Source: Rhodohalobacter sulfatireducens
GTDB lineage: Bacteria; Bacteroidota; Rhodothermia; Balneolales; Balneolaceae
Assembly (NCBI RefSeq): GCF_022012475.1
Contig: NZ_JAKLWS010000019.1
Coordinates: forward strand, 1-64,000
DNA: 64,000 nucleotides
Direction of reading: 5' to 3'
Part shown: piece by piece, positions 1 through 64,000 of the stretch
How the letters are laid out: the number at the start of each line of letters is the position of its first letter
Numbering within the stretch: position 1 is the first letter of the stretch
Made by a program: the position numbers and the translations under genes
Notes under the pieces: generated by a model
Database searches by the model: none
What the model was told of the DNA's origin: nothing
Seen by the model: the letters and a program-made list of their open reading frames with translations, nothing else

Positions 1-75
1 TTTATTAAGCGTCAAAAAAGTCGAACATTTATAGAAAAATTAATTCAGTCTGATGAAAATGAATTTCAGGAATAG
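1..75 (+). CDS. C-terminal end of a small GIY-YIG-like endonuclease (5' part outside window)
   Basis: Frame 1 is open from the first base to a TAG at 73-75 and encodes 24 residues, including KRQKSRTFIEKLIQ. Small stand-alone GIY-YIG nucleases of Bacteroidota-like genomes commonly end in a basic KKRKSRxFIExLI helix, and this tail fits that pattern. The catalytic GIY and YIG motifs are outside the window, so the call rests only on the tail. A hairpin with a T-run follows directly, consistent with the end of a gene. It could be another short protein. Confidence 0.35.
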   Translation, partial: FIKRQKSRTFIEKLIQSDENEFQE

Positions 76-86
76 CTCAGTGGTAG

Positions 87-125
87 AGTCCCGAACCGTG
101 GGACCAACGAGAACGGACTATTTTT
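87..125 (+). terminator. Hairpin plus T-run after the partial gene, overlapping a tRNA D-arm-like stretch
   Basis: AGTCCCG (87-93) can pair with CGGACT (114-119) with one bulge, followed by ATTTTTG. This looks like a rho-independent terminator for the gene ending at 75. The bases just before it (71-88, AATAGCTCAGTGGTAGAG) are strikingly like the D-arm of a tRNA gene. No anticodon stem or T-arm (GGTTCGAATCC) follows, so this is not a functional tRNA. Confidence 0.4.
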
Positions 126-149
126 GATTTAAGTTGACAGTTTTAATTG

Positions 150-1283
150 TCATTTAGGCTTAATATAAATGCCAAACGCTTTCTTAAATCCATCATAAGG
201 CTCATAATGCGTATCTTCAGATACCATAAATCCAAACAACTCCACATCATCCAACTCTAAATACGAATTGCAGTAAATTTGTCCTACCTCATTTTTTCCT
301 CCGCCTGTAGCTTTGGGATTGGGGTGGATACGTTCAAAAGGTTCTAAAGGAATAACCGAAAGTTTCTTTTCTATGCGTAGATTATCCAGTCTTTGATTAT
401 CAGCTTTAAGAAATACAGGATAGATCGGGCCGGTGTTACGCCCATTCTTATAATCCACAAAACGTTCTCTTTCTTTCCAGAATATATTTGAAATAAGTTT
501 CATTGAGCCATCTTTCTGAGGAATACCAAAAATATCATATATGTCATAAATAGAGTTACCTGAGTAATCAAATAGATCCATTGGATCAATAGTTTGCTCA
601 AAATCAAAATCAGGTTCTATAGTATCTTCGCTCCACACATTTATACCACGCCTGTCAACACCATCAAAACTTCTATTTCGGCTATAGATATAATAGTGTT
701 CTGTTTCTTCATGATAACTAATGTTTGTCATTCCATCTACTTCACCGTGAAAAGCCTGATCATGAAATTTAAAATTAATACCATCATCAGTTTTCAGAAT
801 CGCTATTCCACCCGACATCGCTTGCCACCCCCAAATTTCACCATTGAGCTTGCGAATTACGGGAGCATTACCATGCTTTAAGTCTTTGCCATCATAGTCC
901 TCAACATTCACCTTTCCTTTCAGTTCCCATTTGTGAAGGTTGTCTTTTTCGGCTTCATAATAAAGCGTTTCATATCCCTCAATATTTCTTTGGCTTCGAT
1001 CTTCAATGTAAAACCGAACACGATCATCCAGTTCAATCAAACCCTTTGTATAGCCTGGGTTAACTCTTTCGTATAGATCAATCATAACAATTTCCAGATC
1101 TTCATCTGCAGTCGTTCTAGCCGAAGGAAATTCTATTCCCGAAAACACCACTAAGGTTCCAGTTTTCCCTGCAATTTGGGTGTCAGTTGTGGCATGATTC
1201 TTAAGGGTCGATTTTCTATCTAAATAGTACCCGGTAAATAGAACACACCCCAGTAGAATCCCCAATAAATGTTGTACTTTCAC
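150..1283 (-). CDS. Secreted or membrane-anchored beta-propeller-like protein, possibly glycosidase-related
   Basis: 377 residues starting at a GTG. A hydrophobic stretch at about residues 4-21 (LLGILLGCVLFTG) suggests a signal peptide or N-terminal anchor. The rest is rich in W, Y and D with repeated strand-like units such as NGEIWGWQAMSGG, ISYHEETEHYYIYSR and EVGQIYCNSYLE. This resembles the propeller domains of GH32/43/68-type glycosidases and related hypothetical proteins, but I cannot place a catalytic triad. It lies in the same orientation as the beta-helix gene upstream (gap 375 bases), so a role in handling extracellular polysaccharide is possible. Function is not recognised with certainty. 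Confidence 0.6.
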   Translation of the reverse strand: MKVQHLLGILLGCVLFTGYYLDRKSTLKNHATTDTQIAGKTGTLVVFSGIEFPSARTTADEDLEIVMIDLYERVNPGYTKGLIELDDRVRFYIEDRSQRNIEGYETLYYEAEKDNLHKWELKGKVNVEDYDGKDLKHGNAPVIRKLNGEIWGWQAMSGGIAILKTDDGINFKFHDQAFHGEVDGMTNISYHEETEHYYIYSRNRSFDGVDRRGINVWSEDTIEPDFDFEQTIDPMDLFDYSGNSIYDIYDIFGIPQKDGSMKLISNIFWKERERFVDYKNGRNTGPIYPVFLKADNQRLDNLRIEKKLSVIPLEPFERIHPNPKATGGGKNEVGQIYCNSYLELDDVELFGFMVSEDTHYEPYDGFKKAFGIYIKPK

Positions 1284-1658
1284 GCAGTCTTTGATTTGCT
1301 TAATCTCCTCATATCAATTTAGTGGAGCCGACCCATTTTCCAAAAACTATAAACTTCATTAAAAGTGTAATGGTGCAATTCTAAATAACTTTTTCAACTT
1401 GTGTTATAATTATTAAAGCAAATGTTCTCGATGACAATTTCATCACCTGACCTAACACATCAGAAAGACCTATACAGTACTCACCCGGACAAAGGTTTGA
1501 AAAGTTGAAAAAATCATATCAATTATCATTCAGTCTTACTTTAAAACTGCAGGTTGATCACCGAGAGAATCAAATCGATCTCTGCCTGGCGCAGATTTTA
1601 GTAGCATTTCAAGAGAATGTCGGATTTATCTATTTCGATTAATGTTAAATAATCGATC
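1284..1658. other. 375-base gap without a supported gene
   Basis: AT-rich spacer between two minus-strand genes. On the plus strand one frame is open for about 60 codons (roughly 1459 to the TAA at 1640-1642) and gives a protein-like composition, but it has no start codon or ribosome binding site and matches nothing I recognise. It could be a gene remnant. A promoter for the gene ending at 150 should lie just above 1283, but no clear consensus was seen. Confidence 0.4.
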
Positions 1659-3374
1659 TTAAAATGTTTCCAAATGGGAAAACTCCGATAAACCTACCCG
1701 TGGGTTCCCTTTCGCATTGATAATAATCAGTGAGTCTTCCGAAATGTCTCCTCTTGAATCAAAAATCCAGGTACGATTCCCGTCAGTATCCGTGAAAGTG
1801 CAGTTATCAAATACAAATTTATCCACAAACTGATCTCCATCCTCCTCTGACCATACGAACGCCTCTCCCGTCTCATGAACCATAAACCCTGTGTTTTCAG
1901 CCCAGAACACTCTCCAGGCATGTCCGCCCCTGTACCACTCATTTTTTACACACTCCAACTCGGAATCAAAGAAATAGATTGAGGTTACTCTATCGTTTTT
2001 TTGATAAGCTGCGAGATCTTCCCTGTTATCAAATTCATTGCAAACAATGGGAAATGTCTTACCGGCCAAAGAAGAATTATATGGATATTGCCCGTCATTG
2101 TAATCAATACATCTAAATTTTGAACGAAAGCTAAGAATCGATGTTCCAACTTGGCGGACTGTGTTCTCCTTAGTTTGTGCAAAATAGATTTTTGATGGTG
2201 CCCCTTGATCCCAACCCAATCCATAATTTGTCAGATCGCAATGATCAAAAATCATCCATTTCAATTGGGCACTTTTAATCAGGTAATATTGAACCCACTC
2301 CTTGATATTACAGTTTTTCATGATCACTGTATGCAGCATTGCAGTGATTTGATGCCCTTCAGAGATATTGGAGTCCGTTTCCCACAGAAACAGAGAATCC
2401 GCCCGGATCTCTTCGTAAGGAGCCGGGTATCCACCGCAATCATCTACAATAATCCAACCGTTCGTTCCGCCGGTACCAAAACCTTTCTCCTCATAATTGT
2501 TTGAGCGGCATTTGTAAAAGTAAACTCCTTTAAATTCTGAAATAGTCCCATCGTTGTCTTCCTTATACATAGTGTTTGACGGCTGTACATTAAACCCTCG
2601 AACGGCACGCTCTGAAACGCAATTTTCAAGATATGCTTGGTCTTCTATCCTAAAACCCGACCACCGAAATCTTCTGTGATCTGTTCGTCTTATGGAATTT
2701 AACCCCGTTACATTTTTGATAATACACTGGGCTTTCACCTGAATTGAATAGTGTCGCCCCGTAAACCCATGACTCATCCAGCTTTCACGGTTTCCATCCA
2801 TAATACCGCCATCCCAAACACACGGTGCCTCCAATTTTATGATTTGGGTTGAAGTTGTTTGTCCGTTTTCACCGAAATTCATTCGTTTAAGTGTTCCCCT
2901 GCAGTCAACAATAAGCGACTTGCTGATGGTATAATCATTCAAATAGTATGTTCCATCTGGAATGATTAGCCTGCCGCCGGGAGGCAGTGAATCAATAGCT
3001 GAATCAAAAGCATCTTTAGCGATCTCTCCATCCCTTGCTCCGTGATCCGCAATATTCTCAACGACTGAGGATGTTGGAATCAAGGCGAGAATATCTTCCT
3101 GTATTCTCTTTCTGAATCCATCCTCATAAATCGGGATCGGGAGTTCATCTTTCCATTTTTTAACAACGGGATGGTTAAACTGATTTCTTGATAACCCTTG
3201 ATTATGAAGCTTTGATGCTTGTCCTGATTTCAAAGAAGAAGGCTTTGTTTTTATAGCATAGGAGGCACCATTGGTAAGCCCGTCGAGGATGGGAGAGCCT
3301 GTGGGTGAGGGATCCCCGGATACGATCCACTTTTTGTTTGATTGGGTATTTTTTTGTGTCAAATTCAACTCCAA
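1659..3374 (-). CDS. Right-handed beta-helix protein, pectate-lyase/GH28-related
   Basis: 571 residues. Residues about 110-145 (HGARDG, KDAFDSAID, PPGGRLIIPDGTYYL) match the N-terminal signature of pectate-lyase-superfamily beta-helix proteins (Pfam PF12708 type), where GxxDGxxxDxxAI precedes the first helix rungs. Later residues form repeated short strands with many N, G and C, as in parallel beta-helices. Such proteins bind or cleave acidic polysaccharides, often outside the cell. No signal peptide is visible. The start is problematic: the open frame begins at a TTG, immediately preceded in frame by ATG-TAG (3380-3375), so the natural start codon may have been followed by a nonsense change. 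The catalytic residues cannot be assigned by eye. Confidence 0.65.
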   Translation of the reverse strand: MELNLTQKNTQSNKKWIVSGDPSPTGSPILDGLTNGASYAIKTKPSSLKSGQASKLHNQGLSRNQFNHPVVKKWKDELPIPIYEDGFRKRIQEDILALIPTSSVVENIADHGARDGEIAKDAFDSAIDSLPPGGRLIIPDGTYYLNDYTISKSLIVDCRGTLKRMNFGENGQTTSTQIIKLEAPCVWDGGIMDGNRESWMSHGFTGRHYSIQVKAQCIIKNVTGLNSIRRTDHRRFRWSGFRIEDQAYLENCVSERAVRGFNVQPSNTMYKEDNDGTISEFKGVYFYKCRSNNYEEKGFGTGGTNGWIIVDDCGGYPAPYEEIRADSLFLWETDSNISEGHQITAMLHTVIMKNCNIKEWVQYYLIKSAQLKWMIFDHCDLTNYGLGWDQGAPSKIYFAQTKENTVRQVGTSILSFRSKFRCIDYNDGQYPYNSSLAGKTFPIVCNEFDNREDLAAYQKNDRVTSIYFFDSELECVKNEWYRGGHAWRVFWAENTGFMVHETGEAFVWSEEDGDQFVDKFVFDNCTFTDTDGNRTWIFDSRGDISEDSLIIINAKGNPRVGLSEFSHLETF

Positions 3375-3493
3375 CTACATTGGCGTCTGCTTATTCGATG
3401 ACAAGATAATGGAATGGAGAATTAAATTGATATTCTTTCAATACCAGTAAATACTCGTCCTAAATACAGCTAAGTAATCCTTATTGAGGAGAA

Positions 3494-5560
3494 TCAATCA
3501 ACCAACCACTGAAAAGTTGGATATCCTGTTGATGTAGTTACCCAGATTTCTTCCCAATCAAAATTGGTCATATTTGTTTCTGCCGAAGGTCCAGTCATTT
3601 GAGCTGTAGTAAGCCCTGTCATACCGGTTGTACTTCCTGAACCGGAACCGCTCGCTTGTCCTGAGTTTAGAGTGTCCCAGTAACTTGTATTGGTAGAGCC
3701 AGAATTTACCCCAATGAGTCCACCAACCACAGAAGTAATTGACGATCCTGTCACTTCCCCGGCGGCATATGTTTCAAAAACCGTACCTTCTTCGTCTACA
3801 TTCAGACCTACAAGTCCACCAACTCTGTCGTTACCGTCGACATTACCCAATGCATAGGCACTCAGGATCGTATCTGAGTTGTTCCCAACTAATCCACCAA
3901 CATTGTTTGAACCGCTGGTCGCCGCTAAAGAAAATGATTGCTGTATCAGGCCATTGTTTCGTCCAACGAGCCCACCCACATCATCAGTGCCATTTACTGT
4001 ACCGGTTGTGTAAGAATTCAATATATCTCCATCGTTCGAGCCTGCAAGAATGCCCACTTCATTTCCACCAATGATATCAGCAGATTCTACATATACGTTT
4101 TGAATGGTAGCTCCATCTCCAATCACACCGAAGAGCCCTACATACTGCTCATCCGGACGATTTATGGTAAGATTGGTGATCTCAAATCCATCTCCATCTA
4201 AACTTCCGGTAAATGGTATTGCATTCACTCCAACAGGATTAAAGCCTTCCCCTGTTCCTGTTTCACTTGCATCAATATTATCCACTAATATGTAATGAGC
4301 TTCGGGGTCTTGCACCATCGCCTGCAGTTGATCTATCCTGGATATCTGGTAGGGATTCTCCACGGTTCCATCACCACCATCGAAAAATCTGAATACCGCC
4401 GTGATCGATTTATTTCCATCAATCGTAATGGTATTGGGATTGGCAGTACCACTTAAATCCCCCTGCCATTCAGCAAACTCCCAGCCTTCAGCGGCAACGG
4501 CAGTAACTTCTACAACAGAGTCAAATTCGTAACCGGTTTCGGTCTCTTGACCGTCCAGTACATCAAGCAAGATTTCACCCATTCCAACAGTCGTTGTATC
4601 AAGGGTAAAATCAGCGCGATCAAAATGGGCTTCGAGTGTTTTATTTCCGTTCATTGTAAGATTAAACGGATTCGTTGTACCACTAAAATCTCCTCTCCAC
4701 TCTACAAATCTCCATCCTTCATTGGCTATCGCTTCTACTTCAAACGAGGTATCGCGAATAAATTCACCTTCCGACGGCTCGATAGTTCCACCATCTTCCG
4801 GAATGGCAACAGTTGTCAATCCGAAGGTTCGATCAAAAACGACTGTAACTGTTTTTGGTTCATCAATCGTTATTTCAACTGTACTCTCTGTGCTTTCAAT
4901 ATCATCCTCCCACTCAACAAATGCCCAGGCTGAGTCGGGAATGGCAGTCAGTTCAACAGTAGTTCCAAATGGATAATCCGTTGATTTTGCCTGAATCACA
5001 TTTTCTTCAACCGTACCCTCACCATCAATATTTATCGTCAAAGGATAAGAAACAGGTTCAAATACAGCCGTAACCTCCACCTCCTCCTCAATGGTGATAT
5101 TTTCTGGATTTTCTGATCCCTGGAGATCTCCCTGCCACTCTACAAATTGCCAGTTATTAGCAGGTTCAGCCGTCAATTCCACAACAGTTCCACTCGGGTA
5201 ATCGGTTGATTTTTGCTGAACAACACGTTCAGATACGGTTCCTTCCCCTTCCGTATTTACGGTAAGCGTATAATTCCGTTCTGTAAAAATCGCAGCTATG
5301 TCTTTGTCGGAATCCATCTCAATCACAACGGGGTTCTGGGTTCCCGTATGATCTCCCTCCCATCGATCAAAAACCCAATCCTCATTCGGAATAGCTGAAA
5401 TCTCAAGCTCCCGGTTGACGGCAAACTCCCCGTCTTCCGGAGTCACACTTCCAGCTTCAGAAGGCACGACGGATGTTGTTAACCGGTGGGTATCCGGATC
5501 TGAAGAACACGAGCTGATTAAAAGCGCAGTCAACAGGAAAAGAGTGAGGTATACTCTCAT
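3494..5560 (-). CDS. Surface lipoprotein with five InlB-type B-repeats and C-terminal GLUG repeats
   Basis: 688 residues with a lipoprotein signal peptide (LTALLISSC, lipid-attachment Cys at residue 18). From about residue 25 to 395 there are five repeats of about 75 residues, each carrying a W-x-F-x-x-W-x-(G/D)-D core (WVFDRWEGD, WQFVEWQGD, WAFVEWEDD, WRFVEWRGD, WEFAEWQGD) followed by an NP and a K-x-(V/I)-x-A-x-F end. This is the divergent InlB B-repeat pattern. Residues about 450-650 carry GLUG-type repeats (VGGLVGRN, VGGLVGNN, VGGLVGLN, VGGLIGVN). The C-terminus has no sorting tail that I recognise. The likely role is adhesion or extracellular binding. The gene is divergent from the kinase at 5767. 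Confidence 0.8.
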   Translation of the reverse strand: MRVYLTLFLLTALLISSCSSDPDTHRLTTSVVPSEAGSVTPEDGEFAVNRELEISAIPNEDWVFDRWEGDHTGTQNPVVIEMDSDKDIAAIFTERNYTLTVNTEGEGTVSERVVQQKSTDYPSGTVVELTAEPANNWQFVEWQGDLQGSENPENITIEEEVEVTAVFEPVSYPLTINIDGEGTVEENVIQAKSTDYPFGTTVELTAIPDSAWAFVEWEDDIESTESTVEITIDEPKTVTVVFDRTFGLTTVAIPEDGGTIEPSEGEFIRDTSFEVEAIANEGWRFVEWRGDFSGTTNPFNLTMNGNKTLEAHFDRADFTLDTTTVGMGEILLDVLDGQETETGYEFDSVVEVTAVAAEGWEFAEWQGDLSGTANPNTITIDGNKSITAVFRFFDGGDGTVENPYQISRIDQLQAMVQDPEAHYILVDNIDASETGTGEGFNPVGVNAIPFTGSLDGDGFEITNLTINRPDEQYVGLFGVIGDGATIQNVYVESADIIGGNEVGILAGSNDGDILNSYTTGTVNGTDDVGGLVGRNNGLIQQSFSLAATSGSNNVGGLVGNNSDTILSAYALGNVDGNDRVGGLVGLNVDEEGTVFETYAAGEVTGSSITSVVGGLIGVNSGSTNTSYWDTLNSGQASGSGSGSTTGMTGLTTAQMTGPSAETNMTNFDWEEIWVTTSTGYPTFQWLVD

Positions 5561-5766
5561 TTATATCGGTTTAGATGATATTTTAAAATACTCTTTAATT
5601 CGATTAAATAGCAACGGGGTTAATGTTTGGTTTGCTACAAATAAATCATTTAAAAATACTAAGAATGTATCTCTCGCGCTAAATCAATTAATTCTTAAGT
5701 AAAATTAATTTGCAGCAATAGCCGGGCAAAGTTATAATAGTTGCATTCTTACAAATCTCTCCGGTT

Positions 5767-8391
5767 ATGAATTCACAGCAGTGGGACGACATACAAGATC
5801 TTTTTCATCAATGCATCGAGCTATCCCTGGATGAACAAAAAATCTTTCTTGATAATCTTAAAGAAAAAAAACCTCAAATTTCTGCTGAGCTAAAGAAACT
5901 CCTGGATGCTCACCATATGTCGGGTACATTTCTTGAAGATGAAATATTGGAAGAGGAGTTTATTTCTGAAGGTGATCGGGTCGGCCCCTGGCGTATCATT
6001 CGCGAAATAGGCCGCGGTGGGATGAGTTCTGTCTTTCTTGCTACAAGAGCAGACGGGCAGTTCGAGAGAGAGGTGGCTATCAAATTTTTGCATGGATTAA
6101 TTCCGGGACAATCGATGCACAAACGGCTTCAGCAGGAGCAGAAGATATTAGCCAGACTTCAGCACAAGAACATTGCACAGCTATTTGATGCAGGTTTAAC
6201 TGATGAGGGGCGTCCATATTTCATCCTGGAGTATATACAGGGCAAACCTATAACAGAATGGTGCAACGAAAAGCATCTTTCATTTGAAGAGCGCCTGCAG
6301 CTGTTTGTACAGGTTTGTAGAGCGGTTCAATTTGCTCATCAGCTATTGATTGTCCATCGTGACCTGAAACCAAATAATATTCTTGTTGACAATCACGGAA
6401 CTGTAAAGCTTCTTGATTTTGGTATTGCCAAGATTCTTGAAGATGAACCGCAGGAAGGTGCCCCGGTTACAAAAACAGGCCTCTTTCTTATGACTCCTGA
6501 ATATGCAAGTCCGGAACAAGTGCATGGAGGTGCCATCACAACCGCCACCGATGTGCATGCACTCGGTTTAATCTTGTATGAACTCCTGACAGGCCGTCTT
6601 CCCTATGACATCAGCGACAAAACACCGATTGAAATTGGTAGTATCATTTCTGAGACGACTCCTGCAAAACCCAGCTCCGTTGTTATTAAAATCTCATCTG
6701 AAACCATAAAGCTCGGAAGTATCAATAAAGCTCAGCATAAGAGGCAATTGCGGGGAGATTTGGATACCATTGTTTTAAAATCTATTCGAAAAGAACCGGA
6801 ACGACGGTATGGATCGGCTGACCAGTTACTTCAGGATATTCGGTGCTATCAAAAAAATGAACCTATTTCTGCACGGCCCGAAAGCGCAGGTTATCTCACT
6901 AAAAAGTTTATTCAACGAAATCGCACGGTTGTCTTTGCACTCTCGGTGATAGGAATCATCTTAGTTGGAACAGCAATTTTTTCGCTTAACCAAGCAAGAA
7001 TCACAGAAATTGAGCGGCAGAAAACTGAGCAGGTCAACGCTTTCCTGCAAGAGATGCTCGCTTCACCAAATCCTTACCAGGATGGCCTGGAGGTGAAAGT
7101 TATTGATATACTGGACCGCACTGCCGACAGGATTGATATTGAACTAAGCAACCAGCCGGCAGTTGAGGCTTCCGTTCGCCATACACTCGGAGTTACATAC
7201 CGGGAGCTGGGTGATATTGATAAGGCAGATTTTCAGCTCAGTCAATCACTGGCTCTGATGAATACACTTTTTAGTCCGCCCAATGCCGAGATGTCTGAGG
7301 TACAAGTGGAGATGGCAAAAACAGAACAGATGCAGGGCAATTATCAAACGGCCGATTCTTTATTAAACCTTGCATTAACAGCTGACCTTGAACTATTTGG
7401 CAGAGAGAGCACCACCATTGCTGCACGATTGGGGGAACTGGGAAGCCTGCAATGGGAGATGGGAAATTTTGATGAGGCTGAAGCGCTGTTGCGTGAGTCT
7501 CTTGAACTTGAACAAAAACTGCGATCACCAGACCATGAACAGATCGCCTCATCAATGGGAAATTTAGCAACACTGCTATCTGACCAGGGTTATGATGAAG
7601 AAGCACTTGAGTTATACCGGGAAGAGCTAAAGATTTACCGAGCGAATTATGAGGATGATCGACATCCCGCAATTCCACAAGTAATCAGCCATATCGGGAT
7701 CATTTTGGATGACCAGGAAAAGTATGAAGAGGCATTGGCAGATCATCAAAAAGCACTTGAACTTTTCCGTGAATTGAAGGGAGAAGATCATCCCGATGTG
7801 GTATATGCCATGAATAACCTTGCTTCGGTTATGACAAAAATGGGCAATGTGGAAGAAGCTCTTGCTATGCAGGTAGATGCGGCTGCACTATACCGAGATA
7901 TCTTTGGTCCCGATCATCCCAATTTGGGGATACAATACAACAACATTGCATTTACAAAGCGAAATATGGGCGATCTTGAAGGCGCAAAAGAGAGCTACAG
8001 CCAGGCTATAGAAACCTGGCAAGCCGGACTCCCACCCGGGCATCCCTTTTTAGCCTACGGTTATCATAATCTTGCATCTGTTCTCCAGTCACAAAACCGG
8101 CCCGGAGAGGCTCTTCCTTATTTCCGGGATGCTTACGAAATAAGAACAGAGCATCTTTCACCTGAGAATCCAGAACGGGCTATGACCACAAGTATGCTGG
8201 GGGAATGCCTTGCTTCTTTGGGTAAAATAGCCGAGGCTGAGCCTTTGCTTATAGAAGGATATCAATCGTTGTTGGTATCCAGAGGTGAAGATCATTCAAC
8301 TACTATGGAAGCCGCCAATCGATTAAAAGATTTTCTGCAAAACCAGGATCGTGTAGAAGAATTTGCACAGATCAAACAGGAAACAGAATAG
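5767..8391 (+). CDS. Transmembrane Ser/Thr protein kinase with C-terminal TPR repeats
   Basis: 874 residues. Residues 1-60 form a short helical N-terminal region (WDDIQDLFHQC) typical of kinases linked to ECF sigma factors. The kinase domain spans about 73-375: glycine loop GRGGMSSVF (82-90), ATP-binding Lys106 in VAIKFL, HRDLKPNN with catalytic Asp199, and DFG starting at Asp217. A membrane segment follows (about 390-410, FALSVIGIILVGTAIFSL). The extracytoplasmic part, about 440-860, is a tandem array of TPR units with the Kinesin-light-chain-like GxDHPD and NLA patterns. It probably senses partners through the TPRs and signals to the cytoplasm by phosphorylation. It resembles the kinase at 49641 in length and order, but no sigma gene is adjacent. 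Divergent from the InlB-repeat lipoprotein. Confidence 0.92.
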   Translation: MNSQQWDDIQDLFHQCIELSLDEQKIFLDNLKEKKPQISAELKKLLDAHHMSGTFLEDEILEEEFISEGDRVGPWRIIREIGRGGMSSVFLATRADGQFEREVAIKFLHGLIPGQSMHKRLQQEQKILARLQHKNIAQLFDAGLTDEGRPYFILEYIQGKPITEWCNEKHLSFEERLQLFVQVCRAVQFAHQLLIVHRDLKPNNILVDNHGTVKLLDFGIAKILEDEPQEGAPVTKTGLFLMTPEYASPEQVHGGAITTATDVHALGLILYELLTGRLPYDISDKTPIEIGSIISETTPAKPSSVVIKISSETIKLGSINKAQHKRQLRGDLDTIVLKSIRKEPERRYGSADQLLQDIRCYQKNEPISARPESAGYLTKKFIQRNRTVVFALSVIGIILVGTAIFSLNQARITEIERQKTEQVNAFLQEMLASPNPYQDGLEVKVIDILDRTADRIDIELSNQPAVEASVRHTLGVTYRELGDIDKADFQLSQSLALMNTLFSPPNAEMSEVQVEMAKTEQMQGNYQTADSLLNLALTADLELFGRESTTIAARLGELGSLQWEMGNFDEAEALLRESLELEQKLRSPDHEQIASSMGNLATLLSDQGYDEEALELYREELKIYRANYEDDRHPAIPQVISHIGIILDDQEKYEEALADHQKALELFRELKGEDHPDVVYAMNNLASVMTKMGNVEEALAMQVDAAALYRDIFGPDHPNLGIQYNNIAFTKRNMGDLEGAKESYSQAIETWQAGLPPGHPFLAYGYHNLASVLQSQNRPGEALPYFRDAYEIRTEHLSPENPERAMTTSMLGECLASLGKIAEAEPLLIEGYQSLLVSRGEDHSTTMEAANRLKDFLQNQDRVEEFAQIKQETE

Positions 8392-8430
8392 AAAAAGCCC
8401 TTGGTTTATCCGACCTCAGGCTTATTTTTT
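8392..8430. terminator. Hairpin between convergent genes
   Basis: AAGCCC (8395-8400) pairs with GGCTT (8419-8423) around an imperfect inner stem, followed by TATTTTTT on the plus strand. The reverse strand also ends in a T-run, so it can serve both the kinase gene and the convergent gene ending at 8449. The stem is interrupted, so confidence is moderate. Confidence 0.45.
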
Positions 8431-8448
8431 CTATTCGCTTTGAGTTAA

Positions 8449-8919
8449 TCAATTGTTTCCAAAAAAATATCGGAATCCCATGGCTCCTGAGAAATAAAAA
8501 TAGAATTCAGGATCTACGTCTATGGTTGGAACGACTTCCATAAATACTTCCACGGGAGCGTCGATGGCATTTACGTCAATTCCTACAGGTGCGCGAAGTG
8601 CAATATAATCCTGGAAGTCTCCTGAGACAATACGAACACCGCCGCCATAATGTGTTTGAAGTAAGGCTTCCTCCCAAGTAACTACAGTATTTTGCTTCAA
8701 AAAGTCAGCATGGACAGATAACCATGAATAGTTTTCTCCCAAATCCACGGAAATGGCCCCTGCAATGGCTGTTGATTCCGAAATCCAGGCTTTTACCGAA
8801 ATCCCATCCGGATCTCCAATAATTCCTCCAATACCAAAGGTTCTTTCCTGGGCTTGAGCACTGTTTAGCAAAATAAGACTGTAAATTATTGCAATTGATA
8901 GTATTACTATTTTTTTCAT
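8449..8919 (-). CDS. Small secreted outer-membrane-like protein of unknown function
   Basis: 156 residues with a clear signal peptide (KKIVILSIAIIYSLILLNSAQAQ, cleavage after AQA) written here in parts: basic start, hydrophobic core to about residue 20, then AQAQ. The mature part alternates polar and hydrophobic residues with many aromatic ends (YSWLSVHADF, FYFYFSGAMGFRYFF), as in small beta-barrel proteins. It ends in FRYFFGNN. The family is not recognised. The gene is convergent with the kinase and probably monocistronic. Confidence 0.7.
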   Translation of the reverse strand: MKKIVILSIAIIYSLILLNSAQAQERTFGIGGIIGDPDGISVKAWISESTAIAGAISVDLGENYSWLSVHADFLKQNTVVTWEEALLQTHYGGGVRIVSGDFQDYIALRAPVGIDVNAIDAPVEVFMEVVPTIDVDPEFYFYFSGAMGFRYFFGNN

Positions 8920-9405
8920 TGATGTCCTTTTAGTTTTATTGTTTCATTAATGTCCTAATTCATTCTTTAGCGATGAATGCAATATTTATTTGGAACAAAG
9001 CTCATTTTAAAACTTTTTTATCAAAAATATATAGAAATCTCAAAGGTAATCGATTATAAGATTATGCCTGATTCAATGCACCAAGTTCCATTTTGTCTCA
9101 AACTCAGCGCAGAATGGTTTGAAGTAGGACTGCCTCAATATGTAATTTTTGATAAACCATGCATTGAAATTATCGATAAGAAAAGAAACACAGAGTATCA
9201 GTCTGTATTCTTTGCAGAAGGATATTCGATAATCAAAAAATCGATGAAAATATACTATTTTTAGTATTTCAGAATTCAACCACGAAAGAGTTGGACTCTT
9301 CAGCCAATTAAAAAATTGTCTGCAATCTTCATTTATAATCGAGTCCTTCTCATCAATTATTGTATTTTAGGAACAGTTGTACTCACATAATTCTGAATAT
9401 TATCC
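8920..9405. other. 486-base gap without a supported gene
   Basis: AT-rich region between divergent genes. Two overlapping open frames on opposite strands (8977-9264 plus, 9073-9279 minus) have unremarkable composition, no ribosome binding site and no recognisable motif, so neither is called. The stretch GTATTTTAG about 40 bases before the hisI start may be part of a promoter, on weak evidence. Confidence 0.4.
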
Positions 9406-9813
9406 ATGGATACAAAATCCAAACAAATGATTGAGGAAGGATCTGAACTTCGTCTCCAATTCGAAAAACGTGATGGCTTACTTCCGGTTGTTGTTCAGGA
9501 ATCATCTTCAGGTGATATCTTGATGATTGCATCCGTTAATGGTGAGGCGTTGAATCAAACTATTAAGTCAGGTAAAGCAACTTTTTGGAGCACAAGCAGA
9601 CAAAAAATTTGGGTGAAGGGTGAAACCTCAGAAAATGCACTTTTAATCGAAGAAATTTTAGTTGATTGCGACCAAGATGCCCTTATCTATAAAGTTACAT
9701 TGGATGGCAAAGGAGCGTGCCATACAACTAATAAAAAGGGCTCACCCCGAAAATCTTGTTTTTACAGGAAATTAAATACAGACTCACTGAAATTAGAATT
9801 CTTGGAAAAATGA
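9406..9813 (+). CDS. hisI: Phosphoribosyl-AMP cyclohydrolase (HisI)
   Basis: 135 residues. HisI opens the purine ring of phosphoribosyl-AMP in the third step of histidine synthesis, using zinc. All family blocks are visible: GLLPVVVQ, A-F-WSTSRQKIWVKGETS, VDCDQDAL, and the C-terminal GACHTTN followed by SCFYR, with the zinc-site cysteines in DCDQD, GACHT and SCFYR. There is no HisE pyrophosphohydrolase domain, so this is a monofunctional enzyme. No other his gene is nearby. The stop overlaps the next gene's start by four bases (ATGA), so the two are translationally coupled. Confidence 0.93.
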   Translation: MDTKSKQMIEEGSELRLQFEKRDGLLPVVVQESSSGDILMIASVNGEALNQTIKSGKATFWSTSRQKIWVKGETSENALLIEEILVDCDQDALIYKVTLDGKGACHTTNKKGSPRKSCFYRKLNTDSLKLEFLEK

Positions 9814-10196
9814 AATTTAAATCCAGAAATGTTTTCGGCGAACCACTTGTAAATTGCAGTTCAAATCCATTAACAGGTTTCTATAGAAACGGCTGTTGTG
9901 AATCTGGTGATGAGGATTATGGCGATCACATGGTTTGTGCCGTAATGACAGCAGATTTTCTTAATTTTTCTAAATCCAAAGGTAATGATCTGTCTACGCC
10001 CCTCCCTCAATATAATTTCCCCGGGTTAAATCCCGGTGATCGGTGGTGCCTTTGCGCTCCCAGGTGGAAAGAAGCATACGAGGCCGGCATGGCACCTAAA
10101 GTAGTTCTTGAAGCCACAAATGAATTGACTCTGAATATAGTTTCAATGGAGATGCTTTTAGAGCATGCTTATAAGGAAAAACAAAAAAACGGGTGA
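9810..10196 (+). CDS. DUF2237 family protein
   Basis: 128 residues from the ATG at 9810, chosen because it overlaps the hisI stop as ATGA. A longer frame from 9756 would sit mostly inside hisI. The sequence NVFGEPLVNCSSNPLTGFYR, then CCESGDEDYGDHMVCAVMT, then FPGLNPGDRWCLCAPRWKEA is the conserved core of DUF2237, a small bacterial family with invariant Cys, Gly and Asp residues and no established function. The conserved cysteines suggest metal or redox chemistry, which is inference only. Close coupling to hisI here is probably positional. Confidence 0.88.
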   Translation: MKFKSRNVFGEPLVNCSSNPLTGFYRNGCCESGDEDYGDHMVCAVMTADFLNFSKSKGNDLSTPLPQYNFPGLNPGDRWCLCAPRWKEAYEAGMAPKVVLEATNELTLNIVSMEMLLEHAYKEKQKNG

Positions 10197-10351
10197 AAAT
10201 AGATTTTTGATGAGAGATGTTTGATCATTGTTTTAGTAAGGCTCCCCTTACGTTGTAGCAAATGGATGCGGAAAATAGATATTGAACTGCAAATCCTTTA
10301 ATGATCGTTTGAGAACTGTCTTTAAATCTTTAGACCCCTTAAAGTAGGTGT

Positions 10352-12862
10352 TCAATTCTTCTCAGCAGTGTTCTTTTCTCTTGCCCAATGGCGGAATATG
10401 GATATTGAAAATCCGGCCATAAGCATAAAGGTTCCCAGCCAAACCACAGAAACAAATGGTTTTTGCTCCGCCACAACCAGAACCCAATCTTCTTCGAAAT
10501 TTTCATCAAGACCGTATACTGTAAGCTCGATGGAATCCGATTCCGGCCGAACTTTACTAAAAAGTACGTTCATATCCCACTCCTTTATTTCGATAGGTGG
10601 AGAGTAGGTATAACTTCTGTCATCTTCAGTGTAAACGGCAAAAAGAGGTTCAGCTTCAAAAGCACGGCCTGACGACTCATGTTCGATGTGGATTAAAGAT
10701 CGAATTCCTATCTGGGTATTCTCGGGCAAAGCTTCCTCACTTGCCGGAACAAAGTTTCTGAAAGTAAATGCAAAAGGACCGACAGATTTAGTCTCGCCCC
10801 GGCTTAACTCTATTATTTGTGAGTCTTCCTGCTCTTCTGTTTGCTCCTCATCTTGATTACCAACCGGCATCATCGATTCATTCTGCGCATTCCTTTCGAA
10901 CTCTTCATTACGCTGCTCGACATACTTACTTCCTGCCACATAGAGGTAGATGTCTTTAACCATTCCTGTACGAACATGCGGATCTACAGACCAGTCAACT
11001 CCGTTTGGTCCTGAAGAGGTCAGCATCGGATAGACTTCCGGAGACATATAAAATACTTCTCCACCATCAATCGGTTCAAATCTGAGACGATAATTTTGTT
11101 GTCCCGGACGAGGGGAATTTGTGAGTTCATACCCTTCGTAGGTCACCATATATTTTTCGTTGACCAATTTTGGCTGATTAACTTTCAGCTCAAACATCTC
11201 CACTTTTTGCGTAATTGGAAATCCTTCGTCATCAAAAACTTCCCCCTGTTCAATCCGTGTGTTGTAATTCGTTGTTTGGGGGTCAAGCATTGGCACTGTG
11301 TACACAGACGAAGCGATAATTCCCAGCAGGAGTAATCCAAACCCAATATGGGTAATCGTACCGCCAACCAGCTTTGGATTTTTTCTCAAGAGTCTCACCA
11401 AAACCGTTCCATTTCCAATGACCGTAAACCAACCGGCGAAAATGTAAATCATGTAATAAATTGAGGTTACATTTCCTAATACAATAGAAACCACAGATAC
11501 AGTTGAGGTAATCAGCAGGGGTGTTATTAGCTCACCCGCAAGACTCTCCCAACTATGTCTCTCCCAAAAAAGATATTGCCCAACCACCGTAGCTAAAGCC
11601 ATAATAATGGCAATCGGCATGCTCCAGTTATTGTAAAACTGAATCTCCGGTGGTGTGGGATTATCAACAAAAAGTTTTCCTAAAATTGGGGAACTCGTAC
11701 CAAGAATAATCACTAATCCAAGAATAAACAGAAGCATTGCACCGGTGAACGTCATGAATTCACGGCTCAAAAATTTGGACTCTTTATCAGGTGTTGGCAA
11801 CTCTTTATAACGATAAAGGTAGAAACCGATTCCCATAATAGTAACAGCCAGAATAAATGCCAACAATTGGTTATACAGCCCTAAATCCACAAAACTGTGA
11901 ACCGATTGATCGGCAAGTACACCTGACCTGGTCAAAAATGTTTGGTAGATGATAGATACATAAGCCAGTATTGCAAAAAAGAGTGAAGCTTTGTGTGCGC
12001 GACGGCTTTTACGCTGAATGATCATCGCGTGTATTCCGGCTGTTCCGATTAGCCAGGGAACAAGTGATGCATTTTCAACCGGGTCCCACGCCCAGTATCC
12101 ACCGAATGAGAGAGTTTCATACGCCCAGTATCCTCCCAGGAAAATTGCTGTTAAAAGTGAGAGATTTGCTGCAAGTGTCCATGGCAGAGCCGGCCTGATC
12201 CATTCATGATATGTTTTTGTCCACAGGGATGCGATTGCGAAGGCAAATGGCACTGTCATCATTGAAAATCCAACAAAGATGATCGGGGGATGAATCATCA
12301 TCCATGGGCTTTTCAGCAAATCATTCAGCCCGGTTCCGTCTTGGGGTACAAAATCGGGATTGGCCTGCAGAAATGGGGCATTTGGCATCTCTTGTGCGAT
12401 AGTTCGGAACGGTGATGCTCCAATTTTGGTGAATCCAAAATCCCATCCGATAATCATCGAAAGGAGAAAAAATTGGGTCATTGCCATTACAAACATCACG
12501 GGAGCACGATAGGGCTTTCGAGTCCACACTATCAACCCAAGACCTACAAAAAAAGCAAAGAAGATCCAGAGCATGAAGCTTCCCTCCTGCCCACCATAGA
12601 AAGCTGAAAACAGGTATTTGGTTTCTAGGTCAAGGCTGGTATAGTTCCAAACATAATAGTATTGGAATTGATGAGTCATTATCAAATAGATGAGCGCAAT
12701 AGATGCTCCTAAGACAAAAACTCCCTTAAATCCCCAAAACCAATTCGAAATTCGTTCAACTTTTTTGTTGTTCCGCACGGAGGCAAATGCATATAACCCC
12801 ATCGAACAGACTGAAAAGAGAAAAGCGAAGTTTAAAAACCAACGTCCAGCTTCGGCAATCAT
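10352..12862 (-). CDS. ccmF: Cytochrome c-type biogenesis protein CcmF
   Basis: 836 residues. CcmF is the membrane subunit that transfers haem to apocytochrome c in System I. The WWD-type motif GGYWAWDPVENASLVPWL lies at about residues 250-270, with more than a dozen membrane segments over the first 500 residues and histidines in the flanking loops. The family is usually near 650 residues. The extra length is a periplasmic C-terminal part (about 530-800) containing an E/Q-rich linker (about 670-690, NQDEEQTEEQEDSQ) before a last membrane segment. It is the last gene of the ccm cluster, 3 bases after ccmE. Confidence 0.93.
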   Translation of the reverse strand: MIAEAGRWFLNFAFLFSVCSMGLYAFASVRNNKKVERISNWFWGFKGVFVLGASIALIYLIMTHQFQYYYVWNYTSLDLETKYLFSAFYGGQEGSFMLWIFFAFFVGLGLIVWTRKPYRAPVMFVMAMTQFFLLSMIIGWDFGFTKIGASPFRTIAQEMPNAPFLQANPDFVPQDGTGLNDLLKSPWMMIHPPIIFVGFSMMTVPFAFAIASLWTKTYHEWIRPALPWTLAANLSLLTAIFLGGYWAYETLSFGGYWAWDPVENASLVPWLIGTAGIHAMIIQRKSRRAHKASLFFAILAYVSIIYQTFLTRSGVLADQSVHSFVDLGLYNQLLAFILAVTIMGIGFYLYRYKELPTPDKESKFLSREFMTFTGAMLLFILGLVIILGTSSPILGKLFVDNPTPPEIQFYNNWSMPIAIIMALATVVGQYLFWERHSWESLAGELITPLLITSTVSVVSIVLGNVTSIYYMIYIFAGWFTVIGNGTVLVRLLRKNPKLVGGTITHIGFGLLLLGIIASSVYTVPMLDPQTTNYNTRIEQGEVFDDEGFPITQKVEMFELKVNQPKLVNEKYMVTYEGYELTNSPRPGQQNYRLRFEPIDGGEVFYMSPEVYPMLTSSGPNGVDWSVDPHVRTGMVKDIYLYVAGSKYVEQRNEEFERNAQNESMMPVGNQDEEQTEEQEDSQIIELSRGETKSVGPFAFTFRNFVPASEEALPENTQIGIRSLIHIEHESSGRAFEAEPLFAVYTEDDRSYTYSPPIEIKEWDMNVLFSKVRPESDSIELTVYGLDENFEEDWVLVVAEQKPFVSVVWLGTFMLMAGFSISIFRHWAREKNTAEKN

Positions 12863-12865
12863 AAA

Positions 12866-13261
12866 TTAACTCTCTATAGTGCTTGCCTTTTCAAAATCGG
12901 GCGAATCATTGTATTTAGAGGGGCATTTCATGAGCATTTCATTTGCATAAAAGACATTATTTCTCATTTCTCCTATTACTACCAGCTGAGTCGCCTGCTC
13001 AAAGTTATTGGGCTTTGGTCGTGGATAGATCACTTTTCTCACATTTCCTGCCCGGTCTTTCATGTGAAAACTAAATTGCATGGTATCTCTTGAGAATCCA
13101 TACTCCCCAGTTGAATCCCACGTACCCACAACATGTGATGAAGTCCGCGCTTCAGCTTCTTCAAAATTTACATAAGTGCTTATGCTGTTTCCAAAATTGT
13201 ACATCAGGAGTGATGTAAAAACAATAATTGAAACAATTCCGATGATTAATTTAGGTTTCAT
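12866..13261 (-). CDS. ccmE: Haem chaperone CcmE, Cys-type (CXXXY)
   Basis: 131 residues from the ATG at 13261. A TTG 30 bases upstream also gives an open frame but would overlap the preceding gene more deeply. CcmE is a membrane-anchored OB-fold protein that binds haem covalently before CcmF takes it. Here: one N-terminal membrane segment (about 5-24), then strands ending in VVIGEMRNNVFYANEMLMKCPSKYN (residues about 94-118). Classical CcmE has HxxxY at this point; this one has Cys113-x-x-x-Tyr117. The CXXXY form is known from archaeal and some sulfate-reducer CcmE proteins. It overlaps the upstream ccmD-like gene by 11 bases. Confidence 0.88.
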   Translation of the reverse strand: MKPKLIIGIVSIIVFTSLLMYNFGNSISTYVNFEEAEARTSSHVVGTWDSTGEYGFSRDTMQFSFHMKDRAGNVRKVIYPRPKPNNFEQATQLVVIGEMRNNVFYANEMLMKCPSKYNDSPDFEKASTIES

Positions 13262-13511
13262 CTGAGGATTCTTCTTTAAGTGATTCTTCAAGTTTACTCA
13301 CGTTTCTGTCTACCCGAATCAGGTAAAAGAGTAAAACAAACCAGATAATTAGGCTGACTCCTAAAACAACAAAAATAAGGTCATTCGAAGCCATTAGTTG
13401 TATAAATGCGGATGTTTGTTCAATGCCCTCTACCCCTTCCCACTTTCCGGAATAGCTGCTGCTCAGGGTATCAACGGCGGTGTTGCCAGAATCTTGTATG
13501 TTTAATTTCAT
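13251..13511 (-). CDS. CcmD-like small membrane protein
   Basis: 86 residues with one strong membrane segment (about 46-66, IFVVLGVSLIIWFVLLFYLI) followed by a basic/acidic helix (RVDRNVSKLEESLKEE). Size class, single TM and position between ccmC and ccmE fit CcmD, which helps release CcmE with haem from the CcmABC complex. The N-terminal 40 residues are longer than in classical CcmD. The start codon overlaps the ccmC stop (ATGA), indicating translational coupling. The name follows from context; the sequence itself is poorly conserved. Confidence 0.7.
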   Translation of the reverse strand: MKLNIQDSGNTAVDTLSSSYSGKWEGVEGIEQTSAFIQLMASNDLIFVVLGVSLIIWFVLLFYLIRVDRNVSKLEESLKEESSDET

Positions 13512-14170
13512 GATCCGCTCAAGGTTGTCCTTTCTTTGAGAACTTTATACCGGTTCACAACATTCATAATCCAAAACGAAAGACCAATAAATCCAATTAC
13601 AGCGGGATAAAAGATATACCGAAGTTCAGGTGCGGTAATCTCACTAAATGCCGGATTTCCTTCAGCTCCCGGGTGCAAACTCGGAAGTTGCCGAGGAATG
13701 ATATACAACAAAAATGGGATCGTTGTGACTCCAAAAATATTATAAATCGCTGATATTTTCGCGCTCTTCTCACGATCATTAAATGCCGACCTTAAAATAA
13801 AATATGCTACAAAAATCAGCATTGCGAGGGCTGCCAAATTCATCCGGGGTTCAGCAAAAGTCCACCAGGTACCCCAGGTAAACCGTGCCCACAATGATCC
13901 GGTTAACAAACCGCATATTCCAAAAAGCAAACCAACAGATGTTGCTGTTTCGGCCTTTCGATCCCACTTCAAATGTTCGTCATTTAAATATCGAACACTA
14001 AAGTAGAAAGCCATTGAAAAAGCTATCATCATGGTAAACCACATTGGTACATGTAGAAATAAATTGCGAGCAGATTGCTCCAAAATTGCTATTTCCGGGA
14101 TTTGTATCAAAAATCCCGCAGATATGACAATCGTCATCCAAACTGCCACTAAAATTTTCCAAACCTTCAA
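13508..14170 (-). CDS. ccmC: Haem exporter protein CcmC
   Basis: 220 residues, six predicted membrane segments. CcmC presents haem to CcmE at the outer face of the membrane. The WWD-type signature is visible as WGTWWTFAEPRMNLAALAML, with conserved His in NLFLHVPMWF and SLHPGAEG. The start used here is a TTG; the nearest ATG is at residue 12 and would cut into the first membrane segment. This is the first gene of the cluster: ccmA and ccmB are not present upstream, where an insertion-sequence relic and repeats lie instead. Confidence 0.9.
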   Translation of the reverse strand: MKVWKILVAVWMTIVISAGFLIQIPEIAILEQSARNLFLHVPMWFTMMIAFSMAFYFSVRYLNDEHLKWDRKAETATSVGLLFGICGLLTGSLWARFTWGTWWTFAEPRMNLAALAMLIFVAYFILRSAFNDREKSAKISAIYNIFGVTTIPFLLYIIPRQLPSLHPGAEGNPAFSEITAPELRYIFYPAVIGFIGLSFWIMNVVNRYKVLKERTTLSGS

Positions 14171-14310
14171 AATGATGATGCTTTTTTGGCTCTAATACAG
14201 TTAACAAAGATACGAAAAGGAACCATTTTTTTATAAATTGATTATGAAGATGTTGATGAATTTTTGTGATATGAATTGAACGATTCCTCTCTTACAAAAC
14301 TATCATTCTC

Positions 14311-14330
14311 GGCTCATTTGAGCCTCCTGC
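14311..14330 (+). repeat. REP-like palindrome (left copy)
   Basis: GGCTCATTTGAGCC followed by TCCTGC. The same layout, GGCTC-N4-GAGCCTCCT, recurs at 14817-14835 (reverse strand) and 15065-15085, bracketing the transposase relic. Confidence 0.55.
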
Positions 14331-14332
14331 CC

Positions 14333-14799
14333 CTACTCATTGACAAAGTAAAACAAATATTTCTCATCGTATTGAATCTCAAATTTTCTCAACAAAGAGA
14401 TCTACTCCTGTTTAAATGTTCTATTTTTATGATGATCTTCCTGATTCAAAACATATTTACAAACCCGGTCTCTATGAGAATGTGAATATGAAAAACCACC
14501 ATATCCCTGTTGCCATTTGAATTTGTCCCTTAACCATTTTTAATGATTGATGAATTCATTGCTTTCAACTTTGATCTCTTTGACAAAATCAGAAATCAAC
14601 ATGCTTCCGGATTTAAATCCAACAAATAGATGTGAATGATCAGGCATTCAATGAACGGCCAGCATCTTTGCTTCCCGATTCCGAACTAAGCCTGTCATAT
14701 ATCTGTGCACTTCTTCTTTGTATCTTTCGGGATGAGACTTCTCCGGTTTCGAACAGAAAATACGAATTGCAGGTATATTTGTGAAAATGTGTTGGGTAT
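14333..14799 (-). pseudogene. Decayed IS200/Y1-type (REP-associated) transposase
   Basis: Reading the minus strand from an ATA (probably once ATG) at 14799: PNTFSQIYLQFVFSVRN and RRSLI, then a frameshift near 14740, then RYKEEVHRYMTGLVRNREAKMLAVH, a TGA, MPDHSHLFVGFKSGSMLIS, DFVKEIKVESNEFINH, a TAA at 14542, KWLRDKFKWQQGYGGFSYSH, SHRDRVCKYVLNQ, a TAG at 14404, and ISLLRKFEIQYDEKYLF. These are the ordered blocks of Y1 single-strand transposases (HxH in HSHLF, GYGGFSYS, and the catalytic Tyr helix region). One frameshift and three in-frame stops show it is dead. Full length would be about 155 residues. It sits inside REP-like palindromes. Confidence 0.85.
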
Positions 14800-14816
14800 T
14801 TCCTTGTCTTCTTTTT

Positions 14817-14882
14817 AGGAGGCTCCTAAGGAGCTATCAAGAAAATTTCATTTCTATAAACAGGAAGCTCCATCGGAGCTTT
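14817..14882. repeat. Two REP-like palindromes beside the transposase relic
   Basis: AGGAGGCTCCTAAGGAGCT (14817-14835) is the reverse-strand version of the GGCTC-N4-GAGCCTCCT unit. AAGCTCCATCGGAGCTT (about 14864-14882) is a second, related palindrome 30 bases further on. Confidence 0.55.
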
Positions 14883-15064
14883 TTAATATTTAAAACATGT
14901 CTATATATGTTGGAGCCAAAAAATTCAAAATCCTTACAAAAGATTCGAACTTATGCTATTTTGAGTGCCTCCAAGCCTATAATTATTTAGTTGAAAAGCA
15001 ATAATCAAACAGACTTCGTAGGAGTTGCCTATTTATAAAAACTCTGTTAGGCAGAAACCCGAAC

Positions 15065-15085
15065 GGCTCCATAGGAGCCTCCTGC
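15065..15085 (+). repeat. REP-like palindrome (right copy)
   Basis: GGCTCCATAGGAGCC followed by TCCTGC, matching the copy at 14311-14330 in stem and in the trailing TCCTGC. A weaker related unit (CTTCGTAGGAGTTGCC) lies near 15014-15029. Confidence 0.55.
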
Positions 15086-15160
15086 GATTCTTCTATCGTT
15101 GAAACCTAAAAGTGAACCTCTATTGAATGAGAGTTCCAAATCATTTGTTATTTTGTTTCT

Positions 15161-15676
15161 ATGAAAGAGAAAAAGATCGAATTACAACCCCAAAAGAGCC
15201 ACAATTTTTGGTGGTATGTTGTTGGGGTTCTTCTGATCCCCCTCCTTGCCGGAATCTATCTACTATACAAAAAGGTCAAAGAACTTTCGGAAATACACTA
15301 TAAAATAACTGATAAAACTATTACATCAGTCTCCTCTTCTTTCACTGAATCCGTTGATATTGCAAATATTAACGATGTGAAAATAGATCAAAGATGGATT
15401 GACAAACAGTTTGGCATCGGGAACTTACAGCTCATCACAAATACACGAAAGGTAGATCTGATTGGGCTGGAAAACCCCAAAAACATGGCCGATTTGATCA
15501 TGAAAGCGGCTGAGGCTGAACGTTATAAAATAGAGCAACAACAGAAAAAAGAGAGAGTTGAAACAAAATCATCACCCGGCAGCCTTGATAAATTGGACTA
15601 CCTCACCGGTCTTTGGCAACAAGGTTTGATTTCTAATGATGATTATTTGCGGGAAAAGAAGCATTTTGAGGAGTAG
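15161..15676 (+). CDS. Membrane protein with PH-like domain and SHOCT-like C-terminus
   Basis: 171 residues. One or two membrane segments at about 16-36 (WWYVVGVLLIPLLAGIYLLY) are followed by a bacterial PH-like region (about 45-125: ITDKTITSVSSSFTESVDI, then VKIDQRWIDKQFGIGNLQL), the usual pattern of bPH2 proteins with a W-x-x-x-x-F-G-x-G-x-L turn. A charged linker leads to a short C-terminal motif, LDYLTGLWQQGLISNDDYLREKKHFEE in two halves, which resembles SHOCT oligomerisation motifs (LxxLxxxGxIxxxEFxxxK). Function unknown; likely an inner-membrane scaffold protein. Confidence 0.72.
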   Translation: MKEKKIELQPQKSHNFWWYVVGVLLIPLLAGIYLLYKKVKELSEIHYKITDKTITSVSSSFTESVDIANINDVKIDQRWIDKQFGIGNLQLITNTRKVDLIGLENPKNMADLIMKAAEAERYKIEQQQKKERVETKSSPGSLDKLDYLTGLWQQGLISNDDYLREKKHFEE

Positions 15677-15719
15677 CTGAAGTCTCATCAGTGTAATCCT
15701 AAAATAACCTTCAATTTCC

Positions 15720-16181
15720 ATGAATTTCGTACACCTCACCAGTTGTGCATTATTATTCGTCATCTTTTCTTTATTCATTTTTGATTCATCTCTTGCTCAA
15801 ACCGACGCGAATCAACCCGTAAAAAGCACACAAATTCTTCAAACCCAATCCACCTGGAACGGAGCAGATCTATCTTATTCGGTTTCAGGAGAAGAAGAAA
15901 TAACGGCTTTGAAAATTGAATTTGCTCCCGGAGCTGAAACAGCGTGGCATCGTCACCCGGTTGCATCATTGGCCTACATCATAAGTGGAGAGTTGGAAGT
16001 CATTTTAAAGGATAGTAAGGAATCAAAAATTTTCAGAAAGGGAGATGCATTTTCCGAGGTGATCAATACCTGGCACTATGGGAAAAATATTGGAGATGAG
16101 CCGGTCGAGCTTATTGTTTTTTATGTTGGTGAGAAAGGCATCCAGTTAACAGAACTCCTCTCAGAGCCTGAAATAAAATAA
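15720..16181 (+). CDS. Secreted cupin-domain protein
   Basis: 153 residues with a signal peptide (about 1-27, ending SSLAQT). The cupin barrel covers about 55-140: motif 1 is PGAETAWHRHPVASLAYIISGELE with metal-ligand histidines in WHRHP, and motif 2 is GDAFSEVINTWHYGKNIGDEP with the distal His. This is a single-domain cupin 2 protein, probably periplasmic and metal-binding; the substrate cannot be told. It ends at a strong terminator shared with the convergent DoxX gene. Confidence 0.85.
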   Translation: MNFVHLTSCALLFVIFSLFIFDSSLAQTDANQPVKSTQILQTQSTWNGADLSYSVSGEEEITALKIEFAPGAETAWHRHPVASLAYIISGELEVILKDSKESKIFRKGDAFSEVINTWHYGKNIGDEPVELIVFYVGEKGIQLTELLSEPEIK

Positions 16182-16187
16182 AAGAGA

Positions 16188-16217
16188 AAAGGGTGAGTTC
16201 GTTGAATCTCACCCTTT
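16188..16217. terminator. Bidirectional rho-independent terminator
   Basis: Perfect 10-base stem AAAGGGTGAG (16188-16197) / CTCACCCTTT (16208-16217) with a 10-base loop, located in the 51-base gap between the convergent cupin and DoxX genes. T-runs are present on both strands around it. Confidence 0.85.
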
Positions 16218-16232
16218 CAAAAATCAACACAT

Positions 16233-16628
16233 TTAACGATTGGCAATTTTATGGTCTACCGAATAATTGCCATTTCCAATAAAGAAAAGTGCAAGACTTG
16301 CCAGTAAAAGCATAAGTTCCAATCTCAATCCACTAAATCCATCCGGTAGTTTAACCATAAATATTGCTACCAACATTGTAAACGCGAGCAGCAGGTAAGG
16401 AATTTTAGTATATGCCCCGAAGAGGACCATAATTCCACCAAAAAATTCAACGAGTGCAACTACCCATGCCATTATTCCGGGCAGTGGAATCCCTACATTT
16501 CCAAAGAACCCCTGTACACCTTCGATTCCTGTTAATTTTCCCCAACCGGCTACAATAAAAATTACACCAACTCCTATCCGAAGAAGAAGGATTGCTAAGT
16601 CTCCATATTTGTTATCTAAATTTGCCAT
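16233..16628 (-). CDS. DoxX family membrane protein
   Basis: 131 residues with four membrane segments. The family pattern is clear: LLLRIGVGVIFIVAGWGKL in segment 1, then GIPLPGIMAWVVALVEFFGG, a short charged loop (AYTKIP), and two more segments ending in FFIGNGNYSVDHKI. DoxX proteins are small quinol-linked or redox-associated membrane proteins of varied roles. It is transcribed alone toward the shared terminator at 16188. Confidence 0.9.
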   Translation of the reverse strand: MANLDNKYGDLAILLLRIGVGVIFIVAGWGKLTGIEGVQGFFGNVGIPLPGIMAWVVALVEFFGGIMVLFGAYTKIPYLLLAFTMLVAIFMVKLPDGFSGLRLELMLLLASLALFFIGNGNYSVDHKIANR

Positions 16629-16891
16629 GGTTTTCCGTTTTTTGAGTTAGATAGACGAACTGTATCACTGCTTGATCTGCTTAGAATTTAATCTCTACAG
16701 CTTTAATTACAAATTAAATTCGATATTCCATTGATTATTATTGCAATTCGGGTAGTACTCGTAATTATTTTAACCAATCAACCATTTTAAATCTTCTTTG
16801 AATTTGGATTTGTTGAATGCAGAATACTCATTAGATTTATGCTTCTTTATCTAATAAATTGTATGAATTAATTAATCAAATAGATTTGCAA

Positions 16892-18136
16892 ATGAAGACT
16901 CTTAAACTCGGGATTGTTGGATCTGGATTTATCGCCAAATTTTTAGCTGTAGCCATGAAGCAGGTTCGGCAGATCGAAATTTCTGCCATCTATAAACGTG
17001 GTGGATCTGAGGATCTAGCCAAATACGCTAAAGAGAATGGATTGGGCGACCCAAAGCTATATGATTCAGTATCCGAAATGTGTAATCATTGCGATGCGAT
17101 TGCCATCTACTCACCTAATTATACGAGAGTGGCCATCATGGAGGAGATTAATAAAGCTGTTAAAAAGGGAGCTGAGTTAAAAGGTGTAATTTGTGAAAAG
17201 CCTCTCGGACGAACGATAGCTGAAGCACAAAAAATGGTGGACCTCGCAAGGGATGCAAACCTGAAAACGGCCTATTTTGAAAATCAGTTGCATATGAATG
17301 CGGTTAATAAAGCACTCGATCAGCTGGAGCCTCAGCGAAATGCTATGGGTTCTTTTACTCTTGCACGAAGTACCGAAGAGCACGCCGGGCCTCACAACGG
17401 ATGGTTTTGGGATCCTACCCAGCAGGGTGGCGGAGTATTGTCTGATATGGGATGCCATAGTATTGCTGTATCTCGCCACATTTTAACACCTCCCGGAAAA
17501 GATCCGCTGTTCCTCGAACCGGTTGCGGTTCAGTGTGACACTTCCCTTTTGAAATGGGGACAGCCAAAATATCGTGAACAGCTCAAGAAAAAATTCGGGG
17601 TTGATTACAGCGAAACTCCGGCAGAAGATTTTGCAACAGGAATTATCACATTCAAAAATCCTGAAACCGGACAACTTGTTAAAGGCCAGTTTACCAACTC
17701 ATGGATGTACGATAAACAGGGGCTCCGCCTGTGGATGGATGCCATTGGACCCGGCTACGCCATGGAAGTGAATTCCCTCATCTCCCCACTTGAAATTTTT
17801 GTTGGAGATGAAGCCGCAGAAGGCGTTGCAGATGCTGAAACCGCTATCGAAAAATCAACCACAACTCGTGGGCTTTTACCCGTTCATCCTGATGAAGCCG
17901 GACTTTACGGGTATGACACGGAACAAGAAGATGCCGTGAAAGCATTTATTAATGGCGAAGATGCTTTCCTTGATTGGGAGTTCGGTTTAGAAGTGACAAA
18001 ACTTGTTCAAGCTGCTTACATGGCCGCTGAAAAGAAACAGACCATCGACCTGACTGAACCGGGTGTTCAAGAAGAGTTGAAAAACTATAAGTCTCTTATT
18101 TCACAAGGTAAAGGTTCGGATCTACTCTTTTCTTAA
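16892..18136 (+). CDS. Gfo/Idh/MocA family NAD(P)-dependent oxidoreductase
   Basis: 414 residues from the ATG at 16892 (MKTLKLGIVGSGFIA); an upstream TTG would only add a non-conserved tail. The N-terminal Rossmann fold has the dinucleotide motif GIVGSGFIAKF (about 6-16) and the family EKP motif in CEKPLGRTIAEAQ (about 105). The C-terminal domain has the GGGVLSDMGCHSIAVSRHIL block with the catalytic-type D-x-x-x-H. Members oxidise or reduce sugars, inositols or related compounds. At 414 residues it is longer than average. Substrate unknown; no sugar operon is adjacent. Confidence 0.88.
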   Translation: MKTLKLGIVGSGFIAKFLAVAMKQVRQIEISAIYKRGGSEDLAKYAKENGLGDPKLYDSVSEMCNHCDAIAIYSPNYTRVAIMEEINKAVKKGAELKGVICEKPLGRTIAEAQKMVDLARDANLKTAYFENQLHMNAVNKALDQLEPQRNAMGSFTLARSTEEHAGPHNGWFWDPTQQGGGVLSDMGCHSIAVSRHILTPPGKDPLFLEPVAVQCDTSLLKWGQPKYREQLKKKFGVDYSETPAEDFATGIITFKNPETGQLVKGQFTNSWMYDKQGLRLWMDAIGPGYAMEVNSLISPLEIFVGDEAAEGVADAETAIEKSTTTRGLLPVHPDEAGLYGYDTEQEDAVKAFINGEDAFLDWEFGLEVTKLVQAAYMAAEKKQTIDLTEPGVQEELKNYKSLISQGKGSDLLFS

Positions 18137-18165
18137 AAATAATTATCAACATTCGTAGTCGGTCT

Positions 18166-18249
18166 ATTGCGAGTGACTCTAACGACCGCGGCAATCTCCT
18201 GATTTAATCATGAGTGGAGATTGCCGGTCTCACTCCATTCGCTTGCAAT
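18166..18249. repeat. Palindromic intergenic repeat
   Basis: Inner perfect stem GGCAATCTCC (18190-18199) / GGAGATTGCC (18216-18225), extended outward by ATTGCGAGTGA on the left and TCACTCCATTCGCTTGCAAT on the right. This is the form of a small mobile palindrome, similar in parts to 32815-32860. Confidence 0.65.
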
Positions 18250-18263
18250 GACTTTTCAAAGCC

Positions 18264-19616
18264 TTACCTCAAACCTTCAAGAATAGAATTCAGCTCAGCA
18301 CGATCAAGATAATTACCTCGATATATGACTCCCTGGATATGATCCTGGAATGGGATTGAGTTGAGCGGGTTGGAATCCAGCAGGATTAAATCAGCACGAT
18401 ATCCTTCAGCTACTTTCCCCACGGTATCTTCTTCACCGAGATATCTGCCCACATTAATCGTTCCGGTTTGAAGGGCTTCAAATGGAGTCAATCCGGACTC
18501 CTGCATTAATTCAAGTTCCCGGTGAGCAGCAAAACCCGGAGGATTGAATATTTGTGGTGCATCTGCTCCAAGCAGTAACCTGTTACCGTGTTCATACAAA
18601 GCAAGAGTCAGTTGCTTACGGATATCCAGATACTCTCTTGCTTGTTCCTCGTTATAGTCAGGTGAATTGCGGGTGGATCGTACAAAATTCGACCAGCCGT
18701 TGACAAGGTCATCCGGCAGGTACTCCATACCCGGCCAATCTTGCATCTCCCCTACTGTAAGATCGGGGTTGAACACATTTTCCAACAAAGTATTTGTTGG
18801 CACAACCCAGGCATCGGCTTCATTCGTTATTCTTGCCGCTTCATCAATGAATGACAAGTCAACTCGGGGAGTTTCTTCGTATCCAAAGTAGATGACGGAT
18901 GCACTCTCCTTTTCAGCATCACCGGTTAGAAATTCCATGTATTTATCAAAATGCTCGATGGTTTTCTGTCCGGCTTCCAAAGAATGTTCGAGGCCAATCC
19001 CTTCCGAAATGTGTCCGGAAAATTCAATTCCTTGTTCATTTGCTTCATCAGCAAGTCCATTAAAGTTTTCGAGGGTGATACCGGGATGAAGCTTCAGCAA
19101 ATCATATCCGGCTTCGGCCTGATCTCGAACCATTTGTCGAGTTGTTTCCGGGTCAGTAGCTGAATTGCCATTAAACGACGGACCTGATGTAAAAATCCGT
19201 GGACTTAAAAAATCACTATTTTCTGCTTCCTCCCTCAATTCAAGATGAGCCCGATCTCCCAGCATTCCCCGGATTGTGGTCAAACCCTGCGTTAAATAGA
19301 GAGCAAGCGTGTTTTCCATGGCTTCTCTTCCCTGTCCGGATGATGGAATATGTGCATGCATCTCTGCAAGTCCCGGCAGCACATAATAATCTCCTTCTAT
19401 AATCATCGAGTTACTTGCATAATCGGCTTCACTATCCGGTCCGATCCATTGAATCTCTCCATTTTCAATAATGATGGTTTGATTTCCCTGAATTTGATCG
19501 TTCTCCATCGTTAAAACCTGGACATCTTTGATCACAAGAGGTTGAGACATTAAGGCCGGCACCACCAAAAAGAAAATGATACCGGCAATCATAAATATTT
19601 TTGATTTATTACTCAT
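18264..19616 (-). CDS. Secreted amidohydrolase (imidazolonepropionase-like)
   Basis: 450 residues with a signal peptide (about 1-24, ending ALMSQ). The metal-dependent hydrolase fold shows the expected ligands: HAH in AEMHAHIPSS (about 88), the Lys in YDLLKLHPG, His in EFSGHISEG, His in KTIEHFDKY, and Asp in LLLGADAPQIFNPPG. The C-terminal return to the beta-sandwich includes VAEGYRADLILLDSNPL. Such exported amidohydrolases commonly cleave cyclic amides or dipeptides. It lies 35 bases after the permease-like gene in the same orientation, so they likely form one transcript. Confidence 0.88.
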   Translation of the reverse strand: MSNKSKIFMIAGIIFFLVVPALMSQPLVIKDVQVLTMENDQIQGNQTIIIENGEIQWIGPDSEADYASNSMIIEGDYYVLPGLAEMHAHIPSSGQGREAMENTLALYLTQGLTTIRGMLGDRAHLELREEAENSDFLSPRIFTSGPSFNGNSATDPETTRQMVRDQAEAGYDLLKLHPGITLENFNGLADEANEQGIEFSGHISEGIGLEHSLEAGQKTIEHFDKYMEFLTGDAEKESASVIYFGYEETPRVDLSFIDEAARITNEADAWVVPTNTLLENVFNPDLTVGEMQDWPGMEYLPDDLVNGWSNFVRSTRNSPDYNEEQAREYLDIRKQLTLALYEHGNRLLLGADAPQIFNPPGFAAHRELELMQESGLTPFEALQTGTINVGRYLGEEDTVGKVAEGYRADLILLDSNPLNSIPFQDHIQGVIYRGNYLDRAELNSILEGLR

Positions 19617-19651
19617 TGTTTTAGCATTAATTGGAAATTTAGAATATTTAA

Positions 19652-20803
19652 TCAGGAGTTTTCTTCTACTGATTTTGCTTTTTTCGAGAGCTCTCTGACT
19701 TTTTTTGCTAGAATACTGCGCTCTTCACTTTTATCATCGGTGGTTCGACCCATTACATATCCATAATGATTGAGCTGATCGATTTCATCACAAATTACTT
19801 TTACGATCGCGCCTATCGGGATAAAAAGAATCATTCCGGAAAGCCCCCAAATTTGTGCTCCAACTACAAGCAATAGCAACGTTACGAGTGCATTCATACT
19901 CACCTGGCTTCCCACAATTACGGGAGTAATCAGGTTTCCTTCAAACAACTGAATCACATAAAACCCAAGCAGAATAATAAGCGGATAGAACAAGGAATCC
20001 ATTGTAATCAAGGCATATAAAATGGGTAATATCGACCCGAAAAGCGGACCTATAAACGGTATGATGTTCATCATCCCGGCAAATACCCCGAAAAATATGG
20101 CGTGATCAACTCCAATTACTGACAACAAAATTGAATAGAGAACTGACAGAATACCAATTACGATCAACACACCGGTGATGTAATTTTGAACCGTCGATTT
20201 TACATTGGCTATAATCGTGGTCACTTTTTTCTCCTGGTTAGAATCACCTTGCCCAAACGCTTTCAGAAGAAATTTTTTCAGAATATCTCTCAGGAGAAGA
20301 ATCAGGAATACAAAAATCGGAACCAACAATATTGATGTAAGTGTGGATGCCGCACCTCCAATCTGCTGGGTGATTGATCCTACATTTTCCCTCACAAAAT
20401 TGATCAAAGTTTGAGTTACCTGGTCCAAGCGAATACTCTCAATAGCAAAATAATCTCCCAGAAACTGGTTCACTGTTCCCGTCATTTCGTTCAAACGTTC
20501 AACAAACATATCGGCATCTTGAGCAAAATCCGTCATCTGTGAATAGAAAAAGAACAAAATGGTTGAAAAGAAGATAATCCCAAAAAGAATCGCACCGAAG
20601 GATGACAAGACTCTTGGTATTTTAAACCGCTCAAGCAATTGGCTCACAGGATGCAACAGAATCGCAAAGAAGATGGAAAACAGTATCGGTACAATAACCG
20701 ATTTTGCATTAACCATGACATAAACAGTTAAAACAGCTGCCGCTAAACCATAAACATATTTCACATACCAGGTAGTCTCAGAACTCATATCTCTTTTATT
20801 CAT
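19652..20803 (-). CDS. AI-2E family (PerM-type) membrane transporter
   Basis: 383 residues with seven to eight membrane segments. Typical blocks are the N-terminal ILFSIFFAILLHPVSQLLER, the long extracytoplasmic helix region (about 90-150), the GILSVLYSILLSVIGVDHAI segment, and the family signature FFGVFAGMMNIIPFIGPLFGSILP with the later YVIQLFEGNLITPVIVGSQV. The family exports varied small molecules or ions. It has a charged C-terminal tail (about 345-383). First gene of a pair with the amidohydrolase. Confidence 0.9.
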   Translation of the reverse strand: MNKRDMSSETTWYVKYVYGLAAAVLTVYVMVNAKSVIVPILFSIFFAILLHPVSQLLERFKIPRVLSSFGAILFGIIFFSTILFFFYSQMTDFAQDADMFVERLNEMTGTVNQFLGDYFAIESIRLDQVTQTLINFVRENVGSITQQIGGAASTLTSILLVPIFVFLILLLRDILKKFLLKAFGQGDSNQEKKVTTIIANVKSTVQNYITGVLIVIGILSVLYSILLSVIGVDHAIFFGVFAGMMNIIPFIGPLFGSILPILYALITMDSLFYPLIILLGFYVIQLFEGNLITPVIVGSQVSMNALVTLLLLVVGAQIWGLSGMILFIPIGAIVKVICDEIDQLNHYGYVMGRTTDDKSEERSILAKKVRELSKKAKSVEENS

Positions 20804-20966
20804 ATTCCCTAAGAAGAAATAACTCTTTGTAAACTGATGGTTAATCTACATTAATTCCTTTTATTGATCTCCACAATATGTAGAAAAAAGTTTACAGTGT
20901 GAAAAAGGAACTTGCCAAAATATCCAAACTGAAACCTCATTTTACCAAACCATGAGACAATAAAAA

Positions 20967-20997
20967 AGCCGGTTCAATTTTTAAAATCGAACCGGCT
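20967..20997 (-). terminator. Rho-independent terminator of serA
   Basis: AGCCGGTTC (20967-20975) pairs with GAACCGGCT (20989-20997). On the minus strand the hairpin is followed by TTTTTTA, 34 bases after the serA stop. It closes the purF-engB-serA unit. Confidence 0.88.
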
Positions 20998-21031
20998 CAT
21001 AATTTGTATAACTTTGAAGAGTGTTTAAATA

Positions 21032-22621
21032 TCAGCTCAACGAGATATATTTGACGTTACTCACACCATCTAATTTGTAGATACTGTCGAGTTCTTCATT
21101 GTTAAGCTGCCTGTCTACAATTACGGCAGTGATGGCATTTGAACCCTTTCCTTCACGTCCGAGGCTCAACGCACCTATGTTGATATCCTGCTTGGCAAGT
21201 GTGCTTGATACTGCTGCCAACATACCAGGCTTATCCAGGTTTTGGTACATCAGGATATCACCTTCAAGACGCAATTCAATTCCAAATCCGTCAATCTCAA
21301 CGATTCGATAATCACCGGGACCGAATACGGCGGCAGAGATCTGCTTGTATTCAGAGCTGTCACCAAGTTTGATGGTGATCAGATCGTTGTAGTTTTTGTC
21401 GTCGCTTTTATTTGTCTCGCTGAGTTTAAAGCCGCGCTCAAGCGCATAATGACGAGCATTAATTAAGTTCACTGATTCACTCACGTATTGGGAAAGCATC
21501 CCTTTAAGAATTGCATCGGTCAACACTTCAGAATACTTGGTGCAAATTCCGGTATATTCAAACGAAAAGTTATTGGCATTATCCGGCATGATTTGCCCGG
21601 AAACCTTGCCAAGTTTTTCAGCGAGCTCCACATATGGCTGAACTTCATCGTTGGTAAGAAGTGAAATAGACTTACTGTTCAAGCTGCCTTTATAATTTTT
21701 ATTTTCAAGCGCATCAGAAATTTGCGACGCAATTTGAACGGCCACTTTCTCCTGCGCTTCCTCGGTAGATGCACCCAAGTGTGGCGTACAAATAATGGAG
21801 GGATTCTTAAGCGTTTCATATAACTCTTTGGTAGGTGGCTCAGTTGTGTAAACATCCAAAGCAGCGCCGGCTACTATTCCTTTTTCAATCAAAGGAACCA
21901 GGTCTTCCTCTTTATAAATTCCACCACGTGCACAGTTTACAAGTCGGATCCCGGGCTTCAATTTATCGGCTACATCAAGAGAGATCATGTTCTTGGTTTT
22001 CTCCGTCAGAGGAGTGTGGACGGTCAAAAAGTCCGATCGCCCCAGAAGGTCATCCAATTCAACCAGTTCAACACCAATCTCTTTCGCATGATCTTGAGTG
22101 GTAAATGGGTCATAAGCAAGCAGATCCATTCCAAATTGCTTCATTCGAAGAGCTACTTCCGTTCCGATTTTCCCAAGACCTACAATTCCGAGGGTCTTGC
22201 TGTGAACTTCAGTTCCCATAAATTTCTTCCGATCCCATCCACCGCTTTTCACGCGATCCACAGATTGGGGGATATTTCGTGCAAGAGCAATGATCATTCC
22301 ACACGTGTGCTCTGCTGTAGAAATTGTATTTCCATCGGGTGTATTCATCACCAACACACCTTTCGATGTGGCAGCAGGTATGTCAATATTGTCTACGCCC
22401 ACACCGGCACGGCCAATAATCCTAAGGTTTTCGGCATGACTCAAGAGCTCTTCATCAACAGTGGTGCCACTCCGTAAAACGATGGCTTCGTATTTGCCAA
22501 TAATTTTTTTTAGTTCATCCAGCTCTATTTTTGGCCGCTGGTCAGCATGAATATTTCGTTCTTTAAAAACCTCGGCGCAAACGGGATCTACGTTATCAAG
22601 AAGTAAAACGTTTAGTGACAT
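21032..22621 (-). CDS. serA: D-3-phosphoglycerate dehydrogenase (long form with ACT domain)
   Basis: 529 residues. SerA oxidises 3-phosphoglycerate with NAD in the first step of serine synthesis. Domains in order: substrate-binding/NAD core (1-310) with VGLGKIGTEVALR (nucleotide motif), NCARGGIYKEEDL (catalytic Arg), TEEAQEKVA (Glu) and CTPHLGAS (His); an intervening ASB-type domain (about 320-445); and a C-terminal ACT regulatory domain (about 455-529) beginning GDILMYQNLDKPGMLAAVSS. This is the long type also seen in Bacillus and Mycobacterium, regulated by serine through the ACT domain. It follows engB by 20 bases. Confidence 0.96.
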   Translation of the reverse strand: MSLNVLLLDNVDPVCAEVFKERNIHADQRPKIELDELKKIIGKYEAIVLRSGTTVDEELLSHAENLRIIGRAGVGVDNIDIPAATSKGVLVMNTPDGNTISTAEHTCGMIIALARNIPQSVDRVKSGGWDRKKFMGTEVHSKTLGIVGLGKIGTEVALRMKQFGMDLLAYDPFTTQDHAKEIGVELVELDDLLGRSDFLTVHTPLTEKTKNMISLDVADKLKPGIRLVNCARGGIYKEEDLVPLIEKGIVAGAALDVYTTEPPTKELYETLKNPSIICTPHLGASTEEAQEKVAVQIASQISDALENKNYKGSLNSKSISLLTNDEVQPYVELAEKLGKVSGQIMPDNANNFSFEYTGICTKYSEVLTDAILKGMLSQYVSESVNLINARHYALERGFKLSETNKSDDKNYNDLITIKLGDSSEYKQISAAVFGPGDYRIVEIDGFGIELRLEGDILMYQNLDKPGMLAAVSSTLAKQDINIGALSLGREGKGSNAITAVIVDRQLNNEELDSIYKLDGVSNVKYISLS

Positions 22622-22641
22622 ATTATCTGTTTCGAATATAT

Positions 22642-23235
22642 TTATTTATAGTTGATAAATTCTAAAATGAGTGATTGAAGATCTTTTATCCCCCTGCCTG
22701 AATCAGATGAGGTAACAATAATTGGTGCCTCAATATTCATTTTTTCAAGAATTTTTTTTACGGTTTGTTTAGATGCAGCCAATTTATTGCCTGATAGTTT
22801 ATCTGACTTGGTTAATACCACGCTAAATGGTTTCCGGTTCGAAGCCATCCAGTAAAAAAAATCTTCGTCAAGCCGGGTGGGATCATGTCTGGCGTCCACC
22901 AAATGAAGTATCAGGTTTAGTGTTTTTCGCTGATACAGATACTGTTTGATATCCTTCCCCCAACGCTTGCGCTCCTTCTCGGGTACTTTGGCAAATCCAA
23001 ACCCAGGAAGATCCACAATATAAAACTTTTGATCGATGTTATAGTAATTCATTTGCTGGGTTTTTCCCGGAGTATTACTGGTTCGGGCAAGCCGTTTTCT
23101 ATTCACCAGTGAATTAATCAGGGAAGATTTTCCAACGTTTGACCGCCCCGCAAAACAGACTTCGGGAAGATCTTCGGGGGGACAATCAGCCAGGGAAGGG
23201 GCACTCGTTACGAATGTAGACGTATTAAATGCCAT
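22642..23235 (-). CDS. engB: Ribosome biogenesis GTPase EngB/YsxC
   Basis: 197 residues. EngB is a small GTPase that acts late in large ribosomal subunit assembly. G1 is GRSNVGKSS (about 31-39), G3 is DLPGFGFAKVP, G4 is TKSDK, and G5 lies in VTSSDSGRG. The ATG at 23235 is chosen over a TTG one codon upstream because it overlaps the purF stop by one base (TGATG), giving tight translational coupling. Confidence 0.95.
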   Translation of the reverse strand: MAFNTSTFVTSAPSLADCPPEDLPEVCFAGRSNVGKSSLINSLVNRKRLARTSNTPGKTQQMNYYNIDQKFYIVDLPGFGFAKVPEKERKRWGKDIKQYLYQRKTLNLILHLVDARHDPTRLDEDFFYWMASNRKPFSVVLTKSDKLSGNKLAASKQTVKKILEKMNIEAPIIVTSSDSGRGIKDLQSLILEFINYK

Positions 23236-24737
23236 CAAACAATTTCGTTTTCTTCTTTTTCAACACCGAAATTAACCGGAACCGGGTAATCTCCCGTAAA
23301 ACAGGCCGTACAGTACGAATGATGAGAATCGTTGGCCTCTTTCACAGCACTGACCAAACCTTCAGGTGAGAGGTATCGAAGGCTGTCAACACCAATCTCT
23401 TTGGCAATCGCCTCTGTATTCCCATTGAATTTATTGGCAATCAGTTCATCAGGGTCGGGAAAATCCATTCCGTAAAAACAGGGGTGCGTAATGGGCGGAG
23501 AGCTCACCAAAAAATGTACTTCTTTTGGGTTTGCTTCCCGAATCATATCCACAAGGTACCTTGAAGTGGTTCCACGTACGATAGAATCGTCTACAATAAT
23601 AACGGATCTGCCTTCCAATACACCCCGAACCGGGTTAAATTTTGTTCGAACTTTTTGATCTCTTTGTTTTTGTCCCGGTGATATAAAAGTTCTGCCTACA
23701 TAATGATTTCGGATCAGGCCGATATCGTACTTACAATCGTAGCCGTTTTTTTGGCTTTCATGGGCGTATCCTATAGCAGCGGTGTTACTCGAGTCGGGTA
23801 CGGAAATAACAATGGGTCGATTCTCTCCACTAACATAGTTGATCACCTGATCCATTGGATGCTCTTTTGCAAGTTGCTTTCCAAGATTGCGGCGAATTTT
23901 GTCAACATTCTCCCCAAAAATTTTACTATCCGGGCGAGAAAAATACACATATTCAAAAATACACTGGCTTGAACCGGTTCCGGGTTTGGGTTCTAAATAG
24001 AACGATTTAGGCTCGTGGTTTACATCCGCCTCCCGATCGATAATTAAAATCTCACCGGGTTCAATATCACGAATGTACTCAGCTCCAATGATATCGAATG
24101 CACAAGTTTCACTGGCTACGGTATATGAGTCATCAATCATTCCAAGAGCAAGTGGACGAAACCCGTTTGGGTCGCGTACAGCTATCAACTGTTCGTCTGT
24201 CAAAATCATCAAGCAATATGCCCCCTCAATTTGATTGAGAGCATCAAGCACCTGGTCTACAACGGTTTCTTTTTGGCTGTGTGAGATTAGGTGAAGGATC
24301 AACTCAGTATCTGATGTACTTTGAAAAAGAACTCCTTCATCTCTGAAGCGCTCCCTGAGTTCTCTTGCATTCGTCAAGTTTCCATTGTGACCAATAGCGA
24401 GATTGCCATTCCTGTAATGAACCCGGAATGGTTGAATATTTGCCGGATTTTTAGAGGATCCGGATGTTGAATATCGATTGTGCCCGATTGCAGAACGGCC
24501 AATCAGCTCTTTTTTGAAAACTTTGGAATCGTCAAATACAGATAAGACAAGACCAAAATCTTTGTGCATGGGCATTACATACCGCCCTTTGTTAATATCA
24601 TAGTAGGATGTAACAATTCCGGCTGATTCTTGCCCGCGGTGTTGCAAAGCATGCAACCCGTAATAGGTGAGGATTGCGGCTTCGGGGTGGTTATAAACTC
24701 CAAATATCCCGCAATAGTCGTGGGGTTTATCGGTCAT
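23235..24737 (-). CDS. purF: Amidophosphoribosyltransferase
   Basis: 500 residues. PurF transfers the glutamine amide to PRPP in the first committed step of purine synthesis. A seven-residue propeptide (MTDKPHD-Y) precedes the catalytic Cys in CGIFGVYNHP; glutaminase motifs include LQHRGQESAGI and GHNRYSTSG. The phosphoribosyltransferase PRPP loop is VIIVDDSIVRGTTSRYLV. C-terminal cysteines (CFYGMDFP and SYCTACFTGDYP) match the iron-sulfur type ligands of the Bacillus-type enzyme. First gene of the purF-engB-serA unit. Confidence 0.96.
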   Translation of the reverse strand: MTDKPHDYCGIFGVYNHPEAAILTYYGLHALQHRGQESAGIVTSYYDINKGRYVMPMHKDFGLVLSVFDDSKVFKKELIGRSAIGHNRYSTSGSSKNPANIQPFRVHYRNGNLAIGHNGNLTNARELRERFRDEGVLFQSTSDTELILHLISHSQKETVVDQVLDALNQIEGAYCLMILTDEQLIAVRDPNGFRPLALGMIDDSYTVASETCAFDIIGAEYIRDIEPGEILIIDREADVNHEPKSFYLEPKPGTGSSQCIFEYVYFSRPDSKIFGENVDKIRRNLGKQLAKEHPMDQVINYVSGENRPIVISVPDSSNTAAIGYAHESQKNGYDCKYDIGLIRNHYVGRTFISPGQKQRDQKVRTKFNPVRGVLEGRSVIIVDDSIVRGTTSRYLVDMIREANPKEVHFLVSSPPITHPCFYGMDFPDPDELIANKFNGNTEAIAKEIGVDSLRYLSPEGLVSAVKEANDSHHSYCTACFTGDYPVPVNFGVEKEENEIV

Positions 24738-25004
24738 TTTTGGATAGCGATAATCAAAGATTAAATCGTAAAGAGGAAGATATGGAAAAGTGTTTTAAAT
24801 TACAGACTCTAATTCCTTCTTTTACAAATGGAATTGAACGATTGGCAAGAATCATTAATCTATTTCGTTTATTTTAAACCGTAGCGAATTTTGGTGTCTT
24901 ATGAATGGTTTAAATAAGCGTGATTATCTGTCTTCAGTAATGTCAGTGTAGCGGTGATTTAAATCATAAAAAATATACCATTAAAATATTCGTAATTTAA
25001 TTTT

Positions 25005-25463
25005 ATGAATAAAAAAAGAATTATCACCTACACTCAATACCTGTTCCGCTTTATCCTCGGCGGTTTATTGGTATTTGCCGGAATCCTCAAAATGCAGGAC
25101 AATTCAGCCCTGTTTGAATCAGTAGCCTACATAACTTGGCTGCCACTCGGTTTAAAATCTCTTGTGATTGATCTTCTGCCCTATATTGAAGTAATCATTG
25201 GTGGGTTGCTGGCATTCAGCTTGTTTTCAAAATATGTAGATCCGATTGCCACAAGTATCTATCTCGTTTTCTTTATTTTTGCAGTTTATGGGCTCGGTCA
25301 GGGCTTGGAAGGGGATTGTGGCTGCTTTGGTGATTTGGGTGAATCTTCGCTCATTGGAAGTTTGCTTAGCAGCCAGTTCGGCTGGAAAATGGTAATCCGC
25401 AATGGATTTTTTGTACTGATGGCTGGTCTTCTATTTTGGAGGCCTTCGTATAATAATGGTTAA
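25005..25463 (+). CDS. MauE/DoxX-like membrane protein
   Basis: 152 residues with four membrane segments. The first reads YLFRFILGGLLVFAGILKM, and a later loop has GLEGDCGCFGDLGESS. The Cys-Gly-Cys-Phe-Gly motif between segments 3 and 4 is typical of MauE-type proteins, where it supports disulfide or quinone-linked electron transfer. It resembles the DoxX gene at 16233 in topology but carries the cysteine pair that one lacks. Monocistronic, divergent from purF. Confidence 0.85.
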   Translation: MNKKRIITYTQYLFRFILGGLLVFAGILKMQDNSALFESVAYITWLPLGLKSLVIDLLPYIEVIIGGLLAFSLFSKYVDPIATSIYLVFFIFAVYGLGQGLEGDCGCFGDLGESSLIGSLLSSQFGWKMVIRNGFFVLMAGLLFWRPSYNNG

Positions 25464-25537
25464 AAACCATAGTGATACTCCGCGCCCCAGCGGTTCATTA
25501 TTACCGCCAAGAACACTGAGATCTATTCTAAATTTTA

Positions 25538-28500
25538 TTAGTTATTTCCGGACCTGTCTTCGTATGCCGGACGCTCAGGTTTAGTATATGAATCCGGGTT
25601 TTCCTCCATCAATCGAAGTGTCTCTTCAATAGCTCGTTCCAACTGAGGATCCGTACCGTTGGCGAGTTGAGTTGGATCGTCAACCACCTGGATATCCGGT
25701 TGAACGCCACCTCCTTCAGGGAACCACTCACCATCAGGATAATACATTCTGAATGTCGGCACTGTCACCTGTCCTCCATCTACTAAAGAGGGTGAACCTG
25801 AAATTCCAATTAAGCCGCCCCAGGTCGTTGTACCGATCAGTGGCCCTAAACCGGTTTCCTTGAAATATGCCGGAAACGCATCCCCACCGGAACCGCTCCA
25901 TCCGTTAATCAGCATCACTTTAGGCCCAAAGTGAGCAACGGGCGACCATTTCCAGTCTTTGCCGTCACGAACAGCCCAATATGCCAATTCGGGACGATTC
26001 AATAATTCAATAAACCTGTCGGGAATCTGTCCTCCGCTGTTGAAACGCTCATCAATAATAAGGGCATCTTTTTCGTGCTGTGCCATGAACTGTCGTACTA
26101 ATTCATTTTGAGCATCAATGCCTGTACTTCTAACATAGATATATCCAACTCGTCCGTCTGTGGCTTCCTCTACCCTTTTTCGATTCGATTCCATCCACGC
26201 AAGATGTCGAAGTCTTGTTTCATTGCTCATTGTCTCCACGACAACTTTTCTGGCACCGTCTATGTCAGGCGAATCATTCACAGTTAATTCAACTGTTTTA
26301 CCGGCCAGTCCCTGGAATGCCGCATAAGGATCTCCATTTGGATCCAACCGCTCTCCGTTCACAGCTAATATGTAGTCACCTTCTGATACCTCTACACCGG
26401 GCATATCGAGAGGTGACCGAACTTCATTATCCCATTGGGCACCCTCTATGATATTTTCAACGCGATACGCACCATTTTCAAGTGACCAATCTATTCCAAG
26501 TAATCCCACACCGCGCGTTTCGGCACTTTCAACATCTCCACCTCCACGATATGTGTGAGATGCATCCAGCTCTGCAATCATCTCACCGAGCACATAATTA
26601 ACATCTGTTCGAGTTACGGCATCATCCAGCATTGCTTGATACCTGTCTTTAATTTCATCCCAATCAACCCCGTGCAGGTTTGGATCGTAAAAGAAATCGC
26701 GGACAAATCGCCAGGAGTCATCAAAAATTTGCTGCCACTCTATTTGTGGATCAACTGTCATAGAAAGTTCATTGGTTCGAAGCGGTGTTTCCACGGATTG
26801 TCCGGGCGCCAGGTCAATAATTCCAAACCGATTACCCGGCTGTGCAACTAGTACCTTGGTATCATCAGCTGATAATTGATATCCAAAAATTCCATCCATT
26901 ACAGACTGCTCTTCCCGCTCTTCCATATCGAAATAAGCGAGACTGGGTGCCTGGTCACCGGCACCTGTTCGTGGAAGTTTTAAATAAACAACTTTCCCCG
27001 AAACTGCGCTTAGGGTTCCATAATTTCCGGCATCCACGGGAAGTTCAACCAAGCGATCTTCAAATCCGTCCAGGTCAATTACTACTTCCTCTGATTCTTC
27101 AGATTCTTGCTCGTCATTTTCTCCGTTTGATTCTTCATCCGACTCCTCTTCATCTTCTTCGATTGGAACTTCATCGTTTTTTGGAGCAAGCGGCGAATCA
27201 ACATCTTCACGAAGCGGGATGGCTGCCACATTGGTTGAATTCGCATAGATCCAGGTGTTGTCCATATTACTGTACTGCGGACTAAATGTCCGGCTCGTCA
27301 ACAGGTAGAGATAATTGTCATCAGGATCAAAAACCGGATTTCTATCATGATAGTACCCGGAAGTTACCTGGTGACGTTCGCTGTTTTCAGCATCAAACAG
27401 GAAAATAGCGTTTTGCCTGTGATCGAGTCCCCTTGAATATGTAACCCATTTACTGTCGGATGACCAATCAGCGCTAAACGTTCGAAGTCCACCTTCGTAC
27501 ATCCAAAGACCTTGATCAATATCCGTAATCTCATCCGTCTCCATGTTGTACATGCGAATTCTCATTGAATTGTCAACAAATACCAGCTTTTCGCTGTCGG
27601 GTGACCAGTGCAGGTAGTATTTAAATTTCTCATCCGTTGATGTGAGTGTTTGTTCCTCTCCGCTGCCTGCCTCATCCCGAATTGTTAGCTCATATTCTCC
27701 GGATTGATCACTCCAGTAAGCCACATACTTACCATCGGGAGACCAGGCAGGATATCGTTCTGCTACACCCGATGTTTTCGTTAGGTTTAGAATGGGCCCA
27801 TTTTCTGCCGGGACTGAAAAAATATCACCCCGAGCCTGGAATAGTACTCGTTCTCCTCCAGGGGAGATATAGGCATCCTGGATCATACTGCTTACATCTT
27901 CTGTTTGGGACTGAACCGTCAACTGATCCGTAATTACATCCACATTAATTTCTTCATATTCTTCTGATGCAAGATCCATCAAATAGAGCCTGCCGCCGGC
28001 TTCGAACGTCATGCTATTTGGTCCGATTGCGGGGAAATGGATATCAAAGTCGGTGAAATTCGTAACTTGTCGTGTGTCGCCAGTCTCATTGTTATAAGCC
28101 CAAATATTGTATCTTTGATTTTCTCCCTGATCAGACAAAAAGTAAACAGTTTCACCATTCCACATCGGAAGTTCATCATTCGCAGGATTATCAGTTATGT
28201 TTTCCGATTCATACGATTCCAGATCGAATAACCAAATATCCGGTGCCATACCGCCCCGGTACCGTTTCCATGTTCTGTTAGACCTGGTTTTAGGCGTATA
28301 AGCGATGGTATTTCCATCAGGCGAAATTGTACCAAATTCACCATACGGAACCGGCAATTTTTCGGCCATACCTCCCTCAGCTGATACTTTGTAGAACTGG
28401 CTAAATCGTTGACGTCCGCTTTCTCTTGATGATGCAAAGAGTACAGATTCTCCATCAGGAAACCAATCCAAGACGCGCTCACCCATTGGGTGATGAGTTA

Positions 28501-28816
28501 GTCTTTTTGGAATTCCGCCTGTGGTTGGCACCACGTAAATATCGGTGTTGCCATCATAATTAGCGTTGAATGCAATCATAGAACCATCCGGAGAAAATCG
28601 CGGGAAAGATTCCGGTCCTTCAGCTGAGGTCAGCCGATTTGCAACACCCCCCTGTTTCGAAACGATCCAGATATCATCAGCGTAAGAAAAGGTGACATGA
28701 GTTTCGGATACATCCGGTTGCCGAAGCATGCGAGCATCGATTTGTGCCACGGCTTCTTGAATACTAAAAATTGTTGCTGCTGCAAGTAAACATAGAGAGA
28801 GAATTATATTCTTCAT
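25538..28816 (-). CDS. Secreted tricorn-type S41 family peptidase
   Basis: 1092 residues with a signal peptide (about 1-24, ending VAQ). The order follows tricorn protease: a first WD40/TolB-like propeller (about 35-300; FPRFSPDGSMIAFNA, YPAWSPDGKYVAYWS-type repeats), a second propeller (about 310-680) with an acidic insert near 545-580 (EEDEEESDEESNGENDEQ), a helical bundle, a PDZ domain (about 765-850), and the S41 protease domain (about 870-1075) with GWSGSGGDAFP carrying the nucleophilic Ser. It degrades peptides, here probably in the periplasm or outside. It follows the MscS gene by 57 bases. Confidence 0.94.
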   Translation of the reverse strand: MKNIILSLCLLAAATIFSIQEAVAQIDARMLRQPDVSETHVTFSYADDIWIVSKQGGVANRLTSAEGPESFPRFSPDGSMIAFNANYDGNTDIYVVPTTGGIPKRLTHHPMGERVLDWFPDGESVLFASSRESGRQRFSQFYKVSAEGGMAEKLPVPYGEFGTISPDGNTIAYTPKTRSNRTWKRYRGGMAPDIWLFDLESYESENITDNPANDELPMWNGETVYFLSDQGENQRYNIWAYNNETGDTRQVTNFTDFDIHFPAIGPNSMTFEAGGRLYLMDLASEEYEEINVDVITDQLTVQSQTEDVSSMIQDAYISPGGERVLFQARGDIFSVPAENGPILNLTKTSGVAERYPAWSPDGKYVAYWSDQSGEYELTIRDEAGSGEEQTLTSTDEKFKYYLHWSPDSEKLVFVDNSMRIRMYNMETDEITDIDQGLWMYEGGLRTFSADWSSDSKWVTYSRGLDHRQNAIFLFDAENSERHQVTSGYYHDRNPVFDPDDNYLYLLTSRTFSPQYSNMDNTWIYANSTNVAAIPLREDVDSPLAPKNDEVPIEEDEEESDEESNGENDEQESEESEEVVIDLDGFEDRLVELPVDAGNYGTLSAVSGKVVYLKLPRTGAGDQAPSLAYFDMEEREEQSVMDGIFGYQLSADDTKVLVAQPGNRFGIIDLAPGQSVETPLRTNELSMTVDPQIEWQQIFDDSWRFVRDFFYDPNLHGVDWDEIKDRYQAMLDDAVTRTDVNYVLGEMIAELDASHTYRGGGDVESAETRGVGLLGIDWSLENGAYRVENIIEGAQWDNEVRSPLDMPGVEVSEGDYILAVNGERLDPNGDPYAAFQGLAGKTVELTVNDSPDIDGARKVVVETMSNETRLRHLAWMESNRKRVEEATDGRVGYIYVRSTGIDAQNELVRQFMAQHEKDALIIDERFNSGGQIPDRFIELLNRPELAYWAVRDGKDWKWSPVAHFGPKVMLINGWSGSGGDAFPAYFKETGLGPLIGTTTWGGLIGISGSPSLVDGGQVTVPTFRMYYPDGEWFPEGGGVQPDIQVVDDPTQLANGTDPQLERAIEETLRLMEENPDSYTKPERPAYEDRSGNN

Positions 28817-28873
28817 ACGTTCGCGTCTTTTGATTAATCTGATTTCTTAATATTTAATAATTTTATAATGTTG

Positions 28874-29755
28874 TTATGAATTTTCGCTGGATTCTTGTTG
28901 GTTTTGGAGCAAGACATCCACAGGCTTTAACTCAACTGTTGTAGAGACGTTAGAGCTCACTGTAAAGTTCTGATCGATTAACATTTTCCTGCAACTATTC
29001 ATTGCATGTGTTCTAACTACCGACAGATCAGCCTCTTGATTTTTAGCTTTAATCCAGAAAAACACCTGGATATTCACAAAACTGGAATCAAAACCCTGGA
29101 TTTGAACAGAGGCTTCCGGTGTTGACAAAACACCCTTTGTGGCCTTTGTAGTTTCAAGAAGAAGGTCAGCTGCTTTTTGCGAATCATCTGCATAGTCTAT
29201 CCCAACAACAAAATTACCACGCCTTAGTCCGTCAAGGGTATAGTTATGCAGAGGCCGGGTAAAAAGTTGTGCACTCGGCACAAAAACATCACAGCCTTCC
29301 GAAGTTCTTATATGTGTATGGCGCAATTGAATGCCTTTCACCTGGCCCCTGATCCCTTCCGTTTCAATTACATCATCGGTCGTAAATGGCCTGCTGAATG
29401 CCAGGAAAAAACCGGCCAGAAAATTCTCTCCAATATCTTTAAAGGCAAACCCGAGCATTACAGCCGTGAGACCCCCACCGGCTAAAAGACTTGCGGCCAG
29501 CGTCTGGTATCCAATCAGGTTCAGAAAAACCACAAAAGCTACAAAAACCCCAATAATCCGAATCAGTTTTCCAAAATAGTCGTGGTAGGTGTCTGGAATG
29601 GAACTTTTCTTTAGGAAACTCACTGTACCCTTAGCAACCCATTTACCAATCGTGTAAACAATAATCGCTATAATTATGGCTATAATAAGTCTTGGCAGAA
29701 AAACAATGAGGCGTTCATACTCATAAAGAAGAGCTTCTTGTATTGATTCAAACAT
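28874..29755 (-). CDS. MscS-type mechanosensitive channel
   Basis: 293 residues. Three N-terminal membrane segments lead to the pore helix region AASLLAGGGLTAVMLGFAFKDIGENFLAGF (about 90-120), then the beta domain (PFTTDDVIETEGIRGQVKGIQLRHTHIRT) and an alpha/beta C-terminal part. It releases solutes on hypo-osmotic shock. It is divergent from a second MscS gene at 29945 with 189 bases between, and lies directly upstream of the tricorn-type gene. Confidence 0.93.
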   Translation of the reverse strand: MFESIQEALLYEYERLIVFLPRLIIAIIIAIIVYTIGKWVAKGTVSFLKKSSIPDTYHDYFGKLIRIIGVFVAFVVFLNLIGYQTLAASLLAGGGLTAVMLGFAFKDIGENFLAGFFLAFSRPFTTDDVIETEGIRGQVKGIQLRHTHIRTSEGCDVFVPSAQLFTRPLHNYTLDGLRRGNFVVGIDYADDSQKAADLLLETTKATKGVLSTPEASVQIQGFDSSFVNIQVFFWIKAKNQEADLSVVRTHAMNSCRKMLIDQNFTVSSNVSTTVELKPVDVLLQNQQESSENS

Positions 29756-29944
29756 TACATATCTATTTATTATAACAATATTGAGATTATAAACAGTATC
29801 TTCTGCTTTAGTGTTTTAAGAAAACTTCTCTCGCTATCAAAAATAGCTATTATTAAAAAACTTTTACTATTTAAAATAGTGTAGACTGATACTGATAATA
29901 GAAATCTACGCAAAATTTCAATCTACTTTAGATACATAAGATAG

Positions 29945-30838
29945 ATGACCTGGGACGAAATTTTTAGCTACATCAATGATATTATAAACTTGACTCTTTT
30001 CCAGATTAAGGAAACGCCGGTCACTGTAATGTCCATTTTTATATTTCTCATTCTCATCACCGGTTTTATTGTCCTTGGTGTAATAGTCCGAAGAACAATA
30101 AATCGCAAAATTCTTAGACGATTTAAGATTGATGAGGGTACTACCTATACACTTTCACGAATTTCTCAATACACAATAATTACGATTGGTGCCCTGATCT
30201 CTTTTCAATTTGTAGGAATCGATCTGAGTGGATTGGCTGTGATATTTGGCTTGTTATCCGTTGGTATTGGGTTTGGTCTTCAAAATGTAACTTCAAACTT
30301 TATTTCCGGGTTGATTATACTATTTGAACGCCCTATTACCGTTGGCGACCGTGTAACGGTCAATAATATTGAAGGAGATGTAACCGAGATAAATATCCGA
30401 TCTACTAAAGTTCGAACAGTAAATAACATCTCCATTATTGTTCCCAATTCAGAATTTGTATCTAAAGATGTGATCAACTATTCACATGGAGACCCAACCT
30501 ATCGGCTGGATATCGATGTGGGGGTGTCATACGGTTCTGATCTCGATACAGTTTTAAAATCACTTCAGGAGGTAGCAGATGAAAACAAATATGTTCTTTC
30601 CGAACCAAAATCTGAGGTACATCTCATTGAATTCGGTGAATCATCCTGGAATATGCAACTTCGGGCATGGATAGGAAACGTAAAAGATTATCCCCGTGTG
30701 CGGAATGAGTTAAACAAGGCCGTTGTCCGTAAGTTCAGAAAATACGGTGTTGAGATTCCATTTCCACAGCGTGATCTGCATGTGAAGAGTTCCGTCTCCT
30801 TGCCCCATCATGAGGAGGAAAAGACTACAAAAGAATAG
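29945..30838 (+). CDS. MscS-type mechanosensitive channel
   Basis: 297 residues. Membrane segments at about 26-48 and 70-110 end in the pore motif GLAVIFGLLSVGIGFGLQNV, then FISGLIILFERPITVGDRVTV, the standard MscS beta-domain start. The protein differs clearly from the one at 28874 (ERP and VGDRV present, different pore helix), so this is a divergent pair of distinct MscS types and not a recent duplication. A basic C-terminus ends the protein. A dispersed repeat (30868-31013) lies downstream. Confidence 0.93.
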   Translation: MTWDEIFSYINDIINLTLFQIKETPVTVMSIFIFLILITGFIVLGVIVRRTINRKILRRFKIDEGTTYTLSRISQYTIITIGALISFQFVGIDLSGLAVIFGLLSVGIGFGLQNVTSNFISGLIILFERPITVGDRVTVNNIEGDVTEINIRSTKVRTVNNISIIVPNSEFVSKDVINYSHGDPTYRLDIDVGVSYGSDLDTVLKSLQEVADENKYVLSEPKSEVHLIEFGESSWNMQLRAWIGNVKDYPRVRNELNKAVVRKFRKYGVEIPFPQRDLHVKSSVSLPHHEEEKTTKE

Positions 30839-30867
30839 GTTTAAAGTCATTTACCAATTTACGGTCC

Positions 30868-31013
30868 AAAAGGGATCTCCCATTGAGGGGAGACAGAGAT
30901 TCTCAAACGTTCTTGAGAATCTCAGAGGGGTGTTTATGGTCATGAATGTGATTAACGGAACATCCCCCGAGTTCATTCGCTAAACGCTCATTTCACTTTC
31001 CCCCTTCGAAGGG
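30868..31013. repeat. Dispersed repeat, copy A
   Basis: Shares layout and long exact words with 49458-49600. Both begin with ATCTCCC and a GAGGGGA(G)ACAGA block, carry a hairpin with the loop AACGTTCT, and end with CCCGAGTTCATTCGCTAAAC followed by CTCATTTCA and TTTCCCC. In this copy the inner stem is GATTCTCA / TGAGAATC, and the 3' end is the palindrome CCCCCTTCGAAGGGGG. Confidence 0.8.
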
Positions 31014-31020
31014 GGATTAA

Positions 31021-32691
31021 TTACTCCCTCATCAACTTCTTGTAATGAATTCTCTCGGGGTGATATCTAGACCCGAGACGTTCCTCTCTATTGTCCTCGT
31101 ATTCGGAATAGTTTCCTTCAAACCAGTAGGTTTGGCTTTCGCCCTCGAACGCTAAAATGTGGGTAGCAATTCTGTCGAGGAACCACCTGTCGTGAGAAAT
31201 CACAACCACGCACCCGGCAAAATCGAGCAGGGCTTCTTCAAGTGCTCGAAGTGTGTGCACATCCAGGTCGTTGGTCGGCTCATCAAGCAGTAGAACATTT
31301 GCTCCCTCTTTCAACATTTTTGCAAGATGTACACGATTTCGCTCACCACCGGATATTTCGCTGCATTTTTTCTGCTGATCGCTTCCACTGAAATTAAAAC
31401 GAGCAACGTAGGCTCTGGAGTTCACTTCCCGATTACCCAGCTTAATCAAATCCTGTCCACCTGAGATCTCCTGCCAAATAGATTTATTCGGATCAAGCGG
31501 TCGCTTTTGATCGATATATCCCAACTCCACCGTGCTTCCGGTTTCAAATGTTCCGCTGTCGGGCTCCTCTTCACCGGTTATCATTTTGAAAAGCGTTGTT
31601 TTACCGGCACCATTCGGGCCAATCACACCCACAATTCCGCCGGGCGGTAGTTTAAAATTCATATCCTCAATCAGCAGCCGGTCTTCATATCCTTTGGATA
31701 CGTGTTCTGCTTCAATCACTTTATCGCCCAAACGCGGACCGGCGGGGATAAAGATCTCCATATCTTCACGCTTTTTACTTCGTTCTTCAGAAAGTAATTC
31801 CTCGTACTTGTTAATACGGGCTTTGCTTTTGGTGCGTCGACCCTTTGGATTCTGACGAATCCATTCCAACTCCTGCTGCAATGTTTTTTGTCGTTTGGAT
31901 TCCTGCTTCTCTTCTGTTTTCAACCGCTGTTGTTTCTGCTCCAGCCATGAACTGTAATTTCCTTCAAACGGGATGCCTTCACCTCGATCCAGTTCCAAAA
32001 TCCACCCGGCAACATTGTCTAGGAAATAACGATCGTGGGTTACGGCGATCACGGTTCCTTCATATCGCGCGAGATGTTGTTCCAGCCAGGCCACGGATTC
32101 GGCATCCAGGTGGTTGGTCGGCTCATCTAATAGCAATACATCCGGCTTTTTGAGAAGCAAGCGGCATAACGCCACGCGCCGGGCTTCCCCACCTGAAAGA
32201 ACATCGACTGACGTATCTCCCGGTGGTGTTCGAAGAGCGTCCATCGCCTGTTCCAGTTTGCTGTCGATATCCCATGCGTCGAGGTGATCAATACGGCTTT
32301 GAAGTTTCTCCTGTTTTTCTATCAGCTTGTCAAAATCGGCATCGGGATCGCTAAAGGCAGCATTTACTTTTTCATATTCATTGATCAGGTCGATCGTCTC
32401 TTGCACACCTTCCTGGACAATCTCTTTCACCGTTTTGGCAGGATCCAGCTTTGGCTCCTGTGGTAACAATCCAAACGTCACACCTTTCTGACGTGAGATA
32501 TTACCAAGATAATCTTCATCTTCTCCGGCGATGATGTGCAACAGCGTACTTTTACCCGAACCGTTGGCCCCAAGCACACCGATTTTTGCTCCATAGAAAA
32601 AGGAAAGGTAGATATCGTTTAATACTTTTTTGTTGGGCTTGTAAACTTTGCTCACCCCAACCATCGAAAAAATTACTTTTTTGTCGCTCAC
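31021..32691 (-). CDS. ettA: ABC-F protein EttA (energy-dependent translational throttle)
   Basis: 556 residues starting at GTG. EttA binds the ribosomal E site and links translation to ATP/ADP level. Two ATPase domains with no membrane part: Walker A GANGSGKST (about 40) and GPNGAGKTT (about 355), signatures LSGGEARRV and ISGGERNRVHLAK, Walker B LLLDEPTNHLD and LLLDEPTNDLD. The EttA-type linker and the arm are present, including WIRQNPKGRRTKSKARIN. Length matches E. coli EttA (555). Confidence 0.95.
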   Translation of the reverse strand: MSDKKVIFSMVGVSKVYKPNKKVLNDIYLSFFYGAKIGVLGANGSGKSTLLHIIAGEDEDYLGNISRQKGVTFGLLPQEPKLDPAKTVKEIVQEGVQETIDLINEYEKVNAAFSDPDADFDKLIEKQEKLQSRIDHLDAWDIDSKLEQAMDALRTPPGDTSVDVLSGGEARRVALCRLLLKKPDVLLLDEPTNHLDAESVAWLEQHLARYEGTVIAVTHDRYFLDNVAGWILELDRGEGIPFEGNYSSWLEQKQQRLKTEEKQESKRQKTLQQELEWIRQNPKGRRTKSKARINKYEELLSEERSKKREDMEIFIPAGPRLGDKVIEAEHVSKGYEDRLLIEDMNFKLPPGGIVGVIGPNGAGKTTLFKMITGEEEPDSGTFETGSTVELGYIDQKRPLDPNKSIWQEISGGQDLIKLGNREVNSRAYVARFNFSGSDQQKKCSEISGGERNRVHLAKMLKEGANVLLLDEPTNDLDVHTLRALEEALLDFAGCVVVISHDRWFLDRIATHILAFEGESQTYWFEGNYSEYEDNREERLGSRYHPERIHYKKLMRE

Positions 32692-32898
32692 TGATTTATT
32701 GATTTTAGAATATTGAACAGATCAAATTTGATAAGGCAGAAAGGTACGGAATGGATTGATTAATTTTGAATGATGAGTTATGAAAATGTTGGATGGATGC
32801 ATCAAATATTCTGTCATTGCGAACGTAATGAACAGAGTGAATGAAGTGCGGGAATCTCAAATCATAGTTAACGTATGGAGCCGGGCCATCCCCTAGCT

Positions 32899-32931
32899 GG
32901 CGCAAGTTTTCAGCGAAGCGTAACTTGTGCC
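32899..32931. repeat. Palindromic repeat of the GCAAGTT/AACTTG type
   Basis: GGCGCAAGTT (32899-32908) pairs with AACTTGTGCC (32922-32931) with one G-T pair. Related sequences lie at 36753-36785 and around 41730-41760. The preceding bases (32815-32860) contain ATTGCGAACG and GCGGGAATCTC, similar to parts of the repeat at 18166. Confidence 0.55.
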
Positions 32932-32979
32932 TTCATAACTTCGCTAAAGACTCGGAAGACAGGGCAAAGAGGGAATTTT

Positions 32980-33918
32980 TCAAACCTCAATCGGTTCCAA
33001 TCTCTGTTCAATCATGTCTCGTTTTGATTCAAGAAAATCTGGCAAGAAGAGTTCTTTACCCATTTTTTCATCCCTGGAAGCGACCGATTGATATCCCGGT
33101 CCGTCTGTTGCCATTTCGAAGAGAACGCCGCCGGGAGTTTGGAAATAGACCGATTTGAACACGTGGCGATCGATCACATTCGTGGGCGATAATCCTTTGG
33201 CAATCACTTGCTGTCTGAACTCTTTCAATTCCTCTTCATCTTTTGTCCGAAAGGCTATATGATGAACGGTTCCGCGGCCTGTTTTGCCGTACTGGGCATC
33301 ATCCGCTTTTTCGAGAATTACCGAATGCCCTAATTTACTTCCTGTTTCAAATAATGTTTGATTTCCTTCTTCCGAAGTTTTCTCAAATCCTAAAATATCC
33401 GTCAGAATCTCAGCTGTTTCTTCTGTTTGAGAAAGCAATAGATTCGCTCCCCAGAATCCACGAATTGCTTTGTCGAGTGGAACATCGGAATCTTTCCAAC
33501 CCGGCAGATCATTTGATCGATCATCTTCAATAATTTCCAGTTTCAATCCGTCTGGAACTTCAAATGGTAGAACATTTTTACCAAATCGCTCGAATGGGCC
33601 ACTTGCAGAAATATTGAGAGACTCAAACCGATCTTGCCAGTAGGAAATAGAATCCATCGGTACAGAGAATGAGATCCTTTCTACCTCCCCCGTCCCGGTG
33701 TTTGATTTCACAGCTCTTTTCCATGGAAAAAATGTGATACTCGATCCCGGTTCTCCTTCGGCATTTGCATAAAACAGATGATAAGTTCCCGGATCATCCT
33801 GGTTCACAGATTTCAATACCATCCTCAGGCCAAGCTTTTTCACATAAAAGTCAGCGTTGATTTGTGCATCACCGGAGATGATAGAGATATGATGAATACC
33901 TTTGTTATCGCGTTTCAT
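32980..33918 (-). CDS. Ring-cleaving dioxygenase of the VOC superfamily (MhqO-like)
   Basis: 312 residues made of two vicinal-oxygen-chelate halves. Half 1 begins KGIHHISIISGDAQINADFYVKKLGL; half 2 carries GTVHHIAFRTKDEEEL and the Glu in GGVLFEMATDGPGY. The histidines in HHIS and HHIAF with the Glu supply the metal site. The FYxxxLGL, FFPW, and HHIAF blocks match the MhqA/MhqO family, which cleaves hydroquinone-type rings or acts on catechol analogues in quinone resistance. Stand-alone here; no MarR regulator adjacent. Confidence 0.88.
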   Translation of the reverse strand: MKRDNKGIHHISIISGDAQINADFYVKKLGLRMVLKSVNQDDPGTYHLFYANAEGEPGSSITFFPWKRAVKSNTGTGEVERISFSVPMDSISYWQDRFESLNISASGPFERFGKNVLPFEVPDGLKLEIIEDDRSNDLPGWKDSDVPLDKAIRGFWGANLLLSQTEETAEILTDILGFEKTSEEGNQTLFETGSKLGHSVILEKADDAQYGKTGRGTVHHIAFRTKDEEELKEFRQQVIAKGLSPTNVIDRHVFKSVYFQTPGGVLFEMATDGPGYQSVASRDEKMGKELFLPDFLESKRDMIEQRLEPIEV

Positions 33919-34149
33919 AATATTGAAGATTTCGAAGTTACTAATTGTTTAACATTAAACTATTTTTGATTTCAGTTCGTTCCTTTCAAGGCAACTCTAA
34001 ATCTTCTCATAAAAAAAATTCAGGACAGGCAAGAGGGCGTTTTTACTCTGCAATCCTATTCTCGAACTCAAATCAAATAATATTATATTTAGTTTGTTAG
34101 AGTATTTGCATTAAAATAAATCTCATTCGTTAACCTGATTACCTTTTGT

Positions 34150-36729
34150 ATGTATTTAAATCGCGCGCTTTTCCTTTTCATACTCTCCTTTTTCCTTTTT
34201 GTTTTCAAACCGGCTATTGCCCAACAGGACACATTACAAGTATCGGATTGGTTGATTTTAGGGCCCGCTGAAACCCAACTTCCTTTATATCACGACCAAC
34301 AAAATATTCAGAATAGTACATTCACAATCTCTGATCTTTTGGATTTTGAGCCCATTGATGTCACCCACTGGCAACCGGAAGAGGGAAACACAGTGTATTG
34401 GTCTCAAAACAAAGAATTTGAATGGAAATCTCATCAAACCGAGACTCTTGAATTTGATATAAATGGCGAAAATCCGCATAACTACTGGTCCTCTTTTTAC
34501 TTATCAGCCGACCAATTTTCGGAAGCAACACTTATCTTGAAAAGCCATCATCCGTTTAAGTTGTTCGTAAATGGATCCGAAAAGGCTAGCAAAACAACGA
34601 GCGAAAAGAAAGATGCAGACACCGGTTCACACTCCGAGAAATTGACACTAACGCAAGGCAAACACCAAATTTTGGTTCGTTCTTTATATGATCCCGAAAA
34701 CAACTCTGATTTTACTCTTTCTGCTTCCATTACTTCCGAGGTACCGCTATCTGTTTCTCTGACTCCCAAACATCCGTTAGATTTAGAGACCTTATCAAAC
34801 CGGCCTTCTGTGAGTAACCTTGGCATTTCGGCGGATGGGGCTCTTGCAGCGATCCAAATTCACAAACCGGCTCCACCCGACGGCACCGGCGATTCATGGC
34901 TCGAAATTCTTGAAACCGAAACGGGTGATCTATATCGCGAGTTCAAAGGAGTTGAGAATTTCGGGAGCCTCGAGTGGGCACCTGGGGGGCTTACGTTTAC
35001 ATATACAGAAACTGATGAAGGGAAAACCACTCTTTGGCTTTCTGACCTGGAGAGCGGATCTCAACAAAAGATTTTAGATGAAGTTGAAAATTTTGGCAGT
35101 TACGAATGGTCACCGGATGGTACGTTTATCATCTATTCTGTTTCTGAGCAAGCGGAATCAGATGACTCCGGAGTAGAACTGTTGGGAGATATGGAAGCAC
35201 GCCGACCCGGTTTTGATACCCGAAATTTTCTGTTCAAACTGAATGTACCTGAGGGAACCTCACAAAGATTAACGGCTGGAAATCTCACAACATCTCTTCT
35301 TGATATCAGTCCGGATGGTTCAAAACTTCTTTACTCGCGAAATCATATCGATTATTCGCAAAGGCCTTATAATATCACTGAATATCAACTACTTGATCTC
35401 GAAACCCTGGAAACGGATTCGCTTTTCTCTGCGGGATTTGGAGGTAGTGGTCAGTTTTCTCCCGATGGCGAAAGTATTCTCTTTATTGGTGGCCCCTCAA
35501 TGTTTGGGGATATCGGAATCAACATACCTGAGGAAACCATCCCGAATGATTATGATAACCAGGCATTCTTATATGACATTAATTCTGCCGATGTGAACCC
35601 GATCACGCGAGAATTTACACCTTCAATAGACAGCGCGATTTGGGGAGAAAACGATAATACGATCTACTTTCTAACGACGGATCGCTCGTTTAATACCCTC
35701 TACAAATACAATCTGAGAAGATCCCAATTCACCAAACTATCTACGAAACCGGATGTTGTTTCTGATGTGGATATATCTTCTGATGAACGCATTGCCGTAT
35801 ATTCCGGTACGGGGGTTTCACAGCCGGTTCAAGTCTTTACACACGATCTGGATCAGGATCAATCGACGTTATTGCGATATCCCGGCGAAGAGCACTTTTC
35901 AAATGTAGAGTTTGGTAATCACGAAACGTGGACGTTTACGAACGAACGCGGTGCTGAAATTGATGGTGTGATCTACTATCCGCCGAATTTTGATCCCGAC
36001 CAAAAATATCCCGTGATCTCGTATTACTATGGCGGGACAGTTCCGGTCAACCGAGCGTTTGGAGGGCGATATCCAAAAGAGCTTTATGCTGCGATGGGAT
36101 ATGTTGTATATGTGATGCAACCGAGCGGTGCCATTGGGTACGGACAGGAGTTCTCCGCACTTCATGTGAATGACTGGGGCAAAATTGTGGCTGGTGAAAT
36201 TATCTATGGTGTAAACGAATTCCTGAATGAACACGATTTCGCTGACCGGGTTAATGTTGGAGCTATCGGGGCTTCCTATGGCGGATTTATGACCATGCTT
36301 CTGATGACCGAAACCGATCTGTTTGCCGCCGCCATAAGTCATGCAGGAATCAGTAATCTTTCAAGTTACTGGGGAGTCGGATATTGGGGATTCCAGTACA
36401 ATGCTGTTGCTGCCGCGAACTCATTTCCATGGAATCGGGAAGATATCTATGTAGACCAGAGTCCGCTCTATTCGGCTGATCAGGTCACAACTCCTCTCCT
36501 GTTCGTAACCGGTGCCGTTGATACAAATGTACCACCCGGGGAAAGTTACCAGATGTACACCGCCCTTAAGCTGCTTGGGAAAGAGACGGCACTTGTTGAA
36601 GTAGCCGGACAGGACCACCATATATTGGATTACAACAAATACAAGCTCTGGAAATCAAGTATCATTTCCTGGTTCGATAAATATCTGAAAGATCAGCCCG
36701 AATGGTGGAATCACAAATACTCTGAGTAG
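34150..36729 (+). CDS. Secreted S9 family (prolyl oligopeptidase-like) serine peptidase
   Basis: 859 residues with a signal peptide (about 1-25, ending AIAQ). A non-catalytic N-terminal part with a carbohydrate-module-like fold (about 30-200) is followed by an eight-strand propeller region (about 215-590; SLEWAPGG, YEWSPDGTFI, SGQFSPDGESI). The alpha/beta-hydrolase domain (about 600-855) holds Ser709 in GASYGGFMT, Asp791 in GAVDTNVPP and His823/824 in GQDHHILDY. DPP4/AAP type peptidases of this kind act on peptides in the periplasm or outside. The N-terminal module is unusual for S9 enzymes. Confidence 0.93.
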   Translation: MYLNRALFLFILSFFLFVFKPAIAQQDTLQVSDWLILGPAETQLPLYHDQQNIQNSTFTISDLLDFEPIDVTHWQPEEGNTVYWSQNKEFEWKSHQTETLEFDINGENPHNYWSSFYLSADQFSEATLILKSHHPFKLFVNGSEKASKTTSEKKDADTGSHSEKLTLTQGKHQILVRSLYDPENNSDFTLSASITSEVPLSVSLTPKHPLDLETLSNRPSVSNLGISADGALAAIQIHKPAPPDGTGDSWLEILETETGDLYREFKGVENFGSLEWAPGGLTFTYTETDEGKTTLWLSDLESGSQQKILDEVENFGSYEWSPDGTFIIYSVSEQAESDDSGVELLGDMEARRPGFDTRNFLFKLNVPEGTSQRLTAGNLTTSLLDISPDGSKLLYSRNHIDYSQRPYNITEYQLLDLETLETDSLFSAGFGGSGQFSPDGESILFIGGPSMFGDIGINIPEETIPNDYDNQAFLYDINSADVNPITREFTPSIDSAIWGENDNTIYFLTTDRSFNTLYKYNLRRSQFTKLSTKPDVVSDVDISSDERIAVYSGTGVSQPVQVFTHDLDQDQSTLLRYPGEEHFSNVEFGNHETWTFTNERGAEIDGVIYYPPNFDPDQKYPVISYYYGGTVPVNRAFGGRYPKELYAAMGYVVYVMQPSGAIGYGQEFSALHVNDWGKIVAGEIIYGVNEFLNEHDFADRVNVGAIGASYGGFMTMLLMTETDLFAAAISHAGISNLSSYWGVGYWGFQYNAVAAANSFPWNREDIYVDQSPLYSADQVTTPLLFVTGAVDTNVPPGESYQMYTALKLLGKETALVEVAGQDHHILDYNKYKLWKSSIISWFDKYLKDQPEWWNHKYSE

Positions 36730-36752
36730 GCTGAAAAATGAGGGCCACCAAT

Positions 36753-36785
36753 GGTGCAAGTGACGCTGCGCTAAACTCTTGCACC
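36753..36785. repeat. Palindromic repeat or possible terminator after the S9 gene
   Basis: GGTGCAAG (36753-36760) pairs with CTTGCACC (36778-36785), loop of 17 bases. It belongs to the same loose family as 32899-32931. No T-run follows, so terminator function is doubtful. Confidence 0.5.
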
Positions 36786-36822
36786 AGGCTGTGTGACTGC
36801 ACCTATTTCAGAATGAGTGGCT

Positions 36823-38496
36823 TCAATTATTTATCGACATTTTTGTAGAGGTCAGAACAACGGATGAAAATTCAGACATTGAGTTGTAATAACCTACAAA
36901 CCGATTTGTCTCGGCTGCCTCGTATGTATCAAGGTTTTGAGCCCACCGATAAGCAATGGGCTGATAGTACAACTCAGCTGTTACTTGAAGTGGACCACCT
37001 GAATCCTGTACGTTCACCCGATATCGAATTCGATCACCTCCTCCGATAAAATTGTCGTCCTGATCTGCAGACCCGTACGTTGCGATATCTTCATCAGCTG
37101 TAGTTTTGTCGAACCCTTTCGGCAAGATTCGGTTGTCTTTGATGTACGTGATAGCTGTCAAAAGCCCGGTTGTGACCTCGCCTTCAGGGTCGGCAAGTAT
37201 TGCCTCATAAATTTGAACCTGATCCTCATCGGTGATTTCTGAATAGTGCTGCTCGTAACTGCTTGCATCACGATCATTATCATTACCGGCAATGGATCCA
37301 TTTGGTTGAACAGCACCCGATTCAAATACTACATTTTCATTCTGATCTGTTACTGTAAAATGTATCCAGGTCCGCCTTGAAGGATATGCCGTTGGAAGTT
37401 TATGCCCGGCAAGGTTTTCGACATCCACATCAACAACCAATTCATCACCAGCCACTCCTGTATTACTAATTGAAATATAGGCTGACTTCGTTTGAAGGTG
37501 ATTGATCGTTCGGTTGATAGCAGCGTCCATCTCCTGCGGTAACGCCTGCACTCCAAGTTCATCCCGATAGCGATTGAGCATACTCTGCATGAAGAAATTA
37601 CCGCCTCTGAATGAGTGTTTTGAGACATTTTCACGTGGTTGCCCCCAAACGGATGAGATCGCGGTGCTCCCCTCCACTTCGGGCATATGGCAGGATTGAC
37701 AACTCTGATCGTCTACAAAACTACTGTGTTTCCACTCGAGGTATGGAACCTGTTCAGGAAGTTCGCCAATCACTTCTCCTTCGGGTCCCAAAGTATGAGT
37801 GTAAAGTGTATGACAAGTTGCACACATTTCCGATTCTATCAGATGCTTCGATTCTACCTGCATAAAACCGGAAGAAGAGTGCATAATTCTTGATCGCCCT
37901 TGATCCACTGTATAAGGACCGTAAATTTCTCGCTGACCCATCGGTTTTTCAGTGTCAATGATGAAACCACCGACAAAGCTTTCCCGCTCTCCAAAATTAT
38001 CAGGTTGTATTTGATGGCATGTGGTACATGATACCCCATCAACGGCCAGTATATTTTGTTGGGATATGGCTTGATTCGCCGGAAGATTTGCAAAAACCCG
38101 GCTCATCTCGCCCATGGCCTGAGCCTGTGTATGGGCCATTGGCATATGGCAGGTTGAACATTCATTTTCAATAGCAGCCTGGGATTCGGGGTGATCCATC
38201 ACTTCTCGCCGAACTGCTGCATGCCAATAGGGATCGCGTGCAGAATTCGCCATCATGCTGGCCCGCCAATTGCTCCCAAAAGAGATATCCTCGCCCGACG
38301 GAGATACTAAATTGTTATGACAGTTCATACAGTTATCACCCGTTGAGAAAAGAAGCATCTGTTGTGCAGTTGCGAGTTCCATCCCGTGAATTTGTGGTCC
38401 AGGTTCAGGATTCTCAGTTCGAAAATTATTAATACTGATGCCTAAAGCCATCGTCAAAATTGGAAGTGAAATTATGATCATCAGGTTTTTATACAT
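36823..38496 (-). CDS. Pentahaem c-type cytochrome
   Basis: 557 residues. An N-terminal hydrophobic segment (about 3-22) may be an uncleaved anchor or a signal. Five CXXCH haem sites are visible: CMNCH (56-60), CSTCH (113-117), CTTCH (157-161), CATCH (225-229) and CQSCH (266-270). Many extra His residues between them can serve as distal ligands. The second half (about 300-557) has no haem site and resembles a beta-sandwich domain (VDVDVENLAGHKLPTAYPSR, then WIHFTV), as found in some cytochrome c554-like proteins. It lies 54 bases after the cytochrome/barrel gene in the same direction, so the two form an operon. Likely periplasmic or surface electron transfer. Confidence 0.87.
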   Translation of the reverse strand: MYKNLMIIISLPILTMALGISINNFRTENPEPGPQIHGMELATAQQMLLFSTGDNCMNCHNNLVSPSGEDISFGSNWRASMMANSARDPYWHAAVRREVMDHPESQAAIENECSTCHMPMAHTQAQAMGEMSRVFANLPANQAISQQNILAVDGVSCTTCHQIQPDNFGERESFVGGFIIDTEKPMGQREIYGPYTVDQGRSRIMHSSSGFMQVESKHLIESEMCATCHTLYTHTLGPEGEVIGELPEQVPYLEWKHSSFVDDQSCQSCHMPEVEGSTAISSVWGQPRENVSKHSFRGGNFFMQSMLNRYRDELGVQALPQEMDAAINRTINHLQTKSAYISISNTGVAGDELVVDVDVENLAGHKLPTAYPSRRTWIHFTVTDQNENVVFESGAVQPNGSIAGNDNDRDASSYEQHYSEITDEDQVQIYEAILADPEGEVTTGLLTAITYIKDNRILPKGFDKTTADEDIATYGSADQDDNFIGGGDRIRYRVNVQDSGGPLQVTAELYYQPIAYRWAQNLDTYEAAETNRFVGYYNSMSEFSSVVLTSTKMSINN

Positions 38497-38550
38497 CTCT
38501 TTCTCCCATTGATTAAACTGTTATTCTACTTGATAATTCATCTCTTCCGT

Positions 38551-39744
38551 TCACCATCCTTCAAAAAAACCTCCATCGAACCAATCCCAAAGAATGTATA
38601 CCATCACTTGTGAATCTCTGCTGGTATCATCCACCGGAATCCTATAACCAATATTCAGCATTACATGTTGGCGTTTATTGAGTGTGATCTGCATTTGAGG
38701 AACCAGGTCCCAATGAACTTCAGTACCGGACTCTAACGCTTTAGAGCCAAGCACTTCCACCATGGGTGACCACGTACGTCCCCACGGATTGGGATTAAAA
38801 CTCTTGCCCAATGCTGCCCTCCAAAAAGCCTCATTTTCAGCTTTTTCTTGCAGAACAGGGTACTCAAGTCCTGATTGTACATGCAAAAAGCTACCCGCCG
38901 GCAAAAGCTGTCCGAAAGATGCAAAGGGTTCTAAAACCGTGGTTCCTTTCCCAAAGCCTGTTGCTCTATCACCCGTCGGTAAAATTGCTTCGCCAGTCAG
39001 GCTAAAGATTGTACCGCTATTGTAATTGTGATAAAATACACGTTTCACACCAACGGCCATATCCCCCAAATGGCCGCCACTCCAGCTGCCACCCGGCATT
39101 TGGCTGTAACCGAACGGAAGTACGATCTCTATTTGATTGCGTGCCCCAAACCGTTGTTCATAAACAATTTCGTTGGTTAATGCACCTTCATTTTCTATAT
39201 CAATAAATGAAGAGATAACAGCTTCATCTTCCGGGTAGGCTTTTTCAGTCACCAATGCTCTTGGAAGGTTCAGCTCGCCTCTTGGCCAGTTATCATTTCT
39301 GCAAAATGTTCGAACATGATTCATTATTTTTTGAAGTTGCTCAACGGTCAGTGCTTCCCCAAATGACGGCATCTCCGTTGAAAAACCCCGGGTGGGTCCG
39401 CCTTGATGTGCTACGGCTACCCAATCCCCGTCCGGTTCACGATTCGCAAAATCACAATCCGTAAAATCGGGGGGCGGTGTTTGCAAACCGAGTTGTTTTA
39501 CAGACCCTCCTTTACCATCCACACCATGACAATTCGCACAGGCCTGCATGTAAAGTTCTTTACCTGAAAGTGGTGATTGTGGAACAACCGAATTCATCTC
39601 ATCAACTGAATCAGATATCTCTGTGGAATTGCTTGTTTTATTATGATCCGTGTAATCGAGTGCAGTAAATGCGAAAAACACGAAGGTTGAAGTGAGAATT
39701 ACTAAAAAAAGGTAAGTTTTTTTATGAGGATAACATCTCTCCAT
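38551..39744 (-). CDS. Cytochrome c domain fused to an outer-membrane beta-barrel
   Basis: 397 residues. A signal segment (about 10-30) is followed by a monohaem cytochrome c domain (about 55-150): CANCHGVDGKGG with the haem site, and methionine ligand candidates in STEMPSFGEALT. After a short linker (NLPRALVTEKAYP) the protein continues as a beta-barrel-like domain (about 185-397) with alternating strands such as IEIVLPFGYSQM and GVKRVFYHNYNSG, GRTWSPMVEVLG, and a C-terminal aromatic residue in FFEGW, the usual end signal of outer-membrane proteins. The barrel resembles MopB/MetA-pathway transporter-type proteins. A cytochrome-barrel fusion is uncommon. First gene of the pair with the pentahaem protein. 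Confidence 0.83.
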   Translation of the reverse strand: MERCYPHKKTYLFLVILTSTFVFFAFTALDYTDHNKTSNSTEISDSVDEMNSVVPQSPLSGKELYMQACANCHGVDGKGGSVKQLGLQTPPPDFTDCDFANREPDGDWVAVAHQGGPTRGFSTEMPSFGEALTVEQLQKIMNHVRTFCRNDNWPRGELNLPRALVTEKAYPEDEAVISSFIDIENEGALTNEIVYEQRFGARNQIEIVLPFGYSQMPGGSWSGGHLGDMAVGVKRVFYHNYNSGTIFSLTGEAILPTGDRATGFGKGTTVLEPFASFGQLLPAGSFLHVQSGLEYPVLQEKAENEAFWRAALGKSFNPNPWGRTWSPMVEVLGSKALESGTEVHWDLVPQMQITLNKRQHVMLNIGYRIPVDDTSRDSQVMVYILWDWFDGGFFEGW

Positions 39745-39887
39745 GGTTCTATCCCTCTGTAATATTAAATCTCTTTTATTTAATGTAACCCAAATAATAT
39801 TGAGATCAATTTTAAATTAAGCTTTTTTAATGGCTTAAAATAGAATGGCATCCTTCAAAACCTGCTATCGATTTTGAGCAAGCTGCG

Positions 39888-41597
39888 TCATGTATATTTT
39901 TTTCGGAAATTATTGATGGTTTCATCACTTCCAACGACAATGAGCTGATCTTCTTCAAGAAGTTGAAAGTCAGGTTGCAGCTCTGAAATGAGTTCTCCAT
40001 TCCTCTCAACCGCTACAACTGTACAGCCTGTTTCGGCCCGAATATTTGCATCCTGGAGGGTTTCTCCACTCAATTTTGGAGCCTCGGTTCGTACAACTTC
40101 GTACATCGTATCCGTGGATAGGATTTCGTCATCTTCCATCAACATGGAAAAGAGCATTCTGCCGGTAACAGTTGGCAGAGAGAGTACATAGTCAGCCCCG
40201 GCTCGATAAACTTTACCGGTGTTATCCACGTCATTCACACGGGCAATAATCTCTACATCGGGATTCATTTGTTGCAAAACAAGCGTGGTAAAAATAGCAG
40301 TTCTGTCATCATTCACCGCCAGGATAATTGTAGATGCTTTATCAATGCCGGCCCTTTTCAAAACCTCTTCTTCTGTGATATCGCCAACAAGATCTACTCC
40401 CTCCTTTTCTGATTTGTCGACCACTAAAAAATCAATCTTCCTTTTTCTGAAAAGTTCGGAAATAGTCCCTCCCACTACACCTAGTCCGGCTACAATTACC
40501 GGGCCTTCTGCCTGGTGAAGTTTTGAAACTGTTTTTGCCCGAAACTCGGTGAGTTGATCATGAGATCCCGCCAGCAGCAAAATTGTATGATCGGTAATCA
40601 CCTGGTCGGGTTTAGGATTAGAAACAAAATTTCCTGAAAACCATGCACCGATTATATTCACTCCATATCGTTCACGAATCTCAGATTTCTCGATCGTTTT
40701 CCCGACAATATCGCTATTCGGCTCGATGAGAATTTCGGTCAGCTCAAGTTCATCACTCAATTGAGTAACTCCCTGCAAATCTTCTGTAATAGAAACCACT
40801 ACCCTCTCAGCCAGGCTTTTTCCCAAGATTCGGCGTGGCAGGATTACATGAGTGGCTCCAGCATATCGATGATATGGAATCATATTCTCTTCAGTAGCTA
40901 CACTCAAGATTTTCAGGTCTTTATCCAGTGCTCGTCCCGCAAGGCAAATTAATGCATTATTTTCATCATCCATGTCGGCAACTAAGGCCCGGGCTTTGTG
41001 AATATTTGCAGCTTTCAGGACATCTTCATCCGATGGATTGCCAAGCAAAACGGGAACACCATCTTCATGCAGATCTAAAACAGCTTCCTCGTCAATATCA
41101 ACAATCACATAGGGTATCGATTTCGATTGGAGTTCTTCCCGCAAGATAGAAGCTCTTCGGGATATGGAACAGATAATCACATGATCTTCAAGGTTCAACT
41201 CTTCGGGAGGGCGCGGCTGTATGGCTTCTCGGATCATAGGTAATACAAAAAGAGGAAACGCCAGGAATACAAGTATCACACCGGTCATATTCATCCATAT
41301 CACAAAAATATTCATAAAGTCGCTGGTCCATGGAGAATCTCCACCATAACCCGCCGTTGTAACGGATTCTATGACGACCTGGAGCGAGTGGATGTAACTT
41401 TTTTCAAATCCCTCAAAAACGGCCATCCCCCACTGGTAGATCAATCCGTAAATTAAAATGAGGCCAACAACAAAGAGTCCGGATCGATATACCTTTCTCC
41501 ACCAATCATTCAATCCATAAAAAAAGTAAACATACACCCCGGCTGAGACGACTCCTGCTAAGAACACATAGTACATCAGCGAACTTCCATCCAGCAT
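39888..41597 (-). CDS. Potassium channel with two RCK (TrkA) domains
   Basis: 569 residues. Membrane segments near 8-27, 40-60 and 97-120 flank a pore loop with the filter VTTAGYGG (about 79-86), a TxxGYG-type K+ selectivity filter. The cytosolic part has two TrkA-N/RCK units, each followed by TrkA-C: the first (about 135-330) has a degenerate nucleotide loop (ICSISRRAS), the second (about 360-569) an intact GLGVVGG. Tandem RCK channels of this layout (MthK/GsuK-like) are gated by nucleotides or Ca2+. The loss of the glycines in RCK1 suggests only RCK2 binds NAD(H). Confidence 0.9.
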   Translation of the reverse strand: MLDGSSLMYYVFLAGVVSAGVYVYFFYGLNDWWRKVYRSGLFVVGLILIYGLIYQWGMAVFEGFEKSYIHSLQVVIESVTTAGYGGDSPWTSDFMNIFVIWMNMTGVILVFLAFPLFVLPMIREAIQPRPPEELNLEDHVIICSISRRASILREELQSKSIPYVIVDIDEEAVLDLHEDGVPVLLGNPSDEDVLKAANIHKARALVADMDDENNALICLAGRALDKDLKILSVATEENMIPYHRYAGATHVILPRRILGKSLAERVVVSITEDLQGVTQLSDELELTEILIEPNSDIVGKTIEKSEIRERYGVNIIGAWFSGNFVSNPKPDQVITDHTILLLAGSHDQLTEFRAKTVSKLHQAEGPVIVAGLGVVGGTISELFRKRKIDFLVVDKSEKEGVDLVGDITEEEVLKRAGIDKASTIILAVNDDRTAIFTTLVLQQMNPDVEIIARVNDVDNTGKVYRAGADYVLSLPTVTGRMLFSMLMEDDEILSTDTMYEVVRTEAPKLSGETLQDANIRAETGCTVVAVERNGELISELQPDFQLLEEDQLIVVGSDETINNFRKKYT

Positions 41598-41823
41598 ACT
41601 TTTAACGTGAATTTTAAATTGACGTATACTGCAAACTACATCAGCAGTGGAACTTATGAAAGAAGAACTGTTAAATGATTTTTTAAAAGATCTTCATCCC
41701 GACTGGCGTTAGGCTTCAGCCCCTTTACCGGCACAAGTTTTAGCCAAAACGTAACTTATATCCCATCATTTTTGGCATCTATTCACTACTTTTCCCGTTT
41801 TGGTCTCTTAGAATTCCAAGCAA

Positions 41824-44040
41824 TTACTGTATTGTAAAATCAGACTGCAGCAAGGCCTCCCAATTCGATGAACCTCCAATAAACACCGAATACTGCATAT
41901 TTTCGACCTCCCAGGCTTTAACATCAGGATTGTACCATGCAAGGTCTTTTGCAGCAACAGGAATACTAACTGTTTTTGTCTGTCTTGGATTGAGTCTTTC
42001 TTTTTCAAATCCACGGAGGAGTTTAACAGGACGTTCAACCATTGAATTTTCAAAACCGATATAAAGTTGAACGACCTCTTCTCCCGTCATCTCACCTGTA
42101 TTTGTAACATCCACCGAAACTAACAGGGTGTCGCTCTCTGCAAGCCGGGTTTTATCTAACTGAAGATTCGAGTATTCAAAATTCGAGTAACTCAATCCAA
42201 ACCCAAATGGATATGCAGGTTCATTATTTTCCTTATCCAGCAAGGTATATCCGTGATAATATCCATAATGAATAGAATCGATATCTGCCTGGAAAAAAGA
42301 AAGGTGTTCTTCATCTTTTGGAATACTCAATGGTAACTTTCCACTTGGATTTACCTTTCCAAACAGAATATTCGCCAGAGCTTCACCACCCATCATACCA
42401 GGGTACCAAGCCATTAAGATTGATGGTGTCAATTGATCCCAGGTATTCGTCATAATTCCGCTTCCTCCAATCAGAGTAACAACAGAATTTTGATTTACAG
42501 GTAGTGATTCCATCAACAGGTTTTGATCATGCGGTTTCAAAAATAGATTTGGTCGGTCACCACCTTCTCCCCATTGATTTTCAGGAGCAACTTCAGGATC
42601 ACCGGATGTAATATATTCACCTTCATCCTCAGATTTATATCCAACTACATACACCACTGCATCTGCTCGTTCCGCCGCTTGCCTGGCTGATTCAATATCT
42701 GTACCGTCGTCAAAAATAACCTCAAAACTACCGTTGCTGTAGTCCTGTAGTCCTTTCAACATGGTAATGATATATGGCGGATGCGTACCACTGCTTCCGC
42801 GATCTCCCGTGTGATCTGAATCAGCAATCTCCCCGATTACTGCAAGAGATTCAATCTCACCGGCGGATAACGGAAGAAAATCATCATCGTTTTTCAACAA
42901 TACCATGCTTTTTTCAGCCACTTCCAGTGCAAGTTGCTGGTGCTCTTCAGATGCCAGGATTTCATCAGTGTACTCCTGGGTATCGGTATTTGTGATGTAA
43001 AGTAGTTTTGTTCGAACCACACGGCGAACCATCTCATCAATTTGATCTATGGAAATTTCACCCGACTCAATAGCCGGTTTTAATTCTTCAGGTGTGTAAT
43101 GTTGATCAAGCGGCATCTCTATATCCAATCCTGCATTCACACCTTTTACCCCGTCGCGTAAACCAAATAGCCAATCTGAGGTTACAAAACCCTCAAAATT
43201 CCACTCATTACGCAAAATATCGGTCAGCAGGTACCGGTTTTGCCCCGCAAACTCGCCGCGAACCTTGTTATAGGCACTCATGATGGATGCAACATCTGCA
43301 TCAACAGCCATTTTAAAATGTGGAAGATAAACTTCCCGAAGCGTTCGCTCATCCACAGATACATCTACCTTGAACCGTGATTCTTCGATACTGTTTAACG
43401 CATAGTGCTTGGCGCATGCCATCACGTTGTGCTGTTGAACTCCATTGATCAGCGACACACCCATCTTCCCAAGGTGCCATGGATCTTCTCCAAAGGTTTC
43501 CTGTGCTCGTCCCCACGCCGGATGCCTTAACAAATTGATACAAACACCCCCAAAATAGTTCGCACCGGCGGCTCGTGCTTCCTTCCCGATCGCATCTCCG
43601 ACTTGAAATTCAAGATCCCGATCCCAGGTAGCCCCGCGTGCCATTGCGACGGGAAATGCCGTTGCCTCCGTCACTACAACTCCCCTGGGGCCATCGGTAA
43701 ATGTGAACGGAGGAATGTTCAATCGCTCGTTTTCGCCCGACGCAACGATGGGAATCTTCTCAAACACCAAAACTGATGTGAGTCCGCTTGCAATATCAAG
43801 AAAAGACATATCCCCGGTCATTTGACCGAGCTTTTCTTCAAATGTCATCTGAGATACAAGGTCAACGGCGATCTCATCTGCTTCCGCGTACGTGAGGTTT
43901 TCAGGCCAGTATTCATTATAGGATTTGGGATCCGGTGAGGGAGCTACAGATGTATATAAGATTAAACCACCGGCGAGGAACAGAACAATGAGAATCAAAA
44001 CGCCGATGATTATCGCAATAATTTTAAAAATTTTTCTCAT
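41824..44040 (-). CDS. Glycoside hydrolase family 3 beta-glucosidase-like enzyme
   Basis: 738 residues. A long N-terminal hydrophobic segment (about 7-31) suggests a membrane anchor. The GH3 N-terminal barrel contains the nucleophile motif GFVTSDWLFG; before it KHYALNSIE and the substrate-binding His/Lys cluster are visible. The C-terminal sandwich domain and the fibronectin-III-like end (about 650-735; LRGFEKERLNPRQTKTVS) are complete, so the enzyme is full length. Expected activity is release of beta-glucose or related residues from oligosaccharides, in the periplasm or at the surface. Confidence 0.93.
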   Translation of the reverse strand: MRKIFKIIAIIIGVLILIVLFLAGGLILYTSVAPSPDPKSYNEYWPENLTYAEADEIAVDLVSQMTFEEKLGQMTGDMSFLDIASGLTSVLVFEKIPIVASGENERLNIPPFTFTDGPRGVVVTEATAFPVAMARGATWDRDLEFQVGDAIGKEARAAGANYFGGVCINLLRHPAWGRAQETFGEDPWHLGKMGVSLINGVQQHNVMACAKHYALNSIEESRFKVDVSVDERTLREVYLPHFKMAVDADVASIMSAYNKVRGEFAGQNRYLLTDILRNEWNFEGFVTSDWLFGLRDGVKGVNAGLDIEMPLDQHYTPEELKPAIESGEISIDQIDEMVRRVVRTKLLYITNTDTQEYTDEILASEEHQQLALEVAEKSMVLLKNDDDFLPLSAGEIESLAVIGEIADSDHTGDRGSSGTHPPYIITMLKGLQDYSNGSFEVIFDDGTDIESARQAAERADAVVYVVGYKSEDEGEYITSGDPEVAPENQWGEGGDRPNLFLKPHDQNLLMESLPVNQNSVVTLIGGSGIMTNTWDQLTPSILMAWYPGMMGGEALANILFGKVNPSGKLPLSIPKDEEHLSFFQADIDSIHYGYYHGYTLLDKENNEPAYPFGFGLSYSNFEYSNLQLDKTRLAESDTLLVSVDVTNTGEMTGEEVVQLYIGFENSMVERPVKLLRGFEKERLNPRQTKTVSIPVAAKDLAWYNPDVKAWEVENMQYSVFIGGSSNWEALLQSDFTIQ

Positions 44041-44241
44041 GTCATCTATCCTTTTTTATTTGATACGACTTGATCTCCTCAAAAAGGTTCTAATTGAACT
44101 CTTCTCTCTAATTACAAAAGAAACATTAAATTTACGTGAAGGTGTTTTTCGTGACAATCTTTAAAACCCCATTCAGATATACCTGTCTATTTGCTTATGG
44201 ATTATCAGAGTGCTTTCAGGCAGCGAATTTATTTTCAATAT

Positions 44242-45144
44242 TCATTGCAGATTGCGCATCCGGATAGGTAATACTAAACAGGATAACATGGCCCCTGATT
44301 TATGAAACTCATTCAAATCAAATAATGAGAGCTCTAACTCTTTCTCGCCGGCAATCTTTTCCATAAATGCTCTCTTTTTCTTTTCAACTTCAAAATATTG
44401 ATCGCCCTTTTTTAGATTCTCAACACGGGATTCTGTCAAGATTGTTGATCCGCAGCGAACACTGTTTGTAGCACCCCGGTATGCAAGATCAATCGGCACG
44501 TCAATAATCCGGCAGTGCTTTTCAATGGAACGAATGGTTTCTTTATCACAAATCGATGTACACAGAAGAACTGTTTCCTCATCAAGTACAAACATAGCGC
44601 AATCAAGGTGAAAAAGATGAGGGTCGTCCAGTTTGATGGAGATCACTTCAGCTTGAAATTGGTCGATCATCCATTGATGCGACTCTTTGGAGGACCGTAA
44701 ACCATACCCACCAAAATAGACATTACCGGACAGGTGTTTAAAATCCGCCTCGCCCTCAAAATAAGAACCCGGCATATGGACTTCGTACCCAAGTTCACTA
44801 AAAAAACTATTGCCTACAGCTGATTCTCCCTGTCGTCCCTCTGCCCTGAAATTAGATACAATTGCAACCGGGTTTTCAAGGTGGTTGAGAATCACGCCGA
44901 TGTTTGATACAAACGTCAGATCCTGAAGTTGTTTTGATGAAGGGAGCAGGTAAACCAGCGCATTATTACTCAAACTTCGATACAATGTGAGCCATTGATC
45001 CATCGCCCGGTTGAAATCAATTTTCCGCTCTTCATCCGAAAGCAGAGACATAGTGCGGTTGTTGGGAATATTGGTCTCCAGTGTTAATGGAGGATTCATC
45101 AAAAACACCGGTTCTTTCGTTCGTGACAGTACTTGTCCCACCAT
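44242..45144 (-). CDS. Amidinohydrolase/dimethylargininase-like pentein enzyme
   Basis: 300 residues of the amidinotransferase (guanidino-group-modifying) fold. Ordered family blocks: LMNPPLTLE near the start, DLTFVSNIGVIL, FRAEGRQGES, SYFEGEADF (acid), LDDPHLFHLDCAMFVLD (catalytic His), and the C-terminal EFHKSGAMLSCLVLPI with the nucleophilic Cys. This matches DDAH/arginine deiminase relatives that hydrolyse guanidino compounds. The typical PPxYFxVxYxIN start is only partly kept. It begins immediately after the stop of the ATP-grasp gene (TAGATG), so the two are one unit. Substrate is unknown. Confidence 0.82.
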   Translation of the reverse strand: MVGQVLSRTKEPVFLMNPPLTLETNIPNNRTMSLLSDEERKIDFNRAMDQWLTLYRSLSNNALVYLLPSSKQLQDLTFVSNIGVILNHLENPVAIVSNFRAEGRQGESAVGNSFFSELGYEVHMPGSYFEGEADFKHLSGNVYFGGYGLRSSKESHQWMIDQFQAEVISIKLDDPHLFHLDCAMFVLDEETVLLCTSICDKETIRSIEKHCRIIDVPIDLAYRGATNSVRCGSTILTESRVENLKKGDQYFEVEKKKRAFMEKIAGEKELELSLFDLNEFHKSGAMLSCLVLPIRMRNLQ

Positions 45145-46047
45145 CTATGAACACACCTCATTTTCAGTGACGAGGTAACTGTGGATTCCCTCTGCAAGAA
45201 TGATTGCAGTGTCACGACCAAAATCCCCTCCTCCAATCGTTTTGCCGATATCCAATAAAACCGGTTCCTCGTTGTTCATTACAAAATCAATTTTGCCATA
45301 GTCTAGCCCAAATTTATTTCTTAAATGAATGATTTTTTTGGGCATTTTTATTTTCTTAGACCTCAAATGTTTATCCTCTTTTACAATAGGATCTGAACCA
45401 ACCGTTTTGAAACAGATCATCTTGTCGCCCAGAAAATAAGCGTTGCGAATCACAAATCGAGAGTCTTCAATTTCAGGCAGAAATTGTTCAACTATCCAGT
45501 CTTCGTCATTCCAGATGTATTCAGGTACCTGATCTTTATGCTCAAAGACACTGAACGATTCCCTGTATTCCGTTTTAACGTATCGCCTGGAATCGGTATT
45601 AATCAAGTTTAATTTTATCCCGGCATTTCTTGTTTTACGGACAACTTTTCTTGCAAATCTCATTACCGAACGCCGCTTTGGCAAAGCTTGATTATAGATC
45701 TTTGCCTCGGGTATCCCTCCACAATTTTTATCGGTCTTCACAATTACGTCCCCGTCATAGTCATCATTCGGTTCAACCAGGTATTGACTGATTGTTCGTT
45801 TCCGAATATCTGTGACACTTAGGTTGAGAGTAACCGGGAATTGCATTGCATATCGTACATATTCATCCGGTACGACAGAAAGATTTACATGCATAATAGC
45901 CAGGTCAGCCTCTATATTTTTTTGCAAGCCATTTATAAAAACGACTTCATGCCCGGCTTCACGCCAGCACCTGGCAATCACTTCTATAAAGTAAACACGC
46001 TGTTCCCCTTGGAAATCCTTCTCGTGCTGAATGACTACAATTTTCAT
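45145..46047 (-). CDS. ATP-grasp domain protein (RimK/glutathione-synthetase-like)
   Basis: 300 residues. ATP-grasp ligases join a carboxylate to an amine or thiol using ATP. Visible parts: VIVKTDKNCGGIPE (nucleotide-binding loop region), DEDWIVEQFLPE, and the metal-binding end DYGKIDFVMNNEEPVLLDIGKTIGGG, where the usual LLDVNxTPG appears as LLDIGKTIG. The protein therefore belongs to the fold but is divergent. It sits directly before the amidinohydrolase gene with no spacer. What they make together is unknown. Confidence 0.75.
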   Translation of the reverse strand: MKIVVIQHEKDFQGEQRVYFIEVIARCWREAGHEVVFINGLQKNIEADLAIMHVNLSVVPDEYVRYAMQFPVTLNLSVTDIRKRTISQYLVEPNDDYDGDVIVKTDKNCGGIPEAKIYNQALPKRRSVMRFARKVVRKTRNAGIKLNLINTDSRRYVKTEYRESFSVFEHKDQVPEYIWNDEDWIVEQFLPEIEDSRFVIRNAYFLGDKMICFKTVGSDPIVKEDKHLRSKKIKMPKKIIHLRNKFGLDYGKIDFVMNNEEPVLLDIGKTIGGGDFGRDTAIILAEGIHSYLVTENEVCS

Positions 46048-46300
46048 TATTGATGAGTAAAAACTCTTACAGAATCCATCAAGCTAACAAGACTGCCCAA
46101 TCAATGTTTTATCAAAGAATGGTAAAGGTTTTATGACCGACAGATTCTAGCCAATGCAGTTTTATTAATTGAAGCATCAAACATAGTTCAAATTGATTCG
46201 GCATTCAAATATTTTGAATATTTCAATGAGTGCCTACTTGCAAATAAGAGTTCTACATCAACATCCGGCTCATCTCTCAGTGCAGCGTCACTTGTATCTG

Positions 46301-46627
46301 TCACCGCTGCCTAAAAAACCCCATCCATGTAAGAGCTTTATAGGTAGGATAATAAAGTATAGCTGTGATCGTAATCATCGGCAGGCTACCAAAGGTGATT
46401 TGCCACCCTTGTGCAACTTCCATAATTCCTGAAATTACAGCTCCAAAAAATATCGCCCCAAAAAATGCGAGAATCCCTCTTAAGAGTTTGTCAATGATAT
46501 CTTCTTTGGGAGTCTCAGATTCCTGACTGACCGGCTTTGCTTCGTTCTCCCGTAATTTAACATTCCCCTTGTTTTCTGCTGACGTTTTATCCCTGAGTGC
46601 GTTTTTCAGTGAACGATCTTTTTCCAT
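46301..46627 (-). CDS. Small membrane protein of unknown function
   Basis: 108 residues. A charged, probably disordered N-terminal half (about 1-45, rich in E, K, S) precedes two membrane segments (about 50-68, LRGILAFFGAIFFGAVISGI, and 78-98, GSLPMITITAILYYPTYKAL). No family recognised. It lies between the ATP-grasp unit and the GNAT-like gene with its own spacer on both sides. Confidence 0.6.
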   Translation of the reverse strand: MEKDRSLKNALRDKTSAENKGNVKLRENEAKPVSQESETPKEDIIDKLLRGILAFFGAIFFGAVISGIMEVAQGWQITFGSLPMITITAILYYPTYKALTWMGFFRQR

Positions 46628-46792
46628 GGGTTCCTGATTTTATCAATTTGATTCCTCGATCATCATACGGGTAATCAATGGTTTAGGTTTGATCGTTCAG
46701 ATTTGTGATTCAATATAACTTACTGTGGTTTATTTTTTGACCGAACGGGCTCAGTTGTTCAGTGTGCGTCACCTGCGCCTACCCATTATTAA

Positions 46793-47938
46793 TCACTCAA
46801 TTTCCCACCGATATGTCCGATGGGTTTTGTGATGATAACACCCCAATGCTTCTAAACTTCGCTGCATCAGCCAGTTTTTTTCGCTGACCCACGTTCCCTC
46901 CAAATATTCAAGCGTGGGTGCGGCAGCTTTAGTCATCTGAATTCCGCGGACAAACGTCAACGCCTCGAGCCCCATCTTCCGGTATTTGGGAAGTGTTCCG
47001 TAAACAGTTGTTCGGAGATGTTTAGCCCGTTTCTTGAAACGCATAATTTTTGGATAATGCCACCAGCTCAGGCGGCCTTTCGTCTCGGCAGAGATCTCAT
47101 TCAGATCGGGTACGCAGACGACAAAGGAGGCCGGTTCATCCCCCACAAACGTAATGATCACACTGTCGGGAATCATAATTTTTTTTAGCTTTTGAACCAT
47201 CTCCTGTACTTCATCCCGGCCCAGTTCATTAAACTGTTGTTCTCTTTCGGCAATATCCTGGTCGCGCCATGCTTCGTTATAGATTTCTCGAATATATTCA
47301 GCATCCCGCTCCAGGTTATTCATATCGATAGATCGCAAACGTACCCTGGGCCGGCTCTCAATCCTGTCGGTTATTCGCACTAATCGACTTGGCAGCGGTT
47401 TATCGAACTCACGTTTATAGCTCCAATGATCGTCCAGTTTTTCGGCACCTGTATTTTCAAGGAGTTGTTTGTAGTAAGGCGCATGGTAAAACATTCCATA
47501 GATGGGCGGCTCCTCAAAATTCTCAACCAACAGCCCCCAGTAATTAATGTTCTCGCCAAAGTTAATCGGACCCCGAAACGCTTTATAACCGCGGTCGGCA
47601 TGCCATTGTTTGACAAAGTCAATCATGCCATGGGCTACAGACTGATCATTAATCAGCTCTACAAATCCAAGTCCGCCCATTTTTGGGTCGAATACGGCAT
47701 CCCGTTCGGAGTGGTTCATTACGGCGAAGCGTGCCACAAGCCGATCTCCTTCGAACATCAGGTATCGCTCACACTCTCCCTTTTCAAAAAAGGAGTTTTT
47801 GTCCGGATCAAAAATATTCTCGATCTCAAAACGAAGGGGCGGAATCCAGTTTGGTTCATTCTTATAAATTTCAAACGGAAAGGAGTGAAAAAGATCGATC
47901 TCCTTTTTCCCGGTAATCTTCTCAAAGCGGTATCCCAT
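46793..47938 (-). CDS. GNAT-like N-acyltransferase family protein
   Basis: 381 residues. The N-terminal half begins KEIDLFHSFPFEIYKNEPNWIPPLRFE, a pattern shared with bacterial GNAT-like proteins often named only as N-acetyltransferases. The C-terminal part includes YGTLPKYRKMGLEALTFVRG, which fits the acyl-CoA-binding R/Q-x-x-G-x-A loop, and ends EYLEGTWVSEKNWLMQR. The acceptor is not evident. It is transcribed away from the sigma/kinase cluster. Confidence 0.7.
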   Translation of the reverse strand: MGYRFEKITGKKEIDLFHSFPFEIYKNEPNWIPPLRFEIENIFDPDKNSFFEKGECERYLMFEGDRLVARFAVMNHSERDAVFDPKMGGLGFVELINDQSVAHGMIDFVKQWHADRGYKAFRGPINFGENINYWGLLVENFEEPPIYGMFYHAPYYKQLLENTGAEKLDDHWSYKREFDKPLPSRLVRITDRIESRPRVRLRSIDMNNLERDAEYIREIYNEAWRDQDIAEREQQFNELGRDEVQEMVQKLKKIMIPDSVIITFVGDEPASFVVCVPDLNEISAETKGRLSWWHYPKIMRFKKRAKHLRTTVYGTLPKYRKMGLEALTFVRGIQMTKAAAPTLEYLEGTWVSEKNWLMQRSLEALGCYHHKTHRTYRWEIE

Positions 47939-48095
47939 CAGAGTAAATCTATTGTTAACTTGTGGTCAAACGAGAACCTTCAAGCGTCCGCAGGTCCTTG
48001 AAGCATTCGGTGTAATGTGTCAATGCTGTCAGCCCCGAGAAGTCGAGGGCATGATAACAGGTCGTTTCATTTACAGCGGGAGAAAAAAACCCACC

Positions 48096-48164
48096 CTCCG
48101 TCTGCTGACGGAGTACTCCCCTCAGGGGGAGAAAAATAAAGTACAAGCCCCAAACGGATTGTAC
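48096..48164. repeat. Three tandem hairpins
   Basis: CTCCGTC/GACGGAG (48096-48113), CTCCCC/GGGGGAG (48116-48131) and GTACAA/TTGTAC (48141-48164) follow each other in the 255-base gap before the sigma cluster. The second resembles the ends of the dispersed repeat at 30868 and 49458. Confidence 0.5.
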
Positions 48165-48193
48165 AAACACTGAAATCAGAAGGAATCAAAATA

Positions 48194-48625
48194 TTGGGAA
48201 TATTAAGTAACATAACATCTTTGAGAAAACGTGGTATGATTGTTCTCCTGTTATTGATCTCCTGTACGCTATCCATCTACCTGTTATATATTTCTGACCC
48301 CACACCGGTTTATCACTTGGAATCTCCACGACAGATCGATTCACTCATCACTGAATCCTTTCGTGAGTTTGACATCCCAAACGGGCAGGTCAGAACCCAA
48401 AATATTCGCATTGACAGCACTTTTACCCGGAAACGGTTCACTGTTGAAGTTCCTCCCACTTTTTCAAAAACCTCCTTTCACTACAGGCTTCATCAACGGC
48501 TTTGGCCTTACAGCGCTGAAACGATTGGCAGAGTTGAGTTCCCTGATAAAGATCTGCACCTCCACGTTCAGTACAACCAGACCATCCTCCGAACGATCTA
48601 CTTGTACTCCGAGTCGAGTGATTAA
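48194..48625 (+). CDS. Membrane-anchored protein upstream of the ECF sigma gene
   Basis: 143 residues from a TTG preceded by AGAAGGA at about 10 bases; an ATG at 48236 is the alternative and would start directly at the membrane segment. One N-terminal membrane segment (about 15-33, MIVLLLLISCTLSIYLLYI) is followed by an extracytoplasmic domain of about 110 residues (SPRQIDSLITESFREFD, then FTRKRFTVEVPPTFSKTS). No family recognised. It lies 87 bases before the sigma factor in the same direction and may belong to that system as a sensor or regulator, which is inference from position. Confidence 0.6.
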   Translation: MGILSNITSLRKRGMIVLLLLISCTLSIYLLYISDPTPVYHLESPRQIDSLITESFREFDIPNGQVRTQNIRIDSTFTRKRFTVEVPPTFSKTSFHYRLHQRLWPYSAETIGRVEFPDKDLHLHVQYNQTILRTIYLYSESSD

Positions 48626-48712
48626 AAAACGAATTTGTGAAGATTGGGAATTGTAGATTTGACCGAATTCGCATAGATTATACCTTTTTAAGCCTAACCT
48701 GCCGAATTATCA

Positions 48713-49273
48713 ATGAGCAATCAGAACCAGGATATCACATTGTTACTCAACAGATTACAAGATGAGGATTCCAATCTTGTTGAAGAGATTTATCCCCTGG
48801 TTTACGATCATCTCCGGAACGAGGCTCATTATCAACTGCGGCGAGAGCGTGCCGGGCATACTCTCCAAACAACTGCTTTGGTAAACGAAGCATATCTTAA
48901 AATGGTGGATCAGGAAAAAGCAGATTTTAATAATCGGACCCATTTTTTAGCTGTTGCCGCTCTTGCAATGCGCCGAATTTTAGTCAGTTATGCTCGAAAA
49001 AAGAATGCCCAAAAACGAGGAGGAAAAGAGCAGGCAGTGACTTTTAACGATGGAATGACACCGTATGAAGCGCCACTAACTGAATTGCTGGACCTTGAAG
49101 AACTTCTTCAAAAAATGGAGGAAATGAATGAACGTCAGGCCAAAATTGTGCAATATCGTTTTTTTGGCGGACTCACGTACAAAGAGATAGCAAATGTGGT
49201 TGGCGGTACCGAGCATTCAGTGAGATATGACTGGCGTGTTGCACGAGCATGGTTGAAACGGGAGTTGGGTTGA
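48713..49273 (+). CDS. ECF-type RNA polymerase sigma factor
   Basis: 186 residues. Region 2 covers about 20-90 with AGHTLQTTALVNEAYLKMV and FNNRTHFLAVAALAMRRILV, the signature of the TIGR02999-type ECF group. Region 4 is about 125-180 with MNERQAKIVQYRFFGGLTYK and EIANVVGGTEHSVRYDWRVA. This group typically has no anti-sigma gene but is next to a Ser/Thr protein kinase, as here (kinase gene at 49641). In studied cases of related groups the kinase phosphorylates the sigma factor. Three matching upstream elements occur nearby (49414, 53313, 54057). Confidence 0.93.
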   Translation: MSNQNQDITLLLNRLQDEDSNLVEEIYPLVYDHLRNEAHYQLRRERAGHTLQTTALVNEAYLKMVDQEKADFNNRTHFLAVAALAMRRILVSYARKKNAQKRGGKEQAVTFNDGMTPYEAPLTELLDLEELLQKMEEMNERQAKIVQYRFFGGLTYKEIANVVGGTEHSVRYDWRVARAWLKRELG

Positions 49274-49287
49274 TCCCAACAAATCGG

Positions 49288-49393
49288 AATTCGTTACGTC
49301 GCTAAATCTTTAAATCGTTAGATCAGATGTTTTACAGACATTAATTGGGTGGATTTTTATTGATTTATCGATTTTTGAGATTTCTGTTTTCGG
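49288..49393. repeat. Rearranged copy of a palindromic repeat
   Basis: Contains TTACGTCGCTAAATCTTTAA and ATCGTTAGATCA (49291-49325), then TGATTTATCGATTTTTGAGA (49360 on). These are the right and left arms of the palindrome at 52471-52568 in swapped order. The two copies flank the kinase gene. Confidence 0.6.
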
Positions 49394-49413
49394 ATTTAAT
49401 GATTGTATTTGAT

Positions 49414-49445
49414 TTCGCCATTTAAGATCATTTTCGCGCGTGTAG
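49414..49445 (+). promoter_or_regulatory. Putative sigma-factor-type promoter of the kinase gene
   Basis: TTCGCC (49414-49419), 16 bases, GCGCGTGTAG (49436-49445). The same bipartite element with identical spacing is found upstream of the genes at 53277 and 54018 on the minus strand. Here it lies 195 bases before the kinase ATG, with a dispersed repeat in between. Confidence 0.6.
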
Positions 49446-49457
49446 TATAAGAACGGA

Positions 49458-49600
49458 AATCTCCCCTCTTGGGAGGGGACAGATGGTGAAACGTTCTGTG
49501 AAACCATCAGTGGTGGGTTCACGCTTATGCCGGTACCCAGGAAACACACCCCGAGTTCATTCGCTAAACACTCATTTCATTTTCCCCTCTCAAGAGTGGA
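49458..49600. repeat. Dispersed repeat, copy B, inside the kinase leader
   Basis: Second copy of the element at 30868-31013, sharing CCCGAGTTCATTCGCTAAAC and the flanking CTCATTTCA and TTTCCCC. The hairpin keeps the AACGTTCT loop but its stem is GATGGT / ACCATC instead of GATTCTCA / TGAGAATC, so the stem differs while pairing is kept. It lies between the putative promoter and the kinase start. Confidence 0.8.
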
Positions 49601-49640
49601 GAATATATTTTTGCCATCTAAAAAATCAAACATTTAAACC

Positions 49641-52178
49641 ATGAACCCAGACCAATGGCATCGTGTCCAGTCACTCTTCAAAGAGCTTGTTGATTTAGAT
49701 CAGGACACCCGAATTGAGCGCCTTGAATCTGTTAAAACGGAAGACCCTCTTCTTTTTGAAGAGTTGATGTCACTTTTGGCCGCGGACTCTGACGATACCT
49801 CTCTGATAGATGGATTTGCCATCGACCAGCTTGATATCTCACAACTTATCGATCATGAAGGTGAACAGATCGGTCCCTTTCTAATTGCAAAGACGATTGG
49901 CTCCGGTGGAATGGGTAGTGTGTATTTAGCTCATCGTGTGGAGGGCGGTTTTGATCAAACTGTTGCTTTGAAACTGATAAAAATTGGAATGGGTTCTGAA
50001 CAGGCGATTCGCCGGTTCGAATCAGAGCGAAAAATTTTAGCACGTTTACAACATCCACATATCGCGAGGCTGGTGGATGGCGGAATGACCGGCAAAGATC
50101 ACCCATGGTTTGCTATGGAGTATGTGGAGGGCGAAAATCTTCTCACCTACTGCGACCGGCTCAACCTTTCTATAGAAAAACGACTTGAGCTTTTTCTCGA
50201 TGTAACTGAGGCCGTTCAATACGCTCACAAAAATTTAGTCGTGCATCGGGATTTGAAACCCGGCAACATCATGGTGACCGGCGACGATAGTAAACCGTTG
50301 GTGAAACTTCTGGATTTTGGAATTTCACAGATCATGGATGAATCAGAAGCGGATCAAGCCGGTATTAAAGCGATGACACGAGCCTATGCCTCACCTGAAC
50401 AGCTCAACGGCGAATCCACCTCTACGGCCACAGATATCTACAGCCTGGGTGTGATTTTGCATCAATTGATATCCGGTTCTCATCCAAAAGAGGAGTTCAG
50501 ATCAAGAAATTCTCACCCAAAACCATTTGATAAAGAACTGGCAGCTATCTGTGAGAAGGCGATGCAAAACGATTCCTCCGGTCGTTTTCAAAATGCCTCT
50601 GACTTTGGAGAAGAGATCGACGCGTGGCTGAAGAACCGCCCTGTTTCCTCTTACTCTGTAAAACCAATGTATCGGTTCAATAAATGGATGAAACGAAATC
50701 GCGCGGCATCTCTTATTGGAATATTTGCTTTTATTGCCTTGGCGGCAGTGGTCTTGCTGTATACAAATGAGCTCCAAAAAGAAACTGAACGAGCTCAACA
50801 GGAGGCCGAAACATCAGAACAGATTGCCGGATTTTTACAGGGATTGTTTGAACTGACCGATCCCGCTCTCTCTCGTGGTGATACACTCACAGCATTCACC
50901 ATGTTGGATCGAGGAGCTGAACAGATCGAAGAAGATCTTCAAAACGATCCCGAAATCCTGGCTCGAATGTACGATGTTTTGGCCGAGGCTTATCTGAACC
51001 TTTGGAATACAGAAAAAGCGGAGGAAATCTATAAAAAATCGTTAGCGATTAAACAGGATATCTATGAAAATGATCATAATGAAATCGCTAATAGCTTCCA
51101 TAATATCGGCCATATTTATGTTCAGGATGGCCATTTTGAGCAAGGTGACTCTTTGCTTACTGCCGCATTACAAATTCGCCGATCTACCCTTGATCCGAAT
51201 GATCCGGCCATAGGATTAACACTCCAGCGGCTCGGATTTTTGAAACTCCGAACCGGTCAAATAGACCAGGCAGAAGAACTTTATACTGAAGCTCTCAGGA
51301 TTTTTGAAACCGGCACGGACAATCAGTCTGTGATGGAAGCGGCGTCACTTGTCAACAGTCTCGGCATGATTCATGAAAACAGGGGTGAATATGAAAAAGC
51401 CGTTTCCAATTATCGGGAAGCGGTCGAAACCTTACGCGCTATTGAGGGAGATGATCATCCACGTGTCATTAATTACCTATCCAATCTTGGATATTCGCTG
51501 AATCTTTTGGGGAAATCCGAAGAAGCAGAACCCTATATAGCGGAAGCTATAGAAGTTGCAAAACAAGTTCGCGGGGAACGGCATCCACACACGGCTTTGG
51601 CAATGAATGAGTATGCAAACTTCTATTTTTCTCAGGGAGAATATGAAAATGCTGAAATAATGTTTAGGGAGATTCTCGATATATACATTGAGACTTTTGG
51701 TGAAGAGCATCCCGCCATTCCGGTGATCTACAATAACCTGGGCAATACCCGTAATAATCTCGGTGATTTTGAAGCAGCCCTCGAATACCACCAATATGCA
51801 CTGGACCGCCGGATTGAACTCTATGGAGATATTCACAGCGAAACGGCTCAATCATTCGCAAACCTGGCCACCACTTTTAGCGACATGGAGCGATATGAAG
51901 AGGCGTTGGAATACTACAACAAAGCGCTGGATATTGAAGTGCAAGTATACGGCGAACTCCACCCCGAAACAGCTTACAGCTACGAAGCAATCGGCAATGT
52001 GTACAAATATATGGGCCAAATGAACGAAGCCGAACAGAACTACCTGAAAGGATATGAGATTCTATTGGAAGTGCTGGGTGAAGAACATATTGAAACTGAG
52101 AATGCCCGAGAGCGGTTGGTGGAATTATATGAGGAGACTGGGCAGGATGAGAAAAGAGATGCTTTTTTGGGAAACTAA
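49641..52178 (+). CDS. Transmembrane Ser/Thr protein kinase with C-terminal TPR repeats
   Basis: 845 residues, same architecture as the kinase at 5767. The N-terminal WHRVQSLFKEL helix region (1-60) is the sigma-linked kinase type. Kinase domain about 78-340: glycine loop GSGGMGSVY (87-95), Lys111 in VALKLI, HRDLKPGN with Asp204, DFG starting at Asp226, and ASPEQL. Membrane segment about 355-376. The TPR region (about 400-835) has at least eight units with G-x-x-HPE, LGN and YEEA patterns. With the adjacent ECF sigma factor it probably forms a signalling pair in which the kinase controls sigma activity. The TPRs are outside the membrane if the topology is as read. Confidence 0.94.
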   Translation: MNPDQWHRVQSLFKELVDLDQDTRIERLESVKTEDPLLFEELMSLLAADSDDTSLIDGFAIDQLDISQLIDHEGEQIGPFLIAKTIGSGGMGSVYLAHRVEGGFDQTVALKLIKIGMGSEQAIRRFESERKILARLQHPHIARLVDGGMTGKDHPWFAMEYVEGENLLTYCDRLNLSIEKRLELFLDVTEAVQYAHKNLVVHRDLKPGNIMVTGDDSKPLVKLLDFGISQIMDESEADQAGIKAMTRAYASPEQLNGESTSTATDIYSLGVILHQLISGSHPKEEFRSRNSHPKPFDKELAAICEKAMQNDSSGRFQNASDFGEEIDAWLKNRPVSSYSVKPMYRFNKWMKRNRAASLIGIFAFIALAAVVLLYTNELQKETERAQQEAETSEQIAGFLQGLFELTDPALSRGDTLTAFTMLDRGAEQIEEDLQNDPEILARMYDVLAEAYLNLWNTEKAEEIYKKSLAIKQDIYENDHNEIANSFHNIGHIYVQDGHFEQGDSLLTAALQIRRSTLDPNDPAIGLTLQRLGFLKLRTGQIDQAEELYTEALRIFETGTDNQSVMEAASLVNSLGMIHENRGEYEKAVSNYREAVETLRAIEGDDHPRVINYLSNLGYSLNLLGKSEEAEPYIAEAIEVAKQVRGERHPHTALAMNEYANFYFSQGEYENAEIMFREILDIYIETFGEEHPAIPVIYNNLGNTRNNLGDFEAALEYHQYALDRRIELYGDIHSETAQSFANLATTFSDMERYEEALEYYNKALDIEVQVYGELHPETAYSYEAIGNVYKYMGQMNEAEQNYLKGYEILLEVLGEEHIETENARERLVELYEETGQDEKRDAFLGN

Positions 52179-52470
52179 GTATTAAAGATCAGACTCTATA
52201 CGAAAAACAATATAAAGACTCCTTTTTAATAATGGATTCTGATGGAAAAACAGTGATGGTGCTGATTTTCGATGAACTGTCGGTCCATGAGACAGATGTC
52301 TGATGAATGGTTTTATGTCAGTTTGAACCTGCTGTTGTTGATAAACAAACGCAATGAATGAATGTGCCTCAAATAGCCGGTGAAACTGAAAAGTTGTCTA
52401 TACAATTCATTGCTTTTCAACTTTAACCACTCCGTTCCATCGCGCTTAATATATCGGTTCGCATTTCTTT
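52179..52470. other. Spacer after the kinase gene
   Basis: No supported coding frame. The convergent lipoprotein gene ends at 52573, and a palindromic repeat occupies 52471-52568. The stretch itself shows no clear terminator. Confidence 0.4.
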
Positions 52471-52568
52471 TGATTTAACAATTTTTGAGATATTCGATTT
52501 CCGACGTAGCGATTTGAGAAAACAGATTGAGAATCGCTACGTCGCTACATCTTTAGATCGATAAATCA
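52471..52568. repeat. Palindromic repeat, intact copy
   Basis: Outer arms TGATTTAACAAT (52471-52482) and ATCGATAAATCA (52557-52568); inner perfect 13-base stem CGACGTAGCGATT (52502-52514) / AATCGCTACGTCG (52532-52544). A rearranged copy lies at 49288-49393. The arm sequences resemble a small non-coding mobile palindrome. Confidence 0.75.
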
Positions 52569-52572
52569 ATCA

Positions 52573-53277
52573 CTACTCATACATCACCTTCAACTGCTCC
52601 ACAAATACTCCCCGGTTATCCGATTCGGCATTACAATCCACGAGAGAGAAGGAAACAATATCAACTTGCAATTTACACTGCAGTGATACCTCAACTCTGT
52701 AAAGTTCATCCTTGGTAAGATTCAACTCATAGGATTCACGAATACTGCTCTCTACATCTAACTTTTGGAGAGCTTTAAGCCCACTGCCAATTCCATCACG
52801 TTCAAGTTGACGTGAAAAAATTTCTGAACCGGTACTGCCATTTGGATTCATATGACGAACTCGGAGATGTACGATCATTTCTGTGCTTGATGAAAGATTG
52901 ATCGCCGATAGCAATGTCCCCTTCCAGTTGATATCTACCAGTAAGGAGGCTTCATCTGCCTTTGCATAAAATCTTGCATAGCCGACTGCGGTTGCACTTT
53001 TTGTATCGCCGGGTCCTGCTACATTTACAGTCGTTCGCGATAACATTCGCTGATTTCCAATATCTGTAGCCGCGTATTCTGTCCACCGGGCATTACCCTC
53101 ATTTTTCCCTGCTGAAGAGGAGGTAATACTCAGTTCCTGGTCCTCAATAATCTCCGGTTCCTCCTCTTCGGGACCGACTCCGTTATCGCTGCAAGCAGTA
53201 CTGATGACGAATAATAAACTGAATAAGAAAAATAAATCTCGGACCTTCTTTGATAATGGTTGGTTTAAAGCTTTCAT
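52573..53277 (-). CDS. Lipoprotein of unknown function
   Basis: 234 residues with a lipoprotein signal peptide (hydrophobic FFLFSLLFVIST then AC, attachment Cys about residue 29) and an acidic linker after it (GPEEEEPEIIEDQEL). The rest (about 55-234) is beta-rich with RWTEYAATDIGNQRM and HLRVRHMNPNGSTGSEIFSR. No family recognised. Its upstream region carries the same bipartite element (53313-53344) as the kinase and the outer-membrane protein gene, so it is a probable target of the local sigma factor. Confidence 0.75.
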   Translation of the reverse strand: MKALNQPLSKKVRDLFFLFSLLFVISTACSDNGVGPEEEEPEIIEDQELSITSSSAGKNEGNARWTEYAATDIGNQRMLSRTTVNVAGPGDTKSATAVGYARFYAKADEASLLVDINWKGTLLSAINLSSSTEMIVHLRVRHMNPNGSTGSEIFSRQLERDGIGSGLKALQKLDVESSIRESYELNLTKDELYRVEVSLQCKLQVDIVSFSLVDCNAESDNRGVFVEQLKVMYE

Positions 53278-53312
53278 GACATTGAATATTTAGTTTAAAA
53301 AATGGGTTACCT

Positions 53313-53344
53313 CTATACGCGCAAAGCGATGAGATACCGGTGAA
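53313..53344 (-). promoter_or_regulatory. Putative sigma-factor-type promoter of the lipoprotein gene
   Basis: Minus strand: TTCACC, 16 bases, GCGCGTATAG, ending 35 bases before the ATG at 53277. Matches the elements at 49414 and 54057 in sequence and spacing. Confidence 0.65.
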
Positions 53345-53454
53345 TATTTTGACCCGATCTTATGATGAGATATCACTTTTAAGAAAAACCCATCTACTTT
53401 TGAGCGTTTTTTAATGGAAATAATGCGGGACTTAGGGTGGGTCCAAAAAGGTTT

Positions 53455-54018
53455 TTATAAAAGTGTAAAACGCAAACCAACTGTAATTCCCATCACATCT
53501 ATTGCAGAGCTTTCTTCACTTCCCTTAAACCCGTGCATATATCGAAAGGCTCCATAAATTGACGTTCCGGGATTTAGGATGTAATGTGGTGCAATGGTAA
53601 GGCCAACTTGAGGACTGACATCCTTATAGGTACTGAAAGCTTGATACTCAATAATGGATGCCCCCCCTGTTGCCATAAGTGGAATGTGAACTTTTTCAGC
53701 TGCAATATATTTGTAACCCAGTGAGCCAAAAAAACCCATACCACTTGAAAAGTTTTCACTGCCTACTGTTTCAGATACCACGTAGATAAAATCAAGCTGG
53801 CCAATAAAATTTTGATATTGGAGATCGCCAAAAATACCTACCGTGGTACCGGAATCATCATAATCACCAAAACTTAAAACAGGTGCATAACCGACTGAAG
53901 CTCCTACTGAAAGTGAAAGTTGATCGCTATAATTCAAGTGTTGGGCATAGCCGTTCGGCACATAGATTAAAAATGTCATAGCCAGTATCATCATGTATTG
54001 CATAATTCGTGAGTTCAT
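53455..54018 (-). CDS. Small outer-membrane beta-barrel protein
   Basis: 187 residues with a signal peptide (about 1-25, ending NGYAQ). Strands alternate (LSLSVGASVGYAPVLSF, GDLQYQNFIGQLDFIYVV, MGITVGLRFTLL) and the chain ends in an FTLL strand typical of outer-membrane barrels. Family unknown; it resembles small OmpW/PorT-like barrels in size only. It shares the bipartite upstream element and is likely co-regulated with the lipoprotein next to it. Confidence 0.78.
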   Translation of the reverse strand: MNSRIMQYMMILAMTFLIYVPNGYAQHLNYSDQLSLSVGASVGYAPVLSFGDYDDSGTTVGIFGDLQYQNFIGQLDFIYVVSETVGSENFSSGMGFFGSLGYKYIAAEKVHIPLMATGGASIIEYQAFSTYKDVSPQVGLTIAPHYILNPGTSIYGAFRYMHGFKGSEESSAIDVMGITVGLRFTLL

Positions 54019-54056
54019 AATCAGGATATTTATTTTTTTTGGATGGTATTCACTTT

Positions 54057-54088
54057 CTATTCGCGCAAAAGAATTGAAAAGCGGCGAA
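54057..54088 (-). promoter_or_regulatory. Putative sigma-factor-type promoter of the outer-membrane protein gene
   Basis: Minus strand: TTCGCC, 16 bases, GCGCGAATAG, ending 38 bases before the ATG at 54018. Together with 49414 and 53313 it defines TTC(G/A)CC-N16-GCGCG(T/A)(A/G)TAG. The remaining part of the gap (54089-54376) shows no gene. Confidence 0.65.
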
Positions 54089-54376
54089 TTTATTTCTCAG
54101 TCGATTTATGAGATTGGCAATTCCTGATTATCGACTCTGTAAGAATATTACATGATTTGTCACCGATCATAACTCAACATCAATAAATATCAATTAGATC
54201 TGCGTTCAGCCCTGCAAATCTTGATGCCCTCGTTAGCGGAATGATTTCTGAAAATCCATCTTCAGTTTTTAATAAAAATTTCATTCACTTTTTTGTGATA
54301 TCAAATAAAATTCTCATACTAAAAATAGATCAATACATTTAAGTACAACAATTTTATACTCAGAGTGGAGCGAATT

Positions 54377-54682
54377 ATGGTAATCAAAAAAGTTCTCGAA
54401 CAACTCGAATCATCCAACAGACCTGTAGCTAAAGCATTTCATACCGGTGATCATTTTAAAGTATTGGTTTTTGGTTTTAAGAAGGGAATGAAACTACAAG
54501 ACCACAAAACGCATCAACCCACCAAATTGTTAGTTTTGAGTGGTGATTTGATGTATCATCATAACAAAAAAGAGACCCGACTTAAACAATACGACGAAAT
54601 AGATATACACCCGGAAGTAGATCATTCCCTCACCGCTCTGGATGAGAGTATTGTGCTTCTTACCCAGGGGAAACACTTCTGA
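54377..54682 (+). CDS. Small cupin-like protein
   Basis: 101 residues from the ATG at 54377, with TGGAG about 7 bases before it; a GTG four codons upstream would remove this site. The cupin barrel is short: HKTHQPTKLLVLSGDLMYHH (motif 1) and HPEVDHSLTALDESIVLL (motif 2), with histidines in both. It lacks a signal peptide and is probably cytoplasmic. Function is not evident; the closest pattern is cupins used as small-molecule sensors. Convergent with the DUF2267 gene. Confidence 0.72.
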   Translation: MVIKKVLEQLESSNRPVAKAFHTGDHFKVLVFGFKKGMKLQDHKTHQPTKLLVLSGDLMYHHNKKETRLKQYDEIDIHPEVDHSLTALDESIVLLTQGKHF

Positions 54683-54704
54683 AACTTGCCAAAATTCGTT
54701 GGAA

Positions 54705-55151
54705 CTAAACAAGTACTTCCTCAACTTCTTCAGGAAGCTGAGTTCGGATATGGTCCATCTGGCCTTCTGAGAAGTATCTCTCCAGCGAATCTAAAACAAT
54801 GGAAATGATCTCCTCGGTAGACTTATTCCAGCTGAACTCTGTCTCACCATATTGTTCCTGAAGGGTCTTAACCCTCGATTTCATCTCTTCCATTGTGGTG
54901 TAATCATAAGGCGGAGTTTCATGATATTTCCACCCCATTGTATATATACCCTTCAGAATCATGGGCAGCGGTGAAATCAAATCCAAAGATTCTGACATTT
55001 GAATTCGATCACGGATCGCACGCATCACAGCACGCCAAATAATCATTACACGCTGCTGTTCTTTAGGATGTCCGAGATCTTCGGACAGTTCCGTGATGTA
55101 CTCCTGGGTTTCGTGAAGATATTTTTCTAACTCAAGGCTTGAATATTTCAT
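54705..55151 (-). CDS. DUF2267 family protein
   Basis: 148 residues, all helical, no membrane segment. A repeated helical pattern (LGHPKEQQRVMIIWRAVMRA, then SEGQMDHIRTQLPEEVEEVL) fits DUF2267, whose repeat ends in a G-x-x-xxL-xx-QLP-x-x-(V/L) motif. Function of the family is not established; members often occur with general stress genes. It is convergent with the cupin gene (22-base gap). Confidence 0.65.
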   Translation of the reverse strand: MKYSSLELEKYLHETQEYITELSEDLGHPKEQQRVMIIWRAVMRAIRDRIQMSESLDLISPLPMILKGIYTMGWKYHETPPYDYTTMEEMKSRVKTLQEQYGETEFSWNKSTEEIISIVLDSLERYFSEGQMDHIRTQLPEEVEEVLV

Positions 55152-55575
55152 AATCGTGACGATTTTATGATTTATTCTCTCTCTCTAAATTCACTCTCAA
55201 AAAAACAGGAAACTTATGAGCATTTCTTTAAAATGTTGAGATCCAATATCCTAAAGCTCCCCTGAGTCTATTTAAAGGTCGGTTTTCCAAATAATTTGTC
55301 GATGTTTAGCCACCGACCTGATTGAAATATTTCATAAAGTGTGATTGATCAAAATATCATAACCCCGGACCAACGGTGCCTCATTTTTTTACTCCCGATC
55401 AATGTGACTCGCATGAATTTTTTTGGGCTAATTATCAATAGGATTAGTTTTTCAAAAATACTGTTGATATTGCATTCAATAGCAATAGAATATTTAACGG
55501 AGATTTTTCTTGCGTTACGTCAGCCGATTGATTTGATTTAGCGAAATAACTTTCAAATCTAAATACCTAACAAAA
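55152..55575. other. 424-base gap without a supported gene
   Basis: AT-rich region upstream of asnB. A 66-codon frame (55341-55541, GTG start) is hydrophobic but has no ribosome binding site and no recognisable motif. No regulatory consensus was recognised. Confidence 0.4.
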
Positions 55576-57468
55576 ATGTGCGGCATAGCGGGTTACATCC
55601 AGTCATCAGGCAGAGTATCTAAGACAGAGATTGTTTCAAATATGCTCGCCAAATTAACACATCGAGGTCCCGATGATCAAGGTTTGTGGAGGCACAAGAA
55701 TGTTTCACTGGGTTACACGCGGCTAAGTATTCTGGATACGACTGAGAATGGTAATCAGCCATTTATAACGAACGATGGCAAAGGAGTTCTCTGCTATAAT
55801 GGCGAAGTTTATAACTTTCAGGAAATTCGTAAAAAATTAATAAAAGAAGGAGTTCAGTTTAAAAGCAGATGTGACACTGAAGTTGTACTCTATGCTCTTC
55901 ATATATGGGGACCCAAAAAAGCTGTGAGTATGTTTAACGGCATGTTTGCTTTTGCATACCATAACTTAAAAACAGATACACTCTGGCTGGGCCGTGACAG
56001 TGCCGGGATTAAACCTCTATACTTATCCACGCAGAATGGAAATACTATTTTTGCATCCGAGATAAAGGCTCTTTTTGAACATCCATCCATTGAGTGCAGG
56101 CCGGATATGCACACTGTCGGGAATTATCTAAAAAATTCAAAACTAGCCCGGAGTACACCTTTTGAAAAAGTTACTGAGATGCAACCCGGTACTCTTTTAC
56201 AAATTCAAGCTGGTGAGGTGTCTGAATACACTTTTTTTGACGTTGAGCAGAATATAGACGTAGAAAGAATTCTGGATAAACAACACAGTTCAGCAGAGAG
56301 TCTCATGTCTGAATTAGAGCATATTGTTCGTGCAAGTGTCAACTCGCACATGATTAGTGATGTACCTATTGCTGCTATGTGCAGCGGTGGGGTTGATTCC
56401 AGTTTAATGGCTGCATTTGCATCTCAACATAAACAGGATCTGGTTGGCTATGTTGCTGATGTCGAAGGTGTAGAAATCAGTGAAAAAGAACGGGCAGAAC
56501 AAATTTCTAATCATTTAAACATTGAGTTACGAACTGTTCCTGTAAAACGCAGAGATTTTCTGAGGCTGTGGCCCTATGCCGCTTACCACAATGATGAACC
56601 AATCTACTTCAAACAAAATATGTTACATCTTGCTGTAGCTGAAAGAGTTCAAAAAGATGGCTTTAAAATTTTGCTTTGTGGTGAAGGTGCCGATGAACTT
56701 TTTGGCGGTTATCATTGGCAAGCATCTGTATATGATATGTGGAAAATTCGAAGAAAAAGGAGCAAATTATTTCCGGATAATCGATTAACCAGATTCTTGA
56801 TGAGGTTCTTGCCATCTCATCCCCCATTAGACCTGGATCAACTTCAGAAGGAACCATTCAGGTACCTTTCGCCGGATCCGCCGTATGGAGAAATTCCTCC
56901 CCAACACATCATATTCATTGAAGAGGCAAAAAAACAACTCCTGCGAAAGTCTTTTATGAACAAGTTGGAACCTCTAAAAAATATTGAAGACAGAGCTTAC
57001 CTGGCCCGAACTTTTGAAGATTTCATCATTCACCTGGGAATCTCTTTGAAATGTAATGACCGGATGAACATGGCCAAATCCATAGAGTCCAGAGTTCCAT
57101 TTTTGGATACGAGATTAATAGATTTTGCAATGCATCTCCCGGCTCATGCCAAATATCGCGACGGTATCACAAAGTTTCTGTTGAAGAAATTAGCCGCCCG
57201 TTATTTACCTCCGGAGTTGATGTACAGGAAAAAAGTCGGATTTGGTTTTTCTAGTGATCATTGGATCGGAACCATCGATTTTTTAAATGATGGTTGGGTT
57301 GAACAGCAGTTGAAATGGAGTAAAAAAGATATGCCGTATATCAGTGAGAAAATTATGAAAGATTCTAACCTCCTGTTTAAACTTGTGACAACTGAGATCT
57401 GGGCTAAGATATATTTTGGCAATGAAAAAATTGAAAATCTTTCTGAAAAGATGCAGTCTTTTGCCTGA
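55576..57468 (+). CDS. asnB: Asparagine synthase, glutamine-hydrolysing
   Basis: 630 residues. It makes asparagine from aspartate, ATP and glutamine. N-terminal class II glutaminase: catalytic Cys2 in MCGIAGY, LTHRGPDDQG, and RLSILD. The synthetase domain has the PP-loop CSGGVDSSL (about 270), GEGADELFGGYHW, and SRVPFLDTRLID. The length and C-terminal part match AsnB/AsnO-type proteins, which sometimes also amidate other substrates, so a role in cell-wall or lipid amidation cannot be excluded. Monocistronic. Confidence 0.93.
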   Translation: MCGIAGYIQSSGRVSKTEIVSNMLAKLTHRGPDDQGLWRHKNVSLGYTRLSILDTTENGNQPFITNDGKGVLCYNGEVYNFQEIRKKLIKEGVQFKSRCDTEVVLYALHIWGPKKAVSMFNGMFAFAYHNLKTDTLWLGRDSAGIKPLYLSTQNGNTIFASEIKALFEHPSIECRPDMHTVGNYLKNSKLARSTPFEKVTEMQPGTLLQIQAGEVSEYTFFDVEQNIDVERILDKQHSSAESLMSELEHIVRASVNSHMISDVPIAAMCSGGVDSSLMAAFASQHKQDLVGYVADVEGVEISEKERAEQISNHLNIELRTVPVKRRDFLRLWPYAAYHNDEPIYFKQNMLHLAVAERVQKDGFKILLCGEGADELFGGYHWQASVYDMWKIRRKRSKLFPDNRLTRFLMRFLPSHPPLDLDQLQKEPFRYLSPDPPYGEIPPQHIIFIEEAKKQLLRKSFMNKLEPLKNIEDRAYLARTFEDFIIHLGISLKCNDRMNMAKSIESRVPFLDTRLIDFAMHLPAHAKYRDGITKFLLKKLAARYLPPELMYRKKVGFGFSSDHWIGTIDFLNDGWVEQQLKWSKKDMPYISEKIMKDSNLLFKLVTTEIWAKIYFGNEKIENLSEKMQSFA

Positions 57469-57581
57469 GACAGCTATTTTTTCACTAATTATCCGCTGCG
57501 GTCAAGCGTATTGTGCTACTAACCCAGTGCAAACACTTCTGAACTTATTACTTACCTGATATTTCAAGTTATATATGAGAC

Positions 57582-58382
57582 CTAAAGATTGTCTAAATAA
57601 TCTTTCGGGGTCCGGCCCACGATCTTTCTGAAATCTTTAATGAAATGTGACTGATCAAAGTACCCCAAATCCATGGCAATTTGAGGCCAGTTATCTGTAA
57701 ATCCGGATGCCATTTTCTCAGCCGCTTCATGTAATCTGTATCGCTGAATGACCCATTTCGGGCTGACTCCAACATAGTTTTTAAATAATCGCTGTAGAGT
57801 TCTTTTACTTATCATAAACCGATCGGTCAAATCATCCACTTTTAGTATGGAGGGATCATCTTTTACTATGTCCAGGATATTATTGATATTTTCAATCTTT
57901 GAATCTCTTTCAGGCAGATAGTTTATCAAAAAGTTTTCCGCCTCTTCGATCATATGTTGATTCTTTTTATGACCGAGGATCTGTGATTCTATGATCTTGA
58001 TATCTTCATCAAATACATCCGTAAATTCTAACTTGGCATCTGTAAAACCCGAAACCGGTTTTTGATAAAATGGATAAAATGCACCAGGCCTAAATTTGAC
58101 CCCAACTACTTTTCCCTTTCCATCCAACCTGCGTGTATATTTGCCACTCACAACTCCCCAGAACCATGTGTTTTCTTTTTCAAATACAAGATGTACAGAC
58201 GGATGTGACAGAATATTCTGATCATATGGTTCTTGTCCCCGAAGATCCCACTTCACAATCCAATAATGCTCCACAAAAAAAGCAAGTTTTTCGCACGGAC
58301 AGAATCGAGAAAGACTGAAGTGATCGGCTCCAGATTCTTTATACAAAATTCCGCGAGGTTGTTCGTTTTTAAATTTTGACAA
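57582..58382 (-). CDS. AraC-family transcriptional regulator
   Basis: 266 residues from a TTG; no better start is visible. The N-terminal sensor part (about 15-150; FCPCEKLAFFVEHYWIVKWD, SHPSVHLVFEKEN) is of the DUF6597 type common in AraC proteins of this group. The DNA-binding part (about 165-266) has the two helix-turn-helix units, DDLTDRFMISKRTLQRLFKN and the WPQIAMDLGYFDQSHFIKDF stretch, with the family end GRTPKDYLDNL. It is divergent from the DUF3224 gene (94-base gap), which it may control. Confidence 0.88.
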   Translation of the reverse strand: MSKFKNEQPRGILYKESGADHFSLSRFCPCEKLAFFVEHYWIVKWDLRGQEPYDQNILSHPSVHLVFEKENTWFWGVVSGKYTRRLDGKGKVVGVKFRPGAFYPFYQKPVSGFTDAKLEFTDVFDEDIKIIESQILGHKKNQHMIEEAENFLINYLPERDSKIENINNILDIVKDDPSILKVDDLTDRFMISKRTLQRLFKNYVGVSPKWVIQRYRLHEAAEKMASGFTDNWPQIAMDLGYFDQSHFIKDFRKIVGRTPKDYLDNL

Positions 58383-58476
58383 GATTTGTCGTGTTTTTAC
58401 AATGTAGATTATTAAGCAAACAGTATATTTGCTTTAAATCAAACTGAATTTAATTTACTTCTTAAACTGAAAATCA

Positions 58477-58878
58477 ATGAGCTCAGTTATCAAAACCACA
58501 TTCAAAATTGAAAGCTGGAATGAAGAAACATATTCGCAGGCGAAAGATGGGCCTGCAGTTTTTCGTGCAAGTGTTAGCCAAACCTATTCAGGAGACCTCG
58601 CAGCAAAAAGTAAGATCGAATATTTAATGACAACCTTTGCCGACGAAACCAGCACATTTATTGGAATCGAGGAGGTACTTGGAGAACTGGAAGGGAAAAG
58701 CGGAAGTTTTTTACTGGAACATGATGGCACTCACAGGGATGGAGTTGCTAAATCGGATTTCGTAATTATCCCACACTCCGGATCGGGTGAACTTGCCGGA
58801 ATTCGTGGAAAGGGTAGTTACGAAGCCACTCATGAAACCGCTGAACTAACCCTGGAATATGATTTTGAGGAAACTTGA
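58477..58878 (+). CDS. DUF3224 family protein
   Basis: 133 residues. The order TFKIESWNEETYSQ, SVSQTYSGDLAAKSKIEYLM, GEVLGELEGKSGSF-like GELEGKSGSFLLEHDGTHRDG and SGSGELAGIRGKGSYEAT is the DUF3224 barrel, related to the allene-oxide-cyclase-like fold. Function unknown; it often lies beside AraC regulators, as here. No signal peptide, so cytoplasmic. Confidence 0.88.
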   Translation: MSSVIKTTFKIESWNEETYSQAKDGPAVFRASVSQTYSGDLAAKSKIEYLMTTFADETSTFIGIEEVLGELEGKSGSFLLEHDGTHRDGVAKSDFVIIPHSGSGELAGIRGKGSYEATHETAELTLEYDFEET

Positions 58879-59244
58879 TCCCTGATTTTACTATGTCTGA
58901 TGGCGTACTTTTTTTCGAATCCCCTGGCGGTTTCCGGGAATGGCTGTCTGAATACCACGATCAAAAAGTGAACTTCTCGAATAGTTTTGCAGAGAAAATG
59001 ACCGGTGTACCGGAAACGGTCGAAATTGGAGAACGTAAATAAGATGGTCGAAATGACTTCAAAATAATCTTTCCGCAGAACATACCAGTTTGGAAACTTC
59101 GGCAAACAGTTGGAGGTCGCCTTTCGACGGGAAAAGTAGAATAAAAAAAATAAGTACATAACCATGTACTATGAGTGGGACTTTATCTGCTGGTTGAGCT
59201 GATTGACAATATCGTTATGTAACTTGTGGGAAAATTTGGTTGAT
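58879..59244. other. Gap with a possible remnant of a YdeI-like gene
   Basis: From the ATG at 58893 the plus strand reads MSDGVLFFESPGGFREWLSE then YHDQK, like the start of YdeI/OmpD-associated proteins (FFxxPxxFRxWLxxHH). It then loses similarity, with stops in all frames. If real, it is a 5' fragment. The rest of the gap shows nothing. Confidence 0.3.
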
Positions 59245-59541
59245 TTATAGCAACCGTTTCGAAATATCCATTTTTTGGTGTGAAACCCGTACCACTACAA
59301 TATAATTCATCTCTTTTCTGAAGAATACAATGTGGCTTTCGTATAAAAAGCTCATGTATCCACTTTTAATGTCAGGACGTGCTTGTCCAATCGTATCGGG
59401 GTTTTCAGATGCTTCCTTTATTTTACCCTCAAGACCATTAAGATATTTTTCTGCCTGTTCTTAATCCCACTCCTCTAGTGTATACGTCCAGATTTCCCGG
59501 ATATCTTCTTCTGCCTTTCGGGTTAAGGTGTATTTTCTCAT
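59245..59541 (-). pseudogene. parE: ParE-type toxin gene with an in-frame stop
   Basis: Reading the minus strand from the ATG at 59541 (overlapping the antitoxin stop as ATGA): MRKYTLTRKAEEDIREIWTY, then TLEEWD, TAA at codon 27, then EQAEKYLNGLEGKIKEASEN, PDTIGQARPDIKSGYMSFLY and ESHIVFFRKEMNYIVVVRV, ending KRLL. Apart from the TAA (likely AAA or GAA originally) this is a complete ParE/RelE-fold toxin of 98 residues. The toxin should therefore be inactive unless the stop is read through or is a sequencing error. Confidence 0.82.
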
Positions 59542-59777
59542 CTTTTTTGTTTTTCCTGATGGATAATATCAGAAACAGAGTTATTACTTCTCCCGCTTTT
59601 TTCTCCCTCTTCCAGCAGCTCAATTAGATGTTTTCGTTTTAGATCATAGAAAAACTCTTCATATCTGTTCATCTGCCTCAGTGCATCTCGTATTACCTCA
59701 CTTGAATTATTATAAAGCCCGGACTTTACTTTATCTTTTACCAGTTTCTCTAATTCAGGAGTTAATGAAATATGCAT
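59538..59777 (-). CDS. parD: ParD-type antitoxin
   Basis: 79 residues. N-terminal ribbon-helix-helix (HISLTPELEKLVKDKVKSGL, then YNNSSEVIRDALRQM) is the ParD pattern for DNA binding and dimerisation. The C-terminal part is helical and charged, the toxin-binding arm. It overlaps the toxin start by four bases. Upstream (about 59820-59845) short inverted words (AAGTTTGTATACTT, AAGTACTT) could be the autoregulatory operator. The antitoxin is intact while the toxin is not. Confidence 0.87.
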   Translation of the reverse strand: MHISLTPELEKLVKDKVKSGLYNNSSEVIRDALRQMNRYEEFFYDLKRKHLIELLEEGEKSGRSNNSVSDIIHQEKQKR

Positions 59778-59977
59778 GGGAACCTCTTTTTTATTTCAAA
59801 AAAATACAAATTTTGTTAAAGTTTGTATACTTGAAAGTACTTATTCACCACTGAACATTTAAACCTGAAAGAGATTGTACAGAGTGTATCGTCTCAAATA
59901 GCTGATTTATATGGTTTGCATAGCTTCTATAAGATCCGCGAAGTTTTCGAAACTTCGAAGATCTGGAAAAAGAAATT

Positions 59978-61066
59978 TCACCACATCGACCTCTGCCCGT
60001 TCGACTCCGTAATCTCTTTGAGATTTGATCTCTCCAGATTCAGCAGATATTTCTTCCTCCAAAGCCCGCCTCCGTACCCGGTGAGTGATCCGTCGCTTCC
60101 GATTACTCTGTGACACGGAATGATAATCGCAATCCTGTTATCTCCGTTTGCCGTTGCCACAGCTCGGATCGCTTTCAGGTTTCCAATTGCAATCGCCTGT
60201 TCTTTATATGATCGGGTTTTACCGTACGGAATGGTCTTTAACTCGTTCCAAACCTGTTGCTGAAAATCACTTCCGGGAACATCAAGCGGTACTGTAAATT
60301 CTTGCCGATCTCCATCAAAATACTCAGCGATTTCGTTAGCCGTTAGTTCGGTGATTTCATTCGAGCCGGGCACAAACGTGCAATTGTAATATTTTTGCAA
60401 TCGTTGAAGTTGAGTTTCCAGCATTCGCCGATCTATGAATTCCAATAAACAAAGAGCTTCATTTGTAGTTCCGACCAACATCGGGCCGAGAGGAGTCGTA
60501 ATTCTGTTTATGTGAATAACGGTCGTGTCTTTTCCTTTCTTTACCGGTTTCCCTGTTAACTCTTTCATCGCCTCCCGAAATCCACTGAGAGAATTGTACC
60601 CATGATCATATGCCACTTGGGTAGCATTCTCTCCATGTTTGATTTGACCGAGAGCATTGCCCAAACGCCGCAATCGAACATATCCGTGAAAGGTTGTGCC
60701 ATGATGTTTTTTAAACCACCGCCGTAACCGGTTCGGATTTATATCCATTTCTTCAATCTCCTCATCGGTCCATTTTCGGGTCAGGTCCTCCTCTACTTTC
60801 TGAAGTATAGTATCGATCCATTTCGGGGTTTCTCCATTGGCTTTCAATGGTTTACATCGTTTACACGGACGATACCCGGAATAAAGAGCGTCCTTGGAAG
60901 TTGAAAAAAACTCCACATTTTTCAGCATTGGATTTCGAGCCGGACATGTGGGGAGACAAAAAATACCTGTAGACTTCACCCCAACAATGAAGATTCCCTC
61001 AAACGAGGCATCTTTCGTAATAAGTGCTTTGTACATTCGCTCACGGGATGGTAACTGTTTTGACAT
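59978..61066 (-). CDS. ada: Ada: DNA alkylation repair methyltransferase and regulator
   Basis: 362 residues from the ATG at 61066 (GAAAGG before it); a TTG three codons upstream is less likely. Ada repairs methylphosphotriesters and O6-methylguanine and activates the adaptive response. Zinc site Cys37, Cys41, Cys68 and Cys71 in GIFCLPTCPARNP and YRPCKRCKPL. The AraC-type helix-turn-helix follows (about 95-180; NPNRLRRWFKKHHGTTFHGY). The C-terminal methyltransferase has IIIPCHRVIGSDGSLTGYGG with acceptor Cys about 318. Complete and typical length. Divergent from arsR. Confidence 0.95.
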   Translation of the reverse strand: MSKQLPSRERMYKALITKDASFEGIFIVGVKSTGIFCLPTCPARNPMLKNVEFFSTSKDALYSGYRPCKRCKPLKANGETPKWIDTILQKVEEDLTRKWTDEEIEEMDINPNRLRRWFKKHHGTTFHGYVRLRRLGNALGQIKHGENATQVAYDHGYNSLSGFREAMKELTGKPVKKGKDTTVIHINRITTPLGPMLVGTTNEALCLLEFIDRRMLETQLQRLQKYYNCTFVPGSNEITELTANEIAEYFDGDRQEFTVPLDVPGSDFQQQVWNELKTIPYGKTRSYKEQAIAIGNLKAIRAVATANGDNRIAIIIPCHRVIGSDGSLTGYGGGLWRKKYLLNLERSNLKEITESNGQRSMW

Positions 61067-61278
61067 GCCTTTCAAGAATTTAAAACATCCATAATTAGTC
61101 TGATAGAGAGTACATATTCAAGAAAGATACATTCCACCGATCAATTGTCATTGATATTTTACTTTTGTCGTTAATCTTCAATGAAGTTGCTAAAATTTAA
61201 AAGAGTTGGCGTAACTTTACGGTTACATAAATATTTGTAACTAAACAGCTACATATTCAAAAAAAATTATGCAGCAAG

Positions 61279-61584
61279 ATGTTTACCAGGCTATCGCCGA
61301 CCCGACGAGAAATTATCGATTTAACTGCAGGTCAATCACTTCCGGTAAATGAAGTGGCTGACCAGTTTGAAATCAGCCGGCCGGCAGTTTCAAAGCATAT
61401 AAAAACATTAAATGAATGTGGCTTGGTCGTAATTCGGAAGAAAGGCCGAAACCGATACTGTCGTGCTGATGTAAGGAAACTCAAAAAAGTATCGGATTGG
61501 GCCGAGCAATACCGACAGTTCTGGACTCATAAACTCAATGCCCTTGAAACCTTACTGGCTGAAGATGAAGAAGAAAATAATTAA
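61279..61584 (+). CDS. ArsR-family transcriptional regulator with frameshifted N-terminus
   Basis: The intact reading is 101 residues from 61279: helix-turn-helix VADQFEISRPAVSKHIKTLN and wing GLVVIRKKGRNRYCRADVRK, of the ArsR type paired with SRPBCC genes. The natural start is at ATG 61269, giving MQQDVYQAIADPTR, which then runs out of frame near 61300-61310; the rest (RREIIDLTAGQSLPVNEVA) is in the frame starting at 61279. So the first part is in another frame by one indel. The protein could still be made from 61279 with a changed N-terminus. Located before a decayed and an intact SRPBCC gene. Confidence 0.72.
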   Translation: MFTRLSPTRREIIDLTAGQSLPVNEVADQFEISRPAVSKHIKTLNECGLVVIRKKGRNRYCRADVRKLKKVSDWAEQYRQFWTHKLNALETLLAEDEEENN

Positions 61585-61601
61585 AGATAGAAGGTGTCAT
61601 T

Positions 61602-61799
61602 ATGAAGAAAACCAAAACTAAAAAGCAAAGATTTTTACTCCAAAGTAAAAGGCACAAAAGATTTCAGTGCTTCACATGAAATAATCTTTGATGCCTGGTT
61701 AGTTTAGAATTACTTCAAAAGTGGGAAGCTTAAACTATGCAAACTTACGAAGGATGGACTTATATACTTGATAAACTTTTTCAGACCTCAACAATCTAA
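61602..61799 (+). pseudogene. SRPBCC (AHSA1-type) gene with internal deletion
   Basis: ATG at 61602 opens MKKTKTK, and in another frame KDFYSKVKGTKDFSASHEII then FDAWLV followed by TAG (61705-61707). SRPBCC proteins of this family start with KxFxASxxxVFDAWLxPE. Near the end, YEGWTYILDKLFQTSTI with TAA at 61797-61799 matches the usual C-terminal EGWxxxLDKL. The middle of the gene is missing. It lies between arsR and an intact SRPBCC gene. Confidence 0.7.
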
Positions 61800-61810
61800 A
61801 CCGTAGAACC

Positions 61811-62356
61811 ATGAATACTGAATATGGATCATATATCCACCCCGAAACACTCCGATTTGAACGACTACTTCCCAGCCCTATCGAACGAGTCTGGGCTTTT
61901 CTGACTGAATCAGATAAAAAAGCAAAATGGCTGGCTGACGGAGATATTGAACCAAGGATCGGTGGAAAAGTGGAACTGCATTTTTATCATAAAAACCTCT
62001 CTGAAGAGGAAGATCCGATTCCGGAAAAATACCGGGAAATGGAAAACGGTGCCTCATATACGGGTCGAGTCACTCAATGGGATCCCCCTCGTTTGTTAAG
62101 CTATACCTGGTTTGAAGAAGACCCCGATGATCAATCGGAAGTTACCTTTGAACTTATTCCTCAGGAAAATGACAAGGTGTTATTAGTGTTGACACATCGG
62201 CGAGTCGGTGATAAACGTAACATAATCATTGGTGCACTTGCAGGATGGCACACTCACCTGAATATCCTGGCAGACCGTCTGGCTGGCAACCAACCCAAGG
62301 GGTTCTGGAAGGTTCACACAACGGTTGAGAAAGATTATGATCAACAGGTCAGTTAG
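61811..62356 (+). CDS. SRPBCC domain protein (AHSA1-type)
   Basis: 181 residues. The START-like fold is visible from RFERLLPSPIERVWAFLTES, WLADGDIEPRIGGKVELHFY, SYTGRVTQWDPPRLLSYTW, to the C-terminal ALAGWHTHLNILADRLAG. Members bind hydrophobic ligands or help chaperones. The usual arrangement ArsR then one or two SRPBCC genes is retained here, though the first SRPBCC gene is broken. Intact. Confidence 0.9.
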   Translation: MNTEYGSYIHPETLRFERLLPSPIERVWAFLTESDKKAKWLADGDIEPRIGGKVELHFYHKNLSEEEDPIPEKYREMENGASYTGRVTQWDPPRLLSYTWFEEDPDDQSEVTFELIPQENDKVLLVLTHRRVGDKRNIIIGALAGWHTHLNILADRLAGNQPKGFWKVHTTVEKDYDQQVS

Positions 62357-62417
62357 TAATAATCAAGTAACTGTTACAAGTTGACTGAAAAAATAAAATT
62401 CATAACTAATCCACCTG

Positions 62418-63287
62418 TTAATCAGTAATTTCGGGAACCTTTAAATCTGCTCCGAGCTCTTTATTTAATCCTTTGATAAAATGTGCTGCCAACTTTGGAG
62501 ACTCTTTTTCTTCATTTTGGTGTATGAAAAAGTGTACGTTTTGAATCCCTTGATGTTGCCATTCATTGAGTCTCTCTACCCATTCATCCAATCTATCGTA
62601 ATCAGATGGCGCATTTGCTCCCACATAACGAACAAAAGCTTCACCATTTGTTAGCCTCATATGGAGCAATTGCCTGTAAGCAGCCGTATCACAAATAAGA
62701 TTTGCAATGCCATTATCTTCTAATAACCGGTACAGATCGTCGGCCACTTCTTTGTCGTTGAACCAATCAGGGTGTCTGAACTCCATCGCCAAGGGTATCT
62801 CTTTTGGCCAGAGTTCAACAAAAGATTCAACGCGATCAAAAAACTTGGGTGCAAATTTATTCCGAACCTGCAGGAAAATTGTTCCCAGTTTGTCCTCAAA
62901 ATGTATCACACTGTCCAGGTAGTTCTCAACCGGTTGCTCAATATCATTCAACCATTTCAGGTGACTTATATATCGATTGACTTTCGGAAAAAACTTAAAA
63001 TCAGCCGGCACTCTGTTATACCAATCACGGATTTGATCCTCAGGGAAATCTCGGTAATGTGTGGCATTTAACTCGATCGAGTTAAACTGACGAGAATAAT
63101 AATACAATTCATCTTTGGTCCCCCGCGGATAAAACCCCTTTAAATCAGAACGTTTCCATTTAGCACAACCCACATAAATTTCCGGTTTTCCATTTTTATT
63201 TTCCGTTAAAACTCGTTTCGTTTCGGGATGATCATCCGGTAGTTTTAAATGTAGTTCTTTGGGATTATCAACACTGCCAAACTTCAT
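62418..63287 (-). CDS. DUF72 family protein
   Basis: 289 residues from the ATG at 63287; a TTG 22 codons upstream only adds non-conserved residues. The DUF72 barrel is seen in IYVGCAKWKRSDLKGFYPRG, then YYSRQFNSIELNATHYRDFP, FKFFPKVNRYISH, MEFRHPDWF and YVGANAPSDYDRLDEWVERL. These TIM-barrel proteins have no established activity. The G-x-x-x-W then E-x-N-x-x-(H/F)Y pattern is typical. Divergent from the partial gene at 63452. Confidence 0.9.
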   Translation of the reverse strand: MKFGSVDNPKELHLKLPDDHPETKRVLTENKNGKPEIYVGCAKWKRSDLKGFYPRGTKDELYYYSRQFNSIELNATHYRDFPEDQIRDWYNRVPADFKFFPKVNRYISHLKWLNDIEQPVENYLDSVIHFEDKLGTIFLQVRNKFAPKFFDRVESFVELWPKEIPLAMEFRHPDWFNDKEVADDLYRLLEDNGIANLICDTAAYRQLLHMRLTNGEAFVRYVGANAPSDYDRLDEWVERLNEWQHQGIQNVHFFIHQNEEKESPKLAAHFIKGLNKELGADLKVPEITD

Positions 63288-63451
63288 TGATGTATAGTTA
63301 GATTTAGAATGATGAAAATTTAAAATTTGAGTTATAAAGTATTGATTATTCAACTCAAATGGATGACATTCAATTGACTGCCACGAATGATTTTCAGCGA
63401 AAATCTGCTATACAAATTGAATGTAAATCTTAGGTTCTTAATAGAAACCCG

Positions 63452-64000
63452 ATGTGGAGTATCACTGAAAAAGAATCAACTAATCAGAGTTTAACATTCG
63501 GTATTGACGAAGATGGAGACCCAATTTCCAATCAATATTTTTTGGAGTTGTTAAGCAATTCACAACCCTTCAGGAAGTTTTACAATGGATTTTTAGCTGA
63601 TTCTGACTATGATGCATTTTTTTGGGAAAACAGACCCATCACCAATCAGAATTTAGAAGTTAATTACGAGTGTAACATTATAAATAGTGACTTCTTAGCA
63701 AGCAGATCTCCGGATTCACATACATTCCGTCAATATTTTGACAGTAATAAAAAAGTAGTAACCTTTCCTAATCTTGGAAATGATGCCCAATTAATTGCCC
63801 CCTGCCCTCAAAAAGAAGATAACTGCTATACACATATTGGCAGTTTCGTGCGAAAAGCAGATGAGGATCAAATAGACAAGTTTTGGCAAATCACCGGGCA
63901 TGAAACTCTGCAAGCAGTAAACAGTAAACCCAAATGGTTGAGTACATCGGGACTCGGTGTTTTCTGGCTGCATGTCCGTATAGATACGATACCAAAGTAT
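63452..64000 (+). CDS. DUF6940-like protein (3' end outside window)
   Basis: Open from ATG 63452 to the window end, 183 codons without a stop. Blocks: WSITEKEST at the start, FYNGFLADSDYDAFFWENRP, VVTFPNLGNDAQLIAPCPQ, FVRKADEDQIDKFWQITG, and KWLSTSGLGVFWLHVRIDTI with PKY at the edge. The order of acidic, FPNLGxDAxLxxPCP and WLSTxGxGVxWLHVRxDxxPKY blocks fits the DUF6940 family, of unknown function. The C-terminus is missing only because the window ends. Confidence 0.8.
   Translation, partial: MWSITEKESTNQSLTFGIDEDGDPISNQYFLELLSNSQPFRKFYNGFLADSDYDAFFWENRPITNQNLEVNYECNIINSDFLASRSPDSHTFRQYFDSNKKVVTFPNLGNDAQLIAPCPQKEDNCYTHIGSFVRKADEDQIDKFWQITGHETLQAVNSKPKWLSTSGLGVFWLHVRIDTIPKY

What the first reader, a model, noticed from the sequence alone, without database searches (positions are those of the whole stretch)
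49414..54088. Three genes near the ECF sigma factor share one bipartite upstream element
TTC(G/A)CC, exactly 16 bases, then GCGCG(T/A)(A/G)TAG occurs at 49414-49445 (plus, before the kinase), 53313-53344 (minus, 35 bases before the lipoprotein ATG) and 54057-54088 (minus, 38 bases before the outer-membrane protein ATG). I found no further copy elsewhere in the window by eye. The gene at 48713 is a kinase-linked ECF sigma factor. I infer these are its promoters, and that sigma factor, kinase and two surface proteins form one signalling system, perhaps with the membrane protein at 48194.
Basis: partly seen in the sequence, partly recalled or inferred. Interest (0 to 1): 0.8.

Follow-up and report, generated by a model that had tools for sequence, protein, structure and literature searches.

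The report
Kinase-gated sigma factor's private promoters
A bacterial gene switch, a sigma factor paired with a protein kinase, appears to have its own promoter sequence, which in this genome stands before only three neighbouring genes and in related bacteria stands before genes for pore-forming, toxin-like surface proteins, so the switch probably controls a surface attack or defence system.

Summary
TTCRCC-N16-GCGCGWRTAG occurs exactly three times in the window and exactly three times in the whole 5.1 Mb genome, all within 4.7 kb. The sigma factor is TIGR02999/PF07638 with the QTTA motif of kinase-activated ECF43 factors. The kinase is a membrane Hanks kinase with TPRs. In orthologous loci of about a dozen Balneolota genomes the same element (spacing 16 or 17) lies before the kinase wherever the kinase is not directly operonic. 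It also lies before neighbouring lipoprotein and OMP genes, but not before the sigma gene or paralogous kinases. A matrix trained on the three window sites alone finds them. New: in most relatives the controlled genes are cholesterol-dependent-cytolysin-like (PF01289) lipoproteins. In more distant families of the class, PF01289 genes again sit beside a related sigma-kinase pair, with an element of the same geometry, changed -35 and similar -10. Best reading: a phosphorylation-gated ECF sigma with kinase positive feedback and a tiny local regulon; here only a lipoprotein and an OmpA-type barrel remain as targets. There is no experimental proof.

The parts
48713..49273 (+). ECF sigma factor, 186 aa, TIGR02999 / PF07638; QTTA motif in region 2.2 at residues 52-55 (codons 48866-48877), predicted phospho-acceptor T54
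   Evidence: TIGR02999 196.6 bits, cut-off 126; alignment: QTTA in 13 of 13 members of the clade
49414..49445 (+). promoter element for the kinase gene: -35-like TTCGCC 49414-49419, 16-nt spacer, -10-like GCGCGTGTAG 49436-49445; 195 nt before the ATG
   Evidence: conserved at the same place in orthologous loci
49641..52178 (+). Hanks-type Ser/Thr kinase, 845 aa: kinase domain, one predicted membrane segment near residues 355-377 (read from sequence), C-terminal TPRs
   Evidence: Pkinase 1.8e-42, TPR_12 5e-91
52573..53277 (-). predicted lipoprotein, 234 aa, no known family; target gene
   Evidence: homologue with element in G008; structure model poor
53313..53344 (-). promoter element of the lipoprotein gene, 35 nt before the ATG
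53455..54018 (-). outer-membrane protein, 187 aa, predicted 8-stranded OmpA/NspA-type barrel; target gene
   Evidence: pLDDT 78.5; NspA 1p4t TM 0.72; homologues in G003, G004, G008, G052, each with an element
54057..54088 (-). promoter element of the OMP gene, 38 nt before the ATG

Best explanation
The element is the cognate promoter (-35 TTYRCC, -10 GCGCGTATAG, spacing 16 or 17) of the ECF sigma factor at 48713. That sigma is of the kinase-activated ECF43 type. The membrane kinase encoded next to it senses a still unknown envelope or extracellular signal and phosphorylates T54 of QTTA, which lets the sigma bind core RNA polymerase. The holoenzyme then transcribes the kinase gene (positive feedback through the kinase, not through the sigma gene) and a very small local set of surface proteins: here one lipoprotein and one OmpA-type barrel. 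In most orthologous systems the main targets are CDC-like pore-forming lipoproteins, so the module is best read as a regulator of a surface attack or defence system, of which this genome keeps the accessory part. Shown by computation: the element, its restriction to this locus, its co-occurrence with the sigma clade, its targets. Inferred: promoter activity, dependence on the sigma, phosphorylation, feedback, biological role.
For: Three exact copies in 5.1 Mb, all at this locus. A matrix from the three window sites alone scores 18-31 before 13 of 15 orthologue-type kinases and 15-31 before 19 target genes in other genomes; shuffled 99th percentile 12.7, maximum 17.6 of 600; sigma upstream regions at most 9.5; 16 paralogue kinases at most 8.5. 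The two exceptions are kinases placed 6 nt after the sigma (L089) or 110 nt after another kinase (L077), that is, operonic. A strict spacing-17 pattern gives 18 hits in 245 genomes of the class and none in the backwards control; those inspected precede CDC-like lipoproteins, kinases, a small lipoprotein or the FG-GAP neighbour. CDC-like genes (PF01289) occur in 7 of 59 near relatives, all among the 11 with the sigma orthologue (hypergeometric 1e-6). The orthologues form one clade, 100/99 support, with a clade-specific region-4 helix HSVRYDWRVARAWLK (one member A for S) and QTTA in 13 of 13. In distant families the CDC-like gene, sigma and kinase are again adjacent, with an element ATCGGT-N16-GCGTCTATA or near it before both a CDC-like gene and the kinase gene (L165, L166): same geometry, similar -10, different -35, and a different region-4 helix (VPTVRRDWRLARAWL). 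QTTA and the kinase neighbour are hallmarks of ECF43 (PMC13147305; PMC8999054).
Against: No transcript data, no start mapping, no binding or phosphorylation assay. Most genomes are metagenome assemblies. ECF43 assignment rests on the QTTA motif, TIGR02999 and gene context; no ECF43 model was available. A transcription factor could in principle bind the same two blocks. G004 and G045 have elements but no sigma orthologue was found (in G004 the kinase contig begins just upstream of the kinase's element; G045 is 88% complete). G005 (97% complete) has an element before a broken lipoprotein reading frame and no sigma orthologue.
Confidence: 0.85

Rival explanations
1. The two blocks are the operator of a conventional transcription factor, or a factor-assisted promoter, not a promoter read by this sigma.
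For: GCGCG is partly palindromic; no assay distinguishes the two. A few elements lie in genomes where the sigma was not found.
Against: The blocks are asymmetric, 16 or 17 nt apart, in fixed orientation and mostly 30-60 nt before lipoprotein and OMP starts, as a promoter would be. The element tracks the sigma clade, and the -35 block differs in the sister group whose region-4 helix differs. No other regulator gene was seen shared by the orthologous loci in the flanks read.
Confidence: 0.08
2. The element is a housekeeping promoter of these bacteria or a dispersed repeat, and the clustering is accidental.
For: A two-block promoter shape is common; the locus also holds ordinary intergenic repeats.
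Against: Only three copies in the genome, spacers and flanks unrelated to one another; absent from the loci of paralogous sigmas.
Confidence: 0.02
3. The sigma does use the element, but it is not phosphorylation-gated at T54: the kinase acts at another site or elsewhere, or is only a co-regulated target.
For: In X. citri EcfK the T51A form still works and a second site in the linker matters (PMC13147305).
Against: QTTA in 13 of 13 clade members without the usual acidic residues, and a kinase beside the sigma in every locus long enough to show it.
Confidence: 0.12

Closest known systems
ECF43 sigma factor / Hanks kinase pairs: EcfP-PknT (Vibrio parahaemolyticus), EcfK-PknS (Xanthomonas citri)
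   Same: sigma with the acidic region 2.2 motif replaced by a QTTA-type motif, encoded beside a membrane Ser/Thr kinase; in X. citri the output is a weapon (T6SS) that protects from amoebae (PMC13147305, PMC8999054)
   Different: different phylum; kinase with C-terminal TPRs; output is lipoproteins, an OMP and in relatives CDC-like proteins; a private promoter element can be read off, with apparent feedback on the kinase gene
CDC-like (CDCL) two-component antibacterial toxins of Bacteroidota
   Same: CDC-related lipoproteins at the cell surface; in B. fragilis the CDCL operon also holds a lipoprotein (immunity protein BcdI) and a porin (PMC11169675), reminiscent of the lipoprotein plus OMP here
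   Different: relatives here carry PF01289 lipoproteins with or without C-terminal FG-GAP repeats, each with its own promoter element, beside an ECF/kinase switch; the window genome has no PF01289 gene; homology of the window lipoprotein to BcdI was not tested

Membership tests
ECF43 (kinase-activated ECF sigma factors) | sigma-70 ECF architecture, PF07638/TIGR02999 | tested here: met
   160.5 bits and 196.6 bits, both over cut-off
ECF43 (kinase-activated ECF sigma factors) | region 2.2 motif without acidic residues, consensus QTTA with conserved Thr | tested here: met
   Q52-T53-T54-A55; 13 of 13 clade members; consensus from PMC13147305
ECF43 (kinase-activated ECF sigma factors) | gene next to a Hanks-type Ser/Thr kinase gene | tested here: met
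ECF43 (kinase-activated ECF sigma factors) | placement by the ECF classification model for group 43 | not testable with these tools
   no such model among the libraries
ECF43 (kinase-activated ECF sigma factors) | phosphorylation by the kinase activates the sigma | not testable with these tools
   needs experiment
CDC-like (PF01289) locus | PF01289 protein encoded behind the element | tested here: not met
   in the window genome: none. Met in relatives G003, G014, G021, G023, G024, G052, G054

The most novel reading that the evidence does not exclude
A class-wide, phosphorylation-gated sigma/kinase module is the dedicated switch of CDC-like pore-forming lipoproteins in Balneolota and allied families, with sigma and promoter co-evolving; the window genome holds a derived form that lacks the pore-formers and keeps only the lipoprotein and barrel, for instance as self-protection or receptor.
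Probability: 0.45. Interest if true: 0.75.

Novelty: new variant of a known kind. Interest (0 to 1): 0.62.

Why it matters
In the papers I could search I found no target promoter described for an ECF43-type factor; here one can be read off, is specific to a sigma clade and predicts its regulon genome by genome. It links a eukaryote-like kinase switch to a large, mostly uncharacterised family of bacterial pore-forming lipoproteins, and gives a reporter with which the unknown inducing signal could be searched. The sister group, with changed -35 and changed region-4 helix, looks like a natural case of sigma-promoter co-evolution.

Tried and rejected
Membrane protein at 48194 as part of the system: no element, no homologue in orthologous loci. 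Autoregulation of the sigma gene: no element before it in any of 12 clade members. Element as a general TIGR02999 promoter: absent from paralogues, of which two clades show other two-block motifs of their own. Window lipoprotein by structure: AlphaFold model too poor (pLDDT 48), so no fold search; no PDB or plasmid relative. Viral contigs: no relative of the sigma. Stretches that read N next to the sigma in L082 and L083 were left alone.

Full report
Observation. The element TTCRCC-N16-GCGCGWRTAG is present at the three stated places and nowhere else in the 5.1 Mb genome without mismatch. Relaxed patterns with spacing 16 or 17 and one mismatch give only background outside this locus. The distances to the lipoprotein and OMP starts (35 and 38 nt) are as stated; the kinase has a 195-nt leader.

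The genes. The gene at 48713 is an ECF sigma factor of TIGR02999/PF07638, one of six over the TIGR02999 cut-off in this genome. It carries QTTA at residues 52-55 in region 2.2, as do all 12 orthologues aligned. [quoted passage not shown] PMC8999054). The gene at 49641 is a Hanks kinase with TPRs. The lipoprotein has no known family. The OMP is modelled as an eight-stranded OmpA/NspA-type barrel.

Independent test in other genomes. Orthologues of the sigma (66-76% identity) occur in ten of the 58 relatives searched, counting a fragment in G021. A matrix built only from the three window sites was run on upstream regions in those genomes. It finds a site scoring 18-31 before 13 of 15 kinases; the two exceptions are operonic. 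It finds 15-31 before all 19 other candidate targets. Shuffled sequence reaches 12.7 at the 99th percentile and 17.6 at most. Upstream regions of the sigma gene itself (12) and of paralogous kinases (16) do not exceed 9.5. Some of the non-kinase targets were first noticed with a matrix that included relatives or came from pattern hits, so they are not blind; the kinases are chosen by gene identity and position alone. Spacing is 16 in the window genome and mostly 17 elsewhere.

What the element controls elsewhere. In G003, G014, G021, G023, G024, G052, G054 and the GSL.Bin13 genome (L086/G103) the genes behind it are lipoproteins with a Thiol_cytolysin domain (PF01289), many with C-terminal FG-GAP repeats. 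In G004 and G008 they are the OMP and a small lipoprotein, as in the window. PF01289 occurs in 7 of 59 genomes, all among the 11 with the sigma orthologue. Over 245 genomes of the class a strict pattern gives 18 hits and no control hit; those whose downstream gene could be read precede CDC-like lipoproteins, kinases, a small lipoprotein or the FG-GAP neighbour.

Distant families. The class-wide search finds PF01289 genes in more distant families without this element. Four of the loci read there (L165, L166, L167, L168) again hold a TIGR02999-type sigma and kinase beside the PF01289 gene. In L165 and L166 both the kinase and a PF01289 gene follow a different element, ATCGGT-N16-GCGTCTATA or near it (by eye and by a regular expression, not by a calibrated model). 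The geometry is the same and the -10 block alike, while the -35 block and the region-4 helix of the sigma both differ. On a tree these sigmas and the window clade fall in one supported group (99/96), which also holds two further sequences, par_L057 and par_L070, that were not examined for such targets.

Mechanism. Best reading: the kinase senses, phosphorylates T54, the sigma binds polymerase, and the kinase gene and surface-protein genes are transcribed; feedback runs through the kinase, not the sigma. Only the sequence relations are shown; promoter activity, phosphorylation, feedback and role are inferred. The window genome, without PF01289 genes, may hold a reduced form. In B. fragilis a lipoprotein beside the CDCL genes is an immunity protein and a porin is encoded in the same operon (PMC11169675); a similar role for the window pair is a guess.

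Novelty. ECF43-kinase pairs and CDC-like proteins are both known. Their link, and a clade-specific promoter with apparent sigma-promoter co-variation, I did not find in the papers searched; the EcfP paper of 2020 did not come up in the library, so an already described ECF43 promoter cannot be excluded.

Noticed in passing
L056, L059, L061, L062, L063 (upstream of the sigma gene): Another TIGR02999 sigma clade has its own two-block motif, AAGCC-N18-TATCA, 60-110 nt before the sigma gene itself, suggesting autoregulation there.
   Followed up: partly
L054, L065, L067, L069, L071: A third TIGR02999 group, with no kinase gene seen directly adjacent, has TGAGCT-N16-18-T[TG]CA before the divergent gene, mostly small predicted outer-membrane proteins.
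   Followed up: partly
window 49278-49404 and 52463-52568: Two pairs of 48-52 nt direct repeats, 75-79% alike, flank the kinase gene: one set between sigma and kinase, one after the kinase.
   Followed up: no
L103 (G005:C21:247499): An element stands before a broken reading frame that begins like a lipoprotein and continues in FG-GAP-like sequence in another frame, in a genome without the sigma orthologue: perhaps a decaying target.
   Followed up: partly
L074 11222-11608, L078 8940-9332, L081 7261-7629: A 122-130 aa gene that looks like a four-helix-bundle (S23-type) protein by eye lies between sigma and kinase in three genomes.
   Followed up: no
L077 7510-9441: A PF01289 gene is split by a stop codon into two reading frames in G024.
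   Followed up: no
L082 8486-10750 and L083 2809-5838: Stretches reading N lie beside the sigma gene, with element-like sites near their edge; not pursued.
   Followed up: no
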